This document shows, piece after piece, positions 1 through 64,000 of a stretch of 64,000 bases of DNA. The notes under the pieces are model-generated. The model saw only the letters and a program-made list of their open reading frames with translations, made no database searches and was not told where the DNA came from. This DNA comes from Bacteroidales bacterium (GTDB lineage: Bacteria; Bacteroidota; Bacteroidia; Bacteroidales; UBA932): NCBI GenBank assembly GCA_024401695.1, contig JAKSKN010000015.1, positions 1 through 64,000 of the forward strand, in the 5' to 3' direction. Positions within the stretch are counted from its first letter, which is position 1, and every line of letters starts with the position of its first letter. The position numbers were made by a program, and so were the translations under genes.

Positions 1-262
1 CCCCCTGGCATCGGGCGGGCAGCCCTCATCTGCCAGTATATTTGGTTTTGCAGGTTCCGGGACCGTACCCGCACGGCGTCACCGCCGCACGTCGTGAGCT
101 CTTGCCTCGCGTTTTCACCCTTGGATCCTTGCGGACCCGGTTGTTTTCTGTTACGGTGTCCAAAAGATTACTCCCTTCTGCGATTTCCGCAGCGGACTGC
201 CCTGTCCTGTCCGGACTTTCCTCAGCATTGCTGCCGCGACAGAAGCGCTCCACCTTAATAGT
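1..262 (-). ncRNA. rnpB: RNase P RNA, class A (3' part cut by window edge)
   Basis: This is the catalytic RNA of ribonuclease P, which trims the 5' leader of precursor tRNAs. Read on the minus strand it shows the P4/J-region hallmark GAGGAAAGTCCGG (complement of 211-223), the internal ACAGAAAACA segment (142-151) and GCAAAACCAAATA (39-51), in the order expected for bacterial type A RNA. A short P3-like hairpin lies just upstream of the first motif. The 3' end, including the second half of P4, lies outside the window. The 5' end is inferred from a -7 box at 268-275. Open reading frames crossing this stretch on either strand are incidental. Confidence 0.93.
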
Positions 263-267
263 GTCCG

Positions 268-275
268 CAAATTTA
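268..275 (-). promoter_or_regulatory. -7 promoter box of rnpB
   Basis: The minus strand reads TAAATTTG, matching the Bacteroidota -7 consensus TAnnTTTG. It lies 5-6 nt upstream of the first base that fits the RNase P fold. No convincing -33 TTTG is seen at the usual spacing. Confidence 0.6.
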
Positions 276-306
276 GTCATTTTTAAAATATATGTGCATA
301 GGAAAC

Positions 307-431
307 GACAAAGCCTCGCTGTCTCAGCGAGGCTTTACGGTTAGTTAGTAGTGTATTACCTATAAGAAGGTTAATTATTGTTGGTTAGAAGTCTCCGGCA
401 TAGATACCGGAGCATGAGTTGTATCATTTCC
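307..431 (-). ncRNA. Candidate small RNA between trmD and rnpB
   Basis: A complete small transcription unit lies in the 320-nt gap between trmD and rnpB. It has a canonical promoter (437-467), a predicted start near 431 and a strong terminator-like hairpin (310-336), giving about 120 nt. The body has a stem of six base pairs (CTCCGG 393-398 with CCGGAG 407-412), then a mostly unpaired A/C/U-rich stretch with the related words CTAACCAAC and CTAACTAACC. A tiny frame of 18 codons starts at 427 and ends at 371 on the same strand, so a leader peptide or dual-function RNA cannot be excluded. I do not recognise the RNA family. Confidence 0.6.
310..336 (-). terminator. Terminator hairpin of the small RNA
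   Basis: A perfect stem of 12 base pairs (AAAGCCTCGCTG with CAGCGAGGCTTT) closes a three-base loop. On the minus strand it is followed by the T-rich TTTGTCGTTT. It lies between the small RNA and the rnpB promoter, so it would separate the two units. Confidence 0.75.
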
Positions 432-436
432 GAAGG

Positions 437-467
437 CAAAGATACTGCTTTTTTTAATTCCAACAAA
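437..467 (-). promoter_or_regulatory. Canonical promoter of the small RNA
   Basis: On the minus strand TTTG (464-467) is followed after exactly 19 bp by TATCTTTG (437-444). This is the full Bacteroidota consensus TTTG-N19-TAnnTTTG, as good as the promoters of tRNA-Glu and tRNA-Phe in this window. Confidence 0.8.
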
Positions 468-512
468 TTTTTTTAGAAAATTTTTTGATTTTTTCACTTA
501 TTATTTTTAAAA

Positions 513-1190
513 TTATTTAATAAGTAATTCGGGTCTCAGCAGTTTCGTGCGCTCCAGTGCCTGCTCATCTTGCCATCTTTGAATAAGTTTCGGGTTGCCG
601 CTGAGCAGCACGTCGGGCACTTTCCATCCGTTGAATTCTGCCGGTCTCGTGTAGACGGGAGGGGAGAGGAGGTCGTCCTGGAAACTGTCGGAGAGTGCCG
701 AGGTCTCATCCGTCAGGGCTCCGGGGATGAGCCGGACTATGGAGTCGGCCAGGAGGGCGGCCGGGATCTCACCACCGCTCACCACGTAATCGCCTACGGA
801 AATCTCCCTTGTGATGAGGTGCTCCCTGATGCGATGGTCTATTCCCTTGTAGTGTCCGCAGAGTATGATGATGTTTTCGTGCAGGGAGAGTTCATTGGAT
901 ATTCCCTGGTTGAGGCGCTCGCCATCCGGCGACATATAGATTATGTCGTCGTAATGCCTTTCTGCGGTGAGCTCCTGGATCATCTTGAAGACTGGCTCGA
1001 CCATCATCACCATACCGGCGTCGCCGCCGTATGAATAGTCGTCGACGTTGCGCCGCGGTCCGATCCCGTATTTGCGCAGGTTGTGGACATTGATTTCGAC
1101 CAGGCCCTTTTTAATTGCACGGCCGACGATGGAGTGGCTGAGCGGACTCTCAAGGAGTTCCGGAACTACGGTGAGGATGTCTATTCTCAT
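513..1190 (-). CDS. trmD: tRNA (guanine-37-N1) methyltransferase
   Basis: TrmD transfers a methyl group from S-adenosylmethionine to N1 of G37 in tRNAs with a G at position 36, which prevents +1 frameshifting. The 225-aa product has the normal family length. It shows the trefoil-knot SAM-binding segments: [10 protein letters not shown] at 111-120 and [10 protein letters not shown] at 135-144. The N-terminal YGGDAGM (54-60) corresponds to the family YGGGxGM, with Asp for the third Gly. It is read away from the DUF349 gene, with about 85 bp between the two starts. A weak U-rich 3' flank precedes the small-RNA unit downstream. Confidence 0.96.
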
Positions 1191-1239
1191 AATTGGAAGT
1201 GAATTCTACCACAAAATTACGGATTTTACCGAAATTTCT

Positions 1240-1247
1240 TATATTTG
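1240..1247 (+). promoter_or_regulatory. -7 promoter box of the DUF349-yidC-yggS operon
   Basis: TATATTTG matches TAnnTTTG. An in-frame ATG at 1245 overlaps this box and cannot be the start of the message, which supports the downstream ATG at 1278 as the real start and gives a leader of about 25 nt. Confidence 0.7.
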
Positions 1248-1277
1248 TGTTCTTTAACATTTGAAAACTCTAAGAAT

Positions 1278-3023
1278 ATGAGCGAAAAGAACATTCCTGA
1301 AAATATCCAAGAGGTAGTTTCAGACGTAGAAAAGGAAGTGGTTGAAGAATCACAGAATCTCGCGGGCAAGACTCTCGCCGAATTGTCAGAACTGTTCCAG
1401 TCTCTGAAGGACAGTGCAGAGAGCATGTCAAGGTCGAAGGAGGCAGAGGCCATCAAGTCTGCTTTCTATAAGCTTCTGGTAAAGCTCAAGGGCGAATCGG
1501 GCGCTGAGGATGAAGATGAGGGATCCAGCCGTAACAATCCGTTCGACGCCGTGGAGCAGAACTTCAAGGCACTTTATTCGGATTACAAGAAGGAAAGGGC
1601 GGAATTCAACAAGCAGCAGGATGCCCAGCGCGAAGAGAACCTCGCCAAGAAGAAGGCAGTCATCGAGGAACTCAAGGCTCTCGTGGAGGGCCAGGAGGAC
1701 GTCAGCGCACAGTTCCCTGCATTCCGTGAGCTTCAGAACCGCTGGAGAGACGCCGGCCCGGTTCCTGCTACGGCGTTCCGCGACATCAATGATACATACC
1801 AGTTCTACGTAGAGAAGTTCTACGATATGGTCAAGATCAACCGTGATCTGCGCGACCTGGATTTCAAGAAGAACCTTGAAGCCAAGGAAGCATTCTGCAG
1901 CGCGGCCGAGAAACTTGCCGAGAACGAAAACATAGTGAATGCTTTCCACGAACTTCAGAAACTTCACGAGCAGTGGAAGGAGTTCGGCCCGGTAGCGAAG
2001 GAAAAGCGTGACGAGATATGGAACCGGTTCAAGGCTGCCACTGCTGTCATCAACAAGCGCTATCAGGCTCACTTCGAAGAACTCAAGGGCCAGCAGGCCG
2101 AGAACCTTGAGAAGAAAGAGGCTCTCTGCGTGCGCCTCGAAGAGATAACCTCGAAGGAGGTCAAGTCAAGCGGGGAGTGGAACTCCATCTCAAAGGAGAT
2201 TGAGGAGATCCAGGCCGAATGGAAGAAGATTGGCTTCGCCACCAAGAAGGAGAATCAGAAAATATACGACCGCTTCCGTGCTGCGTGCGACGCGTTCTAT
2301 GCGCGCAAGCGCGAGTTCTACACCGAGTTCAAGGGCAATATGAACGAGAATCTCGACAAGAAGCTTGACCTTATCCGTCAGGCTGAGGAGCTCAAGCTCA
2401 GCACCGAGTGGAAGAAAGCCACCGACCAGTTCATCTCCCTGCAGAAGCAGTGGAAGGAGATCGGCGCCGTGCCTCGCAAGAAGAGCGAGCAGCTCTGGAA
2501 GAGGTTCCGTGCAGCCTGCGACGAATTCTTCGCTGAGCGCGACAAGAACGCCACTCCTGAGAATGACTTCTACTCAAACTTCAAGAACAAGAAGAAGCTT
2601 GTGGCCGAGATCCTGGCATTCGAACCGACGGACAGCGAGACCGCAAATGCAGAGAAGATGCGCGAATTCGCTGACCGCTGGGCGGAGATCGGACACGTTC
2701 CTTTCAAGGAGAAGGACAACATCAATGCGGCATACAACGATGCAATGCAGCAGAAGTTCCCTCTCTTCGCACAGCAGCGCGTATCAGGCCGCGGCCAGTT
2801 CTCAAAGTCCGCCCGCAACCCTAAGGACCTCCTTATCGACAAGTATCACGCCCTCCAGCAGGATATCATTACCTACGAGAACAACATAGGTTTCTTCTCC
2901 GCTTCCAAGAACAGCGAGCCTCTCATCAAGCAGATGCAGGAGCGCATAGAGCAGGCAAAGGCCGAACTCAAGGATCTGGAAGAGAAGATCCGTCAGGCAG
3001 AGGAGGAGCAGCAGAATGGATAA
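1278..3023 (+). CDS. DUF349 repeat protein, coiled-coil
   Basis: This cytoplasmic protein of 581 aa is built from about five DUF349 repeats. Their W-x-x-x-G cores recur every 77-80 residues near 155 (RWRDAGPVP), 231 (QWKEFGPV), 313 (EWKKIGFA), 390 (QWKEIGAVP) and 466 (RWAEIGHVP). The rest is charged, Lys/Glu-rich helix, ending in a coiled coil that overlaps the next gene. The start at 1278 is chosen because an upstream ATG at 1245 lies inside the promoter box. The biochemical role of DUF349 proteins in Bacteroidota is not established. The 8-bp overlap with yidC indicates translational coupling, so an envelope-related role is plausible but unproved. Confidence 0.88.
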   Translation: MSEKNIPENIQEVVSDVEKEVVEESQNLAGKTLAELSELFQSLKDSAESMSRSKEAEAIKSAFYKLLVKLKGESGAEDEDEGSSRNNPFDAVEQNFKALYSDYKKERAEFNKQQDAQREENLAKKKAVIEELKALVEGQEDVSAQFPAFRELQNRWRDAGPVPATAFRDINDTYQFYVEKFYDMVKINRDLRDLDFKKNLEAKEAFCSAAEKLAENENIVNAFHELQKLHEQWKEFGPVAKEKRDEIWNRFKAATAVINKRYQAHFEELKGQQAENLEKKEALCVRLEEITSKEVKSSGEWNSISKEIEEIQAEWKKIGFATKKENQKIYDRFRAACDAFYARKREFYTEFKGNMNENLDKKLDLIRQAEELKLSTEWKKATDQFISLQKQWKEIGAVPRKKSEQLWKRFRAACDEFFAERDKNATPENDFYSNFKNKKKLVAEILAFEPTDSETANAEKMREFADRWAEIGHVPFKEKDNINAAYNDAMQQKFPLFAQQRVSGRGQFSKSARNPKDLLIDKYHALQQDIITYENNIGFFSASKNSEPLIKQMQERIEQAKAELKDLEEKIRQAEEEQQNG

Positions 3024-4869
3024 GAATTCCGTCATCGGCTTCTCTCTCATCGCACTCGTAATACTTGGCTTCGGCATCTTCCAGTCCAACAGGGCCAGGA
3101 AGTATGCGGAGGTGCAGGCACAGCAGGACTCCATCGCACTCGCGCAGAAGATAAACGACATCGTTGATGCCGCAGAGACTTCTGCAGCCCTGCCTCTTCA
3201 GACAGCCGGGGCTGATTCATCAGACAGAGCAGCTTCGATCTACAAGGATTCGTCTCTCGAGCAGGCGTTCAATGCCGAGGCTCAGATACTTGCCCTTGAG
3301 AACGACAGGATCAGGATAGAGTTCAACACGAAGGGTGCCAGGCCGCATTCCGTCCGTGTGAAGGACTACTTCAATTACGACAGCACTGACCTCTACATCT
3401 TCAAGCCGGGCAAATGTGAGTATTCCGTCAGTCTCTATACAGGCGAATTCATCCAGACCAAGGATTTTGTGTTCGAGGTCGCCGAGCAGACGGACAGCAG
3501 CCTTGTAATGCGCCTTCCTTTCGCAGGCGGCGGTTATATCGAGCAACGCTATGTGCTTCCTGAAGACAGCTACAGCGTGAACAACCAGCTCTCCTTCGTC
3601 GGGATGAAGAATGTCATCCCGCGCAACGTGAGCTCGTTCGACCTTGATTTCAATGTGACCGTTCCCCGTATGGAGAAAGGCTACAAGAACGAGAGCCAGT
3701 ACTCGAAGCTTGATTACTATTTCGCCGGAGACAAGAAGCCGGAGGAGATCGGCAGGGGACGCAGCGCAAGCAAGCGCGTGGATTCCAAGTTCAGCTGGTT
3801 TGCATTCCAGCAGCAGTTCTTCTCTGCAATAATGCGCGCGCCGGAATCGTTCTCAAGCGCTCAGCTGAGCATCAACTTCGCCTCTCAGGACGACCCTGAC
3901 CGCAACCTTATGGACTGTTCCGCGGCCATACGCCAGGAGTTCGTCCCGTCTGACAATGTTTCGATCCCGTACGAGTTCTATTTCGGACCGAACCATTTCC
4001 AGATACTCAAGGGTTACGATCAGAAATACGAGAAGATAATCCCTCTGGGAGGATGGCTCGTCGCGTGGTTCACACGTTATGCCATCATCCCTATGTTCAA
4101 CTTTTTCAGCAGGTTCATCGACAACTTCGGTATCATCATCCTCCTGATGACGATCGTGATCAAGCTTGTCGTGTTCCCTCTTATGTACAAGTCCTACTCG
4201 TCCTCCGCCAAGATGAACGCACTCAAGCCGGAGATCGAGAAGATCAATGCCAAGTATCCGAAGCAGGATGACGCCATGAAGAAACAGCAGGCCACGATGG
4301 ACCTGTACAAGCGGGCGGGAGCCAGTCCTATGGGCGGATGTCTTCCAACCCTGCTTACGTTCCCTATACTCTGGGCTATGTTCCGCTTCTTCCCTGCGTC
4401 GATCGAGCTTCGTCAGCAGCCGTTCCTGTGGTGTCACGACCTATCTGCGGCCGACACATTCATTGACTACGGGACCAGGATCCCTATCTTCGGAGACCAT
4501 CTCTCGTTGTTCGCGCTCCTTATGGCCGTGACGATGTTCCTGTACTCGAAGATGACTATGAGCAACCAGCCTTCGGCAAACGATCCGTCAGCCGCTTCAA
4601 TGAGATTCATGAGCCTCTGGATGATGCCGATAATGATGTTCTTCATCTGTAACAACCTTTCTGCGGCATTGAGCTATTACTACCTGCTATCCCAGCTGAT
4701 TTCAATGCTTCAGATGTGGATTGTGAGGAAGTCGGTCAATCCTGCCGAGGTCCTCGAAAAGGTGCGCAAGTCGGAGGGCAAGCCTCTTCCGAAGAGCAAG
4801 TGGCAGCAGCGCCTTGAAGAGGCACAGAAGATGCAGGAGCAGCAGCTCAAACAGCAGAGACGCCGATAA
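3016..4869 (+). CDS. yidC: Membrane protein insertase YidC
   Basis: YidC inserts proteins into the inner membrane, alone or with SecYEG. The 617-aa product has the Gram-negative layout: an N-terminal membrane anchor (about 5-24), a large periplasmic beta domain (about 65-345) and the conserved C-terminal insertase core with five membrane segments from about residue 350. The amphipathic coiled-coil loop after the second core helix (about 390-430) and the Gly-Gly-Cys-Leu-Pro motif before the next helix are visible. The C-terminus is Lys/Gln/Arg-rich, as in ribosome-binding tails. It overlaps the DUF349 gene by 8 bp and yggS by 1 bp, so the three form one operon. Confidence 0.96.
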   Translation: MDKNSVIGFSLIALVILGFGIFQSNRARKYAEVQAQQDSIALAQKINDIVDAAETSAALPLQTAGADSSDRAASIYKDSSLEQAFNAEAQILALENDRIRIEFNTKGARPHSVRVKDYFNYDSTDLYIFKPGKCEYSVSLYTGEFIQTKDFVFEVAEQTDSSLVMRLPFAGGGYIEQRYVLPEDSYSVNNQLSFVGMKNVIPRNVSSFDLDFNVTVPRMEKGYKNESQYSKLDYYFAGDKKPEEIGRGRSASKRVDSKFSWFAFQQQFFSAIMRAPESFSSAQLSINFASQDDPDRNLMDCSAAIRQEFVPSDNVSIPYEFYFGPNHFQILKGYDQKYEKIIPLGGWLVAWFTRYAIIPMFNFFSRFIDNFGIIILLMTIVIKLVVFPLMYKSYSSSAKMNALKPEIEKINAKYPKQDDAMKKQQATMDLYKRAGASPMGGCLPTLLTFPILWAMFRFFPASIELRQQPFLWCHDLSAADTFIDYGTRIPIFGDHLSLFALLMAVTMFLYSKMTMSNQPSANDPSAASMRFMSLWMMPIMMFFICNNLSAALSYYYLLSQLISMLQMWIVRKSVNPAEVLEKVRKSEGKPLPKSKWQQRLEEAQKMQEQQLKQQRRR

Positions 4870-5522
4870 TGATAACTGAGAATCTTGAAAATATTACCCG
4901 AAAACTGCCATCAGAAGTGAAACTGGTGGCAGTTTCCAAGTTTCACCCCAACGAGGATATAATTGAGGCTTACGATGCCGGCCAGCGTCGCTTTGGCGAG
5001 AACCGCCCTCAGGAGTTCTGCAAGAAGGTGCAGGAGCTTCCGAAGGATATCGAATGGCATTTCATCGGGCATCTCCAGACCAACAAGCTGAAGATGGTAC
5101 TGCCTTATGCCAGCCTTGTGCAGTCCGTCGACACGCAGCACCTGCTTGATGCGGTCAACGAATGGGGCCGGGATAACGGCAAGGTGATAAACGTGCTCCT
5201 CGAACTTCATATCGGCGCAGAGGAGACGAAGCAGGGTTTTGTTGAGGAGGATATACTTGACATCCTTTTCCGTGCAGAAAGCTACAGGAACATCCGTTTC
5301 TGCGGGCTTATGGGGATGGCCACACATACCGATTGCGAGGAGGATATCAGGGCGGACTTCTGCAGGATCAGTTCGTTTATGGATTATCTCAAGGACCTTT
5401 TCCCTGAATATGAGGATTTCAAGGAACTGTCGATAGGTATGTCTGAAGACTGGCACCTGGCGCTTGAATACGGCGCGACCATCGTCCGAATCGGTACCGC
5501 AATTTTCGGTCCCAGAGCGTGA
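4869..5522 (+). CDS. PLP homeostasis protein, YggS/YlmE/PROSC family
   Basis: The family binds pyridoxal 5'-phosphate without known catalysis and buffers PLP and amino-acid pools. The 217-aa protein is a single TIM-barrel domain of typical length. The Schiff-base lysine is K24 in VAVSKFHP, and the phosphate-binding C-terminal part SIGMSEDWHLALEYGATIVR is conserved, as is GENRPQEF near 42. It starts on the last base of the yidC stop codon (TAATG arrangement), so it is translationally coupled. PLP-binding role is known for the family; nothing here suggests a different one. Confidence 0.93.
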   Translation: MITENLENITRKLPSEVKLVAVSKFHPNEDIIEAYDAGQRRFGENRPQEFCKKVQELPKDIEWHFIGHLQTNKLKMVLPYASLVQSVDTQHLLDAVNEWGRDNGKVINVLLELHIGAEETKQGFVEEDILDILFRAESYRNIRFCGLMGMATHTDCEEDIRADFCRISSFMDYLKDLFPEYEDFKELSIGMSEDWHLALEYGATIVRIGTAIFGPRA

Positions 5523-5541
5523 TAGGTTGAAAAGTTTTTTA

Positions 5542-5549
5542 TATATTTG
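5542..5549 (+). promoter_or_regulatory. -7 promoter box of the YegP-like gene
   Basis: TATATTTG lies in the 58-bp gap after yggS and about 31 bp before the ATG at 5581, giving the YegP-like gene its own promoter. Confidence 0.7.
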
Positions 5550-5580
5550 TGCAAACACTAACCAATCAACAAACATAATT

Positions 5581-5913
5581 ATGGGCAAATTCGTAGTAAC
5601 CACCCGCAAGAACGGGGAATTCCAGTTCAACCTCAAGGCAACCAACGGCCAGATCATCCTCACCAGCGAAGGCTATACCACCAAGGTGGCTTGTCTCAAC
5701 GGTATCGAGTCCGTTAAGAAGAATGCAGTTGATGATGCAAGATACGAGATAAAGGAAGCCAAGAACGGCAAGCCTTTCTTCAATCTCAAGGCATCTAACG
5801 GCCAGGTTATCGGCAGCAGCCAGATGTATGCTTCAATGGACACCCTCAAGGTAGGTATGGCTTCCGTCAAGAAGAATGCTCCTGATGCACCAGTCGTAGA
5901 GGAACTTCAGTAA
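5581..5913 (+). CDS. YegP/DUF1508 family protein, two repeats
   Basis: This small soluble protein of 110 aa consists of two tandem YegP (DUF1508) modules. Each has the pattern F-x-F-N-L-K-A-x-N-G-Q-x-I followed by a stretch ending in V-K-K-N-A, at about 12-46 and 61-100. The start at 5581 follows a promoter box at 5542-5549; an in-frame ATG inside yggS would add 39 residues unlike the family. YegP domains are widespread and of unproved function. The gene is monocistronic, ending at a bidirectional terminator shared with the convergent lipoprotein gene. Confidence 0.88.
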   Translation: MGKFVVTTRKNGEFQFNLKATNGQIILTSEGYTTKVACLNGIESVKKNAVDDARYEIKEAKNGKPFFNLKASNGQVIGSSQMYASMDTLKVGMASVKKNAPDAPVVEELQ

Positions 5914-5935
5914 CCGGGTGTCTCAATTGATACTG

Positions 5936-5971
5936 AAAAAGAGTGGCCATTGAAAATGAGCCACTCTTTTT
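5936..5971. terminator. Bidirectional terminator
   Basis: A perfect stem of 12 base pairs (AAAAAGAGTGGC with GCCACTCTTTTT) encloses a 12-base loop. It has A/T tracts on both sides, so it can serve both the YegP-like gene (plus) and the lipoprotein gene (minus). Confidence 0.85.
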
Positions 5972-5993
5972 CGATTCAGTTCAGAATATGCTT

Positions 5994-8132
5994 TCAATCC
6001 TTTGAAAACCATACGATGCGCTCGTCTGACCTGACGTCGCCAACTTTCACTACAGCCCCTGTGCCTTTTATTGTGACGATTCCGCAATCGCCTATCCCAC
6101 CCAGACAATCTGCATTCAAGGTAATAGTTCCGGCAGATTTGTCAAAGTTGTATTCCTGTCCGGTGAATCCTTCGCTCAAGGAGATGCTCTCTACGCTTGA
6201 AGCATTTTCCAGATAGATTGTAACGTTGCTGCACGAACTCCAGGTCCCCTTGCTGTAGGTGACCGTCGTTTCTTCGGGCGCCTCGTAAGCCTTGGCGATA
6301 TCGTAGGAGTATGAGCGGAACAGTACATAATGTCTGCATCCGGACTCGGTAATAGCTTTTATGTCGGCTCTCAGGCTTTCATTGCTGGCCGGTTTATACG
6401 CCTGCAGGCTTGGCATCGTGTTGTATCCGAGATTGACAATGTATTCGTAGCAATTCTGCACCCAATTGGAATCCTCTTCGAAATCAGCAGAATAGAGCAT
6501 AGGGCTCATATGGTCGAGAATGTATTTGCCGTTGCACACGGTACCGTAATGCAGCGCAGCGTATGGACTTGGATAGCATATCTCAGGCATACAGCAGAAT
6601 ATCATTGTCTTGCCGTTCCTTTCATTATACAGTTTCGTCGAGAAATCATCTATGCAATTCACTCTCATATCCATGAACGCCTTGACACACTTCAGGTCGC
6701 TGGAGTTGAACAAGGTGCTGTTGTCTGCTTCGTAGCTTAATTCCGGATCATCTGATTCATAGACGTATCTTCCTGCATCATTCTTGCTGATGGAATATCC
6801 GAAAGTCTTTGCGAGGATGACCACTAGTTCGTTATATTCGTCAAGTGACAGGCCATACTGGGTTGTCAATCTATTATAATCCTGTTCGGACCACCCGAAA
6901 TATGCACCGGAATACCTGACGTGGTCAAGTATAAAACCGTCAACATCATAGTTCTTTTCAATTTCCCGTATGGTGTTGCAGCAATACTCCTGATACCCTT
7001 CGTCCTGGAGTTCGACGAACTGGTCACTGAGGCCTGTGCGGAAATGGTATATGCCCGATTCCGGATGAGCATTGAGATACGCTTTGTCTTCGCTGAAAAA
7101 CAGCCATGCATAAACCTTGATGTTATGTTTATGCATTACCTCAATGGCGGTTTCCAGACAGTCTAATGTAAGCCAGGCATGCGGAGCATCTGTAAGATCG
7201 GTCTTGTTGTACAAAGTTCTTCCGGATGTCCCTTTGCACAGATAATATACTTCGGAAATGCCATTTTCCTCATACATCTTTGCAAGAGGCTCGAACTCGT
7301 CCCATTCCGACATATTGTCATCATTCAGATATGTTCCTACGATGGTCGCCGGCTTTGGATCTTCTCCCTGGAGCTTTTTCAGAACGAATTTGGCTGAATA
7401 TGGCGTCCCGTCCGGTTTCTGTCTGGATGCGGTCCATATCATCTGCGAGTCGTCACATACCTCAAGGTCCCAGGATTCATAATAAGAATTGCCCTTGTTG
7501 TCCTGCCATATAGTCATCAGCCAGTCTCCATCCACATAGTATGTGTTGGATACATTCGTACTTGGCACCCATCTGTACCGGTCTCTTGTATAGTAAACAT
7601 ATGAGTTGTCTTCCATATAGCCCCAACGGTGGTCTTCTCCTCCGTAGTCGGACACTCCCTCCAGGGAAACTCCTTCCCAGAGACCGATGATGGCAGAGGC
7701 ATATTCGGCCCTGACACGTTCCAGCTTTGATATTGCGCCGTTTTCCGGTGCGGCTTCTCCGGAAAAAGCCTGGAACTCAAATGTGCCGCCATTTATTTGC
7801 TTGATCAGCCATTTCTCAGCGATGCTTCCGTTTTCAAGCTTGATGGAAATGACATTTTTTTCGATGGAGAAAGTGCCTTTCCTCTTGGGAACAAATGCTT
7901 CGGAAAGGGATCCATCTTTGCCAATGGCTTGAGAAACCGTCATAGAGCAATCGGAATTGAATGTATAGATTGCCCGGGAGTTCGTGTTGACCTCCTCATT
8001 CCCGATGACGGCAAGCTTCCATTTCCCTTCAATTTCGGAGGCCGTGTAAACGTGAGAGGGCTCAATAGGATTCTTGCTGCATCCGGCAATAGTGGAGATG
8101 AGAAGCAGAAATAAGAGTTTGAGATTTTTCAT
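5994..8132 (-). CDS. Lipoprotein with lipocalin-like domains and a GHL10-type glycoside hydrolase domain
   Basis: The 712-aa precursor has a lipobox ending in Cys18 (TIAGC), so it is an exported lipoprotein. Residues about 30-125 and 145-250 look like two lipocalin-like beta domains (the first contains GKWKLAVIG, the second GLWEGVSLEG). A TIM-barrel follows from about 260 to 600, with features of the family-10-like hydrolases (GHL10/DUF4015): ENGISEVYYL, KHNIKVYAWLFFSE and YDVDGFILDHVRYSG, where Asp and Arg lie at the expected strand end. A beta-sandwich-like C-terminal segment of about 90 residues closes it. Substrate is unknown; surface glycan breakdown is the simplest inference. It lies 21 bp after lpxB and is probably co-transcribed. 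Confidence 0.8.
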   Translation of the reverse strand: MKNLKLLFLLLISTIAGCSKNPIEPSHVYTASEIEGKWKLAVIGNEEVNTNSRAIYTFNSDCSMTVSQAIGKDGSLSEAFVPKRKGTFSIEKNVISIKLENGSIAEKWLIKQINGGTFEFQAFSGEAAPENGAISKLERVRAEYASAIIGLWEGVSLEGVSDYGGEDHRWGYMEDNSYVYYTRDRYRWVPSTNVSNTYYVDGDWLMTIWQDNKGNSYYESWDLEVCDDSQMIWTASRQKPDGTPYSAKFVLKKLQGEDPKPATIVGTYLNDDNMSEWDEFEPLAKMYEENGISEVYYLCKGTSGRTLYNKTDLTDAPHAWLTLDCLETAIEVMHKHNIKVYAWLFFSEDKAYLNAHPESGIYHFRTGLSDQFVELQDEGYQEYCCNTIREIEKNYDVDGFILDHVRYSGAYFGWSEQDYNRLTTQYGLSLDEYNELVVILAKTFGYSISKNDAGRYVYESDDPELSYEADNSTLFNSSDLKCVKAFMDMRVNCIDDFSTKLYNERNGKTMIFCCMPEICYPSPYAALHYGTVCNGKYILDHMSPMLYSADFEEDSNWVQNCYEYIVNLGYNTMPSLQAYKPASNESLRADIKAITESGCRHYVLFRSYSYDIAKAYEAPEETTVTYSKGTWSSCSNVTIYLENASSVESISLSEGFTGQEYNFDKSAGTITLNADCLGGIGDCGIVTIKGTGAVVKVGDVRSDERIVWFSKD

Positions 8133-8153
8133 ATTGTATCTTTTTAGTGTGTA

Positions 8154-9254
8154 TCACTTCCGAAGCTCTTCGATCATTGCGCGGGCGACGGCGCGGGAGG
8201 CACCGGTGCCGCCGAGCAGATTGCGGATTTCGGTGTAGTCGGCGAGCATTCTGTTGCGGTAGGCTTCGTCTTCGGAGAGGCGGCGGACTTCCGCGCACAC
8301 GTTCTCCACGGTGAAATCGCCCTGTATGAGTTCCTTGAAGGCGAGCCGGCCGAGGCAGAGGTTGCCGAGCGAGATGGCCTTGATGCGCCTGTCGACGTGA
8401 AGTATATGTTTCGCCACCAGATAGGTGATCCCGGAGGTGCTCCAGCAGACGACCTGCGGGGTGCCGATGAGTACCGCTTCGAGCGAAGCAGTGCCGGAGT
8501 TTATGATGGCGGAGCCGGCGAATCTAAGGATGTCGTAGGTCCTGCCGAAGAGAAGATGGACGTTGTCGCGGCTGCCGATGTATCCGCGGTAGTCGTCCTC
8601 GCTGCGGGCAGGTGCTCCCGCGATGACCACCTGGCAGCCGAGCCTGTCGGCCACCTGCATGCATACGGGCATCATCCTTGATATCTCGCCCTTTCTGGAT
8701 CCGGCCAGGACGGCGATGTACGGGCCCTCGACGGGTCTTTCGTATTCGTGACTGTCAACGGCGTCGACTAGGGGATTGCCCTTGTATGTGAACGGTATGC
8801 CCTTTTCGGTGAAATATGGGATCTCGAAAGGGAAGACGATGAACATCCTGTCGACCCATTCCTTCAGCTTCCGGTTGCGGCCCTCGCGCGAGGCCCAGGT
8901 CTTCGGGGCGATGTAGTAGAACACCTTGATGCCGGCCTTGTGGCAGAATTCCGCTATCCTCATATTGAAGCCGGGGTAGTCTATGAGTATCACCACGTCG
9001 GGGCCCCAGGAGGAGATGTCGTCCTTGCAGAAGCCGATGTTCTTCATAAGCTTGCCGGCTTTTGCGAGAACGTCGGTGACGCCCATCACGGCGCCTTCCT
9101 TATAATGATGCACGAGATCACCGCCGGCTGCTGCCATCAGGTCACCTCCCCAGAAGCGGATCTCCGCCCCGGGGTCTTCTGCCCTGAGGCCCTTTATCAG
9201 ATTGCCGCCGTGGAGGTCGCCGGAGGCTTCTCCCGCTATGATGTAGTATTTCAT
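8154..9254 (-). CDS. lpxB: Lipid-A-disaccharide synthase
   Basis: LpxB condenses UDP-2,3-diacylglucosamine with 2,3-diacylglucosamine-1-phosphate to form the lipid A disaccharide at the inner face of the inner membrane. The 366-aa product is a GT-B fold glycosyltransferase of near-normal length. It opens with the family signature AGEASGDLHG (7-16), followed by FWGGDLM and VMGVTDVL. The central YIAPKTWASREGR and the C-terminal LIGTPQVVCW and NSGTASLEA segments are also typical. It is the first gene of a two-gene unit with its own -7 box. Confidence 0.96.
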   Translation of the reverse strand: MKYYIIAGEASGDLHGGNLIKGLRAEDPGAEIRFWGGDLMAAAGGDLVHHYKEGAVMGVTDVLAKAGKLMKNIGFCKDDISSWGPDVVILIDYPGFNMRIAEFCHKAGIKVFYYIAPKTWASREGRNRKLKEWVDRMFIVFPFEIPYFTEKGIPFTYKGNPLVDAVDSHEYERPVEGPYIAVLAGSRKGEISRMMPVCMQVADRLGCQVVIAGAPARSEDDYRGYIGSRDNVHLLFGRTYDILRFAGSAIINSGTASLEAVLIGTPQVVCWSTSGITYLVAKHILHVDRRIKAISLGNLCLGRLAFKELIQGDFTVENVCAEVRRLSEDEAYRNRMLADYTEIRNLLGGTGASRAVARAMIEELRK

Positions 9255-9267
9255 TTCCTATTTTTTA

Positions 9268-9275
9268 CAAATATA
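9268..9275 (-). promoter_or_regulatory. -7 promoter box of lpxB
   Basis: The minus strand reads TATATTTG. The gap to the lpxB ATG (9254-9252) is 13 nt, so the leader would be under 10 nt. Confidence 0.7.
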
Positions 9276-9299
9276 ATTGATTTTCAGTAGATTTTTTGG

Positions 9300-9307
9300 T
9301 AATTTTG
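9300..9307 (+). promoter_or_regulatory. -7 promoter box of gapA
   Basis: TAATTTTG matches TAnnTTTG, with a predicted start near 9313 and a leader of about 55 nt. It lies back to back with the lpxB promoter, 24 bp apart. Confidence 0.65.
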
Positions 9308-9356
9308 TGAGCCCTTTCGGGGGCCTGGTTAGAAGACAAGTGTTTAACTACAATAA

Positions 9357-10367
<1,011 letters not shown>

Positions 10368-10386
10368 GTTTGTACCTTCATACTTT

Positions 10387-10416
10387 AAAACCGGGCTTCC
10401 AGAAGTCCGGTTTTTT
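10387..10416 (+). terminator. Terminator after gapA
   Basis: AAAACCGG and CTTC pair with GAAG and CCGGTTTT across a two-base loop (one G-T pair), followed by a T tract. Confidence 0.85.
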
Positions 10417-10419
10417 GTT

Positions 10420-10427
10420 TATTTTTG
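10420..10427 (+). promoter_or_regulatory. -7 promoter box of the C1 peptidase gene
   Basis: TATTTTTG directly follows the gapA terminator and lies 32 nt before the ATG at 10460. Confidence 0.65.
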
Positions 10428-10459
10428 TAGATAGATAAAACTAAAGCACATATACTACA

Positions 10460-11644
10460 ATGAAAAAGTTTTTCACCATTATTGCAGCATCGGCGCTCTG
10501 CGTCTCTGCCCTTGCTCAGGCGACAAAGGCCAAATTGCCGGAACTTCAGTTTGAAACAGTAAAGGCCAATCCTATCACCCCAGTGAAAAACCAGGCCAGC
10601 AGCGGCACTTGCTGGTGCTTCTCGGGCATCGGTTTCTTTGAATCCGAGGCAATCAGGATCAACAATATCAAGAACGAGTCGGATTATCCTGATTTCTCCG
10701 AGTTCTTCATTGTTAGCAATTCATATATGGAACGCGCCGTCAAGTACGTCCGTCTTGACGGAAAGCTCGGCTTCAGCGCCGGATCATCAAGCGGCGATGT
10801 GCGTGAGACCATCCGTGAATGGGGCCTGGTCCCGAATGCGGATATGACCGGAATGCAGTATGGTACCCCGCTTCCAAAACAGGCAGAACTTGACGCCGTG
10901 CTCAAAGGCTATGTCGATGCCGTTGCACGTATCCCGAACAAGACCCTTTCAACCGCGTGGAAGAATGGTTTCCAGGGCATCCTTGATGCATACCTTGGTC
11001 CTAAGCCTGAGACATTCACCGTCGGCGGGAAGACCTACACCCCTCAGTCATATCGCGATGCTCTCAAGCTTGATATGGACGACTACGTCGACCTGACCTC
11101 CTTCACCCATCATCCTTTCTACACGATGTTTGAAATCGAGGTGTGCGACAACTGGCGTCACGAACAGTCATACAACGTCCCGATAGATGAACTTATGTCA
11201 GCCCTCGACAATGCCATAATGAACGGCTATACCGTCGTCTGGGGCGCAGATGTAAGCGATCCAGGTTTCAGCCGTGACGGTGTGGCGATGTTCGTCGACG
11301 TCGATGCTTCCGCCAAGGCCGGTTCCGATCAGGAGCACTGGCTCGGAAAGGAAGAGGGCAAACCTGCACCAGTAGTCGTAGTTGAGAAGCAGCCTACACA
11401 GGAGAGCCGTCAGATTGACTTCGACAACAAGACTATGACCGATGACCACGGAATGCAGATTTATGGCATTGCCAAGGATCAGAACGGCAACAAGTTCTAT
11501 ATGGTCAAGAATTCCTGGGGCGACACTGGAAAATATCACGGATTGTGGTATGCCAGCGAAGCATATGTCAAGGGCCAGACCCTCGACCTTATGTTCAATA
11601 AGGAATCCCTTCCTAAGGATCTCAGAAAGAAACTCGGTATCTAG
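10460..11644 (+). CDS. Secreted C1-family cysteine peptidase (aminopeptidase C / bleomycin hydrolase-like)
   Basis: The 394-aa precursor has a Sec signal peptide, probably cleaved after ALA (17-19). It keeps the papain-type catalytic set: Q45, C51 (SSGTCWCFSG), H330 (TDDHGMQIYG) and N351 (VKNSWGDTG). The long region between Cys and His fits bleomycin-hydrolase/PepC-type enzymes instead of short papains. The final residues LRKKLGI would lie near the active site in that group, where the C-terminus sets aminopeptidase specificity; that is inference. Export predicts action on peptides in the periplasm or outside the cell. It ends one base before pssA. Confidence 0.9.
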   Translation: MKKFFTIIAASALCVSALAQATKAKLPELQFETVKANPITPVKNQASSGTCWCFSGIGFFESEAIRINNIKNESDYPDFSEFFIVSNSYMERAVKYVRLDGKLGFSAGSSSGDVRETIREWGLVPNADMTGMQYGTPLPKQAELDAVLKGYVDAVARIPNKTLSTAWKNGFQGILDAYLGPKPETFTVGGKTYTPQSYRDALKLDMDDYVDLTSFTHHPFYTMFEIEVCDNWRHEQSYNVPIDELMSALDNAIMNGYTVVWGADVSDPGFSRDGVAMFVDVDASAKAGSDQEHWLGKEEGKPAPVVVVEKQPTQESRQIDFDNKTMTDDHGMQIYGIAKDQNGNKFYMVKNSWGDTGKYHGLWYASEAYVKGQTLDLMFNKESLPKDLRKKLGI

Positions 11645-12364
11645 ATGAATATCAAGAAACACATTCCGAACTTCGTCACCTCGCTGAATATCGTCTGCGG
11701 TATCATCGGGGTGGTGTTTGCTTTCAATGGCCGTCTCGACATCGCTTTCTATCTGATGATTGCGGCGGGGATCTTCGATTTCTGTGACGGTTTTGCCGCA
11801 CGCGCGCTCGGCGCCTATTCGGATATGGGCAGGGAGCTTGATTCCCTGTGCGACCTGGTAAGTTTCGGTGTGCTGCCGTCAATAATGCTGTACACTGCGA
11901 TGCGCAACTGCTCGTTCGGTGACAGCTGGCTCTGCTGGGTGCCGCTGACGATTGCAGTGTTCAGTGCGCTCAGGCTTGCCAAGTTCAATGTGGACCCGAG
12001 GCAGACCAGCGGCTTTATCGGGCTGCCGACTCCGGCGTGCGCGCTGCTTGTGGGCGCCCTGTGCTACTATGTCTGCTTTGATCCGGCGTGTTTCCTTTCG
12101 ATGTGGCTTGCCGGCCCGGTCTTCGGTCCGGTGCTGAGCCTTTGCCTGAGTGCCCTGCTGGTATGCGAAATCCCAATGTTCTCGTTGAAAATGCATAAGG
12201 ATGATCCTCAGGTGCTGAAAAACAAGCGACTGGCGTTTGCCTTCATAGTGCTGGCTGCGCTGATTGTCTGTCTGATCTGCAGGCTGAACTGGTCTCTTGC
12301 CGCCCTGCTGGTGTTCACCTGCTACATAATCAAGAACATTGTTTACGCAATCTTCAAGATATAG
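11645..12364 (+). CDS. pssA: CDP-diacylglycerol-serine O-phosphatidyltransferase
   Basis: PssA makes phosphatidylserine from CDP-diacylglycerol and L-serine, the precursor of phosphatidylethanolamine. The 239-aa integral membrane protein shows the full CDP-alcohol phosphotransferase motif D-G-x2-A-R-x8-G-x3-D-x3-D, seen in DGFAARALGAYSDMGRELD plus the next Asp (about 48-70). It has about seven or eight hydrophobic segments. The gene directly abuts the peptidase gene upstream and lacks a clear promoter, so it is probably co-transcribed with it. Confidence 0.95.
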   Translation: MNIKKHIPNFVTSLNIVCGIIGVVFAFNGRLDIAFYLMIAAGIFDFCDGFAARALGAYSDMGRELDSLCDLVSFGVLPSIMLYTAMRNCSFGDSWLCWVPLTIAVFSALRLAKFNVDPRQTSGFIGLPTPACALLVGALCYYVCFDPACFLSMWLAGPVFGPVLSLCLSALLVCEIPMFSLKMHKDDPQVLKNKRLAFAFIVLAALIVCLICRLNWSLAALLVFTCYIIKNIVYAIFKI

Positions 12365-12376
12365 GAATCTGTTTTG

Positions 12377-12384
12377 TATCTTTG
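12377..12384 (+). promoter_or_regulatory. -7 promoter box of the orphan lipoprotein operon
   Basis: TATCTTTG lies in the 39-bp gap after pssA and 19 nt before the ATG at 12404. Confidence 0.65.
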
Positions 12385-12403
12385 TACTCCTGATAAGTTG
12401 TAA

Positions 12404-13510
12404 ATGCGAATTCAATCGATATTGCTTTCTCTTCTGGCATTGGCCGCCGTATCCTGCAAACCCAGCGAACAGGTGGGCAGAAAGACGGTGCCTCTGGTAA
12501 GGGAGATTATTTCCGACAAGGACTCTCCGTACAACGTGCTGGTCAGCGGCCGTACCGCCAATCCTTCCGATGATATCTGCATCATCGGTTCGGAGGCGGC
12601 CTGTGGCGTTGTCGCAGATGCAATGCTGAGCGTTGACCGGCGGGACAATGTCGATGGGAAGGTGTTTTCCGACGGGCTCCTCGACTTTTCCGGTGAGACT
12701 GTCTGCTGCATCATCGATTCGGCTTCTCCGGATTACCCCGGGAATATTTCAAGGCACGAGGATGTGTCGGTCCGCGAGGGGGCTGTAAGGCTTGCGCTCT
12801 CAGCCATTGACACCACTTATCATCTCAGCCCGTATGATCTGAGCGGCCGCGGCGGCAAGGTGCCGGCAAAGGTGATCGTGCTTACGGACCCTCATCTTAT
12901 CCAATACTCCGCTTTTGACATCGATACCCTTTTCCGGGCTACCGGATGCGGCATCCCGGTCATCTCATCACTTGATGTGATGTTCGATGAGGTGTTCGAG
13001 GCAGCTTCCGGCCGGAGTGTCAATGTGGGGGTGCTCTGCGATTCCGCAAATGTCCATTCCGTGTCTTACAACTCCATCTTCAATGCCGCGATGCACCGCA
13101 ACGGAGCCAGGAATTCGGGTTGTGTCGTAATACCTGCACGGTCTGATGGAAAGGGTACGATGCTTGACTTCCTGGATGACTTCATCGGGACCGGAATCGA
13201 ACTGCCGCTTGATTTCATAGTCGTGGACAGCTATTCTGTCGATATCGATGAGATGAAGGCGGACCTTGCCTCCGCCGTGTCAGTGATGAATGAGGAGTCG
13301 ATGACATACGGCAAGCTGATCTCTGAGGAGTTTGCGTTTGTTGAACCTGCCGCTTCCGTCAGCCGCAGGTGCTATGACCTTCTCAGAAGGGAGAATCTCT
13401 TTACACACAATATATCAAAGCCACAGGCGGTTTTTTATTATTCTGCGGCCAAACCGGGCGCTGATGATAATTCAATTATCCTGATATCAGGCAATTATGT
13501 ACAAAATTAG
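12404..13510 (+). CDS. Lipoprotein of unknown function
   Basis: I do not recognise this 368-aa protein. It starts with a signal peptide and a lipobox ending at Cys18 (AAVSC). The mature part alternates short hydrophobic strands and acidic turns in the manner of an alpha/beta periplasmic-binding or Rossmann-like fold: DDICIIGSEAACG near 56-68, VLTDPHLIQYSAFD near 158-171, DFIVVDSYSVD near 270-280. No catalytic motif is evident. It overlaps the exonuclease gene by 14 bp, so the two are translated from one message, which ties a lipoprotein to two nucleic-acid enzymes without an obvious reason. Confidence 0.75.
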   Translation: MRIQSILLSLLALAAVSCKPSEQVGRKTVPLVREIISDKDSPYNVLVSGRTANPSDDICIIGSEAACGVVADAMLSVDRRDNVDGKVFSDGLLDFSGETVCCIIDSASPDYPGNISRHEDVSVREGAVRLALSAIDTTYHLSPYDLSGRGGKVPAKVIVLTDPHLIQYSAFDIDTLFRATGCGIPVISSLDVMFDEVFEAASGRSVNVGVLCDSANVHSVSYNSIFNAAMHRNGARNSGCVVIPARSDGKGTMLDFLDDFIGTGIELPLDFIVVDSYSVDIDEMKADLASAVSVMNEESMTYGKLISEEFAFVEPAASVSRRCYDLLRRENLFTHNISKPQAVFYYSAAKPGADDNSIILISGNYVQN

Positions 13511-14153
13511 TATCCAGCCCGAAGAAATAGAAAAGATGCCTCTGGGGTCGTTTCCCGGAGACATCAAGGTGATTGACAAGACGGGGCTGGAATATGCACG
13601 TGCCATAGCTTATCTCAGTTCTCAAAAAATAATAGGCTTTGATACGGAGACCCGTCCCGTTTTCGAGCCGGGGAAGCCTCACCACCACGTGGCGCTGCTT
13701 CAGCTTTCCGGTGGAGGCAGGGCGTTCCTGTTCAGGGTGAACAAACTGGGAATGCGCAAGCTGATGTGCTCCATACTGTCCAATCCGCGCATCATCAAGG
13801 TTGGCGCGGCAGTCCACGATGACATCCGTGGGCTTCAGTTCTATACGAAATTCACACCCAAATCGTTCGTCGACCTGCAGAAAATCGGCTGGGAGTGGGG
13901 CATCAAGGACAAGAGCGTCAAGAAAATGTCTGCCATCATCCTTGGCTGCCGTATTTCAAAAACCCAGCAGCTGTCAAACTGGGAGGCATCAGAGTTGTCT
14001 CCTGCTCAGAAAATGTATGCGGCCACCGATGCGTGGATATGCCGTGAGATGTATCTGAAACTCCTTTCTTCGGAGAAGAATCCTCTCACTCCTGAACAAC
14101 TGGCTCCAAATCCGCCACAGAACAATGATCAAAGTATTCCTAAAGAAGGGTAG
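13497..14153 (+). CDS. 3'-5' exonuclease, DEDDy (RNase D-like) domain
   Basis: The 218-aa cytoplasmic protein is essentially one DnaQ-fold exonuclease domain. Motif I is GFDTET (about 47-52), motif II is in AAVHDDIRGL (about 104-113) and motif III ends in YAATDAW (about 178-184), whose Tyr-x3-Asp spacing fits the DEDDy subgroup. It lacks the HRDC domains of full-length RNase D, as do many Bacteroidota homologues. RNA trimming or small-molecule nucleic-acid clean-up is plausible. It overlaps both neighbours (14 bp upstream, 29 bp downstream). Confidence 0.9.
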   Translation: MYKISIQPEEIEKMPLGSFPGDIKVIDKTGLEYARAIAYLSSQKIIGFDTETRPVFEPGKPHHHVALLQLSGGGRAFLFRVNKLGMRKLMCSILSNPRIIKVGAAVHDDIRGLQFYTKFTPKSFVDLQKIGWEWGIKDKSVKKMSAIILGCRISKTQQLSNWEASELSPAQKMYAATDAWICREMYLKLLSSEKNPLTPEQLAPNPPQNNDQSIPKEG

Positions 14154-15309
14154 GGATGAGTCGCTCAGAAGATTCCATCCGTGGGTCTTCAGCGGCGCCA
14201 TAGCCCAGATACAAGGTTCGCCTGCTGAGGGCGATATCGTTGCCGTTTATTCCGCAGAGGGCGATTATCTTGCCTGCGGTCATTATCAGGTAGGTTCAAT
14301 CGCGGTCCGCATCCTTTCGTTCGATGCCGACCCGACGGCGCCGGAGTTTTGGACGGACTCAATCGGAAGGGCTCTCTCTGTCCGCCGTGCTGCGTTGCCG
14401 AAGGACGGAATGACAAATTGTTTCCGGCTGGTTCACGGAGAAGGTGACGGTCTGCCGGGACTTATCATAGACTGGTATGATGGTGTATGTGTGATGCAGG
14501 CTCATTCCGTGGGTATGTTCAGGGCGAAGTCTCAGATCTGCGAGGCGCTCAAGAGCGTGTTCGGCGATGAACTGAAGGCTGTGTACGACAAGTCCAGCGG
14601 CACTGCGCCATTCAAGGCCGGCCTCGAACTCATCGACGGGTATCTGTACAAGGCTCCCGGTTTTGGGAACGCCGAGAATGTCGTCCTCGAGAACGGCAAC
14701 AAGTTCTACGTGAACTGGGAGGAGGGCCAGAAGACCGGCTTCTTCCTTGACCAGAGGGACAACCGTGCCCTTGTGGGCAGGTATGCTGCCGGCAGGAAGG
14801 TACTGAACCTCTTCTGCTATACCGGCGGCTTCAGCATATATGCGCTCAACAACGGCGCCGTCTCGGTGGATTCGGTGGATTCATCTGCAAAGGCCATGAT
14901 GATGGTTGACCGCAATGTCGCACTCAACGGATGCGGGAACCATACCTCCGTCTGTGCGGATGCCATTGAATATCTCGGGAAGGTTGAGGCAGGGAAGTAT
15001 GACCTTATGATAGTTGACCCTCCTGCATTTGCCAAGCACCGTGGAGCTCTGAAAAACGCGCTCCGCGCCTACCAGCGTCTCAATGCCGCGGCCATCAGCA
15101 AGGTCGCTCCGGGCGGGCTGGTCTTCACCTTCAGCTGCTCGCAGGTAGTTGACAAGATAACTTTTGCCAATACTGTATTTTCCGCCGCAGCCCAGACAGG
15201 GCGCAGCGTGCGTATCCTTGACCGTCTGTGCCAGGGCGCAGACCATCCGGTGAGCATCTACCATCCGGAAGGGGAGTACCTGAAAGGCCTTCTCCTCTAC
15301 GTGGAATAG
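14125..15309 (+). CDS. PUA-domain class I rRNA methyltransferase, RlmI-like
   Basis: RlmI-type enzymes methylate a cytosine of 23S rRNA at C5 using S-adenosylmethionine. The 394-aa product has an N-terminal PUA domain (about 1-75), a middle EEHEE-like part containing LVHGEGDGLPGLIIDWY, and a Rossmann methyltransferase domain from about 190. SAM motif I is LNLFCYTGGFSIYAL (about 228-242) and motif IV is DLMIVDPPAFAKH (about 293-305). The C-terminal FTFSCSQ resembles the strand carrying the catalytic cysteine. Its 3' end overlaps the convergent ispG gene by 13 bp. Confidence 0.92.
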   Translation: MIKVFLKKGRDESLRRFHPWVFSGAIAQIQGSPAEGDIVAVYSAEGDYLACGHYQVGSIAVRILSFDADPTAPEFWTDSIGRALSVRRAALPKDGMTNCFRLVHGEGDGLPGLIIDWYDGVCVMQAHSVGMFRAKSQICEALKSVFGDELKAVYDKSSGTAPFKAGLELIDGYLYKAPGFGNAENVVLENGNKFYVNWEEGQKTGFFLDQRDNRALVGRYAAGRKVLNLFCYTGGFSIYALNNGAVSVDSVDSSAKAMMMVDRNVALNGCGNHTSVCADAIEYLGKVEAGKYDLMIVDPPAFAKHRGALKNALRAYQRLNAAAISKVAPGGLVFTFSCSQVVDKITFANTVFSAAAQTGRSVRILDRLCQGADHPVSIYHPEGEYLKGLLLYVE

Positions 15310-16616
15310 CTGTCTATCAACTCCAGCAGTCTGTCTATCGCTTCAGAGTCCGGGATGTGCCGCATCACGGGTTCTCCTTTGTGGTAGATTGAGACCTTGC
15401 CGCCTCCTTCTCCGACGTATCCCCAGTCGGCATCGGCCATCTCGCCGGGGCCGTTGACTATGCAGCCCATAACGGCGATAACCATACCCTTCAGGTGAGA
15501 CGTCCTGGACTTGACCTCCTCGAAGGTCTTCTGCAGGTCGTACATCGTGCGGCCGCATCCCGGGCAGGCAATGTACTCAGGTTTGGTGAACAGACGTCTT
15601 GCGGCCTGCATTATGTCGTCTTTCCAAGGACTGTCGGGCATATCGTCAACTTCGCGCGTGAGCAGTTTCGGACCCCATTCAATCGCTTCGTCAAGCATTT
15701 TCCGGCAGTCCGACTCCTCCAGACCCGTGCCCACCCTCGGGCACGTTAGAGGGGGGACCGCCGGCGAAGCCGGTGGTGGGATGAGCGAAGCGAAGGTCCT
15801 GGAGGAGTCTGACTGCTGGAAATGAGAAGCGATATGAATGGCCACCGGAATCTCGTTGACCGGTGGCTCTGTCAACGACACGCGGATGGTGTCGCCTATG
15901 CCTTCGCGAAGCAAGGTCGCTATGCCCACGCAGGATTTGATGCGTCCGGTGTCACCGCCTCCGGCTTCCGTGACGCCGAGATGCATAGGGAAGACGACTC
16001 CGCGCTCCTGCATCATACGGGCGAGCTCCCGATATGCTTCAACCATCACAACGGTGTTGGATGCCTTGAGGGAAACGACTACATTGAGGAAATCAGCTTC
16101 GATGCACATCTCCAGCCATTCCATTGCCGCAACCGCCATTGCGTGCGGCGTGTTGCCGTAGCGGTCGGTGATATATTTGCCGAGGGATCCGTGGTTCAGC
16201 CCCACGCGCACTGCCGTGCCGTGTTCGCGGCAGACTTCAAGGAAACGAGCGAACTGCTCGCGGGCCCTGGCGTGGTCCGGGTGGAAATTCCCAGGGTTGA
16301 TCCTGACCTTTTCAACTATCGGTGCAACTGCGATGGCGGTTTCCGAAGAAAAGTGAATGTCTGCAACTATCGGTACGTTGCAGCCGGCGGCGCGCAGTCT
16401 TTCCTTGATCGCAGCGATGTGGGGGACATCTGCAAGACCCGGGACAGTGATGCGGACTAGCCGGGCTCCGGCAGCCGCAACTTCAAGGCACTGCGCCACA
16501 GTGCCGTCTACGTCGTACGTATGCGTGTTGCACATAGTCTGGACGACAATGGGATTGCCGCCTCCTATGACAAGATCCCTACCTATTCTTACCGGAAGTG
16601 TTTTCAGTCTTTCCAT
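15297..16616 (-). CDS. ispG: (E)-4-hydroxy-3-methylbut-2-enyl-diphosphate synthase with palindromic insert
   Basis: IspG is the penultimate enzyme of the MEP isoprenoid pathway and carries a [4Fe-4S] cluster. The 439-aa product has an N-terminal TIM barrel (about 1-260, with ADIHFSS and VRINPGNF) and a C-terminal cluster domain. The cluster ligands are C351 and C354 (CPGCGRT), C385 and E392 (GCIVNGPGE). Between the domains, residues about 265-307 are Pro/Ser-rich and are encoded by a palindromic element (15698-15822) read in frame. Without it the protein would be close to 397 aa, near the single-linker bacterial type. It is the last gene of the ligA operon and overlaps the upstream gene by 38 bp. 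Confidence 0.93.
   Translation of the reverse strand: MERLKTLPVRIGRDLVIGGGNPIVVQTMCNTHTYDVDGTVAQCLEVAAAGARLVRITVPGLADVPHIAAIKERLRAAGCNVPIVADIHFSSETAIAVAPIVEKVRINPGNFHPDHARAREQFARFLEVCREHGTAVRVGLNHGSLGKYITDRYGNTPHAMAVAAMEWLEMCIEADFLNVVVSLKASNTVVMVEAYRELARMMQERGVVFPMHLGVTEAGGGDTGRIKSCVGIATLLREGIGDTIRVSLTEPPVNEIPVAIHIASHFQQSDSSRTFASLIPPPASPAVPPLTCPRVGTGLEESDCRKMLDEAIEWGPKLLTREVDDMPDSPWKDDIMQAARRLFTKPEYIACPGCGRTMYDLQKTFEEVKSRTSHLKGMVIAVMGCIVNGPGEMADADWGYVGEGGGKVSIYHKGEPVMRHIPDSEAIDRLLELIDSYST
15698..15822. repeat. Palindromic element inserted in frame in ispG
   Basis: The outer arms (15698-15725 and 15795-15822) are imperfect inverted copies of about 28 bp sharing GACTCCTCCAG. Inside are two smaller hairpins: CGTGCCC with GGGCACG (15726-15745) and CCGCCGGC with GCCGGTGG around 15758-15776. 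The whole unit of 125 bp is open in the ispG frame. No target-site duplication is obvious. Its structure recalls palindromic elements that insert into genes in other bacteria (for example Rickettsia), but I have no sequence link to those. Confidence 0.75.
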
Positions 16617-17394
16617 ATACCTTTTCCCTGGCTTCGCGACGAAGCATCGCAGTCGTCTTGCCAGTACGTTTCTGAAGTTGGAAATAAACGCCTACCGTGG
16701 CCATAATGTCTACCGGATTGGCGAAACGATAGAAATAACTGCTGTGGTAGTCCGGTGCGTAAAGCGTTGACCAGGACCATCGAAGCAGACAGTTGAAGTG
16801 GATCTCAATCGGGTCCAGCATGATGCCGAAGCCGGCGCCGCCCTGCATCCCGTAGTCGAAGGTGTTCTCGTAGTCCTTGAATTTATGGGCATAGGTCTCG
16901 TCGAAGTCAGGCGCAATACCTTTGCGTTCTATGCTTCTGCGGTATCCGCCATAGACGCCCACGTTTGCCAATATCTTGAACGGCTCCATATCGATGTGGC
17001 ATTGCATCATTGCCGGAATCTCTATCACGTCCATCGAACACCAGGTGGCGCCATCGACGTGCTCGGTGTATCCCGTGCTCTCGTTTGCCTTGAACGCATA
17101 GCCTTCGTGCCCGTAGGCGACACCGACCGTGAGGCCGAAATACGGCAGATAGTCGAACAGCTTGCTGTATTTGGTGTACATTATGGAAATGTAGTTGGGT
17201 GTGGTGACCCAGGCCCGGCCGTGTTTTGAAGGGTTGAACACGGTGTTCGAGAAGGTGACGCCATAGTTGACGCCTATCATCGAATAGTCGTTGATGAGCG
17301 TCCTGGTGACTTCGGTGCTGTCGGATTCCTGTGCCTTGAGGGCCAGGCCGGAGGACAGCAGGGCGATTATGAGCAGTATCTTTTTCATTCTCAT
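16579..17394 (-). CDS. Outer-membrane beta-barrel protein of unknown function
   Basis: The 271-aa precursor has a signal peptide (cleavage after LKA, near residue 20). The rest alternates aromatic-rich strands and short turns, consistent with an 8- to 10-stranded outer-membrane barrel of the porin-like type seen in Bacteroidota. The C-terminus extends about 25 basic residues past the last strand (TAMLRREAREKVYGK), which is atypical for a barrel that normally ends in Phe. The start overlaps the stop of the Ig-like lipoprotein gene (ATGA), and a second in-frame ATG two codons later is equally possible. Its 3' end overlaps ispG by 38 bp. Confidence 0.75.
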   Translation of the reverse strand: MRMKKILLIIALLSSGLALKAQESDSTEVTRTLINDYSMIGVNYGVTFSNTVFNPSKHGRAWVTTPNYISIMYTKYSKLFDYLPYFGLTVGVAYGHEGYAFKANESTGYTEHVDGATWCSMDVIEIPAMMQCHIDMEPFKILANVGVYGGYRRSIERKGIAPDFDETYAHKFKDYENTFDYGMQGGAGFGIMLDPIEIHFNCLLRWSWSTLYAPDYHSSYFYRFANPVDIMATVGVYFQLQKRTGKTTAMLRREAREKVYGKTENTSGKNR

Positions 17395-19181
17395 TTGATC
17401 AGTTCGCCAACGTTGACTGTCTGGACCATCTCGGCGCCTTCCAGCACCTCGATGTATTTGTCGCCGTTCAGCTTGTAGAAAACGACCTTTTCCGGCTGCC
17501 TCCTTTCAAGCACGGAGCCGGTGTCCACGAATGAGTTCTCGTTCCTGTCTTCGGTCAGGCGCAGACAGTATTTCCCCTTGTTGAGATAAGGGAACCTGAG
17601 CGTGCAGTCCTTCGTGATTATGTACTTGCGCTGGACTTTTGTGCATTTCTCGTCAAGGAGCTCGACGATGACCTTGCGGTCGACGCCTGTCATCTCGCAT
17701 TCGATGCTGCCCAGTTTCTCATCTTTCGGCAGTGTGACCTTCACCTCCACGCTGTCGCAGTAGAATCCGTTGATGTCGCGGAACGCACCCTGCGGCACCT
17801 TGAGGTAGTAGTCGTATCCGGGGAGCAGCTGCTCTCCCGGGATGATGGAGTAGTGTCTCAGGTTAAGAGAGTCACGTTCTACGGAGAACTTCCCGGTGAA
17901 TTCCTTCTGCCGGGGGTTCACGTACCTGAAGACCAGGGAATCGAATTTCTCGTTGATGATCGGATAATTGAACATAAGGTCGAAGCCGACCTGCTCGACC
18001 GTTTTCGGGTCTGCGGACAATTTCATCACGCAGATTGTGTCCTCGTGGCTAATTTCGCGCCTTCTCCCCCTGTTGGAGGATTTGGATTTGCCCTCGGGAT
18101 ACTGCAGGTTGATCTGCTCCAGGACTGCTTTGAGCCTGCCGAGGGAGTCGGTCTTCCTGTAGTTGACCATCAGCTTCAGGGTGTCCGGGACCGGACCGCG
18201 GTCATTGAGCCAGACTTCAAGGCTGTCGTTTAGGATGTTGAACTGCGAGATGGTCCTGTCCGGCTTGTATCCTTTGATCCAGAGAGAGTCGATCCAGGCA
18301 TTCGGTGCCATGAACGTGATATATCCGGCGCGGTCAGCGGTGCGGACTTTGTTGACGACGTGCTGCTTGGCAGGCTTTTCCCTGAACAGGCGGATTTCGT
18401 ACTCGCTTTTGCGTTCCAGGCAGCTCAGCGTGTCCTTCATATCGTATTTGAGCATCTCCTTGATGGTGTCGTGGGCCACGAGGACAGGCTTGATGGTGTC
18501 ACTTACGAATCCGATGAGTTCTGTGTCGGGGTCGTAGATGTTGTTGTTGTTTTCATCCTTTATGGCATAGAGCCGGTAAGATGTGTCCGCGATGAAAGGA
18601 AGCGCGAAGAACCCCCAGTCGTCAGTCTTGACGGCAGCATACGGCCGGCGCAGGAATACTGCCGAATCGGTGAGGTCTCTGTACAGGAGGACAGTCGCTC
18701 CCTTGACGGGGTTCAGCGTGTTGCAATTCTCTACTGTTCCGGTGATCATCATCGAATCAATCCTGCTGCCGGTGGAGAATACATAAGTGTATCCGGGGAA
18801 CTTGTTGCCTTCATTGTTGTCGGCTATGGCATCCGTGAATGTCAGGGTATAGGTCGTGTTGGAGTCCAGGTTGTCTTCAAAATAAACGACCAGGTTCTTT
18901 CCCTTGAGCCTGTGCTTCGGCGCCTTGACCTGTGGCGGCGAGAGAAATATGTTGCGGGGCTCCTTCACAACAACGTATTCGTTGAAGGTGAACGTGATAG
19001 TTGCGCCCTTAACGGGGACACCGGTGCTTCCCGGAAGGGGAACGATGTCAGTGATGTATGGAGGGATGGTGTCCTTCTTTCCGCCGGTCGGTGACTCCGT
19101 GGTGTTCGCGCAGGAAGGCGCGAACAGGAGCGGGCCCAGCACGGCGGCGACTGCCAATATCAATGGAATGAATTTCTTCAT
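17391..19181 (-). CDS. Ig-like (Big_5 type) lipoprotein
   Basis: The 596-aa protein begins with a signal peptide and a lipobox-like APSC with Cys24. An SbsA/Big_5 Ig-like domain follows (about 36-140), recognisable from PPYITDIVPLPGSTGVPV, then TFTFNEYV and TYTLTFTDAI. A second module (about 145-235) resembles a carboxypeptidase-regulatory or Cna-B-like domain (GTVENCNTLNPVKGATVLLY). The remaining 350 residues are beta-rich. Such proteins are common in Bacteroidota next to rsh genes and are of unproved function, probably envelope-structural. It sits 2 bp after rsh. Confidence 0.82.
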   Translation of the reverse strand: MKKFIPLILAVAAVLGPLLFAPSCANTTESPTGGKKDTIPPYITDIVPLPGSTGVPVKGATITFTFNEYVVVKEPRNIFLSPPQVKAPKHRLKGKNLVVYFEDNLDSNTTYTLTFTDAIADNNEGNKFPGYTYVFSTGSRIDSMMITGTVENCNTLNPVKGATVLLYRDLTDSAVFLRRPYAAVKTDDWGFFALPFIADTSYRLYAIKDENNNNIYDPDTELIGFVSDTIKPVLVAHDTIKEMLKYDMKDTLSCLERKSEYEIRLFREKPAKQHVVNKVRTADRAGYITFMAPNAWIDSLWIKGYKPDRTISQFNILNDSLEVWLNDRGPVPDTLKLMVNYRKTDSLGRLKAVLEQINLQYPEGKSKSSNRGRRREISHEDTICVMKLSADPKTVEQVGFDLMFNYPIINEKFDSLVFRYVNPRQKEFTGKFSVERDSLNLRHYSIIPGEQLLPGYDYYLKVPQGAFRDINGFYCDSVEVKVTLPKDEKLGSIECEMTGVDRKVIVELLDEKCTKVQRKYIITKDCTLRFPYLNKGKYCLRLTEDRNENSFVDTGSVLERRQPEKVVFYKLNGDKYIEVLEGAEMVQTVNVGELIK

Positions 19182-19183
19182 AA

Positions 19184-21379
19184 CTAAATGTCTGTTCTTA
19201 CAACATCCTGGACGCCCTTGATCTTGTTGAGCCCGGCAACCATATTGTCGAGGTTCCTCTTGTCCTTGACGAGGAGTTCGATATATCCTTCGAATACGCC
19301 TTCGTCGGTGCTGAGCTGCAGCTTGCGCATATTGATCCCGAGGGTCTGTGAGATGAAACTTGATATGTCGCTGAGAAGTCCCACGCGGTCAATCCCCTTG
19401 AGGGATATACGGATAGGGTATTCCCTGTCGGAAATCAGCCACTTCGGGATGATGACGCGGTCACCGAACTTGCTGGCAAGGCTTTCGGCCACGACGCAGG
19501 ACTTCTTGTGAATAGTCACGGACCCGTCGGCTGAAAGGAAGCCGATCACCGGGTCTCCCGGAATCGGGTTGCAGCACTCTGCCATCACATATTTGCGGTC
19601 GCCGCTGTTCCCTGAGCTGATGTAGTATTCGTCAGGCTTCTGAGAGCTAGCGAGGGAGTCTTCGTTGATGATGCGGTAGAAATCCTCCGGCCCGAGTATG
19701 CCCAGCCCGACGCGGAAGTAAAGCTCTTCCGTGTCGTGGAGCTGTGAGTAGTCGAGGAATTTGCGAAGTATATCGTTCGATGGGTTGATGCCCATTGTGG
19801 AGAGTCTCTCGGAGAAAATCTTTTCTCCGGATGCTGCGATTTCGGCGTGATTGTCGCGGAAATACTCGATGACCTTCGTCTTCGCGTGGCGCGTCTGCAG
19901 GAAGCTGAGCCATTCCATCTTCGGCTTGGCGTTGGCGGCGGTGATGATCTCAACCTGGTCTCCGGCCTTGAGAGGGTGCGACAGCGGAACGAGTTTCATA
20001 TTCACCTTTGCTGCAATCGCCTTCTCGCCGATGTGGGTATGGATCATATATGCGAAGTCGAGGGCCGTCGCTCCGTTGCGGATGCTCTTTTGCTCGCCCT
20101 TTGGCGTGAAAACAATCACTTCGGAACTGATGAGGTCCCTGTGGATGATGTCGAGGAACTCCATGGCGCCGACTTCATCGCTTACCAGGATCTCCTGGAT
20201 TTCGGCAAGCCATTTGTCCATCTCGGAGTCGTTCTCCGTTATGAAGCCGTCGTTCTTGTAGGCCCAGTGCGCGGCGATACCTTTCTCAGCGATGTCGTTC
20301 ATTCGCTTTGACCGTATCTGAACCTCGATCCAGACGCCCGCGTGGCTCATCAGGGTGCAGTGAAGCGCTTCATAGCCGTTGCTCTTCGGCTGGGATATCC
20401 AGTCGCGGCGGCGCGAAGGGTTCTCGCTGTAAAGGTTTGTGATGGTCGAATAGATGAGGTAAGCCTCGTTTCGCTCGGTCTGCGGCTTGTCGTCCCGTGG
20501 GTTGTAGACGATCCTGACCGCGTAAAGGTCATATATCTGTTCGAACGGCACGTGCTTGGTGCGCATCTTGTACCAGATCGAATATGGCGTCTTGATGCGC
20601 TTCTTGATGGATACGTTAAATCCGCTTGAGCGCAGGGCATCCTCGATAGGGGCCACAAACTCCTCGATGTCCTTGCTCCGCTTGGCAAGGTCCTGGGTCG
20701 TTTTCTGGGATATCTCGTTGTATGCTTCCGGCTCCTTGAATTTCAGCCAGATGTTCTCCATCTCGCTCTTGACTCCATACAGACCGAGCCTGTGGGCCAG
20801 GGGAATGAAGATGAACATCGTCTCTGAGAGAATCTTGTCGCGCTTGTGCTCAGGCATGCTGTCGATGGTCCGGCAGTTGTGCAGGCGGTCGGCCAGCTTG
20901 ATGAGCACGACGCGCACGTCGTCTCCCATCGTGAGCAGGATGCGTTTGAAATTCTCGGCCTGGAGGCTCTCGGAAGCAATCATCTCGCCGCCGAGCCGGT
21001 CTTCATTGTCGAGTGCGGTCTTGATCTTGGTCAGGCCGTCTACGAGCGAGGCGATCTTGTCGCCGAAAAGATTCCGTATGTCCTCGACAGTATAGGAAGT
21101 GTCTTCCACGACGTCGTGCAGCAGGGCTGCGCAGATCGACTTGTACCCCAGTCCGATCTCGGTGATGACAATCTTGGCCACTTCGATCGGATGTATGATG
21201 TACGGCTCGCCGGAACGGCGGCGGACATTCTTGTGTGCGCTGTTGGCGAAATCGTAAGCCTTGCGTACGAATTCTCTTTCTCTCTCGTTGCGGCAGCGGT
21301 TGTGCGCTACCTGCTTCAGCGAGTCGTAAGCCTCGTCTATGAGTTGATAGTCGTGCTCTGAAAACTCTGAGAAACTCAT
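19184..21379 (-). CDS. Bifunctional (p)ppGpp synthetase/hydrolase (Rel/SpoT family)
   Basis: This 731-aa long RSH enzyme makes and degrades the alarmone (p)ppGpp. The HD hydrolase domain (about 45-200) has the metal-binding HD pair at 88-89 and ED at 92-93 in LLHDVVEDTSY, with KLADRLHNCRT following. The synthetase domain (about 245-370) includes PYSIWYKM, YDLYAVRIV and NGYEALHCTLM. A TGS domain (about 425-487) and a C-terminal ACT domain (about 655-731) are present. The intact HD motif argues for hydrolase activity. It overlaps yihY by 4 bp. Confidence 0.96.
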   Translation of the reverse strand: MSFSEFSEHDYQLIDEAYDSLKQVAHNRCRNEREREFVRKAYDFANSAHKNVRRRSGEPYIIHPIEVAKIVITEIGLGYKSICAALLHDVVEDTSYTVEDIRNLFGDKIASLVDGLTKIKTALDNEDRLGGEMIASESLQAENFKRILLTMGDDVRVVLIKLADRLHNCRTIDSMPEHKRDKILSETMFIFIPLAHRLGLYGVKSEMENIWLKFKEPEAYNEISQKTTQDLAKRSKDIEEFVAPIEDALRSSGFNVSIKKRIKTPYSIWYKMRTKHVPFEQIYDLYAVRIVYNPRDDKPQTERNEAYLIYSTITNLYSENPSRRRDWISQPKSNGYEALHCTLMSHAGVWIEVQIRSKRMNDIAEKGIAAHWAYKNDGFITENDSEMDKWLAEIQEILVSDEVGAMEFLDIIHRDLISSEVIVFTPKGEQKSIRNGATALDFAYMIHTHIGEKAIAAKVNMKLVPLSHPLKAGDQVEIITAANAKPKMEWLSFLQTRHAKTKVIEYFRDNHAEIAASGEKIFSERLSTMGINPSNDILRKFLDYSQLHDTEELYFRVGLGILGPEDFYRIINEDSLASSQKPDEYYISSGNSGDRKYVMAECCNPIPGDPVIGFLSADGSVTIHKKSCVVAESLASKFGDRVIIPKWLISDREYPIRISLKGIDRVGLLSDISSFISQTLGINMRKLQLSTDEGVFEGYIELLVKDKRNLDNMVAGLNKIKGVQDVVRTDI

Positions 21380-22317
21380 TTTATTGTGTCTTCACTTTCC
21401 CATTCAGGGATGTTATACTTGTCTACATTCTGGTAGCCGTAAGTGAGTTCGGCTCCATATATGATGATCTGCCAACTGAAGTTGAGCCAGATGAGGAACA
21501 GAGGGACGGCAGCGATGACTCCGTACGCAGTGTTGAGGCGGCCTACGAACATCTGTGTCTCGAGGTAGAGATATTGGAACAAAGAGAAGACCACTGCCGT
21601 GAGCAAGGCTGACTTGAATGCGAAGCGGTAGCGTACCGGCGTCGCAGGGATGAACTTGTACATTATGGACAGCGTCATCACGCAGATGATGTAGAATCCG
21701 AGATAGAGCAGCAGTTTCGGGAGGAACGAAATGTCCGAAAGGTCGAGGCCGATGAGGTTGGTGACGTTGGTATAGTAGGCGATGCCGGTGCCGAACACGA
21801 TCACCAGGAACGGTGAGAGGATGAGCACGAGGAAATAGAAGCCGAAGCGCTTGTATATCTTGCGCGGGATCTTGCTTATGCCCCACACGTTGTTGAATAC
21901 GCGCTCTACCTGGAACATCATCCACAGGACGGCCCAAAGAAAAAGAAACGCCGAGATGATTCCTACGCCGCCGCCTTTTGCGACGTTGAGTATGTTGTTG
22001 GCCTTATCCATCACGGTGTCGATCAGTTCCGGGTAGCTCGGGAGGAATTGGTGAAGAGCGTCGGACAGCAGGCCGGAAATACCGAGACCGCCGGTTATGG
22101 CGAACAGGAATGCGACGAACGGAATGATTGCAAGTGTGACGAAATAGCTGAGTGCGACACACTGGAATCCCATCTTGTTCTCGAAGAATGTGCTGATGGT
22201 GATCCGGCACAGCTTGATGAAGCGGACAAGTCTGCGGTATGCCTTGGAGCAGCCTGTGGTGTCGATCGTCCATAGGGAGTCTGAGAAAAGGTCTGTGAAT
22301 CTGTCCGATTTGGTCAT
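21376..22317 (-). CDS. YihY/UPF0761 (BrkB-like) inner-membrane protein
   Basis: The 313-aa protein has about six hydrophobic membrane segments and the family hallmarks: CVALSYFVTLAIIPFVAFLF near 50-70, VGIISAFLFLWAVLWMMFQVE near 115-135 and FLIWLNFSWQIIIYGAELT near the end. The start at 22317 is chosen because it lies 2 bp after the ligA stop; an upstream in-frame ATG inside ligA would add 44 Arg-rich residues with no family likeness. YihY was once called RNase BN in error; its true role is unknown. Its coupling to rsh (4-bp overlap) and ligA defines a stable operon. Confidence 0.9.
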   Translation of the reverse strand: MTKSDRFTDLFSDSLWTIDTTGCSKAYRRLVRFIKLCRITISTFFENKMGFQCVALSYFVTLAIIPFVAFLFAITGGLGISGLLSDALHQFLPSYPELIDTVMDKANNILNVAKGGGVGIISAFLFLWAVLWMMFQVERVFNNVWGISKIPRKIYKRFGFYFLVLILSPFLVIVFGTGIAYYTNVTNLIGLDLSDISFLPKLLLYLGFYIICVMTLSIMYKFIPATPVRYRFAFKSALLTAVVFSLFQYLYLETQMFVGRLNTAYGVIAAVPLFLIWLNFSWQIIIYGAELTYGYQNVDKYNIPEWESEDTIK

Positions 22318-22319
22318 AA

Positions 22320-24419
22320 TTAAAACAGGGTTGGTTCTTCGAACAGGCTTCCTTGCGCAGGATGCGGTTGCGTGGGAGGGTTCTGGACGTCCGGCAGCAT
22401 GGCGAGGAAGTCGTCTTCGGTTAGTACAGGTATGTCCAGCTGTTCGCATTTCTTCAGCTTTTCAGGACCCGGCTTGCTTCCGGCCAGGAGAAAGCTTGTC
22501 CTGGCGCTTATGGAGGATCCGGCTTTGCCGCCGTGTGCGGCCACAAGCTCCTTCATCGCATCGCGGCTGATGCTGAAGTTGCCCGAGATGACGATGGTCT
22601 TGCCGCTCAGGACGTCTGATAAAGCTGCCGCATCGCCGTTGACTGCAAACTGAAGTCCCTTTTTGCGGAGGCGGGATATCTCGCTGATGTGGGCGGGGGT
22701 GCGGAAGAAGTCGAAGACGCTCCGCGCAATGATTTCACCCACGTCCTCCACCTCCAGCAGTTGCTCCTCGGTGGCGGCGGCCAGTGCGTCTATGTCGCCG
22801 AAATGGCGGGCAAGGGCTTTGGCCGTAGTCTCACCGACATAGCGGATACCAATGGCGAAGAGCACCCGCTCGAAAGGAACGGAGGCCGATTCGGCGAGGC
22901 TGTCGATGAAGCGCTGGGCGGACTTGTCCTGCCAGCCCTCCAGGCTCGTCAGCTGGAATTTGTTTATGTCATAGAGGTCGGCGACGCACCTGGCGAGCCC
23001 GGCCTCGTAGAATTGTTCGATTGAAGATTCTCCGGCGAGGATGTCCATCGCCTTGCGGCTGCAGAAATGAAGCATCCTGCCCTTGATCTGGGTAGGGCAG
23101 CCGTCACGGTTCGGACAGAACCATCTGGCTTCGGCTTCGGCCTTCACGAGGGGCGCGCCGCAGTCTGGGCAGCTGCCCGGAAAGACAGGCTTCAGTGCAT
23201 CCGCAGGCCTCCGGGACAGATCCACCCCGGTGATTTTAGGGATGATCTCTCCACCTTTCTCGACATAGACGAAGTCTCCGACGCGGACGTCCAGTTCTTT
23301 CATCCAGTCTTCGTTGTTCAAGGTTGCACGCTTCACTATGGTGCCGCTGAGCTGGACGGGGGAGAGGTTGGCCACGGGAGTGACCGCGCCTGTGCGGCCC
23401 ACCTGGAAATCTATGCTCAGAAGCCCGGTGCAGGCTTGCTCGGCCTTGAACTTGTATGCGACGGCCCACCGGGGCGACTTGGCCGTGTATCCGAGGCTGC
23501 GCTGGGCGGAGAGCTCGTTTATCTTGATCACGCACCCGTCTGTGGCGTATGGCAGGAACTTGCGCTCCTTGTCCCAATAGTCTATGAAAGCCTTGATCTC
23601 GTTGATGTTCCTGCAGAGCCTTCTGCTGTCAGCGACCGGTAGCCCCCAGGAAGCGGCTTTTGTCAAGGCTTCGTCGTGAGTGCTGAAAGTGACGCTTTGT
23701 GCGGGGATGTGGTACAGCGTGCACATAAGTCCGCGTCGTCCCACTTCGGCGGGGCTGATGAGCTTGAGCGAACCGGAAGCGGCGTTGCGTGGATTGGCGA
23801 ACGGCGCTTCTTCGTTGTCCTCCCTTGCCTTGTTCAGCGCGTCGAATGCGGCGTATGGCATAAGGATTTCGCCCCTGATCTCGAATTCTTCCGGATAATC
23901 GCCGTGCAGTGTCCGGGGGATGTTGGCAATATGTCTTGCGTTTTCAGTCACGTCATCTCCCTGGACGCCATCTCCTCTCGTGAGCGCCTGCACGAGCTTT
24001 CCGTCCTTGTATGTGAGGCATATGGCAGTGCCGTCGAACTTGAGCTCGCAGCAGTAGGAAAACTCTTCCGTGAGAAGCTTGTCGGCTCGGGCGGCGAAAT
24101 CTTCAATCTCGGAGATGCTGTATGTGTTGCCGAGCGACAGCATGGGATATCTGTGCGCTCTCTTCACGAAATCATTGCCTGCAAGGGCCTCGGCGTTCTC
24201 GCCCATCGGAGCGTCCAGGTCGGAACCGACCTTCTGGGTAGGGGAGTCCGCTGTCCGGAATTCCGGCCATTCGTTCTCAAGGCCTTCCAGCTCGTGCATC
24301 AGCCGGTCATACTCGAAATCGGATATTACCGGCGCGTTGTCCACATAGTAGCGCCGGCTGTTCTCCCAAAGCAGTGCCTTGAGTTCTTCGATTCTGTATT
24401 TCGCCTCCGATTTGAGCAT
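22320..24419 (-). CDS. ligA: NAD-dependent DNA ligase
   Basis: LigA seals nicks in duplex DNA using NAD. The 699-aa enzyme has the full domain order: Ia and adenylation domain (about 1-320, with the nucleotidylated lysine in CCELKFDGTAI), OB fold (about 325-405), a four-Cys zinc finger (CPDCGAPL then CPNRDGCP, about 412-440), helix-hairpin-helix repeats (about 445-590) and a C-terminal BRCT domain (about 600-680). A short Pro-rich tail follows. It is the first gene of a six-gene minus-strand operon ending with ispG. The -7 box lies only 7 nt before the ATG. Confidence 0.97.
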   Translation of the reverse strand: MLKSEAKYRIEELKALLWENSRRYYVDNAPVISDFEYDRLMHELEGLENEWPEFRTADSPTQKVGSDLDAPMGENAEALAGNDFVKRAHRYPMLSLGNTYSISEIEDFAARADKLLTEEFSYCCELKFDGTAICLTYKDGKLVQALTRGDGVQGDDVTENARHIANIPRTLHGDYPEEFEIRGEILMPYAAFDALNKAREDNEEAPFANPRNAASGSLKLISPAEVGRRGLMCTLYHIPAQSVTFSTHDEALTKAASWGLPVADSRRLCRNINEIKAFIDYWDKERKFLPYATDGCVIKINELSAQRSLGYTAKSPRWAVAYKFKAEQACTGLLSIDFQVGRTGAVTPVANLSPVQLSGTIVKRATLNNEDWMKELDVRVGDFVYVEKGGEIIPKITGVDLSRRPADALKPVFPGSCPDCGAPLVKAEAEARWFCPNRDGCPTQIKGRMLHFCSRKAMDILAGESSIEQFYEAGLARCVADLYDINKFQLTSLEGWQDKSAQRFIDSLAESASVPFERVLFAIGIRYVGETTAKALARHFGDIDALAAATEEQLLEVEDVGEIIARSVFDFFRTPAHISEISRLRKKGLQFAVNGDAAALSDVLSGKTIVISGNFSISRDAMKELVAAHGGKAGSSISARTSFLLAGSKPGPEKLKKCEQLDIPVLTEDDFLAMLPDVQNPPTQPHPAQGSLFEEPTLF

Positions 24420-24426
24420 AATCTCA

Positions 24427-24434
24427 CAAATATA
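24427..24434 (-). promoter_or_regulatory. -7 promoter box of the ligA operon
   Basis: The minus strand reads TATATTTG, 7 nt before the ligA ATG. The mRNA would start at or within one or two bases of the start codon. Confidence 0.7.
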
Positions 24435-24463
24435 GTCATTTCCGTTTAATTATTGTATAATTA

Positions 24464-24599
24464 AAAGCTGCAGAGTATCTTGCTTCGGAAAGCTGTGGTG
24501 CGGGCACCGACATTCTGCGACAGCTCGCTCCGCTCGTTCGTCTCGAAGTCGAACCGTGCCCGCACCACACTTTCCTGTGCGGCGATACTCTGCAGCTTT
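24464..24599. repeat. Long palindromic element between pfp and ligA
   Basis: Perfect 16-bp outer arms (AAAGCTGCAGAGTATC at 24464-24479, its complement at 24584-24599) enclose a second near-perfect pair of about 20 bp (24488-24506 and 24556-24574, sharing TGTGGTGCGGGCAC). The loop is about 50 bp and CGTTCG-rich. This fills most of the 243-bp intergenic gap. Its sequence is not related to the ispG element. It could act as a strong transcriptional barrier between pfp and ligA, or be a small non-autonomous mobile repeat. Confidence 0.7.
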
Positions 24600-24610
24600 G
24601 CAATAAGCAG

Positions 24611-24641
24611 AAAGGGCCGGCCAATTTTTGGCCAGCCCTTA
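24611..24641 (-). terminator. Terminator after pfp
   Basis: AAGGGC-GGCCA pairs with TGGCC-GCCCTT around a five-base loop (one internal mismatch), 22 bp beyond the pfp stop on the minus strand. The following T tract is short. Confidence 0.6.
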
Positions 24642-24662
24642 CAATGCTCGGAGTGAATCAAG

Positions 24663-26303
24663 CTATTTCTGCTGCTCGAGCTGGAGAGTCTTGGTGGTCT
24701 GGTCACAGACTTCTGAAGGCCCCCAGTACTGGATGGAACCCGGATAGAGGTAGCAGGTGTTGACCGCCCACTCTTCGCGATTAGCTGCGAAGTACTTGAA
24801 CGGAGCACCGTCCAGCTCGACGAGGGCTTTGCGGATAACCGGCTTGAACTTGCCGGCGCGCTTCTCGAGATTCATCATCATTGTAATAGGGACACCGCCG
24901 GCAATCCATTCGGCTGCAGGTGCTGTGGTGTTGCGGATCACTGACATATAGCCGGTCTTGCCTGTGGAGATGAGGCGTGAAGCATTGAAACCGAGTGAGT
25001 AGCAATAGTCTGCATCGAAGTTTGAAGGGGCTGCGCAGCGGCCTTCGTAGCCGAAGAAGTGGTGCTGTGTGCTGAACTTGCCGACATACTTGCCTTCCTT
25101 CTTCCACTCTGCGAGCTTCTTGCCAACCATCTCGGCGAGGAGCTGCTCGGTTTCGATGAGGGAGACCTGAACGTTGCCGTGAGGGTCGCGGTCAAGTGCG
25201 AGCTGGCTTGCAACGCCTGCAGGGAGGCTGTTGAAGGTTGCGAGGTTGGCTGCGTTGAGGTGAGCCTTTACGTATTCGATCTGATTCTCGCGTGCCACTG
25301 CCTTTGCTTCGTCGGTGGCGAGGATGTCATTGAGCTCGGAGATGAGCTTCTTGATTGCCGGGATGAATTCGATGAGGCCTTCAGGGATGATGACCGTACC
25401 GAAGTTGTCGCCCTTTGCAGCGCGTGCTGCAACTGCATTGGCAATATAGGTGACGATGTCGTCGAGGCTCTGCTCCTTGGCTTCGACCTCCTCGGAAACA
25501 AGGCAGATGTTAGGCTGGGTCTGGAGTGCGCACTCGAGGGCGATGTGGGATGCTGAGCGCCCCATCACCTTGATGAAGTGCCAGTACTTGCGTGCTGAAT
25601 TGCAGTCGCGCTCGATGTTGCCGATGAGCTCGGAATATGTCTTGCAGGCAGTGTCGAATCCGAAGGAAGCCTCGATCTGCTCGTTCTTGAGGTCGCCGTC
25701 GATGGTCTTTGGACAGCCGATCACCTGAACGCCGTATTTCTTTGCAGCGTAATACTCTGCGAGGACGCAGGCGTTGGTGTTGGAGTCATCGCCTCCGATG
25801 ATTACGAGAGCCTTGATGCCAAGTTCGCGGAGTATCACGATGCCCTTCTCGAACTGGTCAACTTCCTCAAGCTTGGTGCGGCCGGAGCCGATGATGTCGA
25901 ATCCGCCTGTGTTGCGGTATGCATCCATGATCTCGGAAGTGATCTCCATATACTTGTGGTCGACAAGTCCGCCAGGACCGAGGATGAAGCCGTAGAGCTT
26001 GTTCTCAGGGTTGAGTGACTTGATGCCGTCGAAAAGGCCTGAAATGACGTTGTGTCCGCCTGGAGCCTGACCGCCTGAGAGGATGACGCCGACGTTGAAC
26101 TTGGCGCCTACAGCCTTCTCGCCCTTTGCGAACTCGACTACAGGCATTCCGTAGGTGTTCGGGAAGAGTTCCTTGATTTCGGCCTGGTTGCCGACGGATT
26201 GGGTGGCAGCACCCTCGATAGCTTTCACAGGACCCTGGAGAGCCTTTGGAAGCTTTGGCTGATATGCAGCGCGAGCTTTCTGAAGATTCGAAATAGATGT
26301 CAT
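24663..26303 (-). CDS. pfp: Diphosphate-fructose-6-phosphate 1-phosphotransferase, long form
   Basis: This enzyme phosphorylates fructose-6-phosphate with pyrophosphate instead of ATP, a reversible glycolytic step. The 546-aa product is of the long PfpB-like class. The phosphate-binding loop is [14 protein letters not shown] (about 72-85) and the PPi-selecting GGDDSNTNA (about 175-183) carries the Asp that excludes [11 protein letters not shown] and [11 protein letters not shown] are the substrate-binding motifs. It has its own promoter and is monocistronic. With gapA in the same window, this gives two central glycolytic genes. Confidence 0.96.
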
Positions 26304-26350
26304 GATATTTTGATGAATTACTAGTTGCTGACCGTAAACTAACCGGAACG

Positions 26351-26358
26351 CAAATTTA
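26351..26358 (-). promoter_or_regulatory. -7 promoter box of pfp
   Basis: The minus strand reads TAAATTTG, 47 nt before the pfp ATG, with a predicted leader of about 40 nt. Confidence 0.65.
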
Positions 26359-26372
26359 GTAAAAATTAGTTA

Positions 26373-27074
26373 TTATCCGCGCCTTTTGAACTCTGAAAGA
26401 GTTATGGCGGTGGCGACGGCCACGTTGAGGGACTCGGCTCCGGAACCGCCGAATGAAGGTATGAGCAGGCGTGCGTCGACTTCGGCGGCGACAGCCGGGC
26501 TGATACCGTTGGATTCGTTGCCCATCACTATCAGTCCTTCGCTTTCCAGACGGCTGCGGTAGATATCGTCTCCATCGAGGAATGTCCCGTACACCGGCTT
26601 GCCTCCGGCCTTGTACCTGCGGCAGAGCTGTGGTATGTCGCAATGGATTATTTTCTTGCGGAAGATGGCTCCCATCGTTGCCTGGACCACTTTGGGGTTG
26701 TAAGGGTCAACGCAATCGGGCGAGCAGAAGATGAAGCTGGCGTCGAACCAGTCGGCAAGGCGTATGATAGTGCCCATATTGCCCGGGTCGCGGACAGAAT
26801 CCAGCGCGACGGACAGGCCTTCGAGAGATTCGGGGACTGGATCGGAAGGGATCCTTACCACCGCGAGCACGGGTGACGGGGTGGTGAGATGGGATATCTT
26901 CGCCATAGCGGCTGCGCCGATCTCCTCCATACGGTACACGGCGCTTACTTCAAGCGCGGAATCCAAGGCTTCGCTTACCATTTTTTCGCCTTCGACCACG
27001 AACAGTCCGAGTTCATCCCTGAACTTCTTGTCCTTGAGCGAACGTATGGTCTTTATCTCATTATTTGTCAGCAT
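26373..27074 (-). CDS. TrmH/SpoU-family RNA 2'-O-methyltransferase
   Basis: The 233-aa protein is a SPOUT methyltransferase that probably 2'-O-methylates rRNA or tRNA. An N-terminal substrate-binding part (about 1-80, starting NNEIKTIRSLKDKKFR) precedes the knot domain. The three SpoU motifs are visible: SVALDSVRDPGNMGTIIRLA (about 95-114), LIVMGNESNGIS (about 185-196) and GAESLNVAVATAITLSEFKR near the C-terminus. The start at 27074 is chosen because it lies 9 nt after a -7 box; the open frame upstream crosses that box and overlaps the divergent tamL gene. Confidence 0.93.
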   Translation of the reverse strand: MLTNNEIKTIRSLKDKKFRDELGLFVVEGEKMVSEALDSALEVSAVYRMEEIGAAAMAKISHLTTPSPVLAVVRIPSDPVPESLEGLSVALDSVRDPGNMGTIIRLADWFDASFIFCSPDCVDPYNPKVVQATMGAIFRKKIIHCDIPQLCRRYKAGGKPVYGTFLDGDDIYRSRLESEGLIVMGNESNGISPAVAAEVDARLLIPSFGGSGAESLNVAVATAITLSEFKRRG

Positions 27075-27083
27075 AATATTCCG

Positions 27084-27091
27084 CAAATATA
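27084..27091 (-). promoter_or_regulatory. -7 promoter box of the TrmH-family gene
   Basis: The minus strand reads TATATTTG with a gap of 9 nt to the ATG at 27074. It lies 12 bp from the divergent tamL box. Confidence 0.7.
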
Positions 27092-27103
27092 GATAATGTT
27101 TCG

Positions 27104-27111
27104 TACATTTG
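27104..27111 (+). promoter_or_regulatory. -7 promoter box of the tamL-like gene
   Basis: TACATTTG lies 6 nt before the ATG at 27118. A TTG at 27109 lies inside this box and is unlikely to be the start. Confidence 0.7.
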
Positions 27112-27117
27112 TGGAAT

Positions 27118-29268
27118 ATGAAACACTTGCCGGCACTGATATTGGCCCTTTTTACACTGGCTTCCTGCAGCACTACGAGGCTGCTTACCGGGAACCAGAG
27201 CCGGCTCGTGGAGAACAAGGTGCATTTCAACGGCAGAACGGAACTGAAACCGTCATCGCTTTCGGCGTATGCCAAGCAGACGCCGAACACCCATACCTTC
27301 TTCAAATGGAGTCCCGGACTGAGCATCTACAACTGGGCGGACACGACAAAGGCCGACAGCGGCTGGAACAGGTTCTGCAGTAAAGTCGGCATCGCTCCCG
27401 TCATCTTTGACGGAGGAATCATCCCGAATTCCATTGAGAATATGGAGAACAGGCTGGAGTATCTCGGCTACTATGGATCGAAGGTCACCGCTGTGCCGGA
27501 GACCAGGAACAGGCTGACGACTGTCCATTACTATGTGGACCTGGGCAAGCGTTACAGGATAGATTCAATAGATTTCTCCGTGCCGGAAGGCGTGTTCTCG
27601 GACGAGTTCGCGGATGATATGAAGTCCGTTTCCGTAAAGCCGGGAGACTGGCTCTCCGAGTCAGCCCTTGAAGAGGAGAGCATCAGGAGTACAGCCTATT
27701 TCCGCAACCTCGGATACTACGATTTCAGCAAGAGCAACTATTTCTTCGAAGCCGATACCCTGGGCTCGCGGAACATACTCCATTATGCGATTAAAAACCA
27801 TACCCGCAACGAGACGGGGGAGGATGCCCGCCCGATCGAGAAGTACCGGTTCGGAGACATAAGCATCTCTCACTCGAAGGATGTCCCGTTCAGCGAGACC
27901 CTTTTAAGGAAGATAAACATCCTCAAGCCCGGACAGCTTTATAGCGAAAAGGCGGTGAATGTCAATTTCGCCCGCTTTTCCACCTTGCGCGTGTTCAACA
28001 GCGTCGGCATAGAACTGCAGCCTCAGCCCGATCATACCCTTGACTGCAGCATAGATCTCCGTGAGTCCAAGATGCAGGGCGTGAAGTTCAATATCGAGGC
28101 TTCCACCAACTCTTCGGCACTGGTCGGCATAGCTCCGAAAATAAGCTATTTCCACAAGAATATATTCCACGGCGGCGAGCGCCTGTCGATAGACTTCTCC
28201 GGTAATTTCCAGTTCAAGCCCAGGACAGACCTGCGGTCAACCGAATACACTGCTTCCGTGGCGCTGAGCCTGCCACGGTTCGTGGGGCTTCCGATGAGGG
28301 TCTTTACCGGTCCTAACATCCCCCGTACTGATTTTTCCGCATCATACAGCTTTCAGGACAGACCTGAATATGTGCGCAACATCGCAAGTTTCAGCTATGG
28401 CTATAACGGCCAGATCGGAGACCATTTTTTCTATCAGGTGTCGCCGGTTCAGATCAATTACGTGCGTCTCAACAAGGTCAGTGATTCCTTTCAGGAACTG
28501 CTCATACAGGACCGCGGTTTGAGGGCAACTTTCCAGAGCCACTTCAATGCCGGACTGACCAGTACGTGGTATTATACGTCCGATCCCGCCCTGGTCCCGA
28601 AAGCCTCCTATTATTTTGTCCGGCTTAACATTGACGGGTCCGGTAACGTGCTCAGCCTTTTCAACAAGGCTATGCCTGTGGGTGAGTATGGCGAGAGATT
28701 GATCTTCGGCTCGCCGTATTCGCAGTTCGTGAGAGCGGAACTCAATCTTGGGAAAACTTTCAGATGGGGTGCCGAAAATGGCCAGGCGCTTGCGATGAGG
28801 CTTGTCCTGGGGGCCGGGGTCGCATACGGGAACTCCAGCGAGATCCCATATGAAAAGCAGTTCTTTGCGGGAGGCGCAAATGGTATGCGTGCCTGGAGGT
28901 CAAGGTCTCTCGGTCCCGGCTTTGACCCCGTGTCCGATTTTTTCTCCATCCCAAGCCAGTCCGGCAACTTCAAGTTTGAATTTGATATGGAATACAGATT
29001 CAAGATGTTCTGGAAGCTGGAGGGCGCCCTGTTCGCGGAAGTTGGCAATGTATGGGACAATCTCGTCGATTACGATGTCATCCGCAGCCTTGCCGGCGAC
29101 TGGGGCCTTGGCTTGAGGCTTAATCTTGATTTCATCCTTGTACGCCTTGATGGCGGTTTCAAGGTATATGAACCAAGCCGTGATGAAGGTGCAAGGTGGG
29201 TTGGACCAGCACAGTGGTTCAACAGGGACGGCTTCGCCGTTCATCTCGGCATAGGATATCCTTTCTGA
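27118..29268 (+). CDS. BamA/TamA-family outer-membrane lipoprotein, TamL-like
   Basis: The 716-aa protein combines an N-terminal lipobox (LASC, Cys17) with POTRA-like domains (about 30-330) and a C-terminal 16-stranded Omp85 barrel ending near GIGYPF. The barrel shows the family loop features: FFAGGANGMRAWRSRSLGPG (the L6 region, with the conserved Arg pattern) and the final aromatic residue. In Bacteroidota the TamA orthologue TamL is lipid-anchored in just this way; its role is in outer-membrane protein or lipid delivery. It is divergent from the TrmH-type gene and 1 bp upstream of the GH13 gene. Confidence 0.9.
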   Translation: MKHLPALILALFTLASCSTTRLLTGNQSRLVENKVHFNGRTELKPSSLSAYAKQTPNTHTFFKWSPGLSIYNWADTTKADSGWNRFCSKVGIAPVIFDGGIIPNSIENMENRLEYLGYYGSKVTAVPETRNRLTTVHYYVDLGKRYRIDSIDFSVPEGVFSDEFADDMKSVSVKPGDWLSESALEEESIRSTAYFRNLGYYDFSKSNYFFEADTLGSRNILHYAIKNHTRNETGEDARPIEKYRFGDISISHSKDVPFSETLLRKINILKPGQLYSEKAVNVNFARFSTLRVFNSVGIELQPQPDHTLDCSIDLRESKMQGVKFNIEASTNSSALVGIAPKISYFHKNIFHGGERLSIDFSGNFQFKPRTDLRSTEYTASVALSLPRFVGLPMRVFTGPNIPRTDFSASYSFQDRPEYVRNIASFSYGYNGQIGDHFFYQVSPVQINYVRLNKVSDSFQELLIQDRGLRATFQSHFNAGLTSTWYYTSDPALVPKASYYFVRLNIDGSGNVLSLFNKAMPVGEYGERLIFGSPYSQFVRAELNLGKTFRWGAENGQALAMRLVLGAGVAYGNSSEIPYEKQFFAGGANGMRAWRSRSLGPGFDPVSDFFSIPSQSGNFKFEFDMEYRFKMFWKLEGALFAEVGNVWDNLVDYDVIRSLAGDWGLGLRLNLDFILVRLDGGFKVYEPSRDEGARWVGPAQWFNRDGFAVHLGIGYPF

Positions 29269-29269
29269 T

Positions 29270-30562
29270 ATGAAGCACATTGTCTATCAGGTTCTGCCCC
29301 GGTTGTGGGGTAACGGCCGCTTTTCTGCCTGGAATGCGGCATCGTTCCGTTATCTGTCATCGCTGGGGGTCGATTGCATCTGGTTTACCGGAGTCCCGCG
29401 TCACGCGTCCGGAAAGCCTTTCGTCAAAGGCAATCCCGGATGCCCGTATTCAATATCCGACTGGAAGGATGTCAATCCATACCTTGCCGACGACCCGGAC
29501 AACAGGATGGATGAGTTCGAGGCGCTGGTCGAGCGTTGCCACAAGGCGGGGTTCAAGGTGCTGGTCGACTATATACCGAATCACGTGGCCTGTGATTATG
29601 AGGGAGACATCCGGCATTTCGATTATTGCGACGGCGACTGGACGGACACCCTCAAGAATGACTGGAGTGACCCGCGCACTTTCGAGGCGATGCTTGATAT
29701 TCTCAGTTTCTGGGTTTCCAAGGGCGTTGACGGCTTCCGCTGCGATATGGTCGAACTGGTGCCGGCGGATGCATTGCGCGGCCTGATAGCCGCGCTCAAG
29801 TCGGAAAACCCCGGCCTCCTCTTTGTCGCAGAGGTGTATGGCAAGGAGAACTATCCCCTTTATTCCGAAACTGTCGGATTCGACCTCCTTTATGACAAAT
29901 CCGGGATGTACGACAGCCTGCGTGCCATCTGCTGCGACGGCCACACCGCCAGATCGCTGACCTGGGACTGGCAGTGGCTGGGCCCTCTGCAGCCCCGGAT
30001 GATCAACTTCCTTGAGAACCACGACGAGCAGCGTGCCGCTTCTCCGGAGTTCCTCGGCAGCGCTTCGCGCGGATATGCGGCCCTCGCCGCCTCTCTGCTT
30101 TTCAATACTGCTTCCTTCCTCCTCTATTTCGGTCAGGAGGTAGGGGAGAATGCCGCAGAAGGCTGCCAGGGCAGGACTTCGATTTTCAACTGGTGCCGCC
30201 CGGCATCCATCGGCCGTCTGGTTGATTCCATAGAGTCCGGCAAGAGGCTTCCGAAAGCGGAGGCCGAGGTGCTGCGCAGGTATCGTGAATTGCTGGGCTA
30301 TGCAGGTATCGATGCTTTCTCCAGGGGGAATGTGTGGGACCTGTGCTACTGCAATTATGGCTCGAGAGGGTTTGATGCTGACAGACATTTCGCCTTCCTG
30401 CGCTATGATGAGGGCAGCGCGTGGCTGGTGGTATGCAATTTCTCGGATATTCCGGCAGAGATGGACATCGTCATTCCCGCCGAGGTGCAGCCCGCCTGCG
30501 CTTGCACGGGCAGGGCGGTATGTGCCGATCCGTGGGATGCGGCTGTCGTGAGATTGAAATAA
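29270..30562 (+). CDS. GH13 alpha-amylase-family glycoside hydrolase, cytoplasmic
   Basis: The 430-aa protein lacks a signal peptide and is a single GH13 (beta/alpha)8 barrel with a short C-terminal beta domain (about 365-430). The four conserved regions are readable: VDYIPNHV (99-106), GFRCDMVEL with nucleophile D159, LLFVAEVYG with acid/base E188, and FLENHDEQR with D252. This fits an enzyme acting on alpha-glucans or maltodextrins in the cytoplasm. It starts one base after the tamL-like stop, so the two share a message, though their functions are not clearly linked. Confidence 0.9.
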   Translation: MKHIVYQVLPRLWGNGRFSAWNAASFRYLSSLGVDCIWFTGVPRHASGKPFVKGNPGCPYSISDWKDVNPYLADDPDNRMDEFEALVERCHKAGFKVLVDYIPNHVACDYEGDIRHFDYCDGDWTDTLKNDWSDPRTFEAMLDILSFWVSKGVDGFRCDMVELVPADALRGLIAALKSENPGLLFVAEVYGKENYPLYSETVGFDLLYDKSGMYDSLRAICCDGHTARSLTWDWQWLGPLQPRMINFLENHDEQRAASPEFLGSASRGYAALAASLLFNTASFLLYFGQEVGENAAEGCQGRTSIFNWCRPASIGRLVDSIESGKRLPKAEAEVLRRYRELLGYAGIDAFSRGNVWDLCYCNYGSRGFDADRHFAFLRYDEGSAWLVVCNFSDIPAEMDIVIPAEVQPACACTGRAVCADPWDAAVVRLK

Positions 30563-30564
30563 AA

Positions 30565-30595
30565 TTTGGGGATTTCGAATTTATCCTTATCTTTG
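30565..30595 (+). promoter_or_regulatory. Canonical promoter of tRNA-Glu
   Basis: TTTG (30565-30568), exactly 19 bp spacing, then TATCTTTG (30588-30595). It starts immediately after the GH13 stop codon. Confidence 0.85.
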
Positions 30596-30613
30596 CAGTC
30601 CCAAAACCAAAAT

Positions 30614-30685
30614 GGTGGGTTCGTATAACGGTTAGTACTCGAGATTCTCAATCTCGCAATAGGAGTTCGATTCTCCTACCCACTA
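30614..30685 (+). tRNA. tRNA-Glu (anticodon CTC)
   Basis: A complete cloverleaf: acceptor GGTGGGT with ACCCACT (a G-T pair at 1-72), D arm with AACGGTTA loop, anticodon stem CGAGA/TCTCG with loop TTCTCAA, four-base variable loop, and T arm AGGAG/CTCCT with TTCGATT. The anticodon CUC reads GAG codons. CCA is not encoded. Its layout matches tRNA-Glu of other bacteria. Confidence 0.93.
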
Positions 30686-30725
30686 CTAAAAAAGAGAAAG
30701 TCAGCGACTTTCTCTTTTTTAGTAG
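30683..30725 (+). terminator. Very strong terminator after tRNA-Glu
   Basis: A perfect stem of 20 base pairs with a three-base loop, ending CTCTTTTTTAGTAG. The 5' arm begins inside the last bases of the tRNA. Confidence 0.88.
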
Positions 30726-30942
30726 CTATGCCTCCCAACCCTCTGTCGCTTCGCGACATCCCCCTTTCAGGAGGAATGCGGCTTCACTTCCGTTCCGCCG
30801 GCGACTCCCGTCGTTCGCATCGCTCACTCCTTCGTCGCGGCCGCTGATGCGGCCTTCGCTGCTCCGCAGCTCAAATGGCGGAGAACTCTACGGAATTCTC
30901 CGCTTTTGCGTTGCAGGCAGTTCGCGTTCTGTGAAAAATCAT
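30726..30942. repeat. GC-rich intergenic stretch with several small hairpins
   Basis: About 215 bp without a supportable gene. It contains successive short palindromes: GTCGCTTCGCGAC (near 30747), CCGCTGATGCGG (near 30840), CTGCTCCGCAG (near 30860) and GCGGAGAA with TTCTCCGC (30876-30904). It is GC-rich and rich in CG steps compared with the flanking AT-rich promoter, suggesting a dispersed palindromic repeat, but no second copy is visible in this window. Confidence 0.45.
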
Positions 30943-30950
30943 TACATTTG
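30943..30950 (+). promoter_or_regulatory. -7 promoter box of the small lipoprotein gene
   Basis: TACATTTG, 22 nt before the ATG at 30973. Confidence 0.65.
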
Positions 30951-30972
30951 CGAAACCAATGTCAATTTCAGA

Positions 30973-31551
30973 ATGAAAAGAGTCTTTATAATAGTCGTTT
31001 CGGCGCTTATGGCAGTATCCTGCTCCACAATCAGAAATGTAGTCGATCCCGTTCATACACAGATAGTTCGCGGAACTGTTCTGCCGGAAGTGGTCGGCAT
31101 CTGGAACAATGACGAAGAGATCAAGGGAGATGACCGTACCGGCAAGGTACACGACAGCTATACATTCAAGTCAGACGGCACTTTCCGCCAGAAAGGCAGT
31201 ATGACAATCGTAATGGAGAAGGAAGCCGGCACATATACCTTCGAGATTTCTGCTGCAGGCGGCGGCACTTATGGCATAGAAGAGGGCAAGATTTTCTTTG
31301 ACTACGACCCGAGCCTCGCCGCTGCGGATCTGGCGGGCTTCGATACGAAGGTGAAAGGCAAGTCATCCGATGTGAACAAGGAAACCTTCAATATCAAGAA
31401 CTTTGTCATCAACCCTATGAAGGCTTCGATAAAGTCCACGATGAAGGCCGACCAGATCTACACACTCGATTCCGTCAATGAATCGGAACTGGTCATCACG
31501 AACACAAAGGGCAGCGACAAGCAGCCGCAATCCTTTACCAAACTCAAGTAA
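30973..31551 (+). CDS. Small lipoprotein, lipocalin-like
   Basis: The 192-aa precursor has a signal peptide and lipobox AVSC (Cys17). The mature part starts with a region containing VVGIWNNDEEI, followed by alternating strands (SYTFKSDGTFRQKGSMTI, then TYTFEISAAGGGTYGIEEGK). This resembles the lipocalin-like DUF families common in Bacteroidota, whose ligands are mostly unknown. The start at 30973 is chosen because of the promoter box; the open frame upstream runs through the tRNA and terminator. It is monocistronic. Confidence 0.8.
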   Translation: MKRVFIIVVSALMAVSCSTIRNVVDPVHTQIVRGTVLPEVVGIWNNDEEIKGDDRTGKVHDSYTFKSDGTFRQKGSMTIVMEKEAGTYTFEISAAGGGTYGIEEGKIFFDYDPSLAAADLAGFDTKVKGKSSDVNKETFNIKNFVINPMKASIKSTMKADQIYTLDSVNESELVITNTKGSDKQPQSFTKLK

Positions 31552-31557
31552 TTCAAA

Positions 31558-32172
31558 TTAATTTGTCTCGACCTCGTAGATTGCGAGGAAATCCTTCTCG
31601 GAGATATTCCCGTGAAGCTGGAACATCATATTCTCATCGGCGCCGTCATAGATGACCACGGCTACCAGATTGTCGTTATTGTCGTTTACGCCGAATACGT
31701 AGCTTGCTTCGGGATCGGCTTCTTCTGCGCCAAGAAGACTTGAAAGGTCGCTTTTCAGAGAACTCAGGCTGTCGTCCGGGAGAAAATTGAAATTGGACCG
31801 TATGACCGTCTCCACGTCATCAAATGAATGGCAGATGTTGCGGTATGCACCGTAGTCCAGGCTGTAGCGGAAGTAGTGGAGCAACTCGGATTTCCATATG
31901 CGGAGGGTCATACCTTCCTTGATCTCATAACGTGCCTGCGGAAGATTGGCGTATTTGTTGAGGAATTCATTGTATGCATCCTCGGAAATGACTTTTGTGT
32001 CGAGAACGAGGGATGGCTCGCTGTCGTTTTTCGATCCCGAACGCATATTGGCTCTCTGATTGGAATCGTTTACGACAAAGACTCCGAGGCCGAAGAATAC
32101 CACGGCTACGAGAGTCAAAAGTAAAAAATGTTTCAGATTGCTTGACACGTTATTTGTCGTTATTGTTTTCAT
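31558..32172 (-). CDS. Single-pass membrane protein of unknown function
   Basis: I do not recognise this 204-aa protein. It has a short cytoplasmic start, one membrane helix (about 16-35, LLLTLVAVVFFGLGVFVV) and an extracytoplasmic domain that is acidic and alpha/beta in character. Residues near 165-190 (YVFGVNDNNDNLVAVVIYDG) look like a beta hairpin core. The start at 32172 is chosen because the frame upstream crosses the promoter at 32203-32210. It is transcribed in the same direction as, and 78 bp downstream of, a membrane-bound AraC-type regulator, so it may be that regulator's partner or target. Confidence 0.65.
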   Translation of the reverse strand: MKTITTNNVSSNLKHFLLLTLVAVVFFGLGVFVVNDSNQRANMRSGSKNDSEPSLVLDTKVISEDAYNEFLNKYANLPQARYEIKEGMTLRIWKSELLHYFRYSLDYGAYRNICHSFDDVETVIRSNFNFLPDDSLSSLKSDLSSLLGAEEADPEASYVFGVNDNNDNLVAVVIYDGADENMMFQLHGNISEKDFLAIYEVETN

Positions 32173-32202
32173 AACAAAGGTATCTCGGATAGACAACAAA
32201 GA

Positions 32203-32210
32203 CAAATTTA
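32203..32210 (-). promoter_or_regulatory. -7 promoter box of the single-pass membrane protein gene
   Basis: The minus strand reads TAAATTTG, 30 nt before the ATG. A second match, TACCTTTG (32175-32182), lies only 2 nt before the ATG and is too close to be used for this start. Confidence 0.55.
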
Positions 32211-32250
32211 TCGTTTTTATTATCACAAAAGGTGGCTGAAAAATCACAAA

Positions 32251-33399
32251 CTACTGATTTTCAAGCCATTGTGAAGGTGTAGCATGGTAAAGAATCTTGA
32301 AATTCCGGGTGAATGACGACAAGGAACCATAGCCGCTGTCAACCGCAATGCTTTTCAGAACCACATCTTCTTTCCGTTGTGATTTCATCAATTTCACGGC
32401 GTGCTCGATACGGTATCTGTTGACAAAGTCGGAAAAATTGCCGTTGAAGTTGCTCTTGATGGCTTTTGATACATAGGTGCGGTTGGTACCCAGGAATTCG
32501 GAAAGAGAGATGATAGTGAGTTCCGGATTCTTCCATAGCTCGTGCTCGGTCATTGCATTCGTCAGCCTTGCAGCCAGTGAACCTTCGTCTTCATCCGGTT
32601 CGGATCCGTTGTGAACCGTCTCGGAATCAAGAAGGCTCTTCAAATTCTCGGCAGTATATTGGATTCCGCTCAGCAGATATGAGACGATGCCTATGAACAG
32701 ACATACTATGATCATATAGAGCAGTATCCTCCACGTCGGGATGAAGGAGTAGTGGGGCACGGTGAAGATTGCAAGCGCATAGATGATTGCGGCGAGGCAA
32801 AGCCCTACGAACAACAGGGTCTTGTTTGTTTCCTTGCCTTCACGGGTGGTGTAGACATCGTCGAGAAGGGCGTAATATTTCCTTATCTCAAAAATGGCAT
32901 AGACCAGCACGGAAACTATCTGCAGCAGGATGACCGCCTTGAAGAACCTGTGCCCGAGGAACTCCATTATCTTGAAAGGGAGGGAGGTCTCCATCTCTCC
33001 GCTTTCGCCCTGGATCACGTGCCCCATATAATAGATCTGCTCCGGTTCGGTCATACAGAGCACTACGGCTGTCAGCAGGATGGCGTAGATAATTGACGGG
33101 ATGAACGGGATGAAGTGCCTTGCCCTCAGTCCGCGGTAATCCGTGAGCGTCTTCAGGAACAGAAAGAAAACGGGGGCTGCAAAGGAAACCGTTATCTTCA
33201 ATCCGAGGTCAACCCAGATCGAGTACAGGAAATTGGTGTTGTAATATTGGGCGTAGAAGAAGAGCGAAGCAGCAACCACCAGGTTCAGAATCGAAGCCAT
33301 CTTCTGGGCAGCATTGAGCTTCCCGTCCTTCATCTGGATGAGAATGAATCCCAGGAAAGCGGCAGCTGCCGGCAGGAGATATATCGCGAGAAGCCCCAT
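32251..33399 (-). CDS. Membrane-bound AraC-family transcriptional regulator
   Basis: The 382-aa protein has seven predicted membrane segments in the first 240 residues and an AraC-type DNA-binding domain with two helix-turn-helix motifs at about 275-380. The second motif reads SIAVDSGYGSLSSFTRNFK, with YHATPSQW after it, and the first lies around ISLSEFLGTNRTYVSKAIK. A short acidic linker (HNGSEPDEDEGS) joins the parts. The layout suggests a one-component sensor that binds DNA while in the inner membrane. The signal and targets are unknown; the adjacent single-pass protein is a candidate. Confidence 0.88.
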   Translation of the reverse strand: MGLLAIYLLPAAAAFLGFILIQMKDGKLNAAQKMASILNLVVAASLFFYAQYYNTNFLYSIWVDLGLKITVSFAAPVFFLFLKTLTDYRGLRARHFIPFIPSIIYAILLTAVVLCMTEPEQIYYMGHVIQGESGEMETSLPFKIMEFLGHRFFKAVILLQIVSVLVYAIFEIRKYYALLDDVYTTREGKETNKTLLFVGLCLAAIIYALAIFTVPHYSFIPTWRILLYMIIVCLFIGIVSYLLSGIQYTAENLKSLLDSETVHNGSEPDEDEGSLAARLTNAMTEHELWKNPELTIISLSEFLGTNRTYVSKAIKSNFNGNFSDFVNRYRIEHAVKLMKSQRKEDVVLKSIAVDSGYGSLSSFTRNFKILYHATPSQWLENQ

Positions 33400-33420
33400 T
33401 TTTCAATTGATGCTTATCCA

Positions 33421-33428
33421 CAAATGTA
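33421..33428 (-). promoter_or_regulatory. -7 promoter box of the AraC-type regulator gene
   Basis: The minus strand reads TACATTTG, 21 nt before the ATG at 33399. Confidence 0.65.
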
Positions 33429-33483
33429 AATAATCTCCCCGAAAAAATCAAGATTGTGCGAAATTGTGTAAATTCGAAGGACT

Positions 33484-33507
33484 TTTGATACAAGTATTTG
33501 ATACAAG
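33484..33507 (+). repeat. Tandem 11-bp direct repeat upstream of the MBL-fold gene
   Basis: TTTGATACAAG occurs twice (33484-33494 and 33497-33507), 13 bp apart, in the gap between the AraC-type regulator and the metallo-hydrolase. Tandem sites near one helical turn are typical of AraC-type operators, so regulation by the neighbouring gene is a reasonable guess. No standard -7 box is seen before the downstream gene. Confidence 0.5.
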
Positions 33508-33523
33508 ATTATTTAACCTGTAA

Positions 33524-34243
33524 ATGAATATCACCATGTCAGACAAACCCATCCTTGCAGCCCTGGCGGCACTCGTACTGATTTCCTGCAACTCTAACGA
33601 GGCATCAAAATATGCCCGGGATACTTTCAAGGCCGAGAACGGCACTGAAATCACTTTTACATACTACGGTCATGCCTCCATCGGCATTGAAGCATCGGGG
33701 AAGCACATCTACGTGGATCCGGCGGGAGGAAATATCGACTGGGAAGTGGAGCCGGAGGCCGACCTGATCCTGATCACTCACGATCATTCCGACCACCTTG
33801 ACACCAATGCCGTCAAGGTCCTTGCGGGAAAAGCTGACGGATACACGCGTATGGCCGTCGGTACGACCTTTGAACCGTTCGAAGGCATTGCCGTGGAAGC
33901 GGTTCCTGCCTACAACATCAGTCCTGAGCAGCTTGCTTTCCATCCGAAGGAGAGGGGCGATGCCGGATATGTCATCACCATCGCCGGCAAGCGCATATAT
34001 GTATCCGGCGATACCGAAGACAATGAGGATGTCCTTGCCATAAGGGACATTGACATTGCCTTTGTCTGCTGCAACAAGCCATTCACAATGGATGCCCGGC
34101 AGTGCGCGAATGTGGTGAAGTCAATCCGTCCGAAGGTGTTCATCCCTTACCACTACGGCGGCACGAACATCCCTACGGACCTCGATGCGCTTCAGGAGTC
34201 ACTGAAAGATGTGACAGAAGTCCTCATCCGTCCGCTCGAATAG
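33524..34243 (+). CDS. MBL-fold metallo-hydrolase, UlaG-like lipoprotein
   Basis: The 239-aa protein has a signal with lipobox ending at Cys22 (LISC), or starts four codons later at a second ATG. The metallo-beta-lactamase fold is clear: YGHASIGIE near 48, the metal motif HDHSDH at 86-91, YVSGDTEDN near 162 and the final HYGG near 205. The pattern fits the UlaG/L-ascorbate-6-P lactonase-like branch of small hydrolases. Export of a UlaG-like enzyme is less usual, since most are cytosolic. The substrate is unknown. Confidence 0.87.
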   Translation: MNITMSDKPILAALAALVLISCNSNEASKYARDTFKAENGTEITFTYYGHASIGIEASGKHIYVDPAGGNIDWEVEPEADLILITHDHSDHLDTNAVKVLAGKADGYTRMAVGTTFEPFEGIAVEAVPAYNISPEQLAFHPKERGDAGYVITIAGKRIYVSGDTEDNEDVLAIRDIDIAFVCCNKPFTMDARQCANVVKSIRPKVFIPYHYGGTNIPTDLDALQESLKDVTEVLIRPLE

Positions 34244-34351
34244 TCAATTCCAGGCCAGGCCCTCAAGGCCTTCCTTGATGTTCTTTTTGATTTCTTCCTT
34301 CTGTGCCGGAGCAAGCTCATCCTTGAGCTTCCATAGAATGATATGGTGTGT
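34244..34351 (-). pseudogene. Remnant of a Dabb-domain protein (N-terminal part)
   Basis: The minus strand encodes HHIILWKLKDEL followed by APAQKEEIKKNIKEGLEGLA, which is the typical start of stress-responsive alpha/beta-barrel (Dabb) proteins. It has no start codon (a TAG lies directly upstream) and stops after 35 codons, where the domain should continue for another 60 or so. It is fused at its 5' side to an unrelated amidohydrolase fragment in another frame. Confidence 0.7.
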
Positions 34352-34352
34352 C

Positions 34353-34547
34353 TACTTTTTCGAGAGCAGCAAAATACTTAATAGGCTGCTTCTTGATTGC
34401 AAACCAGTCATTGTGGGAATGCGCGTCGAAAAAACCGGAAGAAACGCTCAATCCGCTGATGTCAACGGTTTCCGCTTCGGAGTCGTGAATTGACGGCGCG
34501 ACCTCCAGTATTCTTTCTCCCTGGAACAGAATGTCACCGACAAAGGT
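34353..34547 (-). pseudogene. Remnant of an amidohydrolase (D-aminoacylase-like), N-terminal part
   Basis: The minus strand encodes GDILFQGERILEV, then a stretch ending DISGLSVSSGFFDAHSHNDW, the N-terminal beta-sandwich and metal-binding HxH start of N-acyl-D-amino-acid deacylase-type amidohydrolases. A TGA lies just upstream (34548-34550) and the likeness ends after KYFAALE, where the Dabb remnant begins. Only about 60 residues of an expected 500 remain. Confidence 0.72.
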
Positions 34548-34550
34548 TCA

Positions 34551-34757
34551 GAGGCGGTTCCGTCATAGATTTTTTAGTCTTTTGACATCAAAGTCCTGAT
34601 GTTTGAAGATTTGTCCTAACATCTGTTGTCAAAGATAAGATTATTTCTGCATATATTGACGGTGTAGAAGTTGGTCTGTCAGTAATTATCCCAGTGTTGA
34701 TGAATTTTATGACGGATCAGAGGCAAGCTGCTGCCGCTGCGAAGCTCTGCTCACTTG
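34551..34757. other. Decayed intergenic stretch, no supportable gene
   Basis: About 200 bp with no gene that can be defended. One plus-strand frame (about 34602-34775) is open for over 50 codons without a start and contains KDKIISAYIDGVEVG; I do not recognise it and its lack of a start suggests a gene fragment. The stretch leads into a repeat copy at 34758. Confidence 0.4.
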
Positions 34758-34871
34758 TGTTCTGTGGAAGTAACTGATATAACAATAATTACGCGAAATG
34801 ACCCCTCTGAATTTCGTGGGGGTCATTTCGTTTATTTTATTGAGTTATAGCAACTTGCTCAGAACGGTCTT
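34758..34871. repeat. 114-bp dispersed palindromic repeat, copy 1
   Basis: Identical to 48044-48157 except one base (G at 34818, T at 48104). It is an imperfect palindrome: GTTCTG and CAGAAC lie at the ends, and the centre is a perfect 12-bp stem, CGAAATGACCCC with GGGGTCATTTCG. The arms of about 47 bp match with a few mismatches and small gaps. Both copies lie between genes in the same orientation. It resembles a small non-autonomous transposable element. Confidence 0.85.
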
Positions 34872-35023
34872 CTAAAAAATGCATACAATTTATAGATTGC
34901 CATCTCCGATCCGAGAAGACCGTCCTTCTCTGCCGCCCTTAAGGAGGGTCCTGGTCTCTTTCATAAAGCAAATATGTCTATTAGCCCAATATATATATAT
35001 CATATGCTTATGATTACAAATAC

Positions 35024-35061
35024 AATCCGGGCGCGGAACTTAATGTTTCTGCGCCCGGATT
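35024..35061. terminator. Hairpin downstream of tRNA-Phe
   Basis: AATCCGGGCGC pairs perfectly with GCGCCCGGATT around a 16-base loop, 7 bp beyond the 3' end of tRNA-Phe on the minus strand. The better T tract lies on the plus strand (GGATTTTTG), so it may work in both directions. Confidence 0.65.
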
Positions 35062-35067
35062 TTTGTG

Positions 35068-35140
35068 TGGTGCTGGGAAGAATCGAACTGCCGACACAAG
35101 GATTTTCAGTCCTTTGCTCTACCATCTGAGCTACAGCACC
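35068..35140 (-). tRNA. tRNA-Phe (anticodon GAA)
   Basis: Acceptor GGTGCTG with CAGCACC, D arm GCTC/GAGC with loop AGATGGTA, anticodon stem AAGGA/TCCTT with loop CTGAAAA, variable GTGTC, and T arm GGCAG/CTTCC with loop TTCGATT. The T stem has one C-T mismatch in the middle, otherwise it pairs well. CCA is not encoded. Confidence 0.92.
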
Positions 35141-35155
35141 GTTGTTTTGGGATTG

Positions 35156-35186
35156 CAAAGATAGGTAAATTTCGGGAAGTACCAAA
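35156..35186 (-). promoter_or_regulatory. Canonical promoter of tRNA-Phe
   Basis: On the minus strand TTTG (35183-35186), 19 bp, then TATCTTTG (35156-35163), 16 nt before the tRNA. Confidence 0.85.
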
Positions 35187-35209
35187 AAATATTTAACTTT
35201 ACTTCGGCT

Positions 35210-36976
35210 ATGGGACAGGTTCGGTTCATAGAGGTTGTTTTGCCGCTCAGACTTGAGTGGAAGCCCGTTTATTCCGTGCCTTCAGAAGTCTTTGATACTC
35301 TGCATAAAGGGTCCCGGGTCCGGGTATCCTTCGCGCACAGGGAGTATGTCGGCGTGGTGAGCGGACTCGATGCCGTGCCGTCGGTCGACGAGTCGAGGAT
35401 CCTGCCGGTATCCGGTATCGAGACCGGTCTGCCTGATATTTCGGAGCAGGAACTGAAACTTTGGGAGTTTATCTCCGATTATTATCTCTGCTCGATAGGG
35501 GAAGTGTACAAGGCTGCTTATCCCGTTCAGAAAGTCAGAAGCGAGGAGGTGGCCGTGAATGCAGCCGAAAGGGCAAGACGCACGCAGGAGAAACTTCTCG
35601 GTGCGGCACGGAAGCGTGTCGAAACTCTCCGAGGGAGGCTGGCGCGGAAGGAAGAGGACCTGGGGCGGCGGCACTCGGAGCACGTGATGGCGCGCCTGCG
35701 CGAAGAAAAGGCCGGATTGCTGGCAGAACTTCGTGCAGCGGAAGACGCGGCACAGAGGCTCGAGGGTGCCGGGGTGCCTGACCTTCGCGGACCAGTCGCC
35801 AAGCCTGCCCGCAAGGCTGGGAAACCGCTGCTGCTGACTTCTCCCGACAGGCGTTCCCGCTATATGGAGATGTGCCGCAAAGCTCTTGCAGATGGATGCA
35901 GCAGTCTGGTGCTTGTGCCGGAAAATGACTATGCGGACATCATTGAAAAGCAGTTCCGGCAGGAATTCGGCGACAGCCTGCTGGTATTCGGTTCAAGGAA
36001 GACCGCCGTCCAGCGCAGGCGTACCGCTGATCTGTTGAGGGAAGCGGCGGAGCCGTATGTGGTTGTGGGCACGCGCTCGGCGCTGTTCCTTCCTTTCGCC
36101 GACCTTGGGCTGGTTATCGTTGACGAAGAACAGGACCCCCTGCACAAACAGGCGGAACCTGCGCCCCATATCAACGCCCGCGACTGCGCGGCGATGCTTG
36201 CCAGCATCCACGGTGCGCAGTTCATCCTGGGCTCCGCAACCCCTTCGCTGGAGACCCTTTACAATTGCCGCACCGGCAAATATTCGCTTTCCGGGGAAGC
36301 TGCTGCAAGTGCTCCCTCAGAGGTGATAGACGTTTCCGACGAGCGCAGGAAGAGAGGGATGGCCGGGCCGTTCTCATATAAGCTCAAGAACCTGATAGAC
36401 AATACTCCGGGCGAGGTGGTGCTGGTGCGCGGATGGGAGAATGCCGAAGAACTTGACGGCTGGATCAAAGATGTGTTTGCCGACAGGGAACTGACTGTAG
36501 TCACTCCCCAGACGGCCAGGAAACTGCCGCATAAAGTGCCTCTGCTGGCGGTCCTGCAGGCTGATGCGCTATTCCCGCGCGATGATTTCCGCGCTGATGA
36601 GCGCGCCCTGCAGATGCTGCGCCAGATCGGGGAATGCACTGGCAGACTGGTCGTGCAGACCGCAAAGTCGGCGCATCCCGTTTTTGCAGCGCTCGCCTCG
36701 GGCTTGGACGCTTCTTCGCTTCTTGATGAACGCAGGGAATTCAACCTGCCCCCGTTCTCCAGACTCATTGACATCCGTCTGGATGATGACAGCGAGTCCC
36801 GCAGGGAGCTGATGACGCACCGCCTGCTTAAGGTTCTGAAAAGCGGCGGCCTGCGCCTGACATTGAACCGTGACCGGCAGCTCGCGGAGCGGAAACGCGC
36901 CCTGTACCGCGAAATACTGGCCTTCGAAAAAGAAAACAGATACCAGGACCACATCAAAATCGACGTTGATCCGTGA
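35210..36976 (+). CDS. PriA-like primosomal protein lacking ATPase and zinc motifs
   Basis: PriA normally restarts collapsed replication forks as a 3'-5' helicase of about 730-820 aa. This homologue has 588 aa. The N-terminal 3'-DNA-binding domain is recognisable (VLPLRLEWKPVYSVP, then GSRVRVSFAHREYVGVVSG). A coiled coil at about 115-185 leads to the helicase core. There the Walker A loop is replaced by TSPDRRSRY (about 212-220), whereas motif II (VIVDEEQDP) and motif III (ILGSATPSLETL) remain. The cysteine-rich zinc region is absent, and motifs V and VI are altered (VVTPQTARKL, QIGECTGR). ATP-driven unwinding is unlikely. The frame is intact and its codon use is ordinary, so it is probably expressed in a structural or loading role. 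Confidence 0.85.
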   Translation: MGQVRFIEVVLPLRLEWKPVYSVPSEVFDTLHKGSRVRVSFAHREYVGVVSGLDAVPSVDESRILPVSGIETGLPDISEQELKLWEFISDYYLCSIGEVYKAAYPVQKVRSEEVAVNAAERARRTQEKLLGAARKRVETLRGRLARKEEDLGRRHSEHVMARLREEKAGLLAELRAAEDAAQRLEGAGVPDLRGPVAKPARKAGKPLLLTSPDRRSRYMEMCRKALADGCSSLVLVPENDYADIIEKQFRQEFGDSLLVFGSRKTAVQRRRTADLLREAAEPYVVVGTRSALFLPFADLGLVIVDEEQDPLHKQAEPAPHINARDCAAMLASIHGAQFILGSATPSLETLYNCRTGKYSLSGEAAASAPSEVIDVSDERRKRGMAGPFSYKLKNLIDNTPGEVVLVRGWENAEELDGWIKDVFADRELTVVTPQTARKLPHKVPLLAVLQADALFPRDDFRADERALQMLRQIGECTGRLVVQTAKSAHPVFAALASGLDASSLLDERREFNLPPFSRLIDIRLDDDSESRRELMTHRLLKVLKSGGLRLTLNRDRQLAERKRALYREILAFEKENRYQDHIKIDVDP

Positions 36977-37005
36977 CGGACTTGCAGAGTTCAAAAAGTT
37001 TTTCC

Positions 37006-37013
37006 TATATTTG
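37006..37013 (+). promoter_or_regulatory. -7 promoter box of tRNA-Ala
   Basis: TATATTTG, 10 nt before the tRNA. A partial -33 element (CTTG, 36981-36984) lies 21 bp upstream. Confidence 0.7.
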
Positions 37014-37023
37014 CAGTCCCAAT

Positions 37024-37096
37024 GGGGTATTAGCTCAGTTGGTAGAGCGTTTGAATGGCATTCAAAAGGTCAGGAGTTCGATTCTCCTATGCTCCA
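37024..37096 (+). tRNA. tRNA-Ala (anticodon GGC)
   Basis: Acceptor GGGGTAT with ATGCTCC gives the G3-T70 pair that marks alanine tRNAs. D arm GCTC/GAGC, anticodon stem TTTGA/TCAAA with loop ATGGCAT, T arm AGGAG/CTCCT with TTCGATT. CCA is not encoded. Confidence 0.94.
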
Positions 37097-37100
37097 CATC

Positions 37101-37128
37101 AAGACTTGACTTTGTCAGGTCTTTTTTT
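37101..37128 (+). terminator. Terminator after tRNA-Ala
   Basis: AAGACTTGAC pairs with GTCAGGTCTT (one G-T pair) around a three-base loop, followed by seven T. Confidence 0.85.
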
Positions 37129-37136
37129 TATTTTTG
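37129..37136 (+). promoter_or_regulatory. -7 promoter box of thrB
   Basis: TATTTTTG overlaps the T tract of the tRNA terminator and lies 17 nt before the thrB ATG at 37154. Confidence 0.65.
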
Positions 37137-37153
37137 CGATAGTTAGTAGCATT

Positions 37154-38077
37154 ATGAAAACAATCAGAGTATTTGCACCTGCTTCCATCGCAAACATGGG
37201 TTGCGGTTTCGACGTCATGGGTATGGCAATGGATGCCACCGGCGACGTCATCTCGATGAGCGTCGAGGATGGGCTCGGGCTCTCCATCGAGAACAGAAGC
37301 GGAATAGATCTTCCAGTCAATGTCGAACAGAATGTGATGACGCCGGCCATAATGGCATTCCTCGCCGAGTATGGCAAGCCGCAGAAGGTCAGCGTCGTCA
37401 TAGAATCCAAGATAAATCCCGGCAGCGGAATAGGCTCCAGCGCGGCATCTTCGGTCGCGGCTGTGTTTGCCCTTAACGAATTGCTGGACCGTCCGTTCTC
37501 CAAGGAAAAGCTCGTGGAGTTCGCCATGGAGGGAGAAAAGCTTATCAGCGGCGGCGTGGCTCACGCCGACAACGTGGCTCCGTCCCTGCTGGGCGGTGTC
37601 GTGCTGATCCGCGGATACAGGCCGCTTGATATCGTCAAGTTGCCGGTACCGGAGGGATTCCATTGCTCAGTCGTGCATCCTGACATTATGGTAAGCACGA
37701 AGATGGCCCGCGAGGTGATGCCGAAAGAGATTCCGGTGCGTGATGCTGTGCGCCAGTGGGGCAATGTGGGCGGTCTTGTGGCCGGTCTCACTCTCGGTGA
37801 TGTCGATCTGGTCGGCCGTTCTATGGTTGACGTGGTGGCCGAACCTTGCCGCCGCGGGTTCATCCCGGGTTTCGAGATCCTTCGCGAGAAGGTTCTGAAG
37901 GCCGGCGCTCTCGCGATGAACATTTCCGGTTCGGGTCCGTCTGTCTTTGCCGTGTCGAAAGACGAAAGGACAGCGGCTGACGTGTGTGAGATAATGAAGG
38001 AGCATTTCGCTTTCCTTGACATTGATTCCAAGGTTTACGCTGCAAGCGTATCAAATAACGGCGCAAGGGTATTATGA
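37154..38077 (+). CDS. thrB: Homoserine kinase
   Basis: ThrB phosphorylates homoserine with ATP in threonine synthesis. The 307-aa protein is a GHMP kinase of normal length. The ATP-binding motif PGSGIGSSAAS is at about 83-93, the N-terminal APASIANMGCGFDVMG at 8-23 is the family signature, and the C-terminal ISGSGPSVFA is the third GHMP motif. The start at 37154 follows the promoter; the open frame before it runs through tRNA-Ala. The ATGA overlap with thrC couples the last two steps of threonine synthesis. Confidence 0.95.
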   Translation: MKTIRVFAPASIANMGCGFDVMGMAMDATGDVISMSVEDGLGLSIENRSGIDLPVNVEQNVMTPAIMAFLAEYGKPQKVSVVIESKINPGSGIGSSAASSVAAVFALNELLDRPFSKEKLVEFAMEGEKLISGGVAHADNVAPSLLGGVVLIRGYRPLDIVKLPVPEGFHCSVVHPDIMVSTKMAREVMPKEIPVRDAVRQWGNVGGLVAGLTLGDVDLVGRSMVDVVAEPCRRGFIPGFEILREKVLKAGALAMNISGSGPSVFAVSKDERTAADVCEIMKEHFAFLDIDSKVYAASVSNNGARVL

Positions 38078-39363
38078 TGTATTTCAGCACCAGAGACCGC
38101 GAACGCAAGTCTGCGTTCAGTCTCTCTGAGGCGGCTTTCCGCGGCCTCGCACCGGACGGCGGACTTTTTATGCCCGAACGTTTCCCTCAGGTCGATATGG
38201 AGAAGGTGGCGGCCCTCGCCGACATCTCCTTTGCCGATATGGCGTCCTACCTCGCCCGGCAGCTTTTCGGTGAGGACGTGCCTGCAGCGGATCTTGATGC
38301 GCTGGTGCGCGACGCCTTCAACTTCGAAGTCCCTCTTTATCCCGTTTCCGAGGGATTCAGCACACTCCAGCTGTTCCACGGCCCTACCTTCGCTTTCAAG
38401 GATTTCGGCGGCCGCTTCATGGGACGCATGCTGGGCCTGCTGAACAAGGGAGGGGAGCCGATCATAGTGCTTACCGCCACGTCCGGCGATACGGGCAGCG
38501 CAGTGGCCCACGGCTTCTGGAAAGTGCCCGGCGTAAAGGTCGTCATCCTCTATCCGGACGGCAAGGTCAGCGACTTCCAGGAGGCGCAGATGACCAGCCT
38601 CGGCGAAAATATCTACCCGCTCCGTGTCAGCGGATGTTTTGACGACTGCCAGCGCCTGGTAAAGGAAATGTTCGCTGACAGCGAATTCCGCAGCAAGGTC
38701 AGGATCACCTCGGCCAATTCAATCAATGTGCTTCGATGGATGCCGCAGTCGTTCTATTATTTCTACGGCTGGTGCCAGTGGCACAGGACCCATAAGGAAG
38801 ACCCCGACATAGTGGTGCCGAGCGGCAACTATGGAAACATCACTGCAGGTATGCTCGCCCACAGGATGGGGATGCCGGTGCGCCGCTTCATCGCCGGTGC
38901 CAATGCCAACGATGTCGTGCCTCAGTTCCTTGCCGGCGGCAGCTATGATCCGCGTGCTTCCGTGCAGACGGTGGCCAATGCGATGGACGTAGGTGCTCCG
39001 AGCAACTTCGAGAGGATGATTGCGCTGTATGATTACGACGAGGCTGCGGTGCGCAGTGCTGTCGATGGATACAGTTATTCCGATGACGAGATACGCAGGG
39101 GAATAGCCGAGTTGTATGAGAAGTACGGCTACCTTTCAGACCCTCACAGCGCCGTCGGCTACCTTTCATACCGCGATGCCGGTGCAGCCGGTTTCTGGCT
39201 TTCCACCGCACACGCCGCCAAGTTCGACAAGGTCATAGGCGAGAGCATAGGCAAGCTTCCGACCCCTCCGGATGCGTTCAGGCGCATAGCGTCGCTGCCG
39301 CGTCATTCCGAACCGATGAGTGTCTCGAAGGCCGAACTTGCAGCCTATGTGAAAAGCATCTAG
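38074..39363 (+). CDS. thrC: Threonine synthase
   Basis: ThrC converts O-phosphohomoserine to threonine with pyridoxal phosphate. The 429-aa product fits the class used by proteobacteria and Bacteroidota. The PLP lysine is in TFAFKDFGGRF (about 107-117), and LTATSGDTGSAVAHGF (about 133-148) binds the cofactor phosphate. VPSGNYGNITAG near 250 is also typical. The start overlaps the thrB stop by 4 bp, so both are made from one message. Confidence 0.96.
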   Translation: MMYFSTRDRERKSAFSLSEAAFRGLAPDGGLFMPERFPQVDMEKVAALADISFADMASYLARQLFGEDVPAADLDALVRDAFNFEVPLYPVSEGFSTLQLFHGPTFAFKDFGGRFMGRMLGLLNKGGEPIIVLTATSGDTGSAVAHGFWKVPGVKVVILYPDGKVSDFQEAQMTSLGENIYPLRVSGCFDDCQRLVKEMFADSEFRSKVRITSANSINVLRWMPQSFYYFYGWCQWHRTHKEDPDIVVPSGNYGNITAGMLAHRMGMPVRRFIAGANANDVVPQFLAGGSYDPRASVQTVANAMDVGAPSNFERMIALYDYDEAAVRSAVDGYSYSDDEIRRGIAELYEKYGYLSDPHSAVGYLSYRDAGAAGFWLSTAHAAKFDKVIGESIGKLPTPPDAFRRIASLPRHSEPMSVSKAELAAYVKSI

Positions 39364-39366
39364 GGA

Positions 39367-40278
39367 TTATTCCTGATCCGCGAAAGGATCGAACATCGTA
39401 GTACTGAGGTACTTCTCCGCTCTATCCGGGAACACGACAACGATGTTTCCGGATTTTACTTTCTCAGCCGTGCGTATTGCGGCGAGAAGGGCGGCTCCGC
39501 TGGACATCCCGGCAAAGATTCCTTCCTTGGCGATGATCTGGCGGGCCATTTCGATGGCCTCCTCGCTCTCGATCATCTCCTGGCAGTCGATTATGTCGGG
39601 GTTGTATATTTCCGGGACGATGGCATCCTGCATATTCTTGAGGCCCTGGATGTAGTGGCCGCGGATAGGCTGCGCGCACACGATCCTGATGTCGGGATTC
39701 ATTATCTTGAGGAACTTGGTGAGTCCCATCAGAGTGCCTGAGGTGCCGATTGCGCCTACGAGATAGTCGATCTTGCCGTTCATCTGCTGCCAGATCTCGA
39801 TGGCCGTGTTCTTGTAGTGGGCCATATAGTTGCTGGCATTGGAATACTGGTCAGGCATGAAATATTTTTCAGGATTCTCGTCAACCATCTTGTGTGCCAG
39901 GCGGATGGCGCCGTCGGTGCCCTGGTCGGCAGGGGTCAGGATGACTTTCCCGCCATAGGCGCGTATGATCTTGCGGCGCTCGATGGAGACGGCCGAACTC
40001 ATTACGATCTCAACCGGGTAGCCCTTGACTATGCCGGCAATCGCCAGACCGATGCCGGTGTTGCCGGAGGTCGGTTCGATTATGGTCTTGCCGGGATAGA
40101 GCTTGCCTTCCTTTTCGGCCTGCTCGACCATTGCGAGGGCAATGCGGTCCTTGATGCTGCCGGTAGGGTTGAAGCCCTCCAGCTTGGCGAAAATCTTGAC
40201 GTTTGGATTCGGATTCAGCTTGTTGATACGCACCATCGGCGTATTGCCTATTGCCTCGAGAATGTTCTTACAAGTCAT
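39367..40278 (-). CDS. cysK: Cysteine synthase (O-acetylserine sulfhydrylase)
   Basis: This PLP enzyme makes cysteine from O-acetylserine and sulfide. The 303-aa protein shows the PLP lysine K43 in NPTGSIKDR, the phosphate/substrate loop EPTSGNTGIG (68-77) and the GAIGTSGTLMG loop near 175. The C-terminal residues KYLSTTMFD are usual for this family. A CysM-like or cystathionine-synthase-like use cannot be excluded from sequence. It is convergent with thrC (3 bp apart) and has its own promoter with a leader of about 36 nt that contains a small GCGCG hairpin. Confidence 0.93.
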   Translation of the reverse strand: MTCKNILEAIGNTPMVRINKLNPNPNVKIFAKLEGFNPTGSIKDRIALAMVEQAEKEGKLYPGKTIIEPTSGNTGIGLAIAGIVKGYPVEIVMSSAVSIERRKIIRAYGGKVILTPADQGTDGAIRLAHKMVDENPEKYFMPDQYSNASNYMAHYKNTAIEIWQQMNGKIDYLVGAIGTSGTLMGLTKFLKIMNPDIRIVCAQPIRGHYIQGLKNMQDAIVPEIYNPDIIDCQEMIESEEAIEMARQIIAKEGIFAGMSSGAALLAAIRTAEKVKSGNIVVVFPDRAEKYLSTTMFDPFADQE

Positions 40279-40319
40279 GCTAACTAACCTTTTGCGCGTT
40301 CAGCGCGTAACTAACCTGA

Positions 40320-40327
40320 CAAATGTA
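40320..40327 (-). promoter_or_regulatory. -7 promoter box of cysK
   Basis: The minus strand reads TACATTTG, 41 nt before the cysK ATG. Confidence 0.65.
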
Positions 40328-40349
40328 AATAAAAAAACTTAAAAAGTGC

Positions 40350-40357
40350 TAATTTTG
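40350..40357 (+). promoter_or_regulatory. -7 promoter box of the BASS-like transporter gene
   Basis: TAATTTTG lies 8 nt before the ATG at 40366, implying a leader of one to three nt. Confidence 0.65.
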
Positions 40358-40365
40358 CGGCGCGA

Positions 40366-41394
40366 ATGAGTGAATACAGGTACACGTTCAAAAAACTGGT
40401 CAAGGACTGGATGCTGATCATCGGTATGGTGACCGGCGCCGGGATGTACCTTATATACCATTCCATCCCCTGCATCCATTCCGCAGGCCCGTTCCTTGAA
40501 TCCTTTGCAAAGACCCTGCAGCCGGTGCTCCTTTTCTGTATGCTCTTCCTGAGTTTTTGCAAGATCGAACCTCATCAGATGCGTCCGCATAAATGGCAGG
40601 CACGGCTTCTGCTGGTTCAGGGAGCATCCTTTGCGGGTCTGGCGCTCCTTGAACTCTGGGCTTTGCGTTCCGGCGGAGCTGCAGGCGGGTGGGTGCTTGC
40701 ACACAGGATCCCGCTGGAATCTGCGATGATCTGCCTCATCTGCCCGACCGCCACCGCCTGTGCTGTGGTCACCGGCAAGCTCGGAGGCAATATGGCCGGC
40801 GTCGTGACATACACGGTCATCATCAACATTATGGTCGCCCTGCTCGTGCCTCTGATGGTGCCGCTGCTGTATCCTTCAGGTGAAATGTCATTCGGAATGG
40901 CGTTCAGCCGCATCCTCGCAAAGGTTTTCCCTCTTCTCATAATGCCTTGCATCGCCTCCTGGATAGTCCGTTACCTGATGCCGAAGTTCCATTCCCGGCT
41001 TCTGAAATACACCCACATATCATTCTATATCTGGGCAGTGTCGCTGGCTCTGGCCATCGCAATGAGCACCCGTGCGCTGCTGAACGCACAGAGCGGCACG
41101 TCGGTTCTTGTGGAGATAGCACTGGCCTCGCTCCTCTGCTGCGCCTTCCAGTTCTGGATAGGGAAGCGCATAGGTGCGAAATATGGGTGCAAGATATCCG
41201 CCGGCCAGGCACTGGGTCAGAAGAATACCGTTTTCGGCATCTGGACGGGATATACATTCTTCGATCCGGTCACATCCGTGGCCTGCGGCTTCTACAGCAT
41301 CTGGCACAACTGCTACAACACCTGGCAGCTGTACAGAAAGAGGAAGGAAAACGAGGCTAAAGAGCTTTCTCGAGACTCTCAAGAGCAGCTTTGA
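40366..41394 (+). CDS. BASS-like (bile acid:sodium symporter fold) membrane transporter
   Basis: The 342-aa integral membrane protein has about nine or ten hydrophobic helices. The conserved pair of motifs of this fold can be picked out: CPTATACAVVTGKLGGNMAG (about 126-145) and ISAGQALGQKNTVFGIW (about 279-295), which would form the crossed helices of the substrate site. Bacteroidota carry several such transporters annotated only as bile-acid/Na symporter-like; the substrate is unknown. Its 3' end overlaps the convergent aminotransferase gene by 38 bp. Confidence 0.78.
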   Translation: MSEYRYTFKKLVKDWMLIIGMVTGAGMYLIYHSIPCIHSAGPFLESFAKTLQPVLLFCMLFLSFCKIEPHQMRPHKWQARLLLVQGASFAGLALLELWALRSGGAAGGWVLAHRIPLESAMICLICPTATACAVVTGKLGGNMAGVVTYTVIINIMVALLVPLMVPLLYPSGEMSFGMAFSRILAKVFPLLIMPCIASWIVRYLMPKFHSRLLKYTHISFYIWAVSLALAIAMSTRALLNAQSGTSVLVEIALASLLCCAFQFWIGKRIGAKYGCKISAGQALGQKNTVFGIWTGYTFFDPVTSVACGFYSIWHNCYNTWQLYRKRKENEAKELSRDSQEQL

Positions 41395-42538
41395 GCATAC
41401 TTCTCGGACAACCGACGTTGAGGCGCATGAATCCGTCTCCTTCGGCACCGAACATTGCCCCGTCATTGAGCGCAAGATGCGCCTTGTTCACGAACAGATC
41501 TATGAGCCCGTCGTGGCTTAGGCCAAGCTTGCGGCAGTCCAGCCAGATCAGGAAAGACGCCTGTGGACGTACCGCGCGAATGCCTTTCACGTGCCCGCGC
41601 AGCCAGGAGTCGACGAAGTCGATGTTGCCACTGACATATTCCAGCATCTCCTGCCTCCACTGTCCGCCCCTGGTATAGGCCGCCCTGGTGGCTACGATCG
41701 AGAAGATGGATGGAAAGTCTATTTCGCAGGATGCGATGTAGTTGAAGAAACGATCGCGTATGCCTGCGTCTTCTATGATGCAGTATGAACTTACTATGCC
41801 GGCTATGTTGAAGGTCTTGGACGGAGCCATGAAGACGATGGAGTTGGCGGCGGCATCCTTTGAAACGGATGCGAAAGGGATGTGCAGGTTGCCGTCCAGC
41901 ACCATCTCGCCGTGGATCTCGTCGGAGATCACAAGCACGCCGTTCCGGCGGGTGATTTCGGCGATGCCCTGCAGGGTTGCGGCATCCCAGGCGATTCCGC
42001 ACGGGTTGTGGGGGTTGGCGAGAATCATCATTTTTACGGTAGGGTCCGCACAGATGTGCTCCAGTCCGGCGAAGTCGACTTCGTAGCCGGTAAGGTAGCC
42101 TTCGCTGTCATAGACAGGGAGCATGGGATTTTCGACGACCTCAAAGCCACAGGCGAGGGTGGTGTTGCGGAACGGGTGGTATACGGGAGGCTGGATGACG
42201 ACCTTGTCGCCCGGATGCAGGAAACAGCGTTCTGCGAATGCGATGCCCTTGACTATCCCCGGAATGTAGCGGATGTGATCGCTGTCAACCTGCCATCCGT
42301 GAGTCGATCCGACCCATCCCGAAATTATCCGATAATAGTCGTCGGGGACGCAGGGATAGCCGAAGATCGGATGTTCCAGACGTTTCTTGATCGCGTCGGT
42401 GATGAATCCCGGTGTCCGGAAATCCATATCGGCAATCCAGAATGAACCGAGGTCATCGCGTCCGTATGTATTGAGAAGTGAATCGTATTTTATGCAGTCT
42501 GTGCCCTTGCGGTCGATGATTTCATCGAAATTGAACAT
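41357..42538 (-). CDS. MalY/PatB-type PLP aminotransferase (cystathionine beta-lyase-like)
   Basis: The 393-aa protein is a fold-type I PLP enzyme of the MalY/PatB group, which cleave the C-S bond of cystathionine and related amino acids. The start reads DRKGTDCIKYD, a hallmark of the group. The PLP lysine is K241 (APSKTFNIAG), preceded by NPHNPCG (175-181) and SDEIHGE (205-211). The C-terminal LIWLDCRKLGL and FMRLNVGCPR bind substrate carboxylate. With cysK nearby, a role in methionine/cysteine interconversion is plausible. It is divergent from the porin-pot operon. Confidence 0.92.
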   Translation of the reverse strand: MFNFDEIIDRKGTDCIKYDSLLNTYGRDDLGSFWIADMDFRTPGFITDAIKKRLEHPIFGYPCVPDDYYRIISGWVGSTHGWQVDSDHIRYIPGIVKGIAFAERCFLHPGDKVVIQPPVYHPFRNTTLACGFEVVENPMLPVYDSEGYLTGYEVDFAGLEHICADPTVKMMILANPHNPCGIAWDAATLQGIAEITRRNGVLVISDEIHGEMVLDGNLHIPFASVSKDAAANSIVFMAPSKTFNIAGIVSSYCIIEDAGIRDRFFNYIASCEIDFPSIFSIVATRAAYTRGGQWRQEMLEYVSGNIDFVDSWLRGHVKGIRAVRPQASFLIWLDCRKLGLSHDGLIDLFVNKAHLALNDGAMFGAEGDGFMRLNVGCPRSMLKAALESLEKAL

Positions 42539-42566
42539 AAAGTTTCAGTGTTGGTTATTGGCTTGC

Positions 42567-42574
42567 AAATTTAC
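42567..42574 (-). promoter_or_regulatory. -7 promoter box of the MalY-type gene
   Basis: The minus strand reads TAAATTTG, 28 nt before the ATG at 42538. Confidence 0.65.
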
Positions 42575-42588
42575 TTATTTTTTTGCTT

Positions 42589-42596
42589 ATATTTGC
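42589..42596 (+). promoter_or_regulatory. -7 promoter box of the porin-potABCD operon
   Basis: TATATTTG lies 36 nt before the ATG at 42633 and 14 bp from the divergent promoter box. It seems to drive the whole five-gene unit, since later genes overlap or nearly touch. Confidence 0.7.
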
Positions 42597-42632
42597 GCCC
42601 AAGTTCAACTAAACCCCTTTTTATGGTTAGAA

Positions 42633-43664
42633 ATGAAGAAAATACTATCATTGTCCGCAGCCATGCTGCTATGCTTCCTTGCGCATTCGCAAGAGGCTGA
42701 GAACCTCGGTAGTTATGCCGAGGTGAGCATCATCCCACGTCTGGATTTAAATCCTTATTATTCTTCAGAGGATTCAAAGTTGGGTTTCACCCACGGCAAT
42801 TCTTCAGTTTACACCCTTTTTGAAGGCTCCGTCGGAGAGCATTTTTCCTGGACACTGGCCAATCACTGGATTTCTTCCTTGAATGTGCCGGCTTCCGATG
42901 AATTCAACTATGCCTGGCCATACAAATACCTGGGCTATTCCGATTGCACCAACTGGATCGACTACTGCAAGGTGGACCTCACCTTCGGCAACTGGGCGTT
43001 CACTCTTGGCAAGGACTGCCTGAGCACCCTCGGTTTCGAATATGAGGATTGGGACTGGGATGTCCATTTCGACCTTACCACTCCGTTCTGGGACGCCGTG
43101 GCGGCATACCAGTGGGGCGCCAAGGTGGCATATACCGTTGCCGACGCCACCACATTCTCCCTCCAGATGACATCTTCGCCGTATGGCGAGCACCCGTTCG
43201 CAAGCGGACTCTGGGCGTATTCATTCCAGTGGCGCGGTGAATATGGCTGGTTCGAGCCGATCTGGAGTTACTCAGCCTTCCAGTTCGACAAGAGCAACGG
43301 TGCATTCCAGAACATTGTCTCATTGGGCAACAAGTTCAACTTCTCAGATGAATTCAACTTTGTCCTTGATTGGACGGGCTCGTTCGTGAAGAGCGAGTGG
43401 CAGAGCGAATATTCCAGCTTCAATCAGTTCCGCGGCGTATTCACATACGCTCCGTCGGATCGTTTTGACATAGCTCTTCACGGCATATTCTACAAGGCTT
43501 TTGAAGCGGATCTTGAGTCCAGGCTGGGTGTCGTTGCGCAATTCTATCCGCTCAAGGACAGCCAGGACCTCCGTCTCCACGCCGGATTCACATATTTCAT
43601 AAGCGAGAAGGTGCCTTCGCTTACAGTAGGTGCGCGGTATGACATCCGTATCAAATGCTGGTAG
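42633..43664 (+). CDS. Putative outer-membrane porin of the polyamine operon
   Basis: The 343-aa precursor has a signal peptide (cleavage near LAHSQ, residue 20). The mature chain consists of amphipathic strands rich in Trp, Tyr and Phe, with acidic stretches such as [18 protein letters not shown], and it ends in a strand closing with Trp (YDIRIKCW). This fits an outer-membrane barrel of porin type. The potA start lies inside its last codons, so it is the first gene of the polyamine importer operon. It may provide the outer-membrane passage for spermidine or putrescine; this is inference from position. Confidence 0.78.
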
Positions 43665-45058
43665 GGGAAATGGCCGCTTCCGAATACATCATCGAGATCC
43701 AGAACCTCTGCAAGTCATTTGACGGCATCAAGGTTCTGGAAGACATCAACCTGAAAATACGCAAGGGAGAATTCGTAACCCTGCTCGGCCCGTCGGGCTG
43801 TGGCAAAACCACGCTTCTCCGTCAGATCGCCGGATTCATTGCTCCGGACTCGGGTACAATCCTGATGGACGGCAAGGATATTTCCGGCATCCCTCCTTAC
43901 AAGCGTCCGCTGAACACCGTTTTCCAGCGATATGCGCTGTTCCCTCATCTCGACGTTTACGAGAATATCGCCTTCGGCCTCAAATTGGCAGGCGTGCCAA
44001 GAGCCGAGATTGACAAGCGCGTGAAGAAGATGCTCAAGCTGGTCAGCATGTCCGACTATGAGGACCGTGCGGTTGATTCCCTCTCCGGAGGTCAGCAACA
44101 GCGCGTGGCCATTGCCCGCGCACTTGTAAACCAGCCGAAGGTGCTTCTCCTGGACGAGCCTCTCGCCGCCCTTGACCTCAAGATGCGCAAGGATATGCAG
44201 ATCGAGCTCAAGGAAATGCACCGCAAGCTCGGAATCACCTTCATATATGTCACTCACGATCAGGAGGAGGCGATGACGCTGTCTGATACCATTGCCGTCT
44301 TCAACGAAGGACGCATCCTTCAGATAGGCACACCTACTGACGTTTACAATGAGCCCCAGAATGCCTTCGTGGCCGATTTTATCGGCGAGTCCAATATTCT
44401 TGACGGCCGGATGATATGCGACCGCAAGGTCGAATTCATAGGAAACGAGTTCGAATGTGTGGACGAGGGCTTCGGTGAGAATGTGCTTGTGGATGTGGTT
44501 ATGCGTCCGGAAGACATCGAAATCCGCAGGGACCAGAGCAAGGCTGTGTTCTTTGGCACGGTGACGTCCTGCACTTTCAAGGGAGTGTTCAACCAGATAT
44601 TCGTGAATACCGATGAGGGCTACGAGCTGATGATCCAGAACTATCGCAAGTACGAAGTGGGCGAGAGGGTCGGAATGATGATTCAGCCGGGCAACATTCA
44701 GGTGATGCGCAAGGAACGCATCTGCAATTCCTTTGACACTTATATGGTTGACGAGACTCACGTCGAGCTTTTCGGTGAGTCGTTTGAATGCTCTCCGGTC
44801 GCAGGAATAAGTGCCGGGGACGCCGTGACAGCAGAATTCTCATTCCGCGCGGTTGACCTTCAGGATCATCAGGAAGACGGAGTCGTAGGCGCAGAAGTGC
44901 ATTTTATTCTCTACAAGGGCAACCACTATCATCTTACCGTTGTAGCGGATGACGGAACTCACGTATATGTTGATACCGACGACATCTGGGACAAAGGTGA
45001 CCTGGTGGGTATAAATATCAAGGCCAAGGACATCAAGATACGCAAGCGAAATGACTAA
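43655..45058 (+). CDS. potA: Spermidine/putrescine ABC transporter ATP-binding protein
   Basis: PotA powers polyamine import. The 467-aa protein (or five residues shorter from a second ATG at 43670) contains Walker [10 protein letters not shown] (about 45-53), Q-loop [11 protein letters not shown], signature LSGGQQQR, Walker B LLLDEPLA and the switch His in [10 protein letters not shown]. The C-terminal TOBE-like region (about 250-467) is about 90 residues longer than in the Escherichia coli protein of 378 aa, and contains an extra beta-rich part starting near VELFGESFE. It overlaps the porin gene by 10 bp and potB by 8 bp. Confidence 0.95.
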
Positions 45059-45821
45059 GAGAAGCACCTGGAGCATCCCTTACCTGGTATTTCTGGTAAT
45101 ATTCGTTGTCCTGCCGCTGCTGCTTGTAGCGATTTATGCCTTTCAGGACGCCGGCGGCCGGTTCACTTTCTCGAACATACTGCGGTTCTTCAGTGACGGC
45201 GATGCGCTGAGCACTTTTGCCGTATCCATCGAAATTGCCATCGAGAACACTCTCATCTGCATACTGCTCGGCTATCCGGCAGCGTGGATACTTGCCAACA
45301 AGAAGCTCAACCGCAGTGCGGTCACTATCATACTGTTCATCCTTCCGATGTGGATCAATGCGCTTATGCGCACCCTGGCCACGGCGGAGCTGTTCAATAT
45401 GTTCGGCATCCCGCTGGGGAAGGGCACGCTCATATTCGGTATGGTCTATGACTATCTGCCTTTTATGATTTATCCTATCTACAATGTACTTGAAAAGATG
45501 GACAAGTCATATTCGGAGGCGGCCCAGGACCTTGGGGCAACCCCTTGGCAGGTGTTCTGGAAGATTACGGTGCCGATTTCAAAGCCGGGTATCATAAGCG
45601 GAGTGATGATGGTGTTCATGCCTACGGTAAGCACCTTCGCCATTTCCGAGTTCCTTACAAACAGCAAGATTAAGCTGTTCGGTTCCATCATTCAGGAAAA
45701 CATCAACTCTTCGATGTGGAACTATGGAGCGGCTCTGGCGTTCATAATGCTCATCATCATCGGAATCACGTCGCTGCTTGCGGGCAATGACGATAAAGAG
45801 GCTGCGGGAGGGCTTATATAA
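45051..45821 (+). CDS. potB: Polyamine ABC transporter permease PotB
   Basis: The 256-aa inner-membrane protein has six hydrophobic segments and the permease EAA loop [20 protein letters not shown] (about 159-178), which contacts the ATPase. It pairs with PotC to form the pore. The start overlaps potA by 8 bp and the stop is 3 bp before potC. A short acidic cytoplasmic tail ends the protein. Confidence 0.95.
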
Positions 45822-45824
45822 GGT

Positions 45825-46679
45825 ATGAAAAGATTTTTTGCACAGGCATATATATGGGTCCTGCTGATTCTTCTCTACTCTCCGCTGATTCTGATCGCGG
45901 TGTTCTCATTCACTGAATCAAAAGTTCTCGGCAGCTGGACTGGATTCTCCACAAGGTTGTATGAAAATCTGTTTGCAGGGGGCGGCTCCGGAAGCGGTTC
46001 ACTGCTTTCCGCCATTGAGAACACGCTGCTCATCGCGCTTGTCGCCTCTGTGGTTTCAATGATACTCGGCACCATAGCAGCCATAGGCATTTTCAACCTC
46101 AAGGGACGGAAGAAGCAGGCGATGACATTCCTTAACAGCATCCCGATGATCAATCCTGATGTCATCACCGGTGTATCCCTGTTCCTGCTCTTCGTCTTCC
46201 TTCATTTCACCCAGGGCTATGTGTCTGTGATTCTGGCACACATCACGTTCTGCACGCCATACGTCGTGCTCAGCGTTATGCCGAAGCTCTCGCAAATGAA
46301 TCCGAATATCTACGAAGCTGCGCTCGACCTTGGGGCGACCCCGTCGCAGGCGTTGCGCAAGGTGCTGATTCCGCAGCTTCGCCCCGGAATGGTCTCCGGA
46401 CTCATCCTGGCATTCACGATGTCGCTCGACGACTTTGCCGTGACATTCTTCACGAGAGGCACCATAGGCCTGGACACCCTTTCTACCTATATCTATACGG
46501 ATGCGAGAAAGGGCGGTCTGACCCCTGAACTGAGGCCTCTCATGACATTGATTTTCCTATTGGTACTAATACTCCTGCTTGTCATCAATATCAGGCAGGT
46601 CAAAGCAAAAAAGAAAGCAGAGAAAAATGAAAAAGTTCGCAGGTATTTTAACAGCCGCGCTTATTCTGGCAGGCTGTAG
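45825..46679 (+). CDS. potC: Polyamine ABC transporter permease PotC
   Basis: The 284-aa permease has six membrane segments and the EAA motif EAALDLGATPSQALRKVLIP (about 165-184). Compared with the usual PotC it carries a longer Lys-rich C-terminal tail (VKAKKKAEKNEKVRR), whose last 17 codons overlap the start of potD in another frame. The 53-bp overlap suggests translational coupling of permease and binding protein. Confidence 0.94.
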   Translation: MKRFFAQAYIWVLLILLYSPLILIAVFSFTESKVLGSWTGFSTRLYENLFAGGGSGSGSLLSAIENTLLIALVASVVSMILGTIAAIGIFNLKGRKKQAMTFLNSIPMINPDVITGVSLFLLFVFLHFTQGYVSVILAHITFCTPYVVLSVMPKLSQMNPNIYEAALDLGATPSQALRKVLIPQLRPGMVSGLILAFTMSLDDFAVTFFTRGTIGLDTLSTYIYTDARKGGLTPELRPLMTLIFLLVLILLLVINIRQVKAKKKAEKNEKVRRYFNSRAYSGRL

Positions 46680-47925
46680 TACTGACCGCAGCAAGGAACT
46701 GAAGGTCTACAACTGGTCAACCTACATCGATGAGACCCTTATCGAAGAGTTCGAACAGTGGTATCTGGAACAGACAGGAGAAGAGGTCCACGTCATCTAT
46801 CAGACATTCGACGTGCTCGAGACCATGCTTTCCAAGATTGAGAAAGGCCACGAGGACTACGATGTCGTCTGTCCTTCAGACTACATTATCGAGCGTATGC
46901 TCCAGCAGGATCTGCTCCTTCCTATCGATACTACCGTTTTCGGAGATACTCCGAACTACATAGCCGCCAACGTTTCACCTTTCATAAAGGGCTATTTCGA
47001 CAAGATTGCCGGCAATGGAAAGAATGCCAACGACTATGCGGTCGGGTATATGTGGGGAACGACAGGCATTCTCTACAATGCCAAGTATGTCACCGATGAA
47101 GAGGCTTCAACCTGGGAGATTCTTCATAACCCGAAGTTTGCAGGCAAGATATTCATCAAGGACTCCGCCCGAGACGTGAGCTCGCAGATCCTTTTCTGCG
47201 TACGTCAGGACGACCTTCTCAACGGCACCGTCACAGCCGACGGCCTTATGCTTGACTCTTCTGACGAGTCGCTTGCAAAGGTGGAGGGATGGCTCAATGA
47301 TGCAAAGCAGTACATTGCGGGCTGGGAAGCCGACTTCGGCAAGGAGCAGATGATAATGGAGCGCGGCTGGGTCAATGTGAACTGGAGCGGTGACTCCGAG
47401 TGGGCCATCGAGGAGGCCGCTGAAGTCGGTGTCGATCTCCGTTTCGCCACACCGAAGGAAGGATTCACCATTTTCTTTGACGGATGGGTGATCCCGAAAT
47501 ATGCCAGGAATACCAAGGCGGCCAATTATTGGATCAATTTCCTCAGCCGTCAGGACATTGCCATCCGCAATGCCGATGAGATCGGCTATGTTTCCTGTAT
47601 CGGCGGACAGGAAGTGCTTGATTATTTCACTGACGATTCATTCGACCCTATTGATGTCTCATACTTCTTTGGCGCCGAAGCTGATTCCGTACGCATAAAT
47701 CCGGTCCTCTATCCGGATATCGAGGATGTCAACCGCAGTGCTATGGAGCACGATTGGGGCCAGGATACCGAGAAACTCATTGCGATGTGGAGCCGCGTGA
47801 AGGGCAGCAATGCCAACGCAACCACCGTTATTGTCATCGCAGCAGTAGTGGCGGTGCTGATTTTCCTCATCGTCCGCTCACGCGTCGCCGCTTCCCGCAA
47901 GAAGAAATCTCACCGCAGGAAATAA
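46627..47925 (+). CDS. potD: Polyamine-binding lipoprotein PotD with C-terminal membrane helix
   Basis: The 432-aa solute-binding protein starts with a lipobox (LAGC, Cys17) and has the PotD/PotF fold: VYNWSTYIDE (about 27-36), DYDVVCPSDY near 79, WGTTGILYN near 142 and ERGWVNVNWSGDSEWA near 240, which form the polyamine cleft. Unusually, it ends in a hydrophobic helix (about 399-416, VIVIAAVVAVLIFLIV) and a basic tail, giving a second membrane anchor. Most PotD proteins have no such helix. The start at 46627 is chosen for its signal sequence; the frame upstream lies inside potC. Confidence 0.93.
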   Translation: MKKFAGILTAALILAGCSTDRSKELKVYNWSTYIDETLIEEFEQWYLEQTGEEVHVIYQTFDVLETMLSKIEKGHEDYDVVCPSDYIIERMLQQDLLLPIDTTVFGDTPNYIAANVSPFIKGYFDKIAGNGKNANDYAVGYMWGTTGILYNAKYVTDEEASTWEILHNPKFAGKIFIKDSARDVSSQILFCVRQDDLLNGTVTADGLMLDSSDESLAKVEGWLNDAKQYIAGWEADFGKEQMIMERGWVNVNWSGDSEWAIEEAAEVGVDLRFATPKEGFTIFFDGWVIPKYARNTKAANYWINFLSRQDIAIRNADEIGYVSCIGGQEVLDYFTDDSFDPIDVSYFFGAEADSVRINPVLYPDIEDVNRSAMEHDWGQDTEKLIAMWSRVKGSNANATTVIVIAAVVAVLIFLIVRSRVAASRKKKSHRRK

Positions 47926-47948
47926 GCAGGACCAAGGTTCCCAACAAA

Positions 47949-47986
47949 AAGAAGGCGACTAATATGTGATTATTGGTCGCTTTCTT
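47949..47986 (+). terminator. Terminator after the pot operon
   Basis: AAGAAGGCGACTAATA pairs with TATTGGTCGCTTTCTT with two G-T pairs around a six-base loop. Confidence 0.75.
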
Positions 47987-48043
47987 CGTAGATGGCTGCG
48001 GCTCCACGGCGAGGCTGCTCGCCTCCTTGGGAGTCAAAGATAA

Positions 48044-48157
48044 TGTTCTGTGGAAGTAACTGATATAACAATAATTACGCGAAATGACCCCTCTGAATTT
48101 CGTTGGGGTCATTTCGTTTATTTTATTGAGTTATAGCAACTTGCTCAGAACGGTCTT
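48044..48157. repeat. 114-bp dispersed palindromic repeat, copy 2
   Basis: Second copy of the 34758-34871 element, same orientation, one mismatch. It lies in the 337-bp gap between potD and the E2/CAT-like gene, after the potD terminator. The sequence just outside the two copies differs on both sides, which fixes the element's ends at TGTTCTG and GGTCTT. Confidence 0.85.
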
Positions 48158-48229
48158 AACAATCGCTCATAAATCTTTACCAACTTATTTTTTTATCTTT
48201 CCTATAATAGCAATGTTCACAATATTTTA

Positions 48230-48237
48230 TATCTTTG
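48230..48237 (+). promoter_or_regulatory. -7 promoter box of the E2/CAT-like gene
   Basis: TATCTTTG, 25 nt before the ATG at 48263. Confidence 0.65.
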
Positions 48238-48262
48238 AAGGTTATTAATCAAATCATCCTCT

Positions 48263-49150
48263 ATGGAGACTATTCGGAAAAAAGATAGGAGAGACCGTTC
48301 AGACCGTATTTACCTGAAAGATCTGGATGGCTTCCATATCATAATGCCTTACCTCGTTCCGGGAAGAACAAACAATGAAGCCGTGCTCACGGAAGTCATT
48401 GACATTGCAAGAATCAAGGAATATGTAGAGAGGAAGAATGCACAGAATCCTTCATACAAATACAGTTGGTTTCAGGTCATCACCGCTGCGGTCGCCAAGA
48501 CAATCTATCTTCGTCCGAAGATGAATTATTTCATATCAGGCCGCAGATTCTACCAGAGGAGGGAAATCCAGACCGCCTTTGTGGTGAAGAGGACCTTCGA
48601 TGACCGTTCCGAAGAATCTTGCGCTAAATGGATACTGGATCCCGAAGGATCTTCTCCAATTGAGCAGATGCACGCCTACCTTGAAAATTTCGTAACGAAG
48701 GTTCGCGTCAGGAAAGAGATAGACAAGTCTTCTCAGTCGATGGATTTCTTCAAACATCTCCCGGAATTTGTGCTTGGCATCGCTTTCTGGGCGTTGAGAC
48801 TCCTCGAGCGTTGGGGACGTTACCCTGCAAGTCTCCAACTTGATGATCCCTGCTATTGTACGGTGTTCATTTCAAATCTCGGCAGCATCAAGATGAATGC
48901 CGACTATCACCACATCTTCAACTGGGGGACCAATTCCTTCTTCATCGCAATAAGTGAGATGAAGAAACGCCTTATCGTCAACGATGACGGCACTACCGAG
49001 GTCAAGGATACGATAAAACTCGCCCTGACAATAGACGAAAGAATCGCTGACGGTTTTTACTTCGCAAAGAGTGTACGTTTGCTGAAACATCTGCTTCAGA
49101 ATCCCGAACTGCTGGACAAAGATGTAAAAGAGCCTGTTGAAATAGACTAA
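48263..49150 (+). CDS. CAT/E2-like acyltransferase-fold protein without the catalytic His
   Basis: The 295-aa protein resembles the catalytic domain of 2-oxo-acid dehydrogenase E2 subunits and chloramphenicol acetyltransferase, alone without lipoyl domains. The equivalent of the active-site motif HxxxDG is in TIDERIADGFYF (256-267), where the expected His is Glu259 while Asp263 and Gly264 remain. The stretch CYCTVFISNLGSI (about 197-209) matches the E2 core strand. A membrane-like helix near 172-185 is also seen. The gene is 9 bp upstream of an acyl-CoA synthetase gene, which suggests a shared acyl-transfer role, but the missing His makes standard catalysis doubtful. Confidence 0.75.
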   Translation: METIRKKDRRDRSDRIYLKDLDGFHIIMPYLVPGRTNNEAVLTEVIDIARIKEYVERKNAQNPSYKYSWFQVITAAVAKTIYLRPKMNYFISGRRFYQRREIQTAFVVKRTFDDRSEESCAKWILDPEGSSPIEQMHAYLENFVTKVRVRKEIDKSSQSMDFFKHLPEFVLGIAFWALRLLERWGRYPASLQLDDPCYCTVFISNLGSIKMNADYHHIFNWGTNSFFIAISEMKKRLIVNDDGTTEVKDTIKLALTIDERIADGFYFAKSVRLLKHLLQNPELLDKDVKEPVEID

Positions 49151-49159
49151 ATCAAGACA

Positions 49160-50848
49160 ATGAATATACCTAAATCCCCTTGGGTCAGCAGCTATGGTGA
49201 CCTTCCTTTCCACTTGCACTACAGTGAGAAATCAATAAGCGAAACCGTACTTGACACTGCTGCAGCAGACCCTGAATTCACAGCCCTTTCATTTATGGGC
49301 AGAAAAATTTCCTATAGGGAACTTTCCTCGAACATTGAATCTACCGCAAAGGCATTCTACAACTTTGGCGTCCGTGCCGGGACGAGAGTGCTAATCTGTA
49401 TGCCTAATGTACCACAGGCCATCTATTGCCTGTACGGACTGAACAGAATCGGAGCCACCTCGGTTATGATACATCCGCTGTCTGCAATTGAAGAAATTGT
49501 CTTCTATCTCAACGAAGCCGATTGCGACATAGCGATAACCCTGGATCAGTTTTATGACAAATTCCAAAGCGTAATGGCCAAAAGGCCGGTCAAAAAGCTT
49601 ATCATAGCCAAGGTATCTGATGAGTTGCCTCTTATCAAGTCGTTGGCAATGAAATTGCTGCAGGAGCGCAAGTTCAGCAAGCTGCACAATGACGGAATCG
49701 CAATCTGCTGGAAGGACTTCCTGAAATATGCGGCCCAGCCGATTTCCGGAGAGTATATCGCAAAAGACAAGGATATCAACACCGAAGCCGTAGTGCTGTT
49801 CTCAGGCGGAACCACAGGGACCACCAAGGGAATAAGGCTGTCAGACCGCAATTTCAATGCCCTTGCTCTCCAGACTGCCGTGATGAGCCACGAAGAGATA
49901 CGGCATTCCAAGATGCTTGCGGCAATGCCGATATTCCACGGTTTCGGCTTGGGAGTCTGCATCCACACTATGATGGTGGCAGGAGGTACATCCATACTCG
50001 TACCCCGCTTCAATGTAAAGAGCTATGCTCAGCTTATCAAGGCCAACCGCCCGAATTTCATTGCCGGTGTGCCGACTTTGTTTGAGGCGATTGCGCGCAA
50101 TACCTACCTGGACGGAGTTGATCTCTCCTGCCTGAAAGGCGTATTTTCCGGAGGCGACTCACTTTCAATCGAGCTGAAGAAGAAGTTCGACGCCTTCCTT
50201 GCCGAGCACAACGCAAAGGTCCGTATCCGAGAGGGTTACGGTACAACTGAGTGTGTCACCGCGAGCTGCCTTACCCCGTATGACAAAGAGAAGGAAGGCA
50301 GTATCGGTATCCCATATCCGGACACCTACTTTATGATCTGCGATGTTGGTACAAATGAGGAAGTGCCTTACAACACCGAAGGCGAGATCTGCCTCTGCGG
50401 CCCATCCGTGATGTTAGGCTATATCAACCACGAGGAGGAGAACGCAAATACGCTCCGCCTCCACGCGGATGGCAATATCTGGCTGCATACCGGCGACCTC
50501 GGGTCTATGGATGAAGAAGGTTTCATCTACTTCCGCCAGAGAATCAAGAGGATGATAATCACGAACGGATACAATGTTTATCCGTCCCAGCTGGAAAACG
50601 TCATCGACGCTCACCCATCAGTGAGAATGAGTTGCGTCATCGGTGTCCCCGATCCATATAAGATGCAGAAAGTCAAGGCTTTCGTTGTTCTGAATGAAGG
50701 CGTCAAGGACACTCCTGAGGTGCGAGAGGATATTATGGAACATTGCCGCCGGCACATCGCCAAATACGCGTTGCCGTATGAAATCGAGGTCCGTGACGAT
50801 CTTCCAAAAACTCTTGTCGGAAAGGTTGCCTACAACAAGCTTTCTTAG
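49160..50848 (+). CDS. AMP-forming acyl-CoA synthetase/ligase
   Basis: The 562-aa protein is a member of the ANL superfamily that activates a carboxylic acid as an acyl-adenylate. The P-loop FSGGTTGTTKG is at about 214-224, the A5 motif YGTTE near 365, the A7 motif HTGDLG near 441 and the hinge Arg-containing QRIKRMIITNGYNVYPSQ near 455-472. The C-terminal lysine lies in LPKTLVGKVAYNKL (about 546-559). A fatty or aromatic acid is the likely substrate. It is in an operon with the E2/CAT-like gene. Confidence 0.92.
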   Translation: MNIPKSPWVSSYGDLPFHLHYSEKSISETVLDTAAADPEFTALSFMGRKISYRELSSNIESTAKAFYNFGVRAGTRVLICMPNVPQAIYCLYGLNRIGATSVMIHPLSAIEEIVFYLNEADCDIAITLDQFYDKFQSVMAKRPVKKLIIAKVSDELPLIKSLAMKLLQERKFSKLHNDGIAICWKDFLKYAAQPISGEYIAKDKDINTEAVVLFSGGTTGTTKGIRLSDRNFNALALQTAVMSHEEIRHSKMLAAMPIFHGFGLGVCIHTMMVAGGTSILVPRFNVKSYAQLIKANRPNFIAGVPTLFEAIARNTYLDGVDLSCLKGVFSGGDSLSIELKKKFDAFLAEHNAKVRIREGYGTTECVTASCLTPYDKEKEGSIGIPYPDTYFMICDVGTNEEVPYNTEGEICLCGPSVMLGYINHEEENANTLRLHADGNIWLHTGDLGSMDEEGFIYFRQRIKRMIITNGYNVYPSQLENVIDAHPSVRMSCVIGVPDPYKMQKVKAFVVLNEGVKDTPEVREDIMEHCRRHIAKYALPYEIEVRDDLPKTLVGKVAYNKLS

Positions 50849-50910
50849 GCGGGCAGCCCAATTGCGTATCCCCGATTCATTCCGGCAGAAATAAGATACA
50901 GTATTCTTCA
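50849..50910. other. Convergent intergenic gap
   Basis: 62 bp with no gene between the acyl-CoA synthetase (plus) and the MFS transporter (minus). No strong hairpin lies inside the gap itself; the candidate terminator overlaps the end of the MFS gene. Confidence 0.5.
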
Positions 50911-52185
50911 TCAAGCCCGCTTTCTGGCGGGCTCTTTGAAGAGTATCATGAAGGCGATGCCGACGACGAAGGCGTAGGCGGCGAAGATGAACCAGGCCTT
51001 TGGCCAGCTCGGGGCAGTTGCGTTGTAGACGCAGGCGTCGACGACCGCACCGGCAGCGAGTGTGCCGATGGTGGCACCGAGACCGTTCGTCATAAGCATG
51101 AAAAGGCCCTGGGCAGAGGAGCGTATCTCCTTGCCGGCATTCTCATTTACATAGAGCGAACCTGATATGTTGAAGAAGTCGAAGGCGACACCGTAGACGA
51201 TGCAGCTGAGGACGAAGAGGAGCACGCCCGGCATATCAGGGGTTCCGAGGCCGAAGAAGGCAAAGCGGAACACCCAGGCGAACATTGCGATAAGCATAAC
51301 CTTCTTGATGCCGAATTTCTTCATACAGAATGGAATGAGAAGTATGCACAGGGTCTCGGATATCTGGGAAAGTGAAATGAGCGCATTGGAGTTCTTTACG
51401 GCGAACGTGTCGGCGAAGGCCGGATTCTCACCGAATGAACCGAGGAAGGTGTTGGCGTAGCCGTTGGTGATTTGCAGTGATGCGCCGAGGAGCATCGAGA
51501 AGATGAAGAATACTGCGAACTGCGGGTCCTTGAACAGGGCGAAGGCCTTGAGGCCGAGGGATTCGGCAATGCTCTGCCCGGCCTGACCCTTCTTGGTAGG
51601 ACAAACCGGCAGGGTGAGGGCATATCCGCAGAGGACGAGACCGAGGATGCCGGATGAAATGAGCTGCGTGTAGGAATCCTGCATCGCCACACCGTCAATC
51701 TTGAGGAAGTTGGTGAGAAGCATACTGCAGATGAAACCGATGGTGCCGAACACTCTGATCGGAGGGAAGCTCTTCACTGTGTCCTTGCCTGCAAGTTCAA
51801 GTGCGTTGTAGGCAACAGAGTTGGAGAGCGCTATCGTAGGCATGAAGAAGGCTACGCTCAGGCTGTACAGCAGGAAGAGCGGCGCGAACTCAAGCGCGGC
51901 TCCGGCATTGTGGCAGTAAAGCCCGGCGCCTATCATGAACGCGCCGGCGAGGCCCTGGCACAGGGAAAGAACCTTCTGCGCCTGTATGTGGCGGTCGGCT
52001 ACGATGCCCATAAGGGCCGGCATAAATATCGACACGATGCCCTGCATCGCATAGAACCATTTGATCTGAGGGCCCATGCCGATCTGCCCGAGATAGCGTC
52101 CGAGAGAGGTGAGATATGCGCCCCAGACCGCGAACTCGAGGAAGTTCATCACGATGAGCTTGAGTGAGATGTTGCTATTCTTCAT
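50911..52185 (-). CDS. MFS transporter, nucleoside permease (NupG) type
   Basis: The 424-aa protein has 12 hydrophobic segments. The opening LKLIVMNFLEFAVWGAYLTS with LGRYLGQIGMG is characteristic of NupG/XapB-type nucleoside:proton symporters, as is the early loop GIVADRHIQAQKVL (A-loop like). VRVFGTIGFI near 142 is also conserved in the group. Uptake of nucleosides is the expected role. The final codons (EPARKRA) form a perfect 7-bp hairpin in the DNA. It is divergent from tgt with about 74 bp between starts. Confidence 0.87.
   Translation of the reverse strand: MKNSNISLKLIVMNFLEFAVWGAYLTSLGRYLGQIGMGPQIKWFYAMQGIVSIFMPALMGIVADRHIQAQKVLSLCQGLAGAFMIGAGLYCHNAGAALEFAPLFLLYSLSVAFFMPTIALSNSVAYNALELAGKDTVKSFPPIRVFGTIGFICSMLLTNFLKIDGVAMQDSYTQLISSGILGLVLCGYALTLPVCPTKKGQAGQSIAESLGLKAFALFKDPQFAVFFIFSMLLGASLQITNGYANTFLGSFGENPAFADTFAVKNSNALISLSQISETLCILLIPFCMKKFGIKKVMLIAMFAWVFRFAFFGLGTPDMPGVLLFVLSCIVYGVAFDFFNISGSLYVNENAGKEIRSSAQGLFMLMTNGLGATIGTLAAGAVVDACVYNATAPSWPKAWFIFAAYAFVVGIAFMILFKEPARKRA
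50914..50933. terminator. Hairpin at the end of the MFS gene
   Basis: AGCCCGC pairs perfectly with GCGGGCT around TTTCTG. It lies within the last codons of the minus-strand gene and 65 bp past the stop of the plus-strand gene. T tracts are short on both strands, so it is only a candidate. Confidence 0.45.
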
Positions 52186-52217
52186 TATGTAGTGTGTTTT
52201 GGTTTTCGTTACGTCAA

Positions 52218-52225
52218 CAAAATTA
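52218..52225 (-). promoter_or_regulatory. -7 promoter box of the MFS gene
   Basis: The minus strand reads TAATTTTG, 32 nt before the ATG at 52185. Confidence 0.65.
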
Positions 52226-52247
52226 CAAGTTTTTCGTCGATTCTCCG

Positions 52248-52255
52248 TATATTTG
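52248..52255 (+). promoter_or_regulatory. -7 promoter box of the tgt operon
   Basis: TATATTTG lies only 4 nt before the tgt ATG at 52260, which predicts a leaderless message. Confidence 0.7.
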
Positions 52256-52259
52256 AAAG

Positions 52260-53390
52260 ATGAAATTTACGAAGACAGCTTCAGATCCCGCCTCAAGCGC
52301 CAGATGCGGTGTCCTGGAAACGGACCACGGCAGCATCCGGACCCCCATCTTCATGCCGGTAGGCACGGTGGGCTCGGTCAAGGGCGTGTACCACAGGGAC
52401 CTGAAAGAAGATATCAAGGCCGAAATCATCCTCGGCAACACATATCACCTTTACCTCCGCCCGGGGCTCGAGACGCTCAAGGCTGCGGGCGGTCTGCACA
52501 AGTTTGAGAACTGGGACCGTCCCATCCTCACCGACAGCGGCGGCTTCCAGGTCTTCTCTCTCAGCCCGATACGCAAGCTGACGCCTGAAGGCTGCACCTT
52601 CCAGAGCCACATAGACGGCTCCCGTCATCAGTTCACTGCCGAGAACAACGTCGAGACCCAGCGAATAATCGGCGCCGACATCTGTATGGCGCTGGATGAA
52701 TGCTGCCCGGGTGACGCAGACCGCATCTATGCACGCAAGAGCCTGGACCTGACCAAAAGCTGGCTTGAGCGCTTTGCGAAGCATTTCAGGGAGACCGATC
52801 CGGTGTATGATTACCGGCAGACATTCTTCCCGATAATTCAGGGTTGCACTTTCCCGGATATGCGTGCCGAGGCAACCGAACACGCGCTTCAGTTCTCCGA
52901 AGTCGGAATCGCGATCGGCGGTCTGGCGGTGGGCGAACCTGCCGAGGTGATGTACGAAATGATAGAGACGGTATGCCCTCTGATCCCTCAGGACAGGGCA
53001 CGCTACCTGATGGGCGTGGGCACTCCTGCCAACATACTTGAGGCGATATCCCGCGGCATCGATATGTTCGACTGCGTGATGCCTACCAGAAACGGCCGCA
53101 ACGGTATGCTCTTTACCTGGAACGGTGTGATGAATATGCGCAATGCGAAATGGGCGCAGGATTTCTCTGAAATCGATCCTGCGGGCGCATCGTTCGTTGA
53201 CCATACGTATTCCAAGGCGTATCTCCATCACCTGTTCGTGGCGGGGGAGATGTTTGCCGCAATGCTTGCAAGCGAGCACAACCTGGCCTTCTACCTTGAC
53301 CTTGTCCGTCAGGCGCGCTCACATATCCAGGCCGGGGATTTCAAAGCCTGGAAAGACTCAGTAATGCCTAAAATCACATCCAGGCTATGA
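52260..53390 (+). CDS. tgt: Queuine tRNA-ribosyltransferase
   Basis: Tgt exchanges guanine 34 for the queuine precursor in tRNAs with GUN anticodons. The 376-aa TIM-barrel protein shows LTDSGGFQVFSL (about 89-100), the substrate pocket VGEPAEVMYEM and GVGTPANIL (about 218-263), and the nucleophile Asp in FDCVMPTRNGRNG (about 269-281). The zinc site is altered: where most bacterial enzymes have a C-x-C-x2-C cluster, this one reads GASFVDHTYSKAYLHH, keeping only the downstream His of EHNLAFY. It overlaps lptF/G by 4 bp. Confidence 0.95.
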   Translation: MKFTKTASDPASSARCGVLETDHGSIRTPIFMPVGTVGSVKGVYHRDLKEDIKAEIILGNTYHLYLRPGLETLKAAGGLHKFENWDRPILTDSGGFQVFSLSPIRKLTPEGCTFQSHIDGSRHQFTAENNVETQRIIGADICMALDECCPGDADRIYARKSLDLTKSWLERFAKHFRETDPVYDYRQTFFPIIQGCTFPDMRAEATEHALQFSEVGIAIGGLAVGEPAEVMYEMIETVCPLIPQDRARYLMGVGTPANILEAISRGIDMFDCVMPTRNGRNGMLFTWNGVMNMRNAKWAQDFSEIDPAGASFVDHTYSKAYLHHLFVAGEMFAAMLASEHNLAFYLDLVRQARSHIQAGDFKAWKDSVMPKITSRL

Positions 53391-54481
53391 TCAGGTGGAG
53401 ACCGAAGATAATTGACAAGTACATTGCCAAGAAGTTCATCGTTGCCTTCCTGATATCGATGCTGCTCATCATCGGCATCGTCATAATCTTCGACCTCTCC
53501 GAGAAAATTGATGATTTCGTGAAGAATGAGGCCTCCCTCAAGGCCATAGTCTTCGACTATTACGTCAATTTCATCCCTTACTTCATCAATATGTTCTCGC
53601 CTCTGTTCGTGTTCATCACGGTCATTTTCTTCACATCCAGGATGGCTGCGAACACCGAGATTATCGCCATCCTTTCAGGCGGCATCAGCTATCGCAGGAT
53701 GATGGTGCCATATCTGGTCTCCGCCGCCCTCATAGCGCTTCTGTCGCTTGTCCTGAACCTCTATGTCATCCCGCGGGCCAATGCCACGCGAATAGACTTC
53801 GAGGCGAAATATGTCAAGCACCACAACGAGTACAAGGATTCGAACATACATTATCAGATAGCCCCCGGACAATTCGTCTACATCGACTATTTCACATCCT
53901 GGAACAACACGGCCCGGCATTTCACCCTCGAGTCCGTTGAAGGGAACAGGATCGTGAGCAAACTGACGGCCGACGCTGCCGTATGGGACAGCACTTCCAG
54001 GTCGTGGAAGCTCAAGGACTATTTCATCAGGGACTATACCGACGGACTTGAAGATTATGTCACGAGCGGCGAAGTGAAGGATACGACCATCGCGCTCACG
54101 ATCGAGGATTTCTTCCGGAACGAAAAGACGGTCGAAACCCTTCCCGCAAAGAAGCTCAATGAACTCATTGCAGTTCAGAAGCTGCGCGGCGATGAGGGCG
54201 TGATGTATGCCCAGATCGAGAGGACCAGGCGATGGACGCTTCCGTTCTCCGCGTTCATCCTGACCATAATGGCGGTTGCACTGACGTCCAGGAAGAAGAG
54301 GGGCGGCATAGGATGGAACATTGCCATCGGAATAGGCCTGGCCTTCCTCTACATCCTCTTCCTGCGTTTCAGCGAGATGTTCGTCTATACCGGGACGCTG
54401 CCGCCGGGAATAGCACTATGGCTGCCTAATGTCGTATATACGATAATAGCGGCGGTTTTGTACAGACTAGCACCAAAATAA
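53387..54481 (+). CDS. LptF/LptG-family lipopolysaccharide export permease
   Basis: The 364-aa protein has the YjgP/YjgQ layout: an N-terminal helix after [15 protein letters not shown], two more membrane helices by about residue 125, a periplasmic jellyroll domain (about 130-270) and three C-terminal helices. [13 protein letters not shown] (about 94-106) is the conserved cytoplasmic loop that contacts LptB. It would be one half of the inner-membrane permease that extracts LPS; the partner and LptB are not in this window. The start overlaps tgt by 4 bp. Confidence 0.92.
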
Positions 54482-54482
54482 A

Positions 54483-54917
54483 ATGAAAGTCAAAGTGATC
54501 AACAAGTCCGGGACCGCGCTTCCGGCCTATGCGACAGAGTTTGCGGCGGGTATGGATGTCCGCGCTTCCATCAGCGAACCTGTCGTTCTCAAACCTCTCT
54601 GCAGAGCTATGGTGCATACCGGGCTCTATCTTGAAATACCTGCAGGGTACGAAGTGCAGGTGCGTCCTCGCAGCGGACTGGCCGCGAAGAAGGGCATCAC
54701 CGTGCTGAATGCTCCGGGCACGATAGACGCCGATTATCGCGGTGAGGTGTGCGTTATCCTCGTCAACCTTTCAAATGAGGATTTTGTCATCGAGAACGGT
54801 GAACGCGTCGCACAGCTCGTCCTCGCAAGGCACGAGGTCATCGAGTGGGAAGAAGTTGAAGAACTTGCCGCATCCGGGCGCGGAGAGGGCGGCTTTGGCA
54901 GCACTGGAACAAAATGA
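54483..54917 (+). CDS. dut: Deoxyuridine 5'-triphosphate nucleotidohydrolase (dUTPase)
   Basis: Dut hydrolyses dUTP to dUMP and pyrophosphate, keeping uracil out of DNA. The 144-aa trimeric enzyme has all five motifs: AAGMDVRA (21-28), PRSGLA (62-67), [13 protein letters not shown] (76-88), ERVAQLVL (107-114) and the C-terminal P-loop-like [11 protein letters not shown] (132-142). It starts 1 bp after the LptF/G stop and overlaps murF by 4 bp. Confidence 0.97.
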
Positions 54918-56206
54918 CGGACTTATATTCAAAATATGTGGAATGTGGCTTCAAGGTCACTACCGACAGCCGCGCAATCAAGGGCGGTGAGATATTCTTT
55001 GCCCTGAGGGGAGACAATTTCGACGGTAACGACTATGCCGTGAAGGCGCTGGAACTCGGCGCTGCATGGGCTGTCGTAAACGAAGACGCCGACATCCCGT
55101 TCGACAAGAGGCTGATCAGGGTCTCCGATCCGTTCACTTCACTGAAATATCTTGCGATGGAGCACCGCTCCAATCTGAAATTCCCTGTCGTGGGGCTTAC
55201 CGGTACCAATGGCAAGACCACCACAAAGAATCTCATTTCTGTCGTCCTTGCCAGGAAATTCAAGGTGTCAGCGACCGAAGGCAACCTTAACAACGATATC
55301 GGAGTGCCTCTGTCAATACTGAAGATTGTCCCTGACGAAACGGAGATCGCGGTCATTGAAATGGGCGCGAACCACCCTGACGACATAGCCAAGCTTGTGA
55401 AGGTAAGTCAGCCCGACTATGGCCTGATCACCAACGTGGGCAAGGCGCATCTCCTCGGCTTCGGCTCTTTCGAAGGCGTCAAGAAGGCCAAGGGAGAGCT
55501 CTACAAGTGGCTTGGTGCACATCCTGGATCCCTTATCTTCCTGAATGCCGATGACGCTGACCTCCGGGAAATGTCGGCCGGGCTCCCGTGCCATTTCTTT
55601 GAATATGGAGTGAAATACCAGGGAGCGGAGGTGCTGCCGTCAACCCCGGAGAATCCGTTCTTGAGGATCAGGCTTGGCGGGGACGTGATCAACACCAGCC
55701 TGGTCGGAGCCTATAATGCCACCAATGTGCTTGCCGCAATAGCAGTGGGTGAGTACTTCGGGGTCAGCCGCGCAGATGCGATTGCCGCGGTCGAATCATT
55801 CGTGCCGACAAACAACCGCTCGCAGATGACGCGTACCGGCAGGAATATCCTGATTGTGGATGCATATAATGCCAATCCGTCCTCGATGGCGGCGGCGCTT
55901 GACAATTTCACGACAGTGGATGCCGCGCGCAAGGTCGCCCTTCTGGCCGATATGCGCGAGCTCGGCGAAAATTCCGTCGCCGAGCACGTCAAGGTCGTCC
56001 GCAAGCTTGTGGAAATGGGCATTGATGCTTTCCTCGTGGGAGAAGAGTTCCGCAAGGCTCTTGATGCGGAGGGGGCTGCCTTCAGGTGGTTCGAGTCTTC
56101 AGAGGCTCTTGCCGGCTTTCTGTCCGCCGATACCCTGAAAGATGCTGTCATCCTTATCAAGGGCTCTCGTGGGATACAGATGGAGAAGGTGATTCCCGCC
56201 TTGTAG
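54914..56206 (+). CDS. murF: UDP-N-acetylmuramoyl-tripeptide-D-alanyl-D-alanine ligase
   Basis: MurF adds the D-Ala-D-Ala dipeptide to the peptidoglycan precursor in the cytoplasm. The 430-aa Mur ligase shows the N-terminal substrate domain with [16 protein letters not shown] (about 16-31), the ATP loop [14 protein letters not shown] (about 94-107), [11 protein letters not shown] (about 121-131) and the C-terminal [10 protein letters not shown] (about 314-323). It is the last gene of the tgt-lptF/G-dut-murF operon. Its 3' end overlaps the convergent helix-hairpin-helix gene by 50 bp. Confidence 0.96.
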
Positions 56207-57800
56207 CAAGGCTCGGGATTTTCAAGGTATACTGCAACTTCACCTCAAAGCGTGAAGGCTTGGGTGCGGGCATCCACAGGTAACTTGTGATGCCCGCCCT
56301 TGCGTGGATGGTGTGCTGCCGGGAGAATTTGAGTGCGGCCACGAGGGAGGCGGCGAAGCCGCGCCCGTACAGCGCCGGGACATTGAACGATCCCGGCGCG
56401 TCGCGTTCGTAAACGTATATCCTGTCGTCCCAGTTGTCGACGAAAAACACCGTGCCGCGGGCATAGACAGCGAATTTTCCATTCTTGAAACCTCCCTCAA
56501 GATATCCTGCACAGGCAAAGTCCTTGCACCACAGGCAGTTGAAGCGCAGATGCGAAATCCACACGCCGCCTGCTGCTTCGATGTCGGCCCGGAGGTCGGT
56601 GTGCCAGGGCGACGGATCCTGCGGCTTCAGCCTTGCAGATATCCTGATTGCCGGGTCGATTGTCCAGCTTCCTGACTCAAAGGAAGGTGAGGATGATATG
56701 ACGAGTTTATAGGTCTCCTTCATCTTGTTGTAGTCAAGGTCGGCCTGGACTGAAGCGACCAGATATTTCGTGTCGGCGCAGAAGGCGGCGGTAAGTTTGT
56801 TTTCCTTGAACTTTGCGAGCGCCGCGAATTTGCTGCCGTATTCCGGAATCCAGACTGCTCCCGCCAGGGCCATCGGCGCTCCGTCCCATCCGGCCTCGCC
56901 GTACAGGCTGAGCCCGGCGAGGCTTATCATCCAGTCGAAGGAAACGGCCTTCGAGGTGGCTGTGAGGCCGAAAGTGGCCGTCTCTCCGACGCGAGTGACG
57001 TTCGCGACCGGAATCCTTTCGGAGATGGAATAAGCCCCACTGACGCACCACCTTCCGAAGCGCAGCTCGATGCCGAGCCCTTTGCTCGCAGATGTGAACG
57101 AGGCATTTGGGGACAGGCCGGATGCGTTGCGCCTGAATGTCTGGGCGGTTGTGTATCCGCTAAGGCTGAATCCGGTCCAAGCAGTGAGGCCCTGGCCGAA
57201 ACGGGCGCTGAAGTCGCCCGCGACGACCTTGCTCAGACAACCGCGTCCGTACCAGGCGGCACTGATCGTCCCGGCTTTGAAATTTCCGTCATCATATGTG
57301 GTCCTGGTCGCCCAGTTGAGTTCAGCCCTTTCGCCCCACTGCAGGCCATATTTGATACCATAATTGAATTCCGGTTCCGATTTACCGGTCTGCCGTGCGG
57401 CGCCGCGCAGAATCATTTCCTGGCTGACGGCGTTCCGTTCTGCCTGTCCCGGAGGCCGTCCGCTTTCAAGCTTTACGAATTCTTTCAGCGCCGTGACCAG
57501 CTTTTCGTTGAAACCGTTCACAAGTGCAAGTTCTGTCCAGGACAGGATGTCGCCCGTCTGCTGCCTGTATTCAATGAGCGCGTCTATCTGGAAAGGGGAG
57601 AAGAGACCGCAGGCCTTCAGCCTGCCTGGACCGGCGGCATTCAGGTCAAGCGGATGTGCGGCAAGGGTGCGGTAACGCTCCATCTCATCCTCTGCGAGAT
57701 CCTCGACTTCCGCTGCGCCGCTGACAGCCAGAACGGCTTTCTCGAAGTCTCCGTCCGCAGCGGCCAGCAGGCAGAGAACGCACATTATCACACTCCTCAT
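56157..57800 (-). CDS. Helix-hairpin-helix protein with C-terminal outer-membrane barrel
   Basis: The 547-aa precursor has a short signal-like start and an N-terminal ComEA-like helix-hairpin-helix region (about 45-115; LDLNAAGPGRLKACGLFSPF followed by ALIEYRQQTGDILSWTELALV). The remaining 400 residues alternate strands with Gly/Trp-rich turns (GLQWGERAELNWATRTTYDD, FSARFGQGLTAWTGF), as expected of an outer-membrane barrel. Similar proteins occur across Bacteroidota and have no assigned role; a link to DNA or helical-peptide binding is speculation. The last ten or so residues are read from the overlap with murF. Confidence 0.8.
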   Translation of the reverse strand: MRSVIMCVLCLLAAADGDFEKAVLAVSGAAEVEDLAEDEMERYRTLAAHPLDLNAAGPGRLKACGLFSPFQIDALIEYRQQTGDILSWTELALVNGFNEKLVTALKEFVKLESGRPPGQAERNAVSQEMILRGAARQTGKSEPEFNYGIKYGLQWGERAELNWATRTTYDDGNFKAGTISAAWYGRGCLSKVVAGDFSARFGQGLTAWTGFSLSGYTTAQTFRRNASGLSPNASFTSASKGLGIELRFGRWCVSGAYSISERIPVANVTRVGETATFGLTATSKAVSFDWMISLAGLSLYGEAGWDGAPMALAGAVWIPEYGSKFAALAKFKENKLTAAFCADTKYLVASVQADLDYNKMKETYKLVISSSPSFESGSWTIDPAIRISARLKPQDPSPWHTDLRADIEAAGGVWISHLRFNCLWCKDFACAGYLEGGFKNGKFAVYARGTVFFVDNWDDRIYVYERDAPGSFNVPALYGRGFAASLVAALKFSRQHTIHARAGITSYLWMPAPKPSRFEVKLQYTLKIPSLATRRESPSPSVSHESP

Positions 57801-57888
57801 ACGTCGCGAAGGTATCGAAAGGATTCATCAAAAACACAAAGATTCATCGCACGTGTTTTTATTTTATGTTTTTAAGTCAAATTATGCG
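57801..57888. other. Divergent intergenic gap before hpt
   Basis: About 90 bp between the divergent helix-hairpin-helix gene and hpt. The minus strand has only a near-match to the -7 box (TACCTTCG, 57807-57814) 6 nt before the barrel gene's ATG. The plus-strand box is listed separately. Confidence 0.4.
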
Positions 57889-57896
57889 TACTTTTG
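57889..57896 (+). promoter_or_regulatory. -7 promoter box of hpt
   Basis: TACTTTTG lies only 4 nt before the ATG at 57901, another predicted leaderless start. Confidence 0.65.
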
Positions 57897-57900
57897 TCGT

Positions 57901-58452
57901 ATGGAAAACAATAGGATCAGACTTTGGGACAAGACTTTCAAGCCTTATATCCCGGCCGAAAAACTTGATGAGGCCATCGATGCGGTTGCTGACAGGATCA
58001 ATGCGGACTTTGCAGGCTGTGAAGACATTCCGGTCGTGCTGTGCGTACTTAACGGCGCCATAATGTTTACAGGTGAACTGATGCAGAAGTTCACTTTCCC
58101 GTGTGAGCTTGTGTCGATCAAGCTGTCTTCCTATCAGGGCACGCAGTCGACCGGTACCGTGCTCAACATCCTCGGCCTTACGGCTGATGTGCGCGGCCGC
58201 CGTGTGATCATATGTGAGGATGTCGTCGACACCGGCAACACTATAACCGCTCTCAAGGAGCTTCTCCTTGCCAAGGGGTGCGGAGAGGTCCGTATCTGCA
58301 CTATGCTTTTCAAACCGGATGTCTATAAAAAGCAGGACAAGATTGACTATGTCGGTATGTCCATACCGAATGAATTCATTGTCGGCCACGGACTCGATTA
58401 TAACGAGCTCGGCCGCAACGGAAAGGACATCTACGTGATAGACAACGACTAA
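57901..58452 (+). CDS. hpt: Hypoxanthine phosphoribosyltransferase
   Basis: Hpt salvages hypoxanthine and guanine to IMP and GMP using PRPP. The 183-aa protein has normal length. The PRPP-binding motif is VIICEDVVDTGNT (about 101-113), with LNGAIMFTGEL (about 51-61) and the flexible-loop region SYQGTQSTG (about 79-87) before it. The ATG at 57901 is chosen; the frame before it crosses the promoter. In many Bacteroidales hpt is followed by adk and obgE, but here an accessory insertion follows and only the first codons of obgE appear at 59415. Confidence 0.95.
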   Translation: MENNRIRLWDKTFKPYIPAEKLDEAIDAVADRINADFAGCEDIPVVLCVLNGAIMFTGELMQKFTFPCELVSIKLSSYQGTQSTGTVLNILGLTADVRGRRVIICEDVVDTGNTITALKELLLAKGCGEVRICTMLFKPDVYKKQDKIDYVGMSIPNEFIVGHGLDYNELGRNGKDIYVIDND

Positions 58453-58621
58453 GTTGCCTGCCGGATGGCCTGCAGCTGATTTCCAAACTCACATTCCCGC
58501 TTCTGATGGTCCTCGCGGGACTTTTCTTCATTGACTGCTGCTCGTCGCAATCTGCCTTGCAGCCCTTCTTTGTGCAGTCTTCGGACTGATTCGAAACCTT
58601 GTGCCGAAAATTTAAGCCAAC
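58453..58621. other. Intergenic stretch after hpt, possible remnant
   Basis: 169 bp with no complete gene. One plus-strand frame without a start contains LISKLTFPLLMVLAGLFF, which looks like a membrane helix from a lost gene, but it is too short to assign. No terminator is obvious for hpt. Confidence 0.35.
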
Positions 58622-59091
58622 TTACTCTGAGAATCGCTTCAAATCGTAGTACATCAGCACTGTGTCTTCCTCATCATCGCTTGAAATAAGCCTTTCGAAA
58701 TGATTCTGCTGATAGAAATCCACTGCTGAACGAAGAGCATCAACAGTGATATACCGGCATCCGGCTCTATTGTCAGAAGAATACCACTGCTTCACAAGAC
58801 CGAGAATTTTGGAGCCGAATCCATGACCCTTATATTCTTCACTCACAGCAAGACGGCCTATTTTGATGGCTGGATATGAGCGTCTGCGCTTCGCATTGGG
58901 AATCTGCCTGGAAAGACGATTCCAAATCGTTTTGTCAGCAAGGTCATGCTCAATACGGTCGTGTAGTAAACTGAAGTAGGGACATTCTCATTTGATTCCA
59001 ACAAAAAGCCATTCAAATCGGAATCTCCGCAATCGAATGGCTTGATGATATCTGTTTGGGGATTGAAGCGCTTGAATTTTATTTCCATCAC
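58622..59091 (-). pseudogene. GNAT acetyltransferase, broken by deletion and frameshift
   Basis: The minus strand starts MEIKFKRFNPQTDIIKPFDC and continues to NENVP, the N-terminal part of a GNAT enzyme of the Bacteroidota toxin-like group. The frame then shifts: the continuation YFSLLHDRIEHDLADKTIWN and KRRRSYPAIKIGRLAV is read in another frame, leading to SEEYKGHGFGSKILG (the acetyl-CoA loop) and a normal C-terminus. About 25 residues around the junction (near 58980) seem lost as well. The small gene before it overlaps its start by 4 bp, as in toxin-antitoxin pairs. Confidence 0.82.
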
Positions 59092-59246
59092 AAAGCAAAT
59101 GTTGCTACCGACTGGAAAAATTCATATGCTTTTTTCGCCTCCTCCTTCTCTTCCTTAGAGGCCGGCGAAACATTCTGCGATGCCATCTCAAACTTGAGGG
59201 CATCTTCTCCGGTAAGAACCGGTGTTTCTCTGATAGGTTTTGCCAT
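59088..59246 (-). CDS. Small protein paired with the GNAT gene, antitoxin-like
   Basis: This 52-aa protein starts MAKPIRETPVLTGEDALKFE and continues with a charged helix (KEEKEEAKKAYEFFQ). Its stop overlaps the GNAT start by 4 bp (ATGA), the usual arrangement of a type II antitoxin with its toxin. I do not recognise a known DNA-binding fold in it. The start at 59246 is chosen over an upstream in-frame ATG at 59366 whose extra residues come from a repeat copy. With the toxin gene broken, it may now be an orphan. Confidence 0.6.
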   Translation of the reverse strand: MAKPIRETPVLTGEDALKFEMASQNVSPASKEEKEEAKKAYEFFQSVATFAL

Positions 59247-59303
59247 AGCTTCTATATTATTTTTGCAATAATAAGAAGATTTCTTCAATCCACAATACAA
59301 CAA

Positions 59304-59353
59304 TCCATAGAAAAAACCATAGACGCCAACTGGAGTCCAAGAATTACCCCGAA
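59304..59353 (+). repeat. Hairpin repeat, copy 1
   Basis: Fifty bases nearly identical to 63219-63270, including CCAACTGGAGTCCAAGAATT and the ending ACCCCGAA. The centre GACGCCA-AC-TGGAGTC is a short stem (one mismatch). Copies at 61071 and 63219 have the same orientation. Confidence 0.75.
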
Positions 59354-59399
59354 AACCCTCGTCCATTAAGACTATTAGGGCACTTCGGAAAAGAATCGT

Positions 59400-59407
59400 T
59401 ATATTTG
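59400..59407 (+). promoter_or_regulatory. -7 promoter box before the obgE stub
   Basis: TATATTTG, 7 nt before the ATG at 59415. The promoter appears intact though the gene it served is cut short. Confidence 0.65.
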
Positions 59408-59414
59408 CAGCATT

Positions 59415-59456
59415 ATGGCAGACAGCAATTTCATAGACTATGTCACAATGCTATGA
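59415..59456 (+). pseudogene. Stub of obgE (first ten codons)
   Basis: ATG-GCA-GAC-AGC-AAT codes for the start of MADSNFIDYV, which matches the N-terminus of Bacteroidota Obg GTPase (MADSNFVDYVKIYCRSGKGG from memory of the family). After codon ten the likeness stops and the frame closes at codon 13 (TML then TGA). Together with the intact promoter and the hpt neighbour this indicates that an insertion has cut obgE just after its start. The rest of the gene is not in the window. Confidence 0.7.
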
Positions 59457-59493
59457 TTTTCAACCATAGCGAAAAATACAAAAACATTGAATT

Positions 59494-59517
59494 ACGGCCT
59501 TTCAAGGCCGTTTTTCA
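59494..59517 (+). terminator. Terminator after the obgE stub
   Basis: ACGGCCTT pairs perfectly with AAGGCCGT around TC, followed by TTTTTCATTTTT. It isolates the integrase gene from the promoter at 59400. Confidence 0.85.
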
Positions 59518-59530
59518 TTTTTGCCCACTT

Positions 59531-59588
59531 ATGCTTACCTATGCTTAAAACTCGTTTTCAACTACACTTTTGTTACTATTTTGTTACT
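59531..59588 (+). repeat. Short direct repeats beside the integrase gene
   Basis: ATGCTTA occurs at 59531-59537 and 59541-59547; TTTTGTTACT occurs at 59568-59577 and 59579-59588. Paired short repeats with a 10-11-bp period beside a tyrosine integrase gene fit arm-type integrase-binding sites of an attachment region. This is inference from position and spacing. Confidence 0.5.
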
Positions 59589-59721
59589 CAAAAATAGGCC
59601 AAAAACGCAATTATATACGCATACAATGCGGTTTTTGCTGAAAAACTGTAAACAAAATCCTATTGCGTATTCCCACAATTATTGTCTATCTTTACCTATA
59701 TTTAATAAGGTTTAGTTGCTT

Positions 59722-60900
59722 ATGAGAGTGAAAGAAGACAAAGAGAAAAGCCCTGTGACTATAAGATACAAGGCTCTCAAGAACGGGAATCAGTCAATCT
59801 ATCTTGATTGCTATCTCGGTAGTGGACAGAGAGAATACAAGTTTCTGAACCTCTATCTCCGTCCTGGGAAATCAAAGGAAGACAGGGAGTGGAACAAGAC
59901 TCAGATGGAACTTGCGACTGCCATCAAATCTCAATATATCGTCGATATTCAGAATGGAGTGTACGGATTCAAGGACCTCAACCGCACGCGCAAACTCAAC
60001 TTCATCGACTATCTGCAGAGGATGTCTGATGATTACGCGAAATCTGGCCAGAAAGCCTGCCACACCCTGATGGAAAGCACAATCAAACGCCTCATCCGCT
60101 ACAAGGGCAAGAACGTTAACTTCAATCAGGTTGACAAAGAATATCTCATCGGCTTCATTGATTACCTCAACCACGAGACCAACGATTTCGACACTCGAAA
60201 GGCAGACCAGGGGCGAGTGCAGAAGCCACTCAGTGACGTTTACAAGGAAGCTCTGTTCGCAAGAGTAATGGTGGCCCTCAACAAAGCTGAACGCGAAGGC
60301 ATCATCATCAAGAATCCCGGCAAAGACATTGATCACAAACTCAAACCGCACGCAAAAGAATCAACCCGCTGCTATCTTACCCTTGAAGAGGTCAAGAAAA
60401 TCATCGAAACGCCATACTGGCCAAAGAATGATGTCAAACCGGCATTCCTCTTCTGTTGCTTCAGCGGCCTTCGCCACTCAGATCTATTGAAACTGACCTG
60501 GGGAGAAATCAAGCAGACCGCTGACGGCCAGTACCAGATTGAGACGATGATGAAAAAGACGAAACACAGTGTCGCAGTACCTCTCTCGGAGAACGCTCTG
60601 TCTTTCCTGCCGGAACGCGGAGAAGCCAAAGACAGCGACCGTGTATTCCCCAACCTTCCTGACCAGCCCGGCAATGCGGATGCCCGGCTCAAAACCCTCA
60701 TCCGTCACGCGGGCATTGACAAGAAAGTCTCATTCCACGTCGGCCGCCACACCTTTGCAACCCTCACACTGACCTACGGAGCCGACCTCTACACCGTCTC
60801 CAAACTCCTCGGCCACTGCAACATCCGCACAACTCAGATCTACGCCAAAATCGTCGACGAGCAGAAACGCAAGGCGGTCAACTTGATACCGAAGCTATGA
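59722..60900 (+). CDS. Tyrosine-type site-specific integrase
   Basis: The 392-aa recombinase has the three-part layout of Bacteroidota mobile-element integrases: an N-terminal arm-binding domain (about 8-85), a SAM-like core-binding domain (about 90-195) and the catalytic domain (about 215-385). The catalytic residues are R251 (SGLRHSD), H339 and R342 (HVGRHTFAT), H365 (LLGHCNI) and Y374 (TQIYAKI), with K281 near TKHSV as the beta-hairpin Lys. It lies 265 bp after the obgE stub, where such genes sit next to the attachment site. The -7 region is weak (TATCTTTA, TATATTTA). Confidence 0.93.
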   Translation: MRVKEDKEKSPVTIRYKALKNGNQSIYLDCYLGSGQREYKFLNLYLRPGKSKEDREWNKTQMELATAIKSQYIVDIQNGVYGFKDLNRTRKLNFIDYLQRMSDDYAKSGQKACHTLMESTIKRLIRYKGKNVNFNQVDKEYLIGFIDYLNHETNDFDTRKADQGRVQKPLSDVYKEALFARVMVALNKAEREGIIIKNPGKDIDHKLKPHAKESTRCYLTLEEVKKIIETPYWPKNDVKPAFLFCCFSGLRHSDLLKLTWGEIKQTADGQYQIETMMKKTKHSVAVPLSENALSFLPERGEAKDSDRVFPNLPDQPGNADARLKTLIRHAGIDKKVSFHVGRHTFATLTLTYGADLYTVSKLLGHCNIRTTQIYAKIVDEQKRKAVNLIPKL

Positions 60901-60960
60901 AACAGGAACAAAGAATTAATTCATTATATTAGCATTATAAAAAACGAAAAAACAAGAGTC

Positions 60961-61071
60961 GTGAGAATTCACGATGTGCAGATTGAAGTGCTGGTCCAAG
61001 CTAAGAAATTTCGGGAGCAACTCCCTTCCATTGAAGAGTGGAAAGAAAGAATTCGAATCCCTGAAGAATAA
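60961..61071 (+). CDS. Possible small protein of 36 aa (GTG start)
   Basis: A short frame starting with GTG reads VRIHDVQIEVLVQAKKF followed by REQLPSIEEWKERIRIPEE, a well-formed amphipathic, charged helix. It ends exactly where hairpin-repeat copy 2 begins. There is no good -7 box (TATATTAG near 60926 is a partial match). It might be the C-terminal part of a lost gene or a true microprotein; I cannot decide. Confidence 0.35.
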   Translation: MRIHDVQIEVLVQAKKFREQLPSIEEWKERIRIPEE

Positions 61072-61102
61072 TAGAAAATCTACATAGACTTCCATCGGAG
61101 TC
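61071..61102 (+). repeat. Hairpin repeat, copy 2 (divergent)
   Basis: ATAGAAAATCTACATAGACT followed by TCCATCGGAGTC resembles the other copies (ATAGAAAAATCATCATAGACT then CCAACTGGAGTC). The potential stem is GACT-CC with GG-AGTC. It is shorter and less well conserved than copies 1 and 3 and lacks the ACCCCGAA end. Confidence 0.5.
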
Positions 61103-61176
61103 AAATCCATATATGAGCAGAAAAAGTCATTTTTGCGAAAATCTGTCGATCTCTTTTATCTTTTTTGCTATTGAAG
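61103..61176. other. Gap between hairpin repeat and small minus-strand gene
   Basis: About 75 bp, AT-rich, no gene seen. Confidence 0.4.
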
Positions 61177-61467
61177 TTACTTTCTCCAAATAACCTCTCC
61201 TTTTTTCTTAAAATCACCAAACCCTGAGAATTCAGCATACTCTTCTCCTTTGTACAACCTTGCAGCTTGTAGCCATGATAGTGCTCCATCTGGATTCTCT
61301 AAAGCATAATCACAGCATAACACAAAAGTACCACGAGGAAAAGGTTGTGTCGGTATAATCGACTTTTTCTCATATATCCCTCGATTAATAGAACCATCTG
61401 CACCGGGTCTATAAATACGCATAATTCTGGCCTCTCCGTTTGTGCTTTCTTTTTCGAGTTGAAACAT
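61177..61467 (-). CDS. Small protein of unknown function after HigA-ImmA
   Basis: This 96-aa protein is not recognised. It is soluble in character, with a short beta-like core (GTFVLCCDYALENPDG) and WLQAARLYKGEEYAEFSG after it. It starts 33 bp after the stop of the HigA-ImmA gene on the same strand, so it is probably the third gene of that operon. No signal peptide or membrane segment is seen. Confidence 0.55.
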   Translation of the reverse strand: MFQLEKESTNGEARIMRIYRPGADGSINRGIYEKKSIIPTQPFPRGTFVLCCDYALENPDGALSWLQAARLYKGEEYAEFSGFGDFKKKGEVIWRK

Positions 61468-61500
61468 AATATCACAAATTAATTAACAACTTTCATTCTG

Positions 61501-62592
61501 TCATGAAATACGTCGAGATGCGTCATTTCTGAACTTAAACATTCCTGTCTCGTGGCTTATTCTTCCTAAAGCAATCCATTTGTTATACCCATTACCTTGC
61601 GCCCACATTGTGTATAACCTTTGAATCTGTGCCGGATATAACTGCACTTCAGGAATCTTTTTCCATACGGAATCAGGAATCAAAGCATTTGCAGCGAAGG
61701 AATTTGCAGCTTTCTCTTCCGGGCTCTCGTGGTCATAATCCTCAAGATTAACGCGTCTATCTTCGTTATCGTGATTTTTTACATGACCGAGTTCATGCAT
61801 TACTGCGAAGGCAAGGTTATCAATACGGTTATATCGTGTTGTAACAACAATACAAGGATTGCCATTATAATCAAATGAATAACCATCAATCGAAGCGCCA
61901 TCGACTTTTTCTACAACACCAAACAGAATACCATACTTTGCGAATGTGCGTGTAAGATTCTCAATGGTATTTGTATTTGAATGAAGGATAGAACTAATCT
62001 GGGGGATCAATTCATCAAGACGTGATTCCTCATAATTAGCATAAAAATTGCTTGAATATGCAAAATGCTTAGCAAGAAGCATCCAGGTCATAATCATACG
62101 AGGATCTTTGCCAACCTTTGCAGATTTCTTGAAAAGTCCATCTGTCTGCACCTGTAGTCTTGCTGGTTCAGGAAGTAGAAATGACTCTTTTATGAATGAT
62201 AGAATCTCTGAACACAAAGTGGATTTAAAGTTCAGACGGGTTGTCAGAACTTTAATGTCTACCAGTTTATTGTATTCTTGAAGCTCATCGCGTGCAGCCG
62301 TCTCCGCGATTTGCCTTTCTTTGTTTTGAGCAGTGTCGTAATCAAATTTGGTCTGAAGATTAACCCAATCAATGGATGGAATTCCAAGGATTTCTTCCAG
62401 TTTGTCCGCTACCGGTTTTGTGATAGAACGTTTCCCTTTTATAATCTCGCTAAGATGAGAAGGCTGCATCTTGATGTCCTTTGCGAAAGTCTTTTGGGAA
62501 ATGCCACGTTCTATGAGTTCCTCCTTGAGAATGCTTCCTGGATGGATAGCCATAAAGATAGGAGCCTCAATGTTTGTTGCCATAGTGGTCAT
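61501..62592 (-). CDS. HigA-type HTH antitoxin fused to an ImmA/IrrE metallopeptidase domain
   Basis: The 363-aa protein joins an XRE/HigA helix-turn-helix domain (about 15-75, starting IHPGSILKEELIERGISQ) to an ImmA/IrrE zinc-peptidase domain. The zinc motif HELGH is at 266-270 and the third ligand Glu follows near 293 in SPEEKAANSFA. Known ImmA/IrrE proteins cleave repressors, so the fused form may regulate itself or its operon. The start used here is the ATG overlapping the toxin gene by 26 bp; two internal ATGs (codons 4 and 14) are alternatives. Confidence 0.9.
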   Translation of the reverse strand: MTTMATNIEAPIFMAIHPGSILKEELIERGISQKTFAKDIKMQPSHLSEIIKGKRSITKPVADKLEEILGIPSIDWVNLQTKFDYDTAQNKERQIAETAARDELQEYNKLVDIKVLTTRLNFKSTLCSEILSFIKESFLLPEPARLQVQTDGLFKKSAKVGKDPRMIMTWMLLAKHFAYSSNFYANYEESRLDELIPQISSILHSNTNTIENLTRTFAKYGILFGVVEKVDGASIDGYSFDYNGNPCIVVTTRYNRIDNLAFAVMHELGHVKNHDNEDRRVNLEDYDHESPEEKAANSFAANALIPDSVWKKIPEVQLYPAQIQRLYTMWAQGNGYNKWIALGRISHETGMFKFRNDASRRIS

Positions 62593-62887
62593 TATTTAAT
62601 TCTATAATAGTAATTTCAATACCTTCTTCGATTTCTCTGAAAAGAAGCCTCTCGACTCTTCCATTGACAACTCTGACGGAACTTAAGCCAACATTATTCC
62701 TAAGTTGTTCATAATGCAAATAACTATATGCCTTTAGTCCTTCTGCTTTTTCAACGACAAGCATAATTTTGTACGCCCTCGCCAAACCCTCCATAAACTT
62801 CTTATCCTTGGAGTACTTTTTATACTTATTGTTATGGCCTGTTTCTATCAATTCCTTCAGGTCATCATCAGCAATATTAACTTTCAT
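62567..62887 (-). CDS. HigB/RelE-like toxin
   Basis: The 106-aa protein is of the size and pattern of RelE-superfamily toxins: an N-terminal helix (LKELIETGHNNKYKKYSKDK), a middle part with LHYEQLRNNVGLSSVRV, and a C-terminal strand pair with ERLLFREIEEGIEITIIELN. The family cleaves ribosome-bound mRNA. The order toxin before antitoxin and the 26-bp overlap with a HigA-like gene are typical of higBA. The start at 62887 is chosen because the longer frame crosses the promoter region. Confidence 0.8.
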   Translation of the reverse strand: MKVNIADDDLKELIETGHNNKYKKYSKDKKFMEGLARAYKIMLVVEKAEGLKAYSYLHYEQLRNNVGLSSVRVVNGRVERLLFREIEEGIEITIIELNNDHYGNKH

Positions 62888-62920
62888 ACAGCATAGTAAT
62901 ATATTTATTGCAAGCCACTG

Positions 62921-62928
62921 CAAATATA
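62921..62928 (-). promoter_or_regulatory. -7 promoter box of the higBA-like operon
   Basis: The minus strand reads TATATTTG, 33 nt before the toxin ATG. Confidence 0.65.
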
Positions 62929-62990
62929 GGTAAAATTCCCAAATAATGGAATTTTTTGTAAAATTTTATTCCGAATCTGAATAAAATAGT

Positions 62991-62998
62991 TACCTTTG
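62991..62998 (+). promoter_or_regulatory. -7 promoter box of the small plus-strand gene
   Basis: TACCTTTG, 13 nt before the ATG at 63012 (19 nt before the second ATG at 63018). Confidence 0.6.
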
Positions 62999-63011
62999 CA
63001 GCCCCAAATAT

Positions 63012-63239
63012 ATGATTATGGCTCAGAATAAATTCCGAATTACTCAGAAAGATTTCCTTATTGCAAATCGCAGAGCATCACGACTTGAGGAAATTGAAGC
63101 TCATGGCCATCCGGTTATTTCCAGAACCATGACCCACAAGTCAAAAAAGATCTATGACCGAAAACAGTTCAAGAGAGCTGCCATCAAGAGCGATGACAGC
63201 TCTTATTGTTTCCAATCATCCATAGAAAAATCATCATAG
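63012..63239 (+). CDS. Small basic protein of unknown function
   Basis: This 75-aa protein (73 from the second ATG) is basic and helical: KFRITQKDFLIANRRASRLE, then a middle part and KKIYDRKQFKRAAIK. Similar short proteins are common in Bacteroidales genomes and remain unassigned; this is from memory, not a search. It has its own promoter, divergent from higBA. Its last codons (SIEKSS) lie inside hairpin repeat copy 3, so the present C-terminus may be secondary. Confidence 0.55.
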   Translation: MIMAQNKFRITQKDFLIANRRASRLEEIEAHGHPVISRTMTHKSKKIYDRKQFKRAAIKSDDSSYCFQSSIEKSS

Positions 63240-63270
63240 ACTCCAACTGGAGTCCAAGAATTACCCCGAA
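63219..63270 (+). repeat. Hairpin repeat, copy 3
   Basis: Fifty-two bases nearly identical to 59304-59353, from TCCATAGAAAAA to ACCCCGAA. The centre GACTCCA-AC-TGGAGTC is a perfect 7-bp stem. It overlaps the stop codon of the small basic protein gene. Confidence 0.75.
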
Positions 63271-63400
63271 CGTACCAATTGACTAAACACTACGACACTC
63301 TGGTACTGTCGAAAATTTTCGTGGTATTAGCCTTAGCAGTGTTTTAATCTCCACGCATTTATCCTTATCATATAGCCAAAACGCTTCTTGTTTATTCTGT
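63271..63400. other. Gap between repeat copy 3 and the TonB receptor end
   Basis: 130 bp without a gene. No clear terminator for the receptor gene (minus strand) is visible; TTTTAATCTCC-type T-rich runs occur near 63340. Confidence 0.4.
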
Positions 63401-64000
63401 TTAGAAAGTTACTCTCCAGCTGAAGTTCGGCATTATCGGAAGGATGGCGATTTCGTTCCAGGTTTCCGTCGTTCCGTCGAAATACAGCATGAACGGGTTG
63501 AAGTGGTTGGTGACGTTGCAGACGCCCAGATTCACCTTATGTCCTACATTACCCGTCTTGAACTCGAACTGGTATCCCAAGTCAAGGCGAATGACCGTCG
63601 GCATCCGGTAGTTGTTTACGCTGGCGAAATACTTTGCCGTCCAGTCCTCACCGGGGAGGTGTAGATCATACGTCTCTGCAGCCCCGTTCTCCCAATTGCC
63701 GCTCTGAAGGATGAAGCCGGCGCTGAAGCCCTTCCACTGCGCCATCGCGTTCAGGACGTGCGGACGATCGAAGCGGGCGTGGAAGGGTTGTCCGTCATTA
63801 GTCTCTAAGAAGCCGTGCCTGTCCGTCCTTGAGAGCGTATATGCAAGCCTCGCGTAGAAGTCCTTCCCGAGATATTCGTACAGAAATTCCCCGCCGAATG
63901 CAGTTCCCTTGCCAAAGTCAACCTGAGTCTCCCACTCTGCCAGAGCACCGCTGAACAGCGACTGTGCGTACTTGTAATAAATCAGCCCGTCCATAGCCTT
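63401..64000 (-). CDS. TonB-dependent receptor, C-terminal part (cut by window edge)
   Basis: About 199 residues of the end of an outer-membrane TonB-dependent receptor. The frame stays open to the window edge, so the gene begins outside. The strands are typical of the barrel: FGGEFLYEYLGKDFYARLAY, then FDRPHVLNAMAQWKGFSAGF, RLDLGYQFEF, NLGVCNVTNHFNPF and a last strand ending in Phe (PNFSWRVTF). This is the signature end of Bacteroidota barrels exported through Bam. The transported substrate cannot be inferred from this part. The stop codon is intact. Confidence 0.88.
   Translation of the reverse strand, partial: KAMDGLIYYKYAQSLFSGALAEWETQVDFGKGTAFGGEFLYEYLGKDFYARLAYTLSRTDRHGFLETNDGQPFHARFDRPHVLNAMAQWKGFSAGFILQSGNWENGAAETYDLHLPGEDWTAKYFASVNNYRMPTVIRLDLGYQFEFKTGNVGHKVNLGVCNVTNHFNPFMLYFDGTTETWNEIAILPIMPNFSWRVTF

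Follow-up and report, generated by a model that had tools for sequence, protein, structure and literature searches.

An integrative mobile element of Bacteroidales gut bacteria very probably (probability about 0.9, judged from sequence comparison) inserts within the first ten codons of obgE, supplies a 5' end of its own and rebuilds obgE at its far end. One end of such an element lies in the window, a stretch of 64,000 nucleotides from a Bacteroidales genome (G000; assembly GCA_024401695.1, contig JAKSKN010000015.1, here C7). There, a stub of obgE is followed by a tyrosine integrase gene and cargo (Table 1), and the intact obgE of the genome is found on another contig. Both types of junction occur in eight genomes, with conserved ends and an in-frame rebuilt gene, and in one genome the element is contiguous. 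In bacteria obgE is usually an essential GTPase gene, and presumably so in these species.

Table 1. Features at the obgE junction and in the element, window coordinates
Feature	Position	Strand	Basis
hpt, host gene upstream of target site	57901..58452	+	ORF list; homologs
Native obgE promoter region, TATATTTG box at 59400-59407	59389..59414	+	likeness to G037 obgE start
obgE stub, codons 1-10 (MADSNFIDYV), left junction (attL)	59415..59444	+	
ATAGACTA, probable crossover sequence (obgE codons 7-9)	59433..59440	+	in longest identical block, 7/8 stub/rebuilt pairs
Intrinsic terminator-like hairpin with T tail, just inside element	59494..59511	+	
TGTTAC direct repeat pair, copies at 59571 and at 59582 with 11-bp spacing; probable arm sites of the integrase	59571..59587	+	
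Tyrosine integrase, putatively obgE-targeting clade; ATG start, TTG at 59716 possible	59722..60900	+	Pfam
96-aa cargo protein, no assigned family	61177..61467	-	no Pfam, PHROGs or PADLOC match
Cargo, HTH + ImmA/IrrE-type (Peptidase_M78) protein, resembles PD-Lambda-2 B	61501..62592	-	Pfam; PADLOC
107-aa cargo ORF overlapping HTH/ImmA gene; listed from upstream TTG	62567..62890	-	ORF list
75-aa cargo ORF	63012..63239	+	ORF list
TonB-dependent receptor gene, 3' part; continues to about C7:65425	63401..64000	-	Pfam

The left junction

As originally predicted, the window holds an intact promoter and the codons for MADSNFIDYV, beginning with the ATG at 59415, and behind them a terminator-like hairpin, short repeats and an integrase gene. 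TAnnTTTG is a promoter box of Bacteroidota. When positions 59389-59444 are aligned with the start and upstream sequence of the uninterrupted obgE in the congener G037 (L058), identity is 86% over 57 positions; after MADSNFIDYV the frame reads TML and then a stop (59415-59456). A pattern for the obgE 5' end, with up to two mismatches allowed, matches in 166 of 200 genomes of the genus, G000 included, and twice in eight of them, as against one match in 200 for the reversed pattern. The claimed resemblance of the codons to Obg is upheld by these counts, and chance likeness is ruled out. The hairpin at the element's left edge would end transcription coming from the old obgE promoter; two terminator-like sites are present in 59250-59800, compared with a mean of 0.4 (sd 0.5) in shuffled sequence.

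The expectation that hpt marks an hpt-adk-obgE order holds in part. The gene is indeed upstream, and its homologs adjoin adk and obgE (or the obgE stub) in L049, L050 and L091, but adk of the window genome lies on contig C5, not beside hpt. The order is not general in the genus, because of the 40 obgE genes other than rebuilt ones only 6 have adk in the 400 bp ahead of them; at five congener loci an uninterrupted obgE is preceded by adk at a distance of 85-105 bp. G163 has the arrangement hpt-adk-stub-integrase, its stub ATG being 90 bp from the adk match, and the rebuilt obgE is followed by PAP2 and murF, as at many uninterrupted loci. Given the place of the G163 stub after adk, the neighbours of the G163 rebuilt gene and the likeness of the window stub to G037, the window stub is best read as the host's original obgE 5' end.

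The region 58453-59366, adk's place in some relatives, contains a short minus-strand ORF that matches no family and looks antitoxin-like by eye, together with a GNAT acetyltransferase gene that seems to be broken; the G070 element also has an ORF of this kind and a GNAT gene within it. An imperfect direct repeat (59298-59353 and 63213-63270), with a near-palindrome around CCAACTGGAGTC, has one copy just outside the stub and the other inside the element. Its 59311-59353 and 63228-63270 portions are 91% identical over 43 nt and are the only two copies found in the genome. They are not preferred as the true attachment pair, one copy being outside the stub.

The intact obgE of the window genome

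When obgE was sought elsewhere in the genome, as proposed with the original prediction, a sole match above the Obg family cut-off was obtained (C3:72318-73286), together with six weaker matches, all below it. The corresponding frame, C3:72309-73301 (L010:6105-7097), is intact and on a contig other than the window's. Its leader is unrelated in sequence to that of the stub, and its first ten codons encode the same peptide as the stub with 6 of 30 bases different.

For this genome, the predicted rebuilding agrees with the intact, recoded obgE, but the two ends are on separate contigs. Because the compared ends of C7 and C3 have no sequence overlap, the link between them is drawn conditionally, from the facing halves of a DUF4249-TonB gene pair. 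The TonB-receptor gene (minus strand) begins 53 bp from the end of C7, and C3 terminates inside a DUF4249 gene, its probable partner. Eight loci with related TonB genes were compared. In six of them (L192-L196 and the genome's own contig C16, where the DUF4249 gene is short) DUF4249 precedes TonB and is on its strand; at L199 (own C9) it comes after TonB, and at L191, which starts near a contig end, none was found. Were C7 joined to C3, the stub and obgE would be roughly 9.6-9.8 kb apart in the same orientation. Six related TonB-receptor genes are present in the window genome, on C7, C9, C13, C16 and C65, some with DUF4249 partners; their presence may be the reason why the assembly breaks between C7 and C3.

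Association of the stub with one integrase clade

The window integrase contains Phage_integrase (E 6.2e-24), Phage_int_SAM_5 and Arm-DNA-bind_5 domains by Pfam. Most of the genomes with which it was compared are metagenome bins. Its closest relatives among the 200 genus genomes are those of G208, G163, G185 and G241 (57-66% identity). G208, G163 and G241 each have an obgE stub just upstream of the integrase and a second obgE start on another contig; no stub is found upstream of the relative in G185 (L107, 57%). A scan of GTDB species genomes returned 111 relatives, of which 79 loci were kept, most at 36-45% identity. Stubs are present in eight of these, L100, L101, L103, L104 (G208), L105 (G163), L106 (Muribaculum sp. 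An289), L109 (G252) and L111 (G241), all with 60-69% identical integrases, and in all eight the stub ATG is 305-352 bp from the integrase match on the same strand. Stub and integrase thus occur together in nine genomes, the window's included.

More than 400 bp of upstream sequence, the length set for judging, is available at 75 of the 79 loci; L102 (67%, 172 bp), L116 (254 bp), L134 (396 bp) and L174 (325 bp) fall short of it. All eight judgeable loci of 60-69% integrase identity carry the stub, and none of the 67 other judgeable loci does, L107 and L108 (53%) among these. Bacteroidota integrases with Arm-DNA-bind_5 and Phage_int_SAM_5 share the domain make-up of the window integrase but differ from it at these 67 loci in having no obgE stub. 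On a tree of the window integrase and those of 44 of the 79 GTDB loci, the stub trait amounts to one change. The smallest well-supported set (100/100) has 12 rows, namely the nine stub rows, L102, L107 and L108; the base of the putatively obgE-targeting clade is poorly split, with no branching order.

L107 and L108, the nearest relatives of the stub clade, are located elsewhere than obgE. The L107 integrase relative directly follows a short protein gene, and that of L108 adjoins a gene which by eye resembles the gene family at the right ends described below; the same TGTTAC pair is present at L108.

These data bear on whether an obgE copy was partly duplicated and then decayed to leave the stub, with an integrase adjoining it by chance. 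Second copies do exist elsewhere, one running to about codon 20 in G005 and two full obgE genes in G011. Against this, obgE likeness ends near codon 10, the stub precedes one integrase clade at a near-constant distance in every judgeable locus of 60-69% identity, and the G163 stub occupies the place after adk, so that a decayed duplicate is extremely improbable. An intact obgE locus with adk, together with a stub of that kind, had been named in advance as an outcome that would count against the prediction; what is found is an intact obgE that is itself the rebuilt gene, and a stub that goes with a single integrase clade.

Several genomes fit the pattern incompletely. In G249 a clade integrase lies on a contig of 4.8 kb that has only 172 bp ahead of it, and the obgE of this genome has adk 187 bp upstream. 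G247 and G248 have the stub, but no obgE match at E 1e-60. In G070 (L098, G070:C39) a stub at 3535 on the minus strand and the left end of an element are present, with no integrase match, and this stub is without ATAGACTA. The G241 integrase contains a stop and a frame change. Three further genomes with two 5'-end pattern matches were set aside as element cases: in G005 the first copy continues past the usual end of the stub and then reaches a scaffold gap, G011 with its two full genes is perhaps two strains, and in G059 both matches are close to the end of a contig (86 and 55 bp), as if the assembly had cut a single locus.

Element ends and the probable crossover site

Stub and rebuilt gene were compared as pairs in eight genomes (G000, G163, G208, G241, G252, An289, G250 and G070). 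Only in G252 do both members of the pair share a contig; in the seven remaining genomes, that of the window among them, they are on two. In G252 (L109, CALVDE010000004.1) the stub and the rebuilt obgE are on the same strand, 22.96 kb apart, and the order is stub, integrase, YhcG-type nuclease, HTH_17 protein, AAA ATPase, DUF6371 protein, type I restriction genes, other ORFs and rebuilt obgE. The central prediction, that the element brings a replacement 5' end and rebuilds the gene at its other side, gains support here, as the pair recurs across species with conserved ends and once on a single contig.

At the left, the sequence directly after the stub, GTGAAATTGCAAAAGAAAACATCGG, is common to G208, G163 and G070 despite differing stub codons. 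A repeat pair spaced by 11 bp is found in all ten left ends, at offsets of 155/166 to 160/171, or at 168/179 in the three ends that have CGTGAC as their second copy. A terminator hairpin with a T-run follows the stub in seven of the ten (-11.4 to -18.0 kcal/mol) and is absent from L104, L105 and G070; among 100 plain shuffles, 30 gave some hairpin, the best at -9.5. At the right, the leaders of the rebuilt genes are 98% identical between G163 and G208 (over 300 bp), 89% between G252 and An289 (over 302 positions) and 87% between G000 and G241 (over 208). The TGTTAC pair, again 11 bp apart, is at -73/-62 upstream of six of the eight rebuilt genes, and a degenerate pair is at -63/-52 in the remaining two, G000 (TGTTGC/TGTTGT) and G241. 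It is found in none of the 40 non-rebuilt obgE upstream regions (of 48 examined), two of which have less than 73 bp upstream. Each of the eight new leaders (350 bp) has, by raw count, one TAnnTTTG box as a candidate promoter; two leaders have it at -190 and the other six in the range from -259 to -278. In L013 (G090:C70, another family), TGTTAC pairs 9 bp apart are present at -138/-129 and -40/-31 of obgE, perhaps belonging to another kind of element or to regulation.

The longest block identical in register contains ATAGACTA (obgE bases 19-26) in seven of the eight pairs, and the An289 block consists of this 8-bp sequence and nothing more; it is the likely crossover. The stub and rebuilt gene of G070 have no common core; the ends in this genome may have decayed or come from different strains. 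At the protein level, stub and rebuilt gene agree at residues 4-10 (SNFIDYV) in every one of the eight pairs and differ at residues 2-3 in four.

Homologous exchange or a genome rearrangement, rather than an integrase, could also give a rebuilt 5' end. The neighbourhood of obgE is reshuffled in many congeners, as the 6 of 40 with adk within 400 bp indicate, and adk has moved in the window genome. However, the repeats at fixed distances on both sides of the element, the 8-bp core common to seven of eight pairs and the tie of the stub to a single integrase clade make such an origin very improbable.

Cargo and present mobility

The window element has no protein cluster in common with other obgE elements except the integrase. 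Its HTH-ImmA/IrrE protein matches PD-Lambda-2_B in PADLOC (E 1.9e-29); no complete PD-Lambda-2 system is claimed, because the neighbours of the gene matched nothing, and the 107-aa and 75-aa ORFs have no family match in Pfam, PHROGs or PADLOC. Genes resembling anti-phage defence are carried by the three other elements scanned. In An289 these are a Gabija-like pair (PADLOC; GajA, E 2.9e-302; GajB, E 2.6e-92) together with genes like AbiL (E 3.9e-67 and 1.3e-18). A type I restriction system is present in G252, and G163 has a cytosine methylase beside an ATPase that is without PADLOC match. A protein family near the rebuilt gene is common to four of the eight right ends (An289, G163, G208 and G252); three G252 members have no Pfam or PHROGs match.

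In a PHROGs scan of 10 proteins the only named matches are the integrase and one AAA ATPase, and no conjugation gene is found among the subset of element proteins scanned. In IMG/VR the best integrase identity is 45% among the 80 kept of 402 relatives, none of which 80 has an obgE stub. With regard to a phage or plasmid origin, relatives in the ten best places listed are 35-40% identical in the phage collection and 30-40% identical in the plasmid collection; a match of 60-80% identity occurs in a single record out of 291 from phages, at a place beyond those listed.

The window island could be an old and now immobile remnant whose integrase once acted at obgE, in which case its TonB cargo may be host DNA. 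The absence of shared cargo, the degenerate right-hand repeats (TGTTGC/TGTTGT), the broken integrase of G241 and the lost one of G070 favour this, whereas the open frame of the window integrase speaks against it. So do G163 and G208, hosts other than the window's, whose integrases are nearly identical (end branches 0.014 and 0.009) and whose right ends are 98% identical, beside different stub codons, a pattern that points to recent movement within the family. Present immobility of the window island is possible, if somewhat doubtful; it concerns mobility today and is compatible with origin of the island by integration into obgE.

Proposed mechanism and known systems

In the integration proposed here, the element's tyrosine integrase would recombine an attP site with obgE codons 7-9 (ATAGACTA), and would presumably also act in excision, the HTH_17 protein of G252 being a candidate directionality factor. 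The attP would carry a promoter-bearing leader and a differently coded copy of the obgE start to about codon 9. After integration the original promoter and the first codons would remain as a stub next to the integrase, and in most elements seen a terminator shuts this stub off. What is left of the host's obgE would be joined in frame to the leader and codons that the element brings. The gene would stay whole and single-copy but be transcribed from the element. This reading is favoured by the single recoded obgE, the association of stub and integrase, the contiguous G252 element, the shared ends, the G163 gene order and the single change on the tree. It is weakened by the seven of eight pairs on two contigs, by G070, G185 (L107), L108, G249, G247 and G248, by the poorly split base of the clade on the tree and by the predominance of metagenome bins among the genomes.

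The original prediction held such integration to be rare. Precedents are published at prfC and dusA; none at obgE appears among the open-access literature matches listed. SXT/R391 is a gammaproteobacterial integrative and conjugative element of about 100 kb that integrates at the 5' end of prfC, the gene for release factor RF3, and rebuilds it. The obgE elements have Bacteroidales hosts, another target and no conjugation gene among the proteins scanned, and with obgE rather than prfC as target they are not members of SXT/R391. Islands and prophages associated with dusA, such as IMEVchUSA3, provide a new promoter and restore the reading frame (PMC4482086, PMC8409611). The new dusA N-terminus of IMEVchUSA3 is given there as 61% identical over 35 residues; in the obgE elements about ten codons are replaced, with residues 4-10 unchanged. 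The likeness to dusA islands drawn here is one of strategy. Features that the obgE elements share with the prfC and dusA type are a displaced native 5' end beside the element (the window and eight GTDB loci), an in-frame target at the other end with codons and leader supplied by the element (eight rebuilt genes, contiguous in G252 only) and a site-specific integrase associated with the site. The obgE elements follow a known strategy and differ from its earlier cases in target gene, phylum and integrase clade.

They extend the known cases of mobile elements that cut a protein gene at its 5' end and rebuild it, to a gene that is usually essential and to hosts among the Bacteroidota. The ATAGACTA sequence in obgE codons 7-9 is a candidate attB that is common in the genus and possibly useful for site-specific integration. 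Tentatively, and as a rather unlikely whole, one clade of islands in Bacteroidales, of which several carry defence genes, may attach at obgE and rebuild the gene from its own promoter, such that partial loss of the element would cost obgE expression. A testable question is raised as to whether the elements change obgE expression and so resist loss by partial deletion. If so, host survival and growth control would be tied to keeping the island, and the element could retune a growth regulator.
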